IMG/VR virus record: IMGVR_UViG_3300020173_000591
Location: 1 to 20,057 of that record
DNA from: a virus
Direction: 5' to 3' (one strand)
Length of the DNA stretch: 20,057 nucleotides
This document shows positions 1 to 20,057 of this stretch, piece by piece. Made by a program: the position numbers and the translations under genes. The notes under the pieces are model-generated. The model worked only from the letters and a program-made list of their open reading frames with translations. It was not told the DNA's origin and did not search any database. Position 1 is the stretch's first letter; every line of letters starts with the position of its first letter.

Positions 1-385
1 CAACACCATTATACTTGTTCAATAGAGAATCGAACTCTGCAACTCTATCTGAACCAACAACCATTACGATTGATTTGTGTCCTTTGTTGTGTAGTGAGAC
101 TGCAATCTCAAACACATTTCTTGCTTTGTCTACAACAATGTTCCGTGAATGTTTTGGGAACATATTCTTCATATATGCAACTTTTTTAGAATACGGTAGT
201 GGATCTTTCTTTGCGTTTTCAGAGTGACTTGCGAACACATAGTAAGGTGCGCCAGGGTTCTTCTTTGCCTGTGTCGCAACAGCTTCTAATAGTTTTTCAT
301 GCCCTGTGGTTGGTGGATTGAATCTACCAAAAGTGAATACACAAGTATCCCCACGAGCCTCTCTAATGTCCTTAAAAGTTTTCAT
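1..385 (-). CDS. Partial HIGH-type nucleotidyltransferase (NMNAT/cytidylyltransferase-like)
   Basis: The 3' part of this gene lies beyond the window; 128 codons are visible, starting at ATG 385. Residues 17-29 read FTFGRFNPPTTGH, the GxFxPxxxGH signature of the nucleotidylyltransferase superfamily, with TTGH in place of HxGH. A later VVGSDR segment also fits that fold. Such enzymes transfer an NMP group from an NTP, for example in NAD, CoA or CDP-alcohol synthesis; the substrate cannot be read here. The start overlaps the stop of the preceding gene in an ATGA junction, so it is the last visible member of a four-gene coupled operon. The N-terminus MKTFKDIREA resembles the T4 internal-protein capsid-targeting peptide with an IRE cleavage site. 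Family call firm, substrate unknown. Confidence 0.8.
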   Translation of the reverse strand, partial: MKTFKDIREARGDTCVFTFGRFNPPTTGHEKLLEAVATQAKKNPGAPYYVFASHSENAKKDPLPYSKKVAYMKNMFPKHSRNIVVDKARNVFEIAVSLHNKGHKSIVMVVGSDRVAEFDSLLNKYNGV

Positions 386-777
386 TGTTCACTACCCAAT
401 TCTCTTGCCTTTTTAAGTCTTTCCAACTCATCCTTCTTTAACTTTATAATAAGTTTTTTTGCAATCTTTTTAATCGCAGCACCCTTCTTAGAAACAATTC
501 TATCATCAAGTGCCTGTCTTTGCATTAAAGGAAGATTTGCATAATCCTGTTTATCCATACCAGCAAACTTTTTAATAATTATCTGTTTCGCAGCTTTGTT
601 TGCTCTCTGTTGAATTTTTGAATTAGTCGCCAACTTCTTTTTTGATCTGGCAATTTTTGCCTGAACAGCAGGGTTCTTCATCATTTTTTTCATTCGCAAA
701 CCCATTTTTCTTCGTTGAGAAACAGACAAAGCTTTTCTCTCAATAAGTTCTAACATTAGGTCGTCAAATGTTTTCAT
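382..777 (-). CDS. Small highly basic protein, possible packaged internal protein
   Basis: 131 residues, very rich in lysine and arginine throughout (for example RRKMGLRMKKMMKN near residues 22-35 and repeated KK pairs to the C-terminus). It is predicted to be helical, with no membrane segment and no enzyme motif that I recognise. It resembles conserved basic hypothetical proteins that I remember from marine T4-like phages. The start ATG at 777 overlaps the upstream stop (ATGA) and the 3' end overlaps the next gene's start in the same way. The N-terminus MKTFDDLMLELIE matches the MKT-aromatic opening of T4 internal proteins and offers an LIE site at residues 11-13. Its basic charge suits a DNA-associated protein carried in the capsid. 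The role is inferred. Confidence 0.75.
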   Translation of the reverse strand: MKTFDDLMLELIERKALSVSQRRKMGLRMKKMMKNPAVQAKIARSKKKLATNSKIQQRANKAAKQIIIKKFAGMDKQDYANLPLMQRQALDDRIVSKKGAAIKKIAKKLIIKLKKDELERLKKARELGSEQ

Positions 778-1067
778 TTCATTAAAGCCTTTGCTGTATC
801 TAACGCCTTCTTTGCATTTGGGTGCTTTGGATTAATATTTACAATATCACCATTTACAAAATCGGAGATATTTGCAGATTTACCAAGAGCCTTTATTGCC
901 TTATGAAGTGGATCTTTTGGATCAAAATTCACTTCAAAATTTGGTTTACCTCTAACTTCTACCCAACTACTCTCACCAGTTTTCCACATCTTCAACACAT
1001 CTTGATTCTTTCCACGAACCAGTTGTAACTTAATACCCTCTTTAAGAAAAAATGAAAGTGGTCTCAT
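774..1067 (-). CDS. Hypothetical 97-aa protein of the cargo-like operon
   Basis: 97 residues with no recognised domain. The N-terminus MRPLSFFLKEG has the aromatic-rich short helix followed by LKE and glycine seen in T4 capsid-targeting peptides. The rest is a mixed alpha/beta sequence with a central segment MWKTGESSWVEVRGKPNF that looks like two beta strands, and a lysine-rich helical C-terminus. The ATG at 1067 overlaps the stop of the DUF6267-like gene and the stop overlaps the next start, so its synthesis is probably coupled to both neighbours. The reading frame is supported by this tight packing. No function can be assigned. Confidence 0.75.
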   Translation of the reverse strand: MRPLSFFLKEGIKLQLVRGKNQDVLKMWKTGESSWVEVRGKPNFEVNFDPKDPLHKAIKALGKSANISDFVNGDIVNINPKHPNAKKALDTAKALMK

Positions 1068-2308
1068 TTATCCCACGCCTTGATTGCAGTAAAGTTATTG
1101 AAACTAAATTCCATTCTATCCACAAGTTTTACTGCATTACCAGAAATTCTATCAATTGCAACATACCCTTCTGGGTTTACAACTTTAAAACCATTTTCAG
1201 TTTTAATAAAAGTTCCAATACTCTTTACAGTATTTAGTTTCTTTACAATACCCATCTTAGCTTCTACGATATGGTTTTGAAACTCAATAATATTAGATAG
1301 GTTTACAATATGTTTCTTTAGTTCACGAACTATTTCTTTTTTATTATTTTCTACTTCTTGTTTTTTAACAGGAGTTTTTAGTTTGCCAATCTTTTTATTA
1401 AACACCTCTTCAACCCAAGAAATATATCCTTGAGCATGTTTCTTTGGATTAGTAATCTTCTGTCCCTTTCTCACCATACTATTATTGTATGTCTTGAGAG
1501 AAGCACCAGAAAAATCACCAGTGAAACTATTTTGAATTGTAAGAAAACCAGTAAGAAGTTGGGAATTAATTTTTCTGAATGTAGAACCAGCCATAGACAA
1601 GTGTGAAGTTACAACTTCTGTTTCTTTTTCAGTCATTGTTGCTTTACCAGAAACATCTTTATAGGTTGCATCGTCCATCCAAACTGTAGATGGTTTCTGC
1701 AATCCTTTGATATTTGCACCAAAAGAGGCCTTCATGTCTTGGAGTGTTTTGCCTGTATATGTGGTGTGCCACACTACACCAATCTTTGCATTATTGATTT
1801 GTTTACCCAATTCTGAGTTCGCATCAACTGCATATACAATTGTGTTTGGTTGGAATGTTAGGAAAGATTTACCATCAATAGTTTCTGTAGAAACATCATC
1901 AGTAAACATCAAGTCACCTTGAAGAACACCTGTGATACCCAACTTAGAAAACTCTGCAAGTGCAATCTTAAACTTAGAGTTCAATGCACCAGACAATCCG
2001 TCTGCATCAATCTCTGCGTTTGACTTGTAAAGTTTTGGTTCTATATTAAATACTGATTTCTTTGCAACAAAGAACCGTCCATCTTCTGGATCAATTCCAG
2101 CAAAGATAGCAGGAGCTCCATCCCACTTTACAGTCATGTTTACAGAAGAACGAGAAGAACCGGCCAACATGTCACGCAAAGACTGAATAAAGTTGATAGC
2201 AGCTCGGCCGCCATCAACTCCGAAATTTAGAATTTCGTCCTCTATGTGTTCTAGGTGTAGGTTTTTCCCACCTTTATCTTCGGTGAGAAAACTTGAAAAT
2301 TTTAACAT
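1064..2308 (-). CDS. DUF6267-like protein; predicted ligase-type nucleotidyltransferase
   Basis: 414 residues. It matches a conserved family of marine T4-like phages that I know as DUF6267, with no function that I know of. I see motifs in the order of ATP-dependent ligases and capping enzymes: KWDG at 61-64 (motif I, candidate nucleotidyl lysine K61), VLQGDLMF at 128-135 (like the xGEL of motif III), FQPNTIVYAV at 152-161 (motif IIIa), PEGYV at 379-383 (motif IV, EGxV) and AVKLVDRMEF at 392-401 (motif V). About 220 residues separate IIIa from IV, much longer than usual, holding a lysine-rich helical stretch near 285-360. The N-terminus MLKFSSFLTED carries an LTE prohead-protease-like site. 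It is first in a four-gene operon behind an early/late promoter pair; its own Shine-Dalgarno is weak. Family membership is from memory; ligase chemistry is inferred. Confidence 0.8.
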   Translation of the reverse strand: MLKFSSFLTEDKGGKNLHLEHIEDEILNFGVDGGRAAINFIQSLRDMLAGSSRSSVNMTVKWDGAPAIFAGIDPEDGRFFVAKKSVFNIEPKLYKSNAEIDADGLSGALNSKFKIALAEFSKLGITGVLQGDLMFTDDVSTETIDGKSFLTFQPNTIVYAVDANSELGKQINNAKIGVVWHTTYTGKTLQDMKASFGANIKGLQKPSTVWMDDATYKDVSGKATMTEKETEVVTSHLSMAGSTFRKINSQLLTGFLTIQNSFTGDFSGASLKTYNNSMVRKGQKITNPKKHAQGYISWVEEVFNKKIGKLKTPVKKQEVENNKKEIVRELKKHIVNLSNIIEFQNHIVEAKMGIVKKLNTVKSIGTFIKTENGFKVVNPEGYVAIDRISGNAVKLVDRMEFSFNNFTAIKAWDK

Positions 2309-2344
2309 GTGGCACAGTTTCCATTAGTACAAATAGGTTTATAC

Positions 2345-2352
2345 TATTTATA
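2345..2352 (-). promoter_or_regulatory. T4-type late promoter (TATAAATA) for the cargo-like operon
   Basis: The minus strand reads TATAAATA exactly, the T4 late consensus recognised by the gp55 sigma factor with gp33 and the gp45 clamp. It sits about 37 bases before the ATG at 2308, giving a short leader. Late expression fits genes whose products would enter the head. Confidence 0.75.
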
Positions 2353-2378
2353 ATAACACAACTATTCACAAATGTCAA
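2350..2378 (-). promoter_or_regulatory. Sigma70-like promoter overlapping the late promoter
   Basis: The minus strand has TTGACA (2378-2373), a 17-base spacer and TATTAT (2355-2350). The -10 box shares three bases with the adjoining TATAAATA. It overlaps the end of the upstream 74-aa gene and would fire before the late sigma factor is made. Confidence 0.65.
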
Positions 2379-2586
2379 TAGTGTTACCTTTTATAAATTT
2401 AGGAAGAGGCCTGTCTCCAAAGGGTTTGTTTTTAGTAATTCGTTCTGATAACAACTCTGCCTGTTCTTTTGTATTAAATGAACACACGATATCATTTGAT
2501 GGAAACTCTACGACTTCCCACCTGTTACCATTTTTATTTACAAAGTATTTTGGACTTTTATACTTTGATGTCCGAAAATTTCTCAT
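2362..2586 (-). CDS. Hypothetical 74-aa protein downstream of gp41
   Basis: The likely start is the ATG at 2586, preceded by GGAAAG about ten bases upstream; earlier in-frame codons lie deep inside the helicase gene and are not favoured. The gene overlaps the helicase 3' end by 29 bases in another frame. The 74-residue product begins MRNFRTSKYKSPKYFV and has alternating hydrophobic strands around WEVVEFPSNDIVCSF followed by a helix KEQAELLSERI. No signal peptide or membrane segment is visible and I do not recognise the family. A promoter-like TTGACA-N17-TATGAT lies about 107 bases upstream, inside the helicase gene. Confidence 0.65.
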   Translation of the reverse strand: MRNFRTSKYKSPKYFVNKNGNRWEVVEFPSNDIVCSFNTKEQAELLSERITKNKPFGDRPLPKFIKGNTIDICE

Positions 2587-3970
2587 AAGTCTTGTTCTTT
2601 CCAAGACCCACTCCGAAAGTTGTTTTATCAAATGCTGGGGTGTCATCTTCTTGTCCACTGTCAATAATGTCATTTTGTGCTTCCTGTTCGCAATCATATA
2701 GTTTCATTCTAGCTCTGTCAATTCCTATAACAAATCTCTTGTTGGTGCCAGGATCATTATAACGATTCTTCAGTTGTTTCACCATTATCTGGTTGAGACT
2801 TTCCAAATCTTCTGTTGATATAAGTGCAAACATGAGGTCAGCCGTAGCAGGCAAACCAAAACTTTCTGATGTATCTTCCAAGCCCACATCTGAACTGGCG
2901 AACCCACCTCTAGTTGTTTGTGTTGCCGACATAATCGGTACATTATTTTCAACTGCAAGGCCCCTAAGTTCCTCTGCAATTGCTTTGATATAAAAATATG
3001 ATCCAACATTTGCATTCCCCTTAAATCTAGATGATGAACAGATATTCAAATAATCAATAAAGATAATATCTGGTCTGAACGACTTCTTTAGAGCCAGTTC
3101 CTTAATTAAACTTCTGAAATGTCCAGAGTGAGCAGATGCAGTTGGGTATTCTTTGATAATCAACTTTCCGTTGGTCTTTGTTTGAATTTTGGAGAGGCGA
3201 TCAGTAAACATTTTCTTTGGTAACTCATGTAAGTCATCCATAGTAATGTTCATAAGGTTCGCATCAATTCTTTCTGCAATCCGTTCCTCTGCCATCTCCA
3301 TTGTGATGTATAGAACATTCTTACCTTGCATGAGGGTTGACGCAGCCATGTGACACATGAATAACGATTTACCAACACCAGTTCCAGCAAGGGCAATGTT
3401 CAAAGTTTTTTGTGGGAGTCCACCTTTGGTGATCTTGTTAAAGTATTCCAAGTCGAACTCTAATTTTTCTTCTTTTCTATGGTAGAACTCAAATCGTTCC
3501 TCACCATCTTCTACATAATCGTGTCCAACACTCTGATCAAAAGCAACTGATAAAGCCTCTGATAGGATGGATGGTATTGCTTCTGAAGTATGTGTTTTAT
3601 CCTTTCCCTCAATAATCTGAATACCACTAAGGATAGCATTGTAGACTGCTTTATCCTTACAAAACTTTTCTGTTGTATCCACCAACCACTGCATATCAAC
3701 ATCTGCATCAGACAGGGTTTCAACGATATCAACAACTCTTTTAAATTGTTCTTCTGTTAAATCTTTTCGATTGTCCAGTTCAATGGACAAAGATTCTTTT
3801 GTTGGTTGATTTCCATACTTTTCAATAAACTTGGAAATCTCTTCAAACACAACTCTTTCGTGTAGGTCTGAAAAATACTCTGGTTTAATAAATGGAAGAA
3901 CCTTACGAGCATAAGGTTCATTCTTTACGAGATTAGATAGTGTTGTTCTTTCAATTGTCTGTATTGACAT
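2558..3970 (-). CDS. 41: Replicative DNA helicase, T4 gp41-like (DnaB family)
   Basis: 470 residues, close to T4 gp41 (475). This is the hexameric 5'-3' helicase that moves along the lagging strand and works with primase. The C-terminal RecA-like core has Walker A GTGVGKS at 196-202, an acidic segment ITMEMAEERIAERI at 222-235, Walker B IIFIDYLNI at 302-310, and a later SATQTTRGG loop typical of DnaB motif H3. The N-terminal region is helical, as in DnaB-family N domains. Gene order uvsX, gp40-like, gp41 is the T4 order. The start ATG at 3970 has AAGGAAG upstream and overlaps the preceding gene by 20 bases. No primase (gp61) gene is visible beside it. Confidence 0.95.
   Translation of the reverse strand: MSIQTIERTTLSNLVKNEPYARKVLPFIKPEYFSDLHERVVFEEISKFIEKYGNQPTKESLSIELDNRKDLTEEQFKRVVDIVETLSDADVDMQWLVDTTEKFCKDKAVYNAILSGIQIIEGKDKTHTSEAIPSILSEALSVAFDQSVGHDYVEDGEERFEFYHRKEEKLEFDLEYFNKITKGGLPQKTLNIALAGTGVGKSLFMCHMAASTLMQGKNVLYITMEMAEERIAERIDANLMNITMDDLHELPKKMFTDRLSKIQTKTNGKLIIKEYPTASAHSGHFRSLIKELALKKSFRPDIIFIDYLNICSSSRFKGNANVGSYFYIKAIAEELRGLAVENNVPIMSATQTTRGGFASSDVGLEDTSESFGLPATADLMFALISTEDLESLNQIMVKQLKNRYNDPGTNKRFVIGIDRARMKLYDCEQEAQNDIIDSGQEDDTPAFDKTTFGVGLGKNKTYEKFSDIKV
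2693..2721 (-). promoter_or_regulatory. Candidate intragenic promoter ahead of the 74-aa gene
   Basis: TTGACA, 17 bases and TATGAT lie in the 3' part of the helicase gene, about 107 bases before the 74-aa gene start. The distance is almost the same as for the sites ahead of gp41 and the DruA-like gene. Confidence 0.35.
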
Positions 3971-4283
3971 ATTGTAAATTATCTTCCTTTAACTGTCGTT
4001 CTAAGATGATGGTGAGAATATCACCAATGAGATTCTTAAAGTCCATATCTTCTTGTAATTGTTCTTCTGTATAACCACCTGAGTATATCACATCATAATG
4101 AAATGTCAAGGGCATTTCGCCACTTTCTGTCTCTTCACCAAATTCTACTTTACCATACTTATAGATAATGTCTTTATAATCTTGGGCTGTTGGTAGAAGT
4201 TTTATACCTGTCCACTTTTCACCCTCTTGTTTTGAGCTGACATACTCAAAACATCTTTCCAAATCAACTTTAGTCAACTGCAT
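3951..4283 (-). CDS. 40: Small acidic protein in the T4 gene 40 position
   Basis: 110 residues from ATG 4283; a TTG two codons earlier lacks support, while AGAGGTG sits about seven bases before this ATG. The start overlaps the end of uvsX. The position between uvsX and the helicase, the size (T4 gp40 is 114 residues), and a pattern of a beta-rich acidic middle ([15 protein letters not shown]) followed by [16 protein letters not shown] fit the gp40 head-vertex assembly chaperone, which acts with gp20 when the portal vertex is started. There is no catalytic motif. I rely mainly on position and size, so an unrelated small protein remains possible. Confidence 0.6.
4082..4109 (-). promoter_or_regulatory. 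Candidate intragenic promoter ahead of gp41
   Basis: TTGACA, a 16-base spacer and TATACT lie inside the gp40-like gene, about 112 bases before the helicase start. The match is good but it overlaps coding sequence, so it could be chance. It gains weight because similar sites precede other genes at the same distance. Confidence 0.35.
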
Positions 4284-5322
4284 CTTCAATCACCTCTTCT
4301 ACTACTGCCTTCTGTCCGTATTTAAATTCTTTACCAGCAGCCTCATCCAACTGCGCCATCACTTCTTCAGTAAAGAACTTCTCTGGGTCATTATTGATTG
4401 TTTTACCAAATGTTTTAGTTCCATCCGGCAACTCAATACGAGTAGATACAGATTTAAAGATACCATACTTCAGTGCAAGTTCAAGTAGTCCATAGTATCT
4501 GTCTAGACCACGTTCATACATCAGACGAACATCAACCATCTTGTTTTCGATTGTCAAACGAGACTTAGCATTCTTACAGTGAACGATATTACCAACAACC
4601 TCAGTTCCATCTTTTTCTTTCTTCTTGGAAAGGTATACGATAGATGATGCTGCATACTTCAGTCCAGAACCACCACCCATTTCTTTGGTTGGGAACATAG
4701 AACCAACAACATCATATGTATGGTTTGTTACAACCATAGGAACTTTTGCTTTACCAAGTTTCAAAGTCAACACACGAAATGCAGCCTTGAGAACTTGGGC
4801 CCGTGTCATATCACGAGTTTCTTTACCTTCACTAGTATCCTCTACTTCTTTAGTTGTAGACAACATACCAAGTGAATCCAGACATAACATCATTGGTTTT
4901 CTGTCTGCTTCGTTCTGTTGCAGATATGCATCCAACACTTTAATTGACTGAGTACGAAACTCTTGTACAGTTGTCACTGGAAGAATAACCATACGAGAGG
5001 GGTCGATACCTCTATCAATTACCATCTGTTTAGTGATTGCACTTTCTGATTCAAAATACAAAACGCCTGCATCTGGATTTGAATCCAAAAACGACTTTAC
5101 CATACCCATCACAAAGAAAGTCTTACCAGTTGCAGACTCACCAGCAACAGCAGTAATCTTATTTGATGGAAGTCCACCATAGATACTACCACTTAACAAC
5201 GCATTAAAAATATACGAACCTGTATCAATAAATGAACTTACATCTCCAGCTTCAACGCCTTCTGATACAAGTGCAGCATATTCGTTGCCTGCTGTCTTGG
5301 CAATGTCTTTTAAAAAATCCAT
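4270..5322 (-). CDS. uvsX: UvsX, RecA-like recombinase
   Basis: 350 residues. This is the strand-exchange protein that coats single-stranded DNA for recombination-dependent replication and repair, loaded by UvsY. Walker A is GESATGKT at 61-68; Walker B is [10 protein letters not shown] near 145-154 with D149; an acidic FESESA segment around 90-95 carries the catalytic glutamates. Residues near 217-224 (KEMGGGSG) match the glycine-rich DNA-binding loop L2 region. The start ATG at 5322 overlaps the MazG stop (TAATG), with GGAG about seven bases upstream. T4 UvsX is slightly longer (about 390 residues). Downstream neighbours are the gp40-like and gp41 genes, as in T4. Confidence 0.95.
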
Positions 5323-5726
5323 TATATGTCTCCATCACTCCTGTGGTTTGAACGAAACGCCTCAAATCCATCAGGATATCTCGCTTCCAATTTGTCTATA
5401 TTAGTATCTATAACATCTTCCAAAGAGATATTCAGTGCAATACAAGCTTGTACAATGTACCACATAATATCACCAAGTTCACGTTTCATGTGATATTGTG
5501 CATCATCATCCATAGGTTTACCTTGGAAGATACACTTCTTCACAATTTCTGCAAATTCACCACCCTCTGCACTGATACCAATTGCAGCGGTTAGAATGCG
5601 TTCTGGTGAAACACCGAACCCATCAATAACATCTAATGCATCAGAAAACGCCTGTGGATCAGATGATGCATCACTAGTTACAGCGTCTACAAATCTAGCA
5701 TAGTCTAGTAGAAAATTGTTGTCCAT
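5322..5726 (-). CDS. mazG: MazG-like nucleotide pyrophosphohydrolase
   Basis: 134 residues with the all-alpha MazG metal-binding pattern: E54xxE57 in [10 protein letters not shown] and E83xxD86 in [11 protein letters not shown]. The closing segment [13 protein letters not shown] is typical of this family. Members hydrolyse NTPs or dNTPs to monophosphates and pyrophosphate; marine phage MazG has been discussed in connection with (p)ppGpp and with dGTP/dCTP. The 45-residue N-terminal lead is a helical addition without clear motifs. The start at 5726 has GGAG eight bases before it and overlaps the guaC stop (TAATG). Being next to a GMP reductase suggests a shared role in guanine nucleotide balance, which is inference. 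Confidence 0.9.
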
Positions 5727-6793
5727 TATAAATCTCCAAAGATAGTGTTATGAGTGTTATATACTTTAACAAATGTTGTGCATTTTGTCAAGTCTTTTAT
5801 TCGTCTTGCTCCAACATAAGTACAGGACGATCTGATTCCACCAAGAATAGTTTGCACAGTATTAACAATACTTCCTCTGTAGGGAACAATGACTTCCTTT
5901 CCTTCTGCGGCTCTGTAGTCTTTAAGTCCACCGAAATGTTTTTCATTTGCAGTCTCCGAGCTCATACCATAGAATTTTACTCCTACTGGTTCTGGATTGT
6001 CATCTTCCAATATATATTCTCCCCCACCCTCATCGTGACCTGAGAGCATCCCACCGAGCATGACGAAATCTGCACCGCCTCCGAAAGCTTTTGCGATGTC
6101 TCCAGCACATGTGCAACCGCCATCAGCGATAATATGACCACCCAAACCATGAGCAGCATCAGCACACTCAATAACAGACGATAACTGAGGATACCCAACA
6201 CCAGTTTGAATACGAGTAGTACACACACTGCCAGGCCCAATCCCACACTTAACAATATCAGCTCCATTTAAAATCAACTCCTGTGTCATATCACCTGTAA
6301 CAACATTTCCTGCTATGATAACAAGTTCTGGATGATTTAATCTCAACTGATAAATGAAGTTACTAAAGATTTCAGTGTATCCGTTTGCAACATCTACACA
6401 AAGATACTTAACAGCACCATCACTTAGTTCATACACATTCCTAAATTTTAGATAGTCATCATCAGATGAACCAATTGACATTGCAACACCTTCAACTCTA
6501 GTTTCTTTAAGTTCTTGGTTATCAGGGTCAAAGAAACTAACTAATTGGTTTACTGAATATGTCTTTACTAGACATGTAAACAAACCTTGTTCTGCAAGTG
6601 CATCAGCCATTTCAAACGTACCAACACCATCCATGTTAGCGCCCATAATAGGAACACCAACATACTGAAGGCCACTATTTCTAAATTTAGTAATTCGTAC
6701 TAAGTCAACATCTTTTCGGGATTTAAGAGTTGATCTTTTAGGACGAATGAGTACATTAGAAAAGTCTAGTTTGAAATCATCTTCGATTTGCAT
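5726..6793 (-). CDS. guaC: GMP reductase (GuaC), auxiliary metabolic gene
   Basis: 355 residues, close to E. coli GuaC (347) in length and alignable from end to end in memory, beginning with LIRPKRSTLKSR at 15-26. GMP reductase converts GMP to IMP and ammonia with NADPH. The (beta/alpha)8 signature is complete: GIGPGSVCTTR at 184-194 with catalytic Cys191, the phosphate-binding segments ADGG (223-226) and MLGGML (245-250), and FYGMSSE (274-280) leading to the mobile YRAAEGK flap (293-299). CBS domains, usual in IMP dehydrogenase, are absent, which favours GuaC. The start overlaps the upstream stop (TAATG). It appears intact and expressed with replication genes, so it probably recycles host guanine nucleotides; that role is inferred. 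Confidence 0.93.
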   Translation of the reverse strand: MQIEDDFKLDFSNVLIRPKRSTLKSRKDVDLVRITKFRNSGLQYVGVPIMGANMDGVGTFEMADALAEQGLFTCLVKTYSVNQLVSFFDPDNQELKETRVEGVAMSIGSSDDDYLKFRNVYELSDGAVKYLCVDVANGYTEIFSNFIYQLRLNHPELVIIAGNVVTGDMTQELILNGADIVKCGIGPGSVCTTRIQTGVGYPQLSSVIECADAAHGLGGHIIADGGCTCAGDIAKAFGGGADFVMLGGMLSGHDEGGGEYILEDDNPEPVGVKFYGMSSETANEKHFGGLKDYRAAEGKEVIVPYRGSIVNTVQTILGGIRSSCTYVGARRIKDLTKCTTFVKVYNTHNTIFGDL

Positions 6794-7089
6794 TAACTTA
6801 CAAGTCCTTTTTGTGGAAGAGCAATACCACTAGTTTGTGAAGTCCAACCATTTGCAACTTCTTCTGATGTTTCAATGTAATACAAAACAGATGTTTTAGC
6901 AAAATCAAAATTGCCTTTTGGTTCTGTACCTGTCATTGAGATACCATTGACAAGTCCAACTCCTTGTTGTGTAACTTGAACCATTCTTGGTCTATTAATT
7001 ACAATAGAACTGAATGTTTCTTCTACAAACTTTCCTACAATTTCTGCACCGTTATTTAAAACGAGTGTCACTACTGTTCCTTTTTCCAT
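6793..7089 (-). CDS. Sm-like (LSm/Hfq-type) small protein
   Basis: 98 residues. The first 40 residues read like an Sm1 motif: VTLVLNNGAEIVGKFVEETFSSIVINRP has the hydrophobic-x-Leu-x-x-Gly-x-x-x-x-Gly-x-hydrophobic spacing of the bent beta-sheet of LSm proteins. The second half (VLYYIETSEEVANGW) could supply the last strands and a helix. LSm proteins form rings that bind RNA; small Sm-like genes are, as I recall, common in marine T4-like phages next to replication genes. A clear Sm2 motif is not obvious. AAGG lies eight bases before the ATG at 7089. The fold call is moderate; RNA binding is inferred. Confidence 0.7.
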   Translation of the reverse strand: MEKGTVVTLVLNNGAEIVGKFVEETFSSIVINRPRMVQVTQQGVGLVNGISMTGTEPKGNFDFAKTSVLYYIETSEEVANGWTSQTSGIALPQKGLVS

Positions 7090-7094
7090 TTTAT

Positions 7095-8222
7095 CTACCT
7101 TATAATATCAATGTCAGCGTTTCTATTCCAAACCTCAACTTCAGTCCTGATTCTATTATCAGCTTTGAGAGACTCATATCGGTTGATTGCTTTCTTTCTC
7201 CACCAATCAACTAGAGTATCAAACTCAAATCTGTCATAGTTCTCTTTCTTCTCCAAAGTATCCGTTTCTAAATTCAAATATTCTTTAACATTTGAATATC
7301 CATAATCCGACATAAACTGTCGTTTCTGTTCTGTCAATCCTTTTGCTTCTGCAAAGACATTAACAAACTTTTTATACTCTTCTGGTTCTACATCTTTGAG
7401 AGAGGCTTTGATAATAGATACCATCTTAGTTTGTGTTTTAAGTTTTCTGGATGAGGCACCATCATCAACAAGAGATTCGCCATCATTTCTTTTCTTGAAC
7501 CAATCATTCAAGTTACGAAAGTTAGCATCATTGATAAGTGGTGCAAAATCAGATTCAGTCAAACCTTTAAATCTCAGAATTGGTTTCATACCATCATACA
7601 TAGAAGAACTTTTAGATGAACCATAAAGTGATGTTGTTTCAAACATGCAGAATGGGCCACCGTACTTTTTGTTCAGTGTGTCTTTTGCGAGATGTGAACA
7701 ACACATTGCTGCAAGAAGTTTACCACCTAGATAATTAAATCCAAATGGTTGAGTTGGAACAATAGTAAAACCCATAATTGTAGAGTCATTAAATCTTTTC
7801 ATAACTTCTGGGTTCATGGTATCTAACGGTTTACCCAAAAACAAATTACGAGGTTTAGAGTTAATTGTTGGAGAACCAAATCGAATAAAACCAACAATCT
7901 TATTTGAATTCTTTTCGTACACAATCCACTTGAGAGACTTGCCTGGGATTGATGCTTCGACAGCATGTGAAGTCACAATCTCCAAGTAATTAACAAACAC
8001 TTCTGTAGGAACTTCTTTTACTGCAAATTCCATATCATTAGGATGAATGTTAAAATTATCAAACATATCATCTTCAGGCCCCATGCCTGGCAAAGAGATT
8101 GGATAGTTTGACATACGTTCCAACTTTACACGGCGTAAGTAATCATCAATACGACCAAAGTTTGAAAAGTAATCTACAAAAATATTTGCAGCATATAAAG
8201 CGTCATCCCGATTTAGTATCAT
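7095..8222 (-). CDS. Large conserved phage protein with DruA/DUF4338-like core
   Basis: 375 residues. The middle (about 95-245) has the order of conserved blocks that I associate with the DUF4338/DruA family: WIVYEKNSNKIVGFIRFGSP, then a GFTIVPTQP strand, YLGGKLLAAMCCSHLA, and the FETTSLYGSSKSS block followed by MYDGMKP. The C-terminal third is charged and helical. DruA is a component of Druantia anti-phage systems, but stand-alone relatives occur in phages and their biochemical activity is not established to my knowledge. The ATG at 8222 overlaps the polymerase stop (ATGA). A promoter-like site lies about 111 bases upstream in the polymerase gene. I am sure that it is a gene and only moderately sure of the family. 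Confidence 0.75.
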   Translation of the reverse strand: MILNRDDALYAANIFVDYFSNFGRIDDYLRRVKLERMSNYPISLPGMGPEDDMFDNFNIHPNDMEFAVKEVPTEVFVNYLEIVTSHAVEASIPGKSLKWIVYEKNSNKIVGFIRFGSPTINSKPRNLFLGKPLDTMNPEVMKRFNDSTIMGFTIVPTQPFGFNYLGGKLLAAMCCSHLAKDTLNKKYGGPFCMFETTSLYGSSKSSSMYDGMKPILRFKGLTESDFAPLINDANFRNLNDWFKKRNDGESLVDDGASSRKLKTQTKMVSIIKASLKDVEPEEYKKFVNVFAEAKGLTEQKRQFMSDYGYSNVKEYLNLETDTLEKKENYDRFEFDTLVDWWRKKAINRYESLKADNRIRTEVEVWNRNADIDIIR

Positions 8223-10747
8223 GTAAAGAAATCCTCAAGTGTAGTTTGTGTTCCATAACTTCTATCAATTTGCCATCCAATTTGGTTCATAATAAAAACC
8301 AAAGGTTCAACAAACGCTTTATCGAACTGTACATCATAGTCTAAATATTGGTGAATGTCAAGCTCTTTTGGAAGTTTTGTAATAAAAGAAATTACATTAG
8401 ATTGCATTTTGTTAGGTGTTCTCATATTGAGAAACTTAATCTTGTCACCCTCTTGAATAAGAGGATATTTGTGAGTAAGTTTTTGATTGCGAACATAATG
8501 ATTATAAAGAATAGCTCCCTTACAATGCATTGGCGCACCTTTCTTGAAAATACCAGAACTGTCACTCCACTTATCAATACCATTCACTGAACGAGGGAAT
8601 GCAATCTCTTCTGGGGAGAGTTTCATAAACTCTTCACGAAACTCTTGAATGAAGTTGTTTACATCTTTCTCTGTTCCAGACATAATAACTTTTAGTGCCT
8701 GTTTAATCTTCTCACGACAGGGTGCAGGCGTTGATGACTTGACTGCCTCAATACCCATAATCTTGAGTTGTGGTTCTTGGTAACGAACACCTTCCACATC
8801 CCATGCGTTGAGGATATATCTTTTCTTTGCAGTCCAGATACCCTTGTCTGCAATCACCTCACGTTTCATCTGCATCTTCTGATCGTATGCGTTTACATAC
8901 GAAGCGAGAGCTTGATAACAGTTATCAATAAAAGGTTCAATTTTCTCTTTAGCAACTCTGTCAAGGAAGTCAACGGCCCGCCCACGATATGAATCTTCCG
9001 ACTCATTATCTCTCTTTTTAAGCACACTGTCAACCAATCTGTCAAAAGTAATGTATACTGAATCCGTATCTGACGCAATAACATAATCTTCTCCATCAGT
9101 TTTCAATAGTTTGTTTAGATAGATGTTTAGGGATTTCTCAATCCAACGAATAGAAAGTTGTCCAGAAGTTGTAATACCTTCTGCAATTCTCAAATCATAA
9201 TATCTAAACCACTCATTACCAATCGCACCATAAGCAGAGTTCAATGAAATCTTTCGTGCCATTTGGATGTTAGAAAAACGAGATACATCATTTAGATATT
9301 TTGGATCTTTTGTATTTTCGTATTGTTGTTTTGCTTCCAACATCTTCTTTTTGTAGATGGTGCGTTCATCATACATTGTCTGCATCATCTCAGGTAAGAA
9401 ACCTTGAAAATCTTTGTTAAACATCGCACCGTTAGGTGTGAATGTAACAGTTGAAGGAACTAAGTCTCTTGTATTGTATTCTTGGGCAATCAAGTCATCT
9501 ACAGCAGTATCACCAAGATCAAGTTGATGTTGCAACAAAGTCTCTGGTGAAATATTGTACTGCATAATCAAGTGTGGATATAGACTGTTCAAGTCAAAGG
9601 ATAGAACCCATTTATGTTGTCCAACTTGTGGATCTTTGACATATGCACCAACATACTTCTCTGACTTTGCAGAACGGCCAGGCTTCTGTGGAATTACAAT
9701 CTTGCGTTTTAGAAGATGATTATAAATCAATACATCCCAATACTTAACAGAAGTAAATGCATCGGCCATGTTTACCTTTGCTTCATAAGTCATAGTCAAA
9801 AGTAAGTCAATCAGTTTCATCTTGTCATCTAGTTTGTCAACAAGTTCAACGTCTTGAATATTATAGTCTAGAAATGACTGATAATCTTTTGTGTACCAAT
9901 CACGAAATGTTTCATATGGGTTTTCATCTTTACGTTCACCCAACTCTACGAGAGCAATGTGATCAAGTCGATAAGATTCTTGATATGCATATGTAAATTT
10001 ACGATATAGTTGTAAGTAGTCAAGATCGTTCACACCAAGAATATCATATGCTTGATTTTCTTTACCGTAGTAAACAACCTTACGAGAACTGACAACACCC
10101 CAAGGCGAAAGGCGTTTTACAGCCTCCTCACCCATGATTTTGTTAATACGGTTTACAAGATATGGAATATCAAAGAACTCTGTGTTCCAACCAGTGATAA
10201 CGTCTGGGTGATCGTTCTCCCACCAAGAAACGAACTGAGCAAGGAGTTCACGTTCAGTCTGACACTTAATGTAATTAACATCCTGTCTATCATTGTGGTA
10301 GTCGTGCAAACCCCAAACAGTAATGTTACCACTTTGGTGATCTTTAACAGTTATAGACAACATTGGTTCAACAGCTTGGTCTGCAAATGGAAAACCATTC
10401 TCACACTCAACTTCAATATCAATTGTTATAATACGAAGCTGTGAACTGTCAAATTGAATTTGTTTTGAATATTTTTCTGAAATGTAAGTGTATGGGAACT
10501 GAGTCATACCATACGCAAGGTGAGGTTGATTTTCATACCCAGATATGAATTCTTTAGCCTCTTTGATAGAAAGGAACTTCATTGGACTAACATTTTTGTT
10601 GTCCAATGTTTTCCAACCAGTTTCTTTTTGAACTGGTACAAAAAGTGTCGGTTCGTACTTTACTTTGAAGTTGGAACGAATACCGTTCTCAACTGCACGA
10701 ACCAACAATTGATTACCCCACTGGGCGACATGTGTGTAGAAATTCAA
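8219..10747 (-). CDS. 43: DNA polymerase, family B (T4 gp43-like)
   Basis: The likely start is TTG 10747 (842 residues), with AAGGGA seven bases upstream; the next upstream candidate, TTG 10765, precedes the conserved NFYT opening by six codons and falls close to the transcription start. Proofreading exonuclease motifs are DIEVE (D110, E112 on this numbering, near T4 D112/E114), NTEFFDIPYL and YNIQDVELVD. Polymerase motifs are DLNSLYP (385-391), KISLNSAYG (about 499-507) and DTDS (560-563). The protein ends QTTLEDFFT, a textbook QxxLxxFF clamp-binding peptide, matching gp45 encoded in the same cluster. T4 gp43 has 898 residues. A perfect sigma70 promoter precedes it, and RegA or self-repression is likely from T4 knowledge. 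Confidence 0.96.
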   Translation of the reverse strand: MNFYTHVAQWGNQLLVRAVENGIRSNFKVKYEPTLFVPVQKETGWKTLDNKNVSPMKFLSIKEAKEFISGYENQPHLAYGMTQFPYTYISEKYSKQIQFDSSQLRIITIDIEVECENGFPFADQAVEPMLSITVKDHQSGNITVWGLHDYHNDRQDVNYIKCQTERELLAQFVSWWENDHPDVITGWNTEFFDIPYLVNRINKIMGEEAVKRLSPWGVVSSRKVVYYGKENQAYDILGVNDLDYLQLYRKFTYAYQESYRLDHIALVELGERKDENPYETFRDWYTKDYQSFLDYNIQDVELVDKLDDKMKLIDLLLTMTYEAKVNMADAFTSVKYWDVLIYNHLLKRKIVIPQKPGRSAKSEKYVGAYVKDPQVGQHKWVLSFDLNSLYPHLIMQYNISPETLLQHQLDLGDTAVDDLIAQEYNTRDLVPSTVTFTPNGAMFNKDFQGFLPEMMQTMYDERTIYKKKMLEAKQQYENTKDPKYLNDVSRFSNIQMARKISLNSAYGAIGNEWFRYYDLRIAEGITTSGQLSIRWIEKSLNIYLNKLLKTDGEDYVIASDTDSVYITFDRLVDSVLKKRDNESEDSYRGRAVDFLDRVAKEKIEPFIDNCYQALASYVNAYDQKMQMKREVIADKGIWTAKKRYILNAWDVEGVRYQEPQLKIMGIEAVKSSTPAPCREKIKQALKVIMSGTEKDVNNFIQEFREEFMKLSPEEIAFPRSVNGIDKWSDSSGIFKKGAPMHCKGAILYNHYVRNQKLTHKYPLIQEGDKIKFLNMRTPNKMQSNVISFITKLPKELDIHQYLDYDVQFDKAFVEPLVFIMNQIGWQIDRSYGTQTTLEDFFT
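8333..8361 (-). promoter_or_regulatory. Candidate intragenic promoter ahead of the DruA-like gene
   Basis: TTGACA, 17 bases and TATGAT lie near the 3' end of the polymerase gene, about 111 bases before the ATG at 8222. It would feed the DruA-like, Sm-like, guaC, mazG and uvsX genes. The overlap with coding sequence keeps confidence modest. Confidence 0.4.
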
Positions 10748-10773
10748 GACATTTTCCCTTATCAACTGTACTC

Positions 10774-10802
10774 ATTATATAACAAAATAGGGGATGTGTC
10801 AA
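10774..10802 (-). promoter_or_regulatory. Perfect sigma70 promoter for the DNA polymerase gene
   Basis: TTGACA (10802-10797), exactly 17 bases, then TATAAT (10779-10774): a full consensus match on the minus strand. The predicted transcript starts about 20 bases before the TTG start codon. The TGA inside the -35 box is also the stop codon of the upstream 72-aa gene. Confidence 0.85.
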
Positions 10803-11017
10803 GAGAAAAGAGGCAATTGTTCCTCTGAACTGAAATGTTTATTAATCATGTCAACCACATCTTGTGCATCGGCAATCTTAATTAGTTCTGCTTCTACAGC
10901 CTCTGCGATATCAGAATGTTCACCAATACCGGCAGGGTTCTTTAGATAGACTGCAATGTTCGCTTTGTGCATTGCAATCTTGCCTTCATTTAGTTTTCTT
11001 ATTGCATCAAGTAGCAT
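10799..11017 (-). CDS. Conserved hypothetical 72-aa protein
   Basis: 72 residues starting at ATG 11017, with GGAG six bases before it; a TTG four codons upstream is not needed. The start overlaps the ATP-grasp stop (TAATG). The product is a short helical protein (LLDAIRKLNEGKIAMHKANI, then a GIGEHSDIAEAVEAEL segment and a C-terminal helix) similar to a small protein that I remember near the polymerase of marine T4-like phages. No catalytic or membrane features are seen. Its stop codon lies within the -35 box of the polymerase promoter. Confidence 0.75.
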   Translation of the reverse strand: MLLDAIRKLNEGKIAMHKANIAVYLKNPAGIGEHSDIAEAVEAELIKIADAQDVVDMINKHFSSEEQLPLFS

Positions 11018-12090
11018 TATATACTCCAATTTTTTCTATTCATAAACATAGACAATATCTCTTTTGTGATACTTCTTTTCTGATCTTTAATTAATGGTTT
11101 TGATGCAGCACTATTAAACACTGCCTCGATACCCATAAGTCCAGGCGTAGAATTTACCTCAATAAGATATGGTTTATCTTTATCTCTGTTCTTGGCGGGA
11201 ATAAAGTCAACTCCGACCATCATTCCGTCCACTGCTTTAGCTGCCCGAATTGATTCTTCTTTTTCTAATTCAGTCAACTCATGTATCTCTGGTTCAGAAC
11301 CTTGAGAAACATTACTTCTAAAGTCACCACCGATAACAGGGCGTTTCATTGCACCCAATATTTGTCCAGCGACAACAATAACTCTAACATCGTAATCTGT
11401 CTTAACATATTCTTGTAGAATGATATCTACATATTCATCTTCTCTATATAGAAGTTGTACAATACTGTGAAGAGATTTTAAACTCTCAATCCACATTACA
11501 CCAACACCTCTAGAACCTGTAGAAGTTTTTAGAATCATAGGAAACTTGTTTCCTAGTTTTTCTGCGGCCGCCTCGGCACCTTCTGCATGTCTTACTAGAA
11601 CTGTTTTGGGGGTATTAAAGTTTTCTCTTTGAAACACAACTTGGTTAAACCATTTGTCTCCACAGATATCGTGGCATCTTGTAGAATTGATTACTGTATA
11701 ACCTTCATGTTCAAGATTATTAATAGTTACCCACCATGAACGGTTTCCAAGTTTTGTTGTAGAACCAAGTCCTCTAGCCATAACTAGAGTGTCTTTTGGA
11801 TTAATCTTAAAAGGTTTTTCGTATTCTGCATCTGACTTCATTGTAGGAAGTTCTGCCTTACCTTCATCATTAACTGCAAAAGAATATACTAGTTTACTGT
11901 CTCCATCAGATTCCATATAAGAACCAGACAACTCAGCAAGATACACTTCAATACCCATTTTAGATGCAATCTTACGAATCATAGGCCCTGTTTCGTTAGG
12001 GTCTAGTGGATCGTCATGCGAAAGGATAAGAAGTTTATACTTCTGTTCTTTTGGTTCTTCTACAATGAAATTTGAAAAAGATTGTGTCAA
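11017..12090 (-). CDS. RimK-type ATP-grasp ligase
   Basis: 357 residues from TTG 12090; AAGAGAGA precedes it by about eight bases and the codon overlaps the regA stop region. ATP-grasp ligases join a carboxylate to an amine through an acyl phosphate. Seen here are a Rossmann-like N-domain (KLLILSHDDP), the central FPMILKTSTGSRGVGVMWI loop (about 184-202) holding the ATP lysine and glycine-rich loop, an ILQEYVKTDYDVRVIVVAGQILGAM segment, and FIPA...YLIEVNSTPG near 297-316 with the metal-binding Glu and Asn. RimK relatives add glutamate to ribosomal protein S6; the target here is unknown. The N-terminus MTQSFSNFIVEE resembles a capsid-targeting peptide, supporting the TTG start. It sits inside the replication operon between regA and the polymerase. 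Confidence 0.88.
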   Translation of the reverse strand: MTQSFSNFIVEEPKEQKYKLLILSHDDPLDPNETGPMIRKIASKMGIEVYLAELSGSYMESDGDSKLVYSFAVNDEGKAELPTMKSDAEYEKPFKINPKDTLVMARGLGSTTKLGNRSWWVTINNLEHEGYTVINSTRCHDICGDKWFNQVVFQRENFNTPKTVLVRHAEGAEAAAEKLGNKFPMILKTSTGSRGVGVMWIESLKSLHSIVQLLYREDEYVDIILQEYVKTDYDVRVIVVAGQILGAMKRPVIGGDFRSNVSQGSEPEIHELTELEKEESIRAAKAVDGMMVGVDFIPAKNRDKDKPYLIEVNSTPGLMGIEAVFNSAASKPLIKDQKRSITKEILSMFMNRKNWSI

Positions 12091-12495
12091 TTACGATTCT
12101 CTCTTCTTACCAATATTGTATTTTGTTTCCAAAATCCATTCATCTTTTTCTTTAAAGGCAATAACTTTAATTTGTGATAGTGGAGCTTTCGGTTCTGAAT
12201 CTCCAACGATTTCTACCAGACCCCAATCACCCAAAAGTCCAGCGATTGAATTTCTGCGAGAGATATCGTTCTCATTTAGATTAGTGTCTTTACCATCAAG
12301 TGCAAAGAGTTCCTTGAAATGGACAATGTAGTACTTGCCTTGTTTATGTAGGATATGACAAGACTGATAGAGTTTTCTCTCTTTACGAGATGCAACTCCA
12401 ATACGAGACAAGGTCTCACGAACCTTCAAAAAGTCATCTGGTTCATTAAGTTTAACTTCTAGCATCTTCTCAGGATGCCATTCAATTTCATTCAT
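12091..12495 (-). CDS. regA: RegA translational repressor
   Basis: 134 residues, clearly homologous to T4 RegA (122): FLKVRETLSRIG, YQSCHILHKQGKYYIVHFKELF, SIAGLLGDWGLVEIV and the IGKK ending all line up. RegA binds AU-rich ribosome-binding sites of early mRNAs, including clamp loader and polymerase genes, and blocks translation. The T4 start aligns with Met11 here; I prefer ATG 12495, which has AGGTGG six bases upstream and overlaps the gp62 stop (ATGA), giving a ten-residue extension. Position after gp62 is the same as in T4. Start choice is the only real doubt. Confidence 0.94.
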   Translation of the reverse strand: MNEIEWHPEKMLEVKLNEPDDFLKVRETLSRIGVASRKERKLYQSCHILHKQGKYYIVHFKELFALDGKDTNLNENDISRRNSIAGLLGDWGLVEIVGDSEPKAPLSQIKVIAFKEKDEWILETKYNIGKKRES

Positions 12496-12881
12496 TTTCT
12501 TCCACCTTTATTCAAACTATTTTTAATAGTGGTTATCTGGTCATCATTTAGTATTGATAGTGCTTGTTTCGCTTTCTCATTACTATAACCATAATATTCT
12601 TTTATATACTCCAAGTTTTTCAACTTATCGGCTTTCACCCAAGGTGCATATCGTTTCTTGGGTCTAATAGTATTTAGTAAAAAGTCATATTGTAGTTTTG
12701 AATCTAGGTGGTGTCGTTGATTCATCTCATTAACTAACATTATAGTGTCATTGAAAGGTGCCAGGCACTTGTTAATGATATAGGGGGAATACTTCTTCTC
12801 CCACATAGGGTCATCTGATTCTAACAGATGTTCCTTTGTTTCGTTAAGAGATTTAAGATAGTCTTTTAGTTCATAAGTCAT
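12492..12881 (-). CDS. 62: Clamp loader small subunit gp62
   Basis: 129 residues from ATG 12881, overlapping the gp44 stop (ATGA); the upstream TTG is not needed. Recognisable gp62 blocks are YSPYIINKCLAPF, NEMNQRHHLDSKLQYDFLLNTIRPKKRYAPW and a C-terminal YYGYSNEKAKQALSIL helix ending in GGRK. One gp62 joins four gp44 subunits to load the gp45 clamp. The protein is shorter than T4 gp62 (187), as I recall for marine relatives. It has no nucleotide-binding motif, as expected for this subunit. The gene order 44, 62, regA is the T4 order. Confidence 0.92.
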   Translation of the reverse strand: MTYELKDYLKSLNETKEHLLESDDPMWEKKYSPYIINKCLAPFNDTIMLVNEMNQRHHLDSKLQYDFLLNTIRPKKRYAPWVKADKLKNLEYIKEYYGYSNEKAKQALSILNDDQITTIKNSLNKGGRK

Positions 12882-13816
12882 TTCCAATTTACCTGTGTCA
12901 TAACCTCAATCATATATGCAAGCATATTGATTTCTTGGTCAGCGACAAATGCAGACTTATAAGAATAATCTGCTGTTGCGAGAACAAGATGAGGAACAGT
13001 GGCTGGTTGGACTTCTTCATAGAGTGTATCATATATTTTACGATACATACGAGCTGGATCATTGTCCAGATTGTTTGCAACCCATTTACGAATAGACTTG
13101 AAGTCTTTCTCTTTGAGAAAAGTTGACAAGTCTTTCATATTCGTTTCTGAAATATTGACTAGGATACCAGCATCAATCATACCAGATGCAGAATATCTTT
13201 GCAATTCATTCAGAACCCTACGCCAGTCTGGGAAGTGTTTTTCCACAACACCAGCGACAGCCTTTGGTTCATACTGAACATTTTCTTGTGCGAGAATATC
13301 CTGTACACGTTTGAAGAACTGTCCAGCAAGTGTTGGTTTTTCTGAAGTTGGAATACGAAACTCCACAACAGAACATCGACTATGCAAAGGTTCTATGATA
13401 CGGTTCTTGAAGTTACATGTAAGGATGAACCCACAGTTCTTGTGGAACTCTTCAATAAACCCACGCAACGCAGGCTGAGTTGATTGTGGATTTAGATAAT
13501 CTGCCTCATCCAAGATTACAAACTTACGATTACCATCCATAGAAACAGTAGACGCAAAGTTCTTAATCTTGTTTCTGAGAACATCAATACCCGATTCTTC
13601 AGAACCGTTTATCATCATAAAGGTGGCACCGATTTCATTCAACATTGCTTTTGCAACAGTTGTTTTACCAACACCAGGCCCGCCAGACAGTAGTAGATTT
13701 GGAATATGTTTATCATCCACAAACTGCTGGAAGGTTTTCTTTAGGTCTTCAGTGAGAATACACTCACCAATTTTCGATGGGCGGTATTTCTCCACCCACA
13801 ACATCACATCATTCAT
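12878..13816 (-). CDS. 44: Clamp loader ATPase subunit gp44
   Basis: 312 residues (T4 gp44 319). AAA+ ATPase of the clamp loader: Walker A SGGPGVGKTT at 44-53, Walker B VILDEAD at 100-106, sensor 1 LTCNFKNRI at 132-140 and the SRC arginine-finger motif at 146-148. It opens and loads the gp45 ring with gp62. The start ATG 13816 has AAGGAA eight bases upstream. It lies 18 bases after gp45, without a visible promoter between, so the two are co-transcribed. In T4 this mRNA is a RegA target; the AU-rich leader here would suit that. Confidence 0.95.
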   Translation of the reverse strand: MNDVMLWVEKYRPSKIGECILTEDLKKTFQQFVDDKHIPNLLLSGGPGVGKTTVAKAMLNEIGATFMMINGSEESGIDVLRNKIKNFASTVSMDGNRKFVILDEADYLNPQSTQPALRGFIEEFHKNCGFILTCNFKNRIIEPLHSRCSVVEFRIPTSEKPTLAGQFFKRVQDILAQENVQYEPKAVAGVVEKHFPDWRRVLNELQRYSASGMIDAGILVNISETNMKDLSTFLKEKDFKSIRKWVANNLDNDPARMYRKIYDTLYEEVQPATVPHLVLATADYSYKSAFVADQEINMLAYMIEVMTQVNWK

Positions 13817-13834
13817 AATATATTTCCTTCTGGT

Positions 13835-14494
13835 TTAGGATGCTTCTAGAGCAATAAAGTATTCAACTGGTTTGTTCACATTTACAAAATGTGAGATACC
13901 TTTTTGAGATACTTCTACCTTGTAATCACCAGAAAGAAGTTTGAGGTTTTCTACTTTGAAATAGTAGGTGAAGTCATTTGGTGAATTTTCCCCAACTGCA
14001 ACACTATAATCGTTTGATGTATCATTCTTACGATCAGTTACAGTCAATTCAATCTTACCACCAGCTTTGCCAGTCAAGACAACATCTGGAACACCAAGGA
14101 CAGCAGATGCCTTTAGGATTTTATCGAATGTGCTTTGAGTAAAGACAAACTCCACATCAATAGAAGGCATTGTGATTTCTGTTTTTGGTGCAGTCACAAT
14201 AGATGGATCACTAAACATATATGTGAGATTACTTCCACCACCCTCTTCATTTAGACTAACACTCTTCTCATCAAAGGATAGTATTGGGTCTTTAAACAAG
14301 GACAATGCAGACAAGAATTCATGTAAGTCATAAATTGCAAATTCATTGTTAAATGTGTCAGGGATAGTTGCTTTGGATACAATGTTCTTCATTGCAGACA
14401 TTGTTCCAATTGTGTTACCATTCTTTACCAGAAGATTCTGGTTAATGGTTGAAAAGTTCTTTAGAACTTCACGAGTATCATTACTAAGCTTCAT
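13835..14494 (-). CDS. 45: Sliding clamp gp45
   Basis: 219 residues from ATG 14494, which has GGAG nine bases upstream and aligns with the T4 opening MKLSKDT; an ATG five codons earlier lacks a ribosome site. The order of segments LKNFSTIN, FAIYDLHEFLSALSLF, FDKILKASAVLGVPDV and the FTYYFKVENLKLLSGDYKVEVS strand pair match the T4 clamp (228). It forms the trimeric ring that tethers the polymerase and in T4 also activates late transcription with gp33/gp55, consistent with the TATAAATA promoters in this window. It overlaps the DUF3310 gene by 11 bases. Confidence 0.95.
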   Translation of the reverse strand: MKLSNDTREVLKNFSTINQNLLVKNGNTIGTMSAMKNIVSKATIPDTFNNEFAIYDLHEFLSALSLFKDPILSFDEKSVSLNEEGGGSNLTYMFSDPSIVTAPKTEITMPSIDVEFVFTQSTFDKILKASAVLGVPDVVLTGKAGGKIELTVTDRKNDTSNDYSVAVGENSPNDFTYYFKVENLKLLSGDYKVEVSQKGISHFVNVNKPVEYFIALEAS

Positions 14495-14786
14495 CAATAT
14501 TTTCTCCATAAGTGTCGTGATTGTGAAGTGCCATTATACCATAATGGATCACCTTTAGCAAGTCTTTTCTGTTCTTGCCATCTTTTTTTCCGTATCGTTG
14601 TGAATATTTTAAAATATTACCAATACAGAAACCTTCTCCATGGCCCGAGTCCATGATGAATTCTGTTGCTTGAAATTTGTTGTGGGAGTAGTGTTGACTA
14701 TATGTTTCATCAATATAATCTTGCAACTCTGCAAGAATCAAATCTTCTGAATACTTGTAGTCTATGTAGTCTTTATATATTTTCAC
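14484..14786 (-). CDS. DUF3310-like protein
   Basis: 100 residues, starting at GTG 14786 with AGGA nine bases before it; an out-of-frame ATG in this leader opens only a seven-codon frame. The core KFQATEFIMDSGHGEGFCIGNILKYSQRYGKKDGKNRKDLLKVIHYGIMAL carries the DUF3310 signature (QA.EFI.d, GNI.KY..R.g.K.g...DL.K). The family is frequent in phages and of uncertain function, sometimes labelled nucleotide kinase-like without proof. The gene is first in the replication operon, immediately downstream of the promoter at 14816-14844, and overlaps gp45, so its translation may set clamp levels. Confidence 0.85.
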   Translation of the reverse strand: MKIYKDYIDYKYSEDLILAELQDYIDETYSQHYSHNKFQATEFIMDSGHGEGFCIGNILKYSQRYGKKDGKNRKDLLKVIHYGIMALHNHDTYGENIDEA

Positions 14787-14815
14787 AGTTTTTCATCCTA
14801 AGTTCAATTACACAT

Positions 14816-14844
14816 AATATAACATAAAAGAGCGCCCCTGTCAA
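14816..14844 (-). promoter_or_regulatory. Sigma70 promoter of the clamp and clamp loader operon
   Basis: TTGACA (14844-14839), 17 bases, TATATT (14821-14816), one base off full consensus. Transcription would begin near 14809 and give a leader of about 20 bases to the DUF3310 gene. The -35 box lies in the loop of the hsp20 terminator hairpin. Confidence 0.8.
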
Positions 14845-14854
14845 GAGGCGCTCT
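14826..14854 (-). terminator. Rho-independent terminator after hsp20
   Basis: A perfect 8-bp GC-rich stem AGAGCGCC/GGCGCTCT (14854-14847 with 14836-14829) encloses a 10-base loop and runs into TTT on the minus strand, nine bases after the hsp20 stop. The U-run is short. It would keep the late hsp20 transcript out of the replication operon. Confidence 0.8.
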
Positions 14855-14862
14855 CACACATT

Positions 14863-15297
14863 TTACTTGATTTTAATCAGGCGAGGTTTCTTTTCCTCTG
14901 GAATGATTCTTTCAAGTTCAATGTTTAACAACCCATTTTCAAAGGTTGCACCTTTTACTACCACATCATCAGAGATGGTGAAAGTTCTTTTGAAGGCACG
15001 ATTTGAAATACCTTTGTGTAGGTATGTTGCATCGTCCACAACTTCACTCTCATCTTTTTCTTTGGTTTTGATTGAAAGGACATTTTCCTTGGTTTCAATC
15101 TCAATATCATCCTTACCAAAACCAGCTACTGCAATCTGAATTGCGTAGTCAGAATCAGAAAGTTTTACGATATTGTAAGGTGGGTAGTTTGTTGTTGTAA
15201 CAAAACTATCGTCAAATAGTCTGTCAAACATTCTGTCGAAACCGACAGAGTAGGTTTTAACCCTATCAAAAGGGTCTGTAAGAGCTGTATTTACCAT
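14863..15297 (-). CDS. hsp20: Hsp20 small heat-shock protein
   Basis: 144 residues from ATG 15297, preceded by AAGGAG at ideal spacing. The alpha-crystallin domain covers about residues 40-130: YNIVKLSDSDYAIQIAVAGFGKDDIEIE, then a KRTFTISDDV strand and the GLLNIELERIIPEE segment equivalent to GxLxIxL. The C-terminus RLIKIK supplies an IxI-type tail used for oligomer contacts. Small heat-shock proteins hold unfolding proteins. Homologues are common in T4-like marine phages, where a role in virion assembly or host stress has been suggested. An in-frame open stretch extends 44 codons upstream, but it contains the late promoter and hairpin and has no ribosome site. The late promoter implies late synthesis. 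Confidence 0.93.
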   Translation of the reverse strand: MVNTALTDPFDRVKTYSVGFDRMFDRLFDDSFVTTTNYPPYNIVKLSDSDYAIQIAVAGFGKDDIEIETKENVLSIKTKEKDESEVVDDATYLHKGISNRAFKRTFTISDDVVVKGATFENGLLNIELERIIPEEKKPRLIKIK

Positions 15298-15327
15298 TTG
15301 TTTCTCCTTTATTAAGCAAGATACAGT

Positions 15328-15350
15328 GTGATACCCATTCGGCGTATCAC
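15328..15350 (-). promoter_or_regulatory. 5' leader hairpin of hsp20 mRNA
   Basis: GTGATAC pairs with GTATCAC, and two further CC/GG pairs beyond one unpaired G can close a GAAT tetraloop. It begins just after the predicted late start site and ends about 20 bases before the ribosome site. A stabilising cap on the transcript is the simplest reading. Confidence 0.55.
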
Positions 15351-15353
15351 CAT

Positions 15354-15361
15354 TATTTATA
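15354..15361 (-). promoter_or_regulatory. T4-type late promoter (TATAAATA) for hsp20
   Basis: Exact TATAAATA on the minus strand, 57 bases before the hsp20 ATG, in a non-coding gap. There is no TTGACA at 17 bases upstream, so this is a late rather than early promoter. Confidence 0.75.
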
Positions 15362-15379
15362 ATGACGGTTTTTGGGGGG

Positions 15380-15427
15380 ATACCGACAAACCCTAGTTTG
15401 CGACACAGAGTAGGTATATTTTGTGTC
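15380..15427 (-). other. Structured non-coding stretch between DUF932 gene and hsp20
   Basis: Two adjacent hairpins are visible: CAAAC-TAGG-GTTTG (15400-15387) and GACACA/TGTGTC (15427-15422 with 15407-15402, 14-base loop). ATACC (15417-15413) can also pair with GGTAT (15384-15380), which would be an alternative fold. It could be a leader switch or small RNA. No tRNA cloverleaf was found here. Confidence 0.35.
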
Positions 15428-15456
15428 ATCAGGGCGACTTACGAATTGCACCCTAT

Positions 15457-15487
15457 ATTATATATGCATGAAAGTGGAATTTTTCAA
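15457..15487 (-). promoter_or_regulatory. Weak promoter candidate upstream of the structured stretch
   Basis: TTGAAA (15487-15482) is followed by TATATA at 17 bases or TATAAT at 19 bases on the minus strand. A transcript would start near 15450, cover both hairpins and run into hsp20. The -35 match is partial. Confidence 0.35.
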
Positions 15488-15507
15488 CCCCACTTTCAAA
15501 CTTTTTT
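15469..15507 (+). terminator. Hairpin with T-run after the DUF932-type gene
   Basis: A 9-bp inverted repeat, TGAAAGTGG/CCACTTTCA (15469-15477 with 15490-15498), is followed on the plus strand by AAC and six T. The T-run lies on the plus side, so as an intrinsic terminator it would stop antisense transcripts. On the minus strand it would be a 3'-end hairpin just after the stop codon at 15506. Confidence 0.5.
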
Positions 15508-16465
15508 ATGCAGCCTCAGCGTATTCAATCGCTTTGTCGAGGGCATTCAACTTCACCTTACGGTTACGTCCATACCAAGATGAAACCAAACGTCCATCGT
15601 TAGAACGTCCTTGAAGGTGGTCTGTCATGTGAGTGACAGAGTTAAAGGCAGTCCACCAAGAACCTTGTGCAAAGTTAGCACCAGGCTGGGTATCCAAGTT
15701 CTCAAAGGCAATCTTTGCGTTACGAGAAGTGAAAGGAACTACATTGTCTACTTTCTCTTTTGCAGGCGCACCAAATACTTCATTGAAGTACTGGATTACG
15801 TTATCAGAAGTATAACGCTTTCCACCAAGGAATTCTGCCATAGATTTGTATTGTTCCATTTTCTCACGAGCAATACCCATCTGTTGTTTCACTTCATCTG
15901 CATCAAATGCTTTACGGTGATTTACTGTAACCATTTGGTCTGCATTTTGTGAAAGTGAAAGGGTAAGAGTGTTGTTACAAACCACACGAATTGGTGTCAT
16001 ACGAATGTTAATCGCTTTACCAAACTGGTGTGGGTTTGAGAACAAGAAGTAGTTCTCTGTTACATCACCCTTGAAGAGTTCAAAAGATTCTTTGGTTTTT
16101 GCAAGAGCCCAAACAATCTGTCCATCTTTCAGTGAACCAGCAGTGTGCATTTCCATGTCACCAGCCATCACATACTCATGGAAGAATTCAAACGCTTCTG
16201 AGTTTTGAACAGGGTTCCAACCTGTACCAACAACATCTAAAATAGAACCATCAGAGGAACGAACAAGTGCCTCTTTGTTCTTTACTACAGTACCAGATGG
16301 AGTCATCAGTTTTTCTTTTGTGACTGTCCAATCAAGTCCAGCAACTTTCTGGAATTGGTCTGGTGTGAGGTCTGCTTCAACCTTTGTACCAAGTCCATGC
16401 CAAGGAAGTTCACCAACATAGGCCATCTGTGCCTGTCCATTTACGATTTCAAGTTCGTGTGCCAT
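15506..16465 (-). CDS. DUF932-type phage/plasmid-like protein
   Basis: 319 residues matching the DUF932 family (phage/plasmid-like protein) as I know it: the N-terminal PWHGLGTKV, a central FKGDVTENYFLFSNPHQFGKAINIRMTPIRVVCNNTLTLSL block, and the C-terminal DHLQGRSNDGRLVSSWYGRNRKVKLNALDKAIEYA segment. Members occur in many phages and plasmids and lack an established activity to my knowledge. The ATG at 16465 has AGGAGAG eight bases upstream. It is the sole gene between its own promoter (16510-16538) and a 3' hairpin, so it is probably a one-gene unit transcribed strongly. Confidence 0.88.
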   Translation of the reverse strand: MAHELEIVNGQAQMAYVGELPWHGLGTKVEADLTPDQFQKVAGLDWTVTKEKLMTPSGTVVKNKEALVRSSDGSILDVVGTGWNPVQNSEAFEFFHEYVMAGDMEMHTAGSLKDGQIVWALAKTKESFELFKGDVTENYFLFSNPHQFGKAINIRMTPIRVVCNNTLTLSLSQNADQMVTVNHRKAFDADEVKQQMGIAREKMEQYKSMAEFLGGKRYTSDNVIQYFNEVFGAPAKEKVDNVVPFTSRNAKIAFENLDTQPGANFAQGSWWTAFNSVTHMTDHLQGRSNDGRLVSSWYGRNRKVKLNALDKAIEYAEAA

Positions 16466-16509
16466 AATATAATCTCTCCTAACGAGTTGTTTTCCTAACT
16501 TACCTATAC

Positions 16510-16538
16510 AGTATATGTTGTTTTAGGAACAAAGTCAA
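16510..16538 (-). promoter_or_regulatory. Sigma70 promoter for the DUF932-type gene
   Basis: TTGACT (16538-16533), 17 bases, TATACT (16515-16510): one mismatch in each box. The TGA in the -35 box is also the stop codon of the deformylase gene. The 45 bases from the -10 box to the start form the leader. Confidence 0.75.
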
Positions 16539-17065
16539 GATGTTTTTAAAACTTTTTTTATTTTTTTCTTAGCTTTTTTCAATGCCATATCTAATTTCAG
16601 TCTAGATGCATACATGGTGAAGTTCTTACCTTCCATATGGTCATACTCATGTTGAAAGATTCGTGCAGTTATACCCGAAAATCCAGCGTTTCTTTCAATC
16701 CCATCAATATCCAAGTAACTAAAACGAATCACTTTAGGACGTTTCAAATTCAAGAACACATGAGGATATGTCAAACACCCTTCAACAAAATACTCTGTCT
16801 CTTCTGATGCCCATGTAATTTTAGGATTGAAGAAGATGGTTCCTTCTCTTTTGTCCATGTCTGTAATCATAACAAATGCACGAATGGGAAGTCCACACTG
16901 ATTCGCTGATAAACCAATACCCCCATGATGTTGCATAGATTCTATCATATTATCATACAAATCTCTTGGTGTCAAGTCATATTTTTCTTTTAATTCTTCA
17001 AATGTGATATTGGGCAATTCCACACGCAAAAGTTCTTCAGTAGGCTTTAATAATTCATATATCAT
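16535..17065 (-). CDS. def: Peptide deformylase
   Basis: 176 residues from ATG 17065, with GGGG six bases upstream; the TTG four codons earlier is not needed. All three family motifs are present: GIGLSANQ (49-56, normally GxGxAAxQ), EGCLTYP (95-101, metal ligand Cys97) and HEYDH (139-143, metal ligands His139 and His143 and catalytic Glu140). The enzyme removes the formyl group from nascent proteins. Marine phages often carry it, possibly to keep host or phage proteins maturing during infection. The lysine-rich C-terminus is an addition. It overlaps the methyltransferase stop (ATGA). Confidence 0.95.
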   Translation of the reverse strand: MIYELLKPTEELLRVELPNITFEELKEKYDLTPRDLYDNMIESMQHHGGIGLSANQCGLPIRAFVMITDMDKREGTIFFNPKITWASEETEYFVEGCLTYPHVFLNLKRPKVIRFSYLDIDGIERNAGFSGITARIFQHEYDHMEGKNFTMYASRLKLDMALKKAKKKIKKVLKTS

Positions 17066-17580
17066 GTTCTTCCCCAAAATTCTATAGGTTTTACTTGTTC
17101 TGTGTCATGGAAGAGATACCAACAACAGTTATCTTTCCCAACACTCTTACTTCCTTCAATCCATTTAACTCTTCCTATACTAACAACTTTTTTCAACATT
17201 GTCAAGTAGGGAATAGATTGTTTTGTATGTATCCAATCTGCATCAAACAATAACCATGTTGGAGCTTGTGGTGCAAAGTGTTCAATCAGTGGATGAAGTA
17301 TTTTTCGATTCCAAGGTGGATTTGTAATAATCAAACCACTCTTAACATTTACATCAAATGCATCCAACAACATAACGTCTTGACGTTGTGGTTCTATATC
17401 AGATAGGTGATTGCACACACCACCATGTAGAACCAGATGGTCGTACAACCTACCGTCACCAGCACACGGTTCAACAAAGGAGAACCACTCTGGCAAGTGT
17501 GCAACTAGAGGAAGTACAGCTTCATATGGAGTTGGATAGAAATCTCTTTCTACTCTTTCAAAATCACTGCGCTTACCCAT
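17062..17580 (-). CDS. Small SAM-dependent DNA methyltransferase (NPPW type)
   Basis: 172 residues. Motif I is SFVEPCAGDGRL (34-45), which binds S-adenosylmethionine; motif IV is NPPW (87-90), the catalytic signature of N6-adenine and N4-cytosine methyltransferases. DFYPTP at 13-18 is a common start in such phage enzymes. There is little room for a target-recognition domain, so specificity is either broad, supplied by another protein, or lost. It could protect phage DNA or modify another nucleic acid. The ATG at 17580 overlaps the gp46 stop (TAATG), joining it to the recombination nuclease genes. Confidence 0.85.
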   Translation of the reverse strand: MGKRSDFERVERDFYPTPYEAVLPLVAHLPEWFSFVEPCAGDGRLYDHLVLHGGVCNHLSDIEPQRQDVMLLDAFDVNVKSGLIITNPPWNRKILHPLIEHFAPQAPTWLLFDADWIHTKQSIPYLTMLKKVVSIGRVKWIEGSKSVGKDNCCWYLFHDTEQVKPIEFWGRT

Positions 17581-19289
17581 TATACAACCATATGACTAAA
17601 GTTCTTTTCTTTCTTAAACTGAATGACACTTCTGAACTTGTCAATCAAAATGTCTTGTTTATGAGAAATAACAAATACATTCTGTTTATCAAAAGTACCC
17701 AAAATCTTTAAGAAATCATCTGTACCAGCAGTATCCAAAGACGAATCAAAAATCTCATCTAAGATAAGAAGATTTGTATTCGTTGAGTTTTTCATTTTTG
17801 CAATAGCTCTCCATGTAAAGAGTAGTGCAAGGTCGATACGCATCTTTTCACCTTCTGAGAATGATGCATAAGAAAACTCATCTCTAAAACGAGACTTGAT
17901 TGTTTCTTGAAAGTTTTCATCAATATTAAAGTTGACAAAGAAATCCATTGAACTGAGATATGTATTTACCAACTTATTCATAATTGGTAAGTATTGTTTT
18001 ACAATCTTTGTTTTAATGCCACTGTCCTGTAGAAGATTACGAGCCACATCAATATAGAACTTATCTTCATTAAGTTTTGTTTGTAGTTCTTCAATAACTT
18101 TGAGACTACCTTTAAGTTCATCTAACTTTGTCTTATCTTCATCTGATACAGAACCAGACTCATAGGTTTCAATATCTTTCTTTAAACGAGAGTTAAAGGT
18201 TTCAAGTTCTTTAATAGATGCACGAATTTTTGCAATCTCCACATCATGTTGACGAATAGTTTCCAGATTAATCAAAATAGTGTTTAGTCTATCCTGTTCT
18301 TTTTGTTCCATTGATTCGACTTGGGTGATTGCTTCTGTGAGTTCTCCAATTTTGGTTGTTCTGGAATCAATCTGCGTCTGCTTTGTTGAATTTGTGATTG
18401 TCTGTTCACATGTCGGGCATTCTGAGTTGTTCTGGAAAAAGTTGATTTGTTTCTCATGTTCTCCTCGTTTGTTTTGTAATGCAGATTCGGTTCTTGTTAG
18501 TTCTTTAAGTTTTTGTTCTCTTCTTGTCTTTTCCTCAATATCGACAGATAAGCTTTCCTTCTCATCAGAGAGAGTTTTAATTTTTTCTTCTTTTGCCGCA
18601 ATGTTTGTTTCATTATCACTAACCTTAGTTTTATTTTCAGATATAATAGAACTCTTATTGTTAATTACATCTTTAATAAATTTCTCTTGCAGAACAATCT
18701 TTTCTTTTGTCAAGTCTCGTTGATATTCCACATTACGAATTTCATCATTAAGATCCTTTGTTTTACTTTTCAACAAAAAATTCATTAACGAGAAAATCTT
18801 GATATCCAAGATATCTTCCACCACTTCACGGCGGGCTTTGGTAGACAACTGCATAAATGGAACAAATGTAGAAGAACCAAGAATAACAACCTGTGTGAAA
18901 GAACGATAGTTCAATCCCAAAATTTGTTGTTCTAGATGTTTCTGATAATCTCTTGCATTCGCATCTTGATTAATCATTTGTCCACCAACCCAAACTTCAA
19001 ACTTGTTTGGTTTGATGCCACGAATAACTTTTACCTCTTTATTACCAGCAGTAAACTCAACTTCAACCATAGCAGAACCACCGTTGACTGAGTTTACAAG
19101 TTGTCCTTTAGAGATATTACGGAAAGGTTTATTGAACAGACCAAAACAGAGTGCATCCAAAATTGTGGACTTACCAGCTCCGTTTTCGCCTATGATTAGT
19201 GTAGTCGTATTTCTATCCAACTGCACTTCAGTAAATTGGTTTCCAGTTGAAAGAAGGTTCTTCCAACGTACATATTTAAAAGTAATCAA
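17580..19289 (-). CDS. 46: Recombination endonuclease subunit gp46 (Rad50/SbcC-like)
   Basis: 569 residues (T4 gp46 560). SMC-like ATPase that works with nuclease gp47 to resect DNA ends in recombination-dependent replication and host DNA breakdown. Walker A GENGAGKS is at 34-41, a zinc-hook CPTC at 291-294 in the middle of long coiled coils (about 175-410), the ABC signature FSEGEKMRIDLALL at 477-490 and Walker B LLILDE at 507-512. The only plausible start is TTG 19289, whose following residues match the usual opening of marine phage gp46; its TTGA overlaps the gp47 stop. The ribosome site is weak, so translational coupling is likely. Confidence 0.95.
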   Translation of the reverse strand: MITFKYVRWKNLLSTGNQFTEVQLDRNTTTLIIGENGAGKSTILDALCFGLFNKPFRNISKGQLVNSVNGGSAMVEVEFTAGNKEVKVIRGIKPNKFEVWVGGQMINQDANARDYQKHLEQQILGLNYRSFTQVVILGSSTFVPFMQLSTKARREVVEDILDIKIFSLMNFLLKSKTKDLNDEIRNVEYQRDLTKEKIVLQEKFIKDVINNKSSIISENKTKVSDNETNIAAKEEKIKTLSDEKESLSVDIEEKTRREQKLKELTRTESALQNKRGEHEKQINFFQNNSECPTCEQTITNSTKQTQIDSRTTKIGELTEAITQVESMEQKEQDRLNTILINLETIRQHDVEIAKIRASIKELETFNSRLKKDIETYESGSVSDEDKTKLDELKGSLKVIEELQTKLNEDKFYIDVARNLLQDSGIKTKIVKQYLPIMNKLVNTYLSSMDFFVNFNIDENFQETIKSRFRDEFSYASFSEGEKMRIDLALLFTWRAIAKMKNSTNTNLLILDEIFDSSLDTAGTDDFLKILGTFDKQNVFVISHKQDILIDKFRSVIQFKKEKNFSHMVV

Positions 19290-20057
19290 AGTTCCAAATC
19301 ACTCGCTTCTACATAGAGAGACTTCATCATGCTGGTGAGTCTCTTCTTATCCAAAGTAACATCAAGTTCATCAATGTATCTCTCAAGCAACGTCATCGTA
19401 TCTTCTGCATTCTCAATGATTGCATCGTCTACATTTGTTGCATCAAGTTCACTAAAGTCCTCAACAATTTTTATTTCATGGGCTCCAGATTCAGATAGAA
19501 CCTTGTCGATAAACCTATCGAACTGATAGAAATCTTTCTTATTAACAACCACAATTTTAACAAACTTTTCCCTCAATGTCAAGACATTAAAGTTAGAATA
19601 ATCCATAGTGGTGTCATCATAATATACCTTTTCAAATATGGTATGTGGATTTAGAATGTATTCAAGTTCCCTTGTATCTGTGTCAAAGATATGGAAACCT
19701 TTGGTTTCGTTATGGTCACTCCATGTCATCTGATAGGTATTGCCAAGATAGTAAACCTGGCCGTCATCAGACTTCTTGTGAAAGTGTCCACTCATTACAG
19801 TGTCAAACTTTCTGAACATATCTTTTGGATAACCACCCTCACAGAAATGTCCAGCGTGCATCTCAAAACCATTCAGTTCTAAGTGTCCCATACAGATTTG
19901 TGCATAAGTCATTTCAATACTTCTCATTGCACGTTCATAGTTTTCTGCATTTATCCAAGGCATGAAATGAATACCGACACCATCGAACTCTTCAGTACAT
20001 GGCCCATCATAACATTTGATATTTGGATATTTTTCCTCGCCTGGCCCACCAAGCAGT
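19286..20057 (-). CDS. 47: Recombination endonuclease subunit gp47 (Mre11/SbcD-like), 5' truncated by window
   Basis: The visible C-terminal 256 codons begin inside the phosphoesterase domain; the gene's start and first metal-binding motifs lie outside the window. The segments GHLELNGFEMHAGH and VMSGHFHKK carry late histidine metal ligands of calcineurin-like nucleases, followed by YYLGNTYQMTW. The C-terminal 120 residues form the capping and gp46-binding part. With gp46 it makes the end-processing complex used in T4 recombination. The stop overlaps the gp46 TTG start. Identity rests on these motifs plus the neighbouring gp46. Confidence 0.93.
   Translation of the reverse strand, partial: LLGGPGEEKYPNIKCYDGPCTEEFDGVGIHFMPWINAENYERAMRSIEMTYAQICMGHLELNGFEMHAGHFCEGGYPKDMFRKFDTVMSGHFHKKSDDGQVYYLGNTYQMTWSDHNETKGFHIFDTDTRELEYILNPHTIFEKVYYDDTTMDYSNFNVLTLREKFVKIVVVNKKDFYQFDRFIDKVLSESGAHEIKIVEDFSELDATNVDDAIIENAEDTMTLLERYIDELDVTLDKKRLTSMMKSLYVEASDLEL
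19554..19582 (-). promoter_or_regulatory. Candidate intragenic promoter ahead of gp46
   Basis: TTGACA, 17 bases and TAAAAT lie inside the gp47 gene, about 265 bases before the gp46 start. It is one of a group of similar minus-strand sites; coding overlap keeps confidence low. Confidence 0.3.

Follow-up and report, generated by a model that had tools for sequence, protein, structure and literature searches.

DUF6267, a family of T4-like phages predicted to be ligase-type nucleotidyltransferases, with a capsid-targeting-like peptide in some lineages

What does the DUF6267 protein do for the viruses that encode it? We addressed this question in a 20,057-nucleotide stretch of viral DNA (positions 1 to 20,057 of IMG/VR record IMGVR_UViG_3300020173_000591, hereafter the window), where the gene occupies 1064..2308 on the minus strand (414 residues plus stop); the preliminary description of this DNA gave no strand. 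The protein matches DUF6267 in Pfam at residues 16-409 (E 2.1e-106). As that description held, neither Pfam nor PHROGs assigns the family a function, and our literature search for DUF6267 found no paper. DUF6267 is widespread among marine bacteriophages. Carried to E 1, the Pfam search of the window protein listed five families, i.e., DUF6267 and four weak unrelated matches, and no ligase family (PF01068, PF09511 or PF09414) was among them; phmmer returned two matches, both at chance level.

The preliminary description had read the protein as a ligase-type nucleotidyltransferase from five strings, and all five are present at the residues it gave (61-64, 130-135, 152-161, 379-383 and 392-398). 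Motif I (KWDG, 61-64; 2117..2128, minus strand as for all features below), placed by alignment and string check, contains the putative nucleotidylated Lys61. A candidate motif Ia, inferred from position, is AKKSVF (82-87; 2048..2065), with K84 and F87 invariant. The following features were placed by alignment and model. Motif III (QGDLMF, 130-135; 1904..1921) has an invariant D132 and lies on a strand spanning 128-135; PNTIVY (154-159; 1832..1849), with N155 and Y159 invariant, groups with the motif III region. The proposed order I, III, IIIa, IV, V stands except for motif IIIa, which had been put at 152-161 and is better placed at IGVVWHTTYT (176-185; 1754..1783), because the model has a strand there that carries the invariant H181 and T182. 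The long insert announced before motif IV is real, with helices across residues 227-359 (1232..1630) and N276 and K351 invariant; it is shorter in a natural class of 298-residue proteins. Motif IV (PEGYV, 379-383; 1160..1174) has invariant E380 and G381, and motif V (AVKLVDR, 392-398; 1115..1135) invariant K394 and R398. The alignment also revealed a conserved N-terminal motif, HLEHIED (18-24; 2237..2257).

To call this a full set of motifs was too strong. The canonical motif V is KxK, with two lysines; that of DUF6267 has one, the second being absent, and KxK is visible in T4 Rnl1. The acidic residue of motif III is Asp, not Glu. Only 16 residues remain after motif V, the last element of the model being a helix at 398-407, and these are too few to accommodate an OB domain bearing motif VI.

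The residues themselves are strongly conserved. We aligned the window protein with 158 representatives (90% identity) of the 397 full-length sequences among 411 homologues, whose loci were collected by several scans, each counted among the matches listed (at most 80 per scan). Identical in all 159 rows are K61, D63, G64, P66, K84, D132, N155, Y159, H181, T182, N276, K351, E380, G381, V383, K394 and R398; in HLEHIED, H18 and H21 are kept in 158 rows and D24 in 159. When 40 further rows were added (n=199), some about 26% identical, D132 and H181 were found in 199, K61 in 198, and E380 and K394 in 197, with two gaps each. K61, E380 and K394, which the preliminary description had singled out, are thus conserved, and the family has a KxDG motif I with an invariant lysine, an acidic motif III, a glutamate in motif IV and a lysine in motif V. 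Judged from the invariance in the alignment, this motif set is beyond chance.

The predicted fold points the same way. AlphaFold2 modelled the window protein (model 1: pLDDT 89.2, pTM 0.85) and a 298-residue relative about 28% identical to it (model 2: pLDDT 90.2); the alignment of the second (45 rows) sits wholly inside that of the first (97 rows), so the two models are not mutually independent. In VIA comparisons with the PDB, ligases made up 48 of the 50 matches listed for model 1, the top 24 all being RNA ligases, led by 6vt3 (Z 8.2, rmsd 3.6, 184 aligned), and all 50 listed for model 2 (6vt0: Z 8.3, rmsd 3.9, 173 aligned); many of these rows are mutants of a few proteins, and rows 42, 45 and 50 of model 1 are titled as NHEJ complexes, their chains being counted as DNA ligase IV. 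A Z near 8 lies inside the range that the tool deems usual when a model has no clear match. Foldseek gave nothing in the PDB at E 0.001 or better for either model: the best rows for model 1 were unrelated, with ligases at rank 31 (1xdn) and rank 36 (1b04), and ranks 1-11 for model 2 were ligases or one capping enzyme (E 0.046 to 0.16). The adenylation-domain fold was thus recovered at moderate strength (VIA Z about 8, Foldseek not significant). At the sequence level, the DUF6267 profile gave no significant alignment with T4 Rnl1, Rnl2 or gp30, and hmmsearch of PDB sequences with it returned ten chance-level matches, none of them a ligase. Both models nevertheless resemble the covalent nucleotidyltransferase superfamily, and neither of the observations named in advance as counting against the earlier reading (K61 or E380 not conserved, or an unrelated fold) was made. 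Conservation and predicted fold together support that reading: we regard the superfamily fold as highly likely, and the family as, very probably, a divergent nucleotidyltransferase of the ligase type.

Comparison with known enzymes shows where the divergence lies. DUF6267 has a predicted fold similar to that of T4 RNA ligase 1 (Rnl1, gp63; PF09511; 2c5u, Z 7.1 and, for model 2, Z 8.0, rmsd 3.6, 155 aligned), and the stretch from motif IV to V in the T4 record, IEGYVAVMKDGSHFKIK, resembles its own, PEGYVAIDRISGNAVKLV. Unlike Rnl1, which continues for about 130 residues after motif V, it has no long C-terminal part, carries the helical insert between IIIa and IV, and shows no Pfam match and no significant alignment. 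The best VIA rows come from the Naegleria RNA ligase and the Rnl2/T. brucei REL1 type (PF09414; Z 8.2 for 6vt3, 8.0 for 1xdn and 6.9 for 2hvq), but identity in these alignments is 8-14%, PF09414 does not match and the accessory domains are different. With ATP-dependent DNA ligases (PF01068, T4 gp30), DUF6267 shares the order of motifs I, III, IIIa, IV and V and the adenylation-domain fold (Z from 6.4); these have the OB domain and motif VI for which it has no room, and PF01068 does not match it.

Does the protein seal polynucleotides? DUF6267 is probably an active polynucleotide ligase. A ligase fold without catalytic activity, used to bind ends or as a structural protein of the head, would suit the one-lysine motif V and the head-targeting-like peptide of the window-like class (see below), but we find it very improbable given that the catalytic positions are invariant even in very divergent members. 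A second alternative is RNA capping, or the nucleotidylation of a protein or small molecule, in place of polynucleotide sealing. The superfamily contains capping enzymes, motif V (KLVDR) is atypical, and the injected T4 protein Alt is described, in a passage of PMC9503650, as modifying host proteins. Against this, almost every fold row is a polynucleotide ligase, and ranks 1-11 of the Foldseek list for model 2 include a single capping enzyme; the VIA lists, drawn from Foldseek's own candidates, are silent on capping enzymes outside them. The gene neighbourhood, considered below, also bears on this alternative, which we judge unlikely.

The N-terminus and the neighbouring genes, both missed in the preliminary description, alter the biological picture. 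A pattern scan showed that residues 1-10, MLKFSSFLTE (2279..2308), resemble a capsid targeting sequence and have an L-x-E site whose Glu is residue 10. In T4, positions 4, 7, 8 and 10 of this sequence are reported to matter (in a passage of PMC9026906), and our strict pattern accordingly takes an aromatic residue at 4 and 7, L or I at 8 and E at 10. MLKFSSFLTE fits it and agrees with T4 IPIII at these four positions. Among ATG starts, the strict pattern matched 2 of 549 in stretches of T4 (ipII and ipIII, known internal proteins; ipI and alt are overlooked), 2 of 1791 in DLP6 1-160 kb, one of them DUF6267, and 4 of 222 in the window, three being DUF6267 and the next two genes. Off-register shifts gave 0 to 4 matches each, versus 8 in register (2562 starts), so that single matches can be chance.

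The peptide could then be a chance match or an unrelated conserved leader: the pattern is short, and our literature search found no virion proteome of a phage with the peptide on DUF6267. We hold this to be quite unlikely, since the agreement with IPIII falls at 4, 7, 8 and 10, singled out in the passage of PMC9026906 on the T4 rule, since the positions between vary in our survey, since similar peptides open nucleotidyltransferases found in virions, and since peptide-bearing neighbours lie on one strand. Across loci, these neighbours gave 165 matches on the DUF6267 strand and 0 antisense, a count that includes two internal DUF6267 methionines (L015 and L024), probably further internal ones, and 67 matches to essentially one gene in related cyanophages.

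The peptide is found on DUF6267 in non-cyanobacterial relatives, in 75 of 82 DLP6-like and 50 of 80 Melnitz-like proteins, and in 0 of 239 from cyanophages; the single Vibrio DUF6267 is also without it (the survey left out 9 of 411 rows, with a match starting past query residue 20 or at most 270 residues). Counted as distinct N-terminal peptides, matches were 56/62, 28/51 and, in the cyanophage classes, 0/21. As cyanophage, Vibrio and part of the Melnitz- and DLP6-like proteins fail the pattern, packaging does not extend to the family as a whole. The DUF6267 protein S-SZBM1_141 is absent from the text of the S-SZBM1 virion proteome paper. T4 IPII and IPIII have the same first-ten-residue pattern (MKTYQEFIAE in T4), and relatives encode a gp21-type protease: the prohead protease family PF03420 occurs in 13 of 13 reference records, T4 among them, the window itself being a 20-kb fragment. 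Compared with these internal proteins, DUF6267 would be a far larger, enzyme-like cargo, its packaging being predicted from sequence. In the window's phage lineage we consider it quite likely that DUF6267 is packaged in the head.

Which genes accompany it? Downstream in the window, on the same strand, follow a 97-residue protein (774..1067; ORF list and pattern scan) starting MRPLSFFLKE and a 131-residue one (382..777; phrog_23027, E 4.5e-11) starting MKTFDDLMLE, both capsid-targeting-like, and then the first 128 codons of a HIGH-type nucleotidyltransferase (2..385; GRFNPPTTGH) that runs past the contig end; its N-terminus, MKTFKDIREA, has I-x-E and fits a relaxed pattern only. In two cyanophage classes the gene following DUF6267 is the HIGH-type nucleotidyltransferase, and it bears a similar peptide in 152 of 152 cases; in this number, and in the counts for the S-SKS1-like class and for the added divergent rows and fused proteins, pattern-fitting start codons were preferred, which raises the counts and was not done in the survey of DUF6267 N-termini. 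The cyanophage enzyme (cytidylyltransferase T4-GC190, phrog_395) has its own fold and, save in fusions, its own gene. It has been found in the virion proteomes of S-SM1 and S-SZBM1, where it starts MKKFSAFLNE and MRFRQFIIE, respectively. The S-CREM2 virion also holds a cytidylyltransferase, taken as such by name; S-CREM2 was not among the best 12 of 92 nor the best 60 of 517 matches that would place this gene beside DUF6267, and in its relative S-CRM01 the nucleotidyltransferase and DUF6267 are some 4 kb apart and not adjacent. In the S-SKS1-like class, the HIGH-type gene was directly downstream in 0 of the 80 loci listed (63 with at least 1.2 kb).

In S-PM2 the pair is fused in one chain. Four divergent MAG contigs (L454-L457, one from goat ileum) join ligase, HIGH-type nucleotidyltransferase and a PD-(D/E)xK-like region in one protein of 930-955 residues, without the N-terminal peptide. 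E126, G140-D141 and E150-V151-K152 of the C-terminal region are invariant in the four sequences; a PDB profile search with this region gave nothing convincing, so the PD-(D/E)xK reading rests on these residues and a loose regular expression. Among upstream ORFs of at least 200 residues, the same expression matched 40/51, 54/61, 69/70, 70/70 and 1/1 in five classes and 20/158 control ORFs. Grouped by BLAST, the upstream ORFs form just 20 families, including large ones of 159 and 50 loci, and are thus not independent. The window has no nuclease-like gene, just a 111-residue ORF between gp41 and DUF6267. For the alternative of nucleotidylation or capping, these neighbours cut both ways: known members of the HIGH-type enzyme's class act on small molecules, and the one PDB profile match of the linked enzyme was NadR (E 0.039), but the nuclease-like third region points to nucleic acid.

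At E 0.01, 466 phage records contained DUF6267 (T4-GC71), and 451 of these have Synechococcus, Prochlorococcus or 'cyanophage' in their names; T4-GC190 was found in more (517, E 1e-10). A scan of genome contigs gave 41 loci, which we read as lying on phage contigs: 40 in MAGs, a binned assembly or a single-cell genome (classed by title, the single-cell genome by strain name) and one on a 188-kb contig of a Nonlabens xiamenensis isolate. A scan of viral records with the Vibrio protein found no relative.

Could DUF6267 take the place of gp30 beside gp41, as the replicative DNA ligase that T4-like cyanophages and related phages seem to lack? The gene lies close to the gp41 helicase/UvsX cluster; PF01068 occurs in 3 of 12 records (T4, DLP6 and Vibrio EniLVp02) and was absent from the other nine (six cyanophages, HTVC008M, Melnitz and C48C1), and PF01653 matched 0 of 13. 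A passage of the review PMC2984593 states that g30 homologues were not found in cyanomyoviruses and that distant ones may escape recognition, but it deems the absence of a ligase and use of the host's more probable; an excerpt of PMC10665884 lists a ligase among S-CREM2 replication genes, and a table in PMC3037559 shows 2 of 16 cyanophages with a tRNA ligase. DLP6 holds a PF01068 ligase plus DUF6267, and EniLVp02 holds DUF6267 with gp30-type and T4-type RNA ligases. Moreover, an OB domain would not fit into the chain, RNA ligases hold the best fold rows (by small Z differences), and a head-targeting N-terminus ill suits a replisome part. We consider a replicative role rather unlikely; it overlaps with our preferred reading, and the confidences are not exclusive. 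A simple replacement of gp30 was set aside, as DLP6 and EniLVp02 carry both.

Our preferred reading, to which we give a probability of roughly 0.7, is that DUF6267 is a virion-linked polynucleotide-sealing enzyme. K61 would take an NMP from an NTP and transfer it to the 5' end of a polynucleotide or, with lower probability, to a protein, RNA perhaps being favoured over DNA, and the helical insert may act as a substrate clamp or lid, standing in for the OB domain. The gene usually sits beside that of the HIGH-type nucleotidyltransferase and, in many relatives other than the window, also adjoins that of an upstream PD-(D/E)xK-like protein. In the window lineage, a T4-type capsid targeting sequence would make it probable that the ligase enters the prohead, is cut after E10 by a gp21-type protease, accompanies the genome on injection and acts on the ends of RNA or DNA ahead of phage gene expression. 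More speculatively, T4-like phages may deliver a cut-modify-seal machine, composed of a PD-(D/E)xK-like nuclease, the HIGH-type nucleotidyltransferase and this new RNA/DNA ligase family, usually encoded by adjacent genes in marine phages, whose split forms would be head-targeted via a peptide on ligase, nucleotidyltransferase or both and, once injected, would repair or edit the ends of nucleic acids ahead of phage gene expression; this is possible, though doubtful.

A ligase assignment would touch the apparent lack of a DNA ligase in cyanomyoviruses, a gap raised in a passage of PMC2984593, and makes it testable. For the neighbouring nucleotidyltransferase, whose role in cyanophage virions is not clear, it would suggest a possible partner and a route of delivery. 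Arriving with the virion, a ligase could be active before the infection is halted by host defences that cleave tRNA or DNA.

The gene at 1064-2308 (minus strand) of the window, an IMG/VR virus record of 20,057 bases whose minus strand carries what we take, recognising its genes, to be a T4-like replication cluster, encodes a protein of 414 aa that matches Pfam DUF6267 (E 2.1e-106) and also phrog_455. Its closest named relative is in Methylophilales phage Melnitz (75% identical). Relatives occur in 466 phage records, of which 451 bear cyanobacterial host names or "cyanophage"; the remainder include pelagiphage HTVC008M, Stenotrophomonas phage DLP6 and Vibrio phages. We collected homologues with five productive IMG/VR queries (at most 80 loci listed from each; the Vibrio protein as query returned no loci) and from 11 named phage records, which gave at least 411 loci with a homologue, 397 of them full length. 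The preliminary description had proposed a ligase-type nucleotidyltransferase using K61, and both K61 and E380 proved conserved: the 159 rows of the alignment (representatives at 90%) are all identical at K61, D63, G64, P66, K84, D132, N155, Y159, H181, T182, N276, K351, E380, G381, V383, K394, R398, F401, S402, N405 and F406, and 40 rows added from genome contigs keep the catalytic residues in members about 26% identical. An HxxHxED motif near the N-terminus (residues 18-24, window 2237-2257, minus strand) is also conserved; we know of no ligase counterpart for it.

The predicted fold agrees with this assignment. When the window protein was modelled with AF2 (97 sequences, pLDDT 89.2, pTM 0.85, residues 1-16 below pLDDT 50), ligases made up 48 of the 50 VIA-align matches listed against the PDB, the top 24 all being RNA ligases and the two others sensor domains. 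A 298-aa cyanophage-type member sharing about 28% identity was modelled as well (pLDDT 90.2; its 45 aligned sequences all present in the first alignment too), and here all 50 matches listed are ligases, T4 Rnl1 aligning over 155 residues (Z 8.0, rmsd 3.6). The matched PDB rows include many mutants of a single protein, Z is moderate, and by itself Foldseek gave nothing significant against the PDB for either model; the case for the fold thus rests on the agreement of the two models, the consistency of the rows and the invariance of motifs placed at or within strands. K61 ends strand 57-61, D132 lies within 128-135, E380 and G381 are at the start of strand 381-385, and K394 is within 392-396. Motif IIIa, formerly assigned to residues 152-161, is better placed at 176-185, the strand that holds the invariant H181. 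The helical insert 227-359 contains the invariant N276 and K351, which suggests that it touches substrate or phosphates. Together, the invariant residues and the ligase-like fold predicted in two models support the nucleotidyltransferase idea; the enzyme activity itself is a prediction.

DNA ligases have an OB domain, whereas the DUF6267 chain stops 16 residues past motif V and thus has no room for one. This and the fold matches favour RNA over DNA as the putative substrate. The protein may nevertheless serve as the DNA ligase of some phages: among 12 records, T4, DLP6 and the Vibrio phage have a PF01068 ligase, but the search found none in the remaining nine (six cyanophages, HTVC008M, Melnitz and C48C1), and PF01653 was found in none of 13, which makes such a role possible in those nine. 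Against it, the replication genes reported for S-CREM2 include a named ligase (PMC10665884).

The N-terminus resembles a capsid-targeting peptide. T4 IPII and IPIII start MKTYQEFIAE (T4 record) and the window protein MLKFSSFLTE, and the same pattern (aromatic at positions 4 and 7, L/I at 8, E at 10) fits both; these four positions are the important ones in T4 according to PMC9026906. Checked strictly at all ATG starts of ORFs of at least 50 aa, it matched 2 of 549 starts in T4 (58-78 and 99-148 kb; ipII and ipIII only, missing ipI and alt), 2 of 1791 in DLP6 (1-160 kb; DUF6267 and one antisense ORF) and 4 of 222 in the window, namely DUF6267, the next two genes (774-1067 and 382-777, the former and the latter both on the minus strand) and one internal methionine. 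Shifting the pattern by 1-6 residues over the same 2562 starts left 0 to 4 matches per shift. Among the loci listed, the strict pattern fits DUF6267 in 75/82 DLP6-like and 50/80 Melnitz-like cases and in 0/239 cyanophage ones; the single Vibrio protein is also negative. The 59 distinct M-starting DLP6-like peptides vary at positions 2, 3, 5, 6 and 9, with L/I at position 8 in 59, E at 10 in 57, F/L at 4 in 57 and F/Y at 7 in 54. A prohead protease family is present in 13/13 reference records, T4 among them. Head packaging of DUF6267 itself is thus far a prediction. A TTG-start ORF at 11017-12090 (minus strand), presumably RimK/ATP-grasp-like, begins MTQSFSNFIVEE, also capsid-targeting-like.

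Other ORFs at these loci carry the pattern 165 times (some at internal methionines, 67 in essentially one gene), always on the strand of DUF6267. A Pfam scan of ten pattern-bearing or adjacent proteins was informative for three (HD_4 and Zeta_toxin above cut-offs, an acid-phosphatase HAD below), and the HAD-like gene is present at four loci. Directly upstream of DUF6267 at three collected loci (L182 3396-3998, L218 3453-3998, L242 2863-3705) are variable peptide-bearing genes resembling HAD phosphatases, an HD-domain protein and a zeta-toxin-like kinase. Such neighbours are reminiscent of the internal proteins of T-even phages, described as variable and defence-related (PMC3012670).

A HIGH-type nucleotidyltransferase, T4-GC190, which carries the annotation cytidylyltransferase, is encoded downstream of DUF6267; its first 128 codons occupy 2-385 of the window. 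With start codons chosen to favour the pattern, which raises the counts, a relaxed pattern fits its start at 73/73 and 79/79 loci of two cyanophage classes, where DUF6267 lacks the peptide, at 63/69 Melnitz-like loci, and at only 2/26 DLP6-like loci, where DUF6267 has it (background, 24/2457 ATG starts). The enzyme is reported in the virions of S-SM1 (PMC3037559) and S-SZBM1 (PMC9146016), where it comes after DUF6267 and starts MKKFSAFLNE and MRFRQFIIE, respectively; the text of the latter paper makes no mention of the DUF6267 protein, S-SZBM1_141. The S-CREM2 virion includes a cytidylyltransferase, known by annotation name (PMC10665884); Table 3 of that paper also includes a SAM hydrolase and a protein that it calls CRISPR-Cas9 nuclease. 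In S-PM2 the enzyme follows DUF6267 in one chain lacking a targeting peptide (an unbroken 591-aa BFVD entry), and according to PMC3037559 it was not detected in the virion; this fits peptide targeting, but it is a single case, and failure to detect a protein is weak evidence. The S-PM2 record (NC_006820, 5992-7771 of locus L084) splits DUF6267 over two annotated ORFs, the second continuing into the cytidyltransferase.

The linkage is not universal. The nucleotidyltransferase is downstream in 0/80 S-SKS1-like loci listed (63 with at least 1.2 kb), lies some 80-100 kb from DUF6267 in S-SM2 and ACG-2014f, and about 4 kb away in S-CRM01. It is also more widely spread than DUF6267, with relatives in phages of Pseudomonas, Klebsiella, Escherichia and Salmonella (genomes of about 290-350 kb among the matches listed). 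In HTVC008M, an ORF between the two genes (7742-8404 of locus L088) has a P-loop-like GGPGSGKT and begins MIPFILKEG.

Four loci (L454 to L457) encode proteins of 930-955 aa in which DUF6267 is followed by the HIGH domain and a third region where E, GD and EVK are invariant and stand in PD-(D/E)xK-like order. Their contigs belong to MAGs whose titles name Tenericutes, Firmicutes (one bin, represented by two contigs) and Methanobrevibacter (goat ileum), but are probably of phage origin. Pfam placed DUF6267 above and CTP_transf_like below cut-off in the three proteins scanned, and PHROGs gave cytidyltransferase families (E 1e-34 or better) in the two scanned. The nuclease-type nature of the third region, which has no family match, is the least certain assignment, suggested by residue order. 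A D...[ES]xK string is frequent in genes immediately upstream of DUF6267 at other loci; in the window, a 111-aa ORF is all that this position holds. A virion-delivered machine of PD-(D/E)xK-like nuclease, HIGH nucleotidyltransferase and DUF6267 ligase, head-targeted in its split forms, is conceivable, at odds of roughly three in ten, lowered because the targeting pattern fits none of the fused chains and the window lacks an upstream nuclease-like gene.

The most economical reading of DUF6267 is a predicted polynucleotide-sealing enzyme, which would work alongside the nucleotidyltransferase and perhaps the nuclease-like protein. It would seal ends present when infection starts, either those of host tRNAs that anticodon nucleases have cleaved or those of incoming phage DNA (PMC9503650 reviews phage RNA repair and enzymes delivered with the virion). 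The head-targeting-like peptide and a partner that often accompanies DUF6267 and is reported in virions make this putative ligase more interesting.
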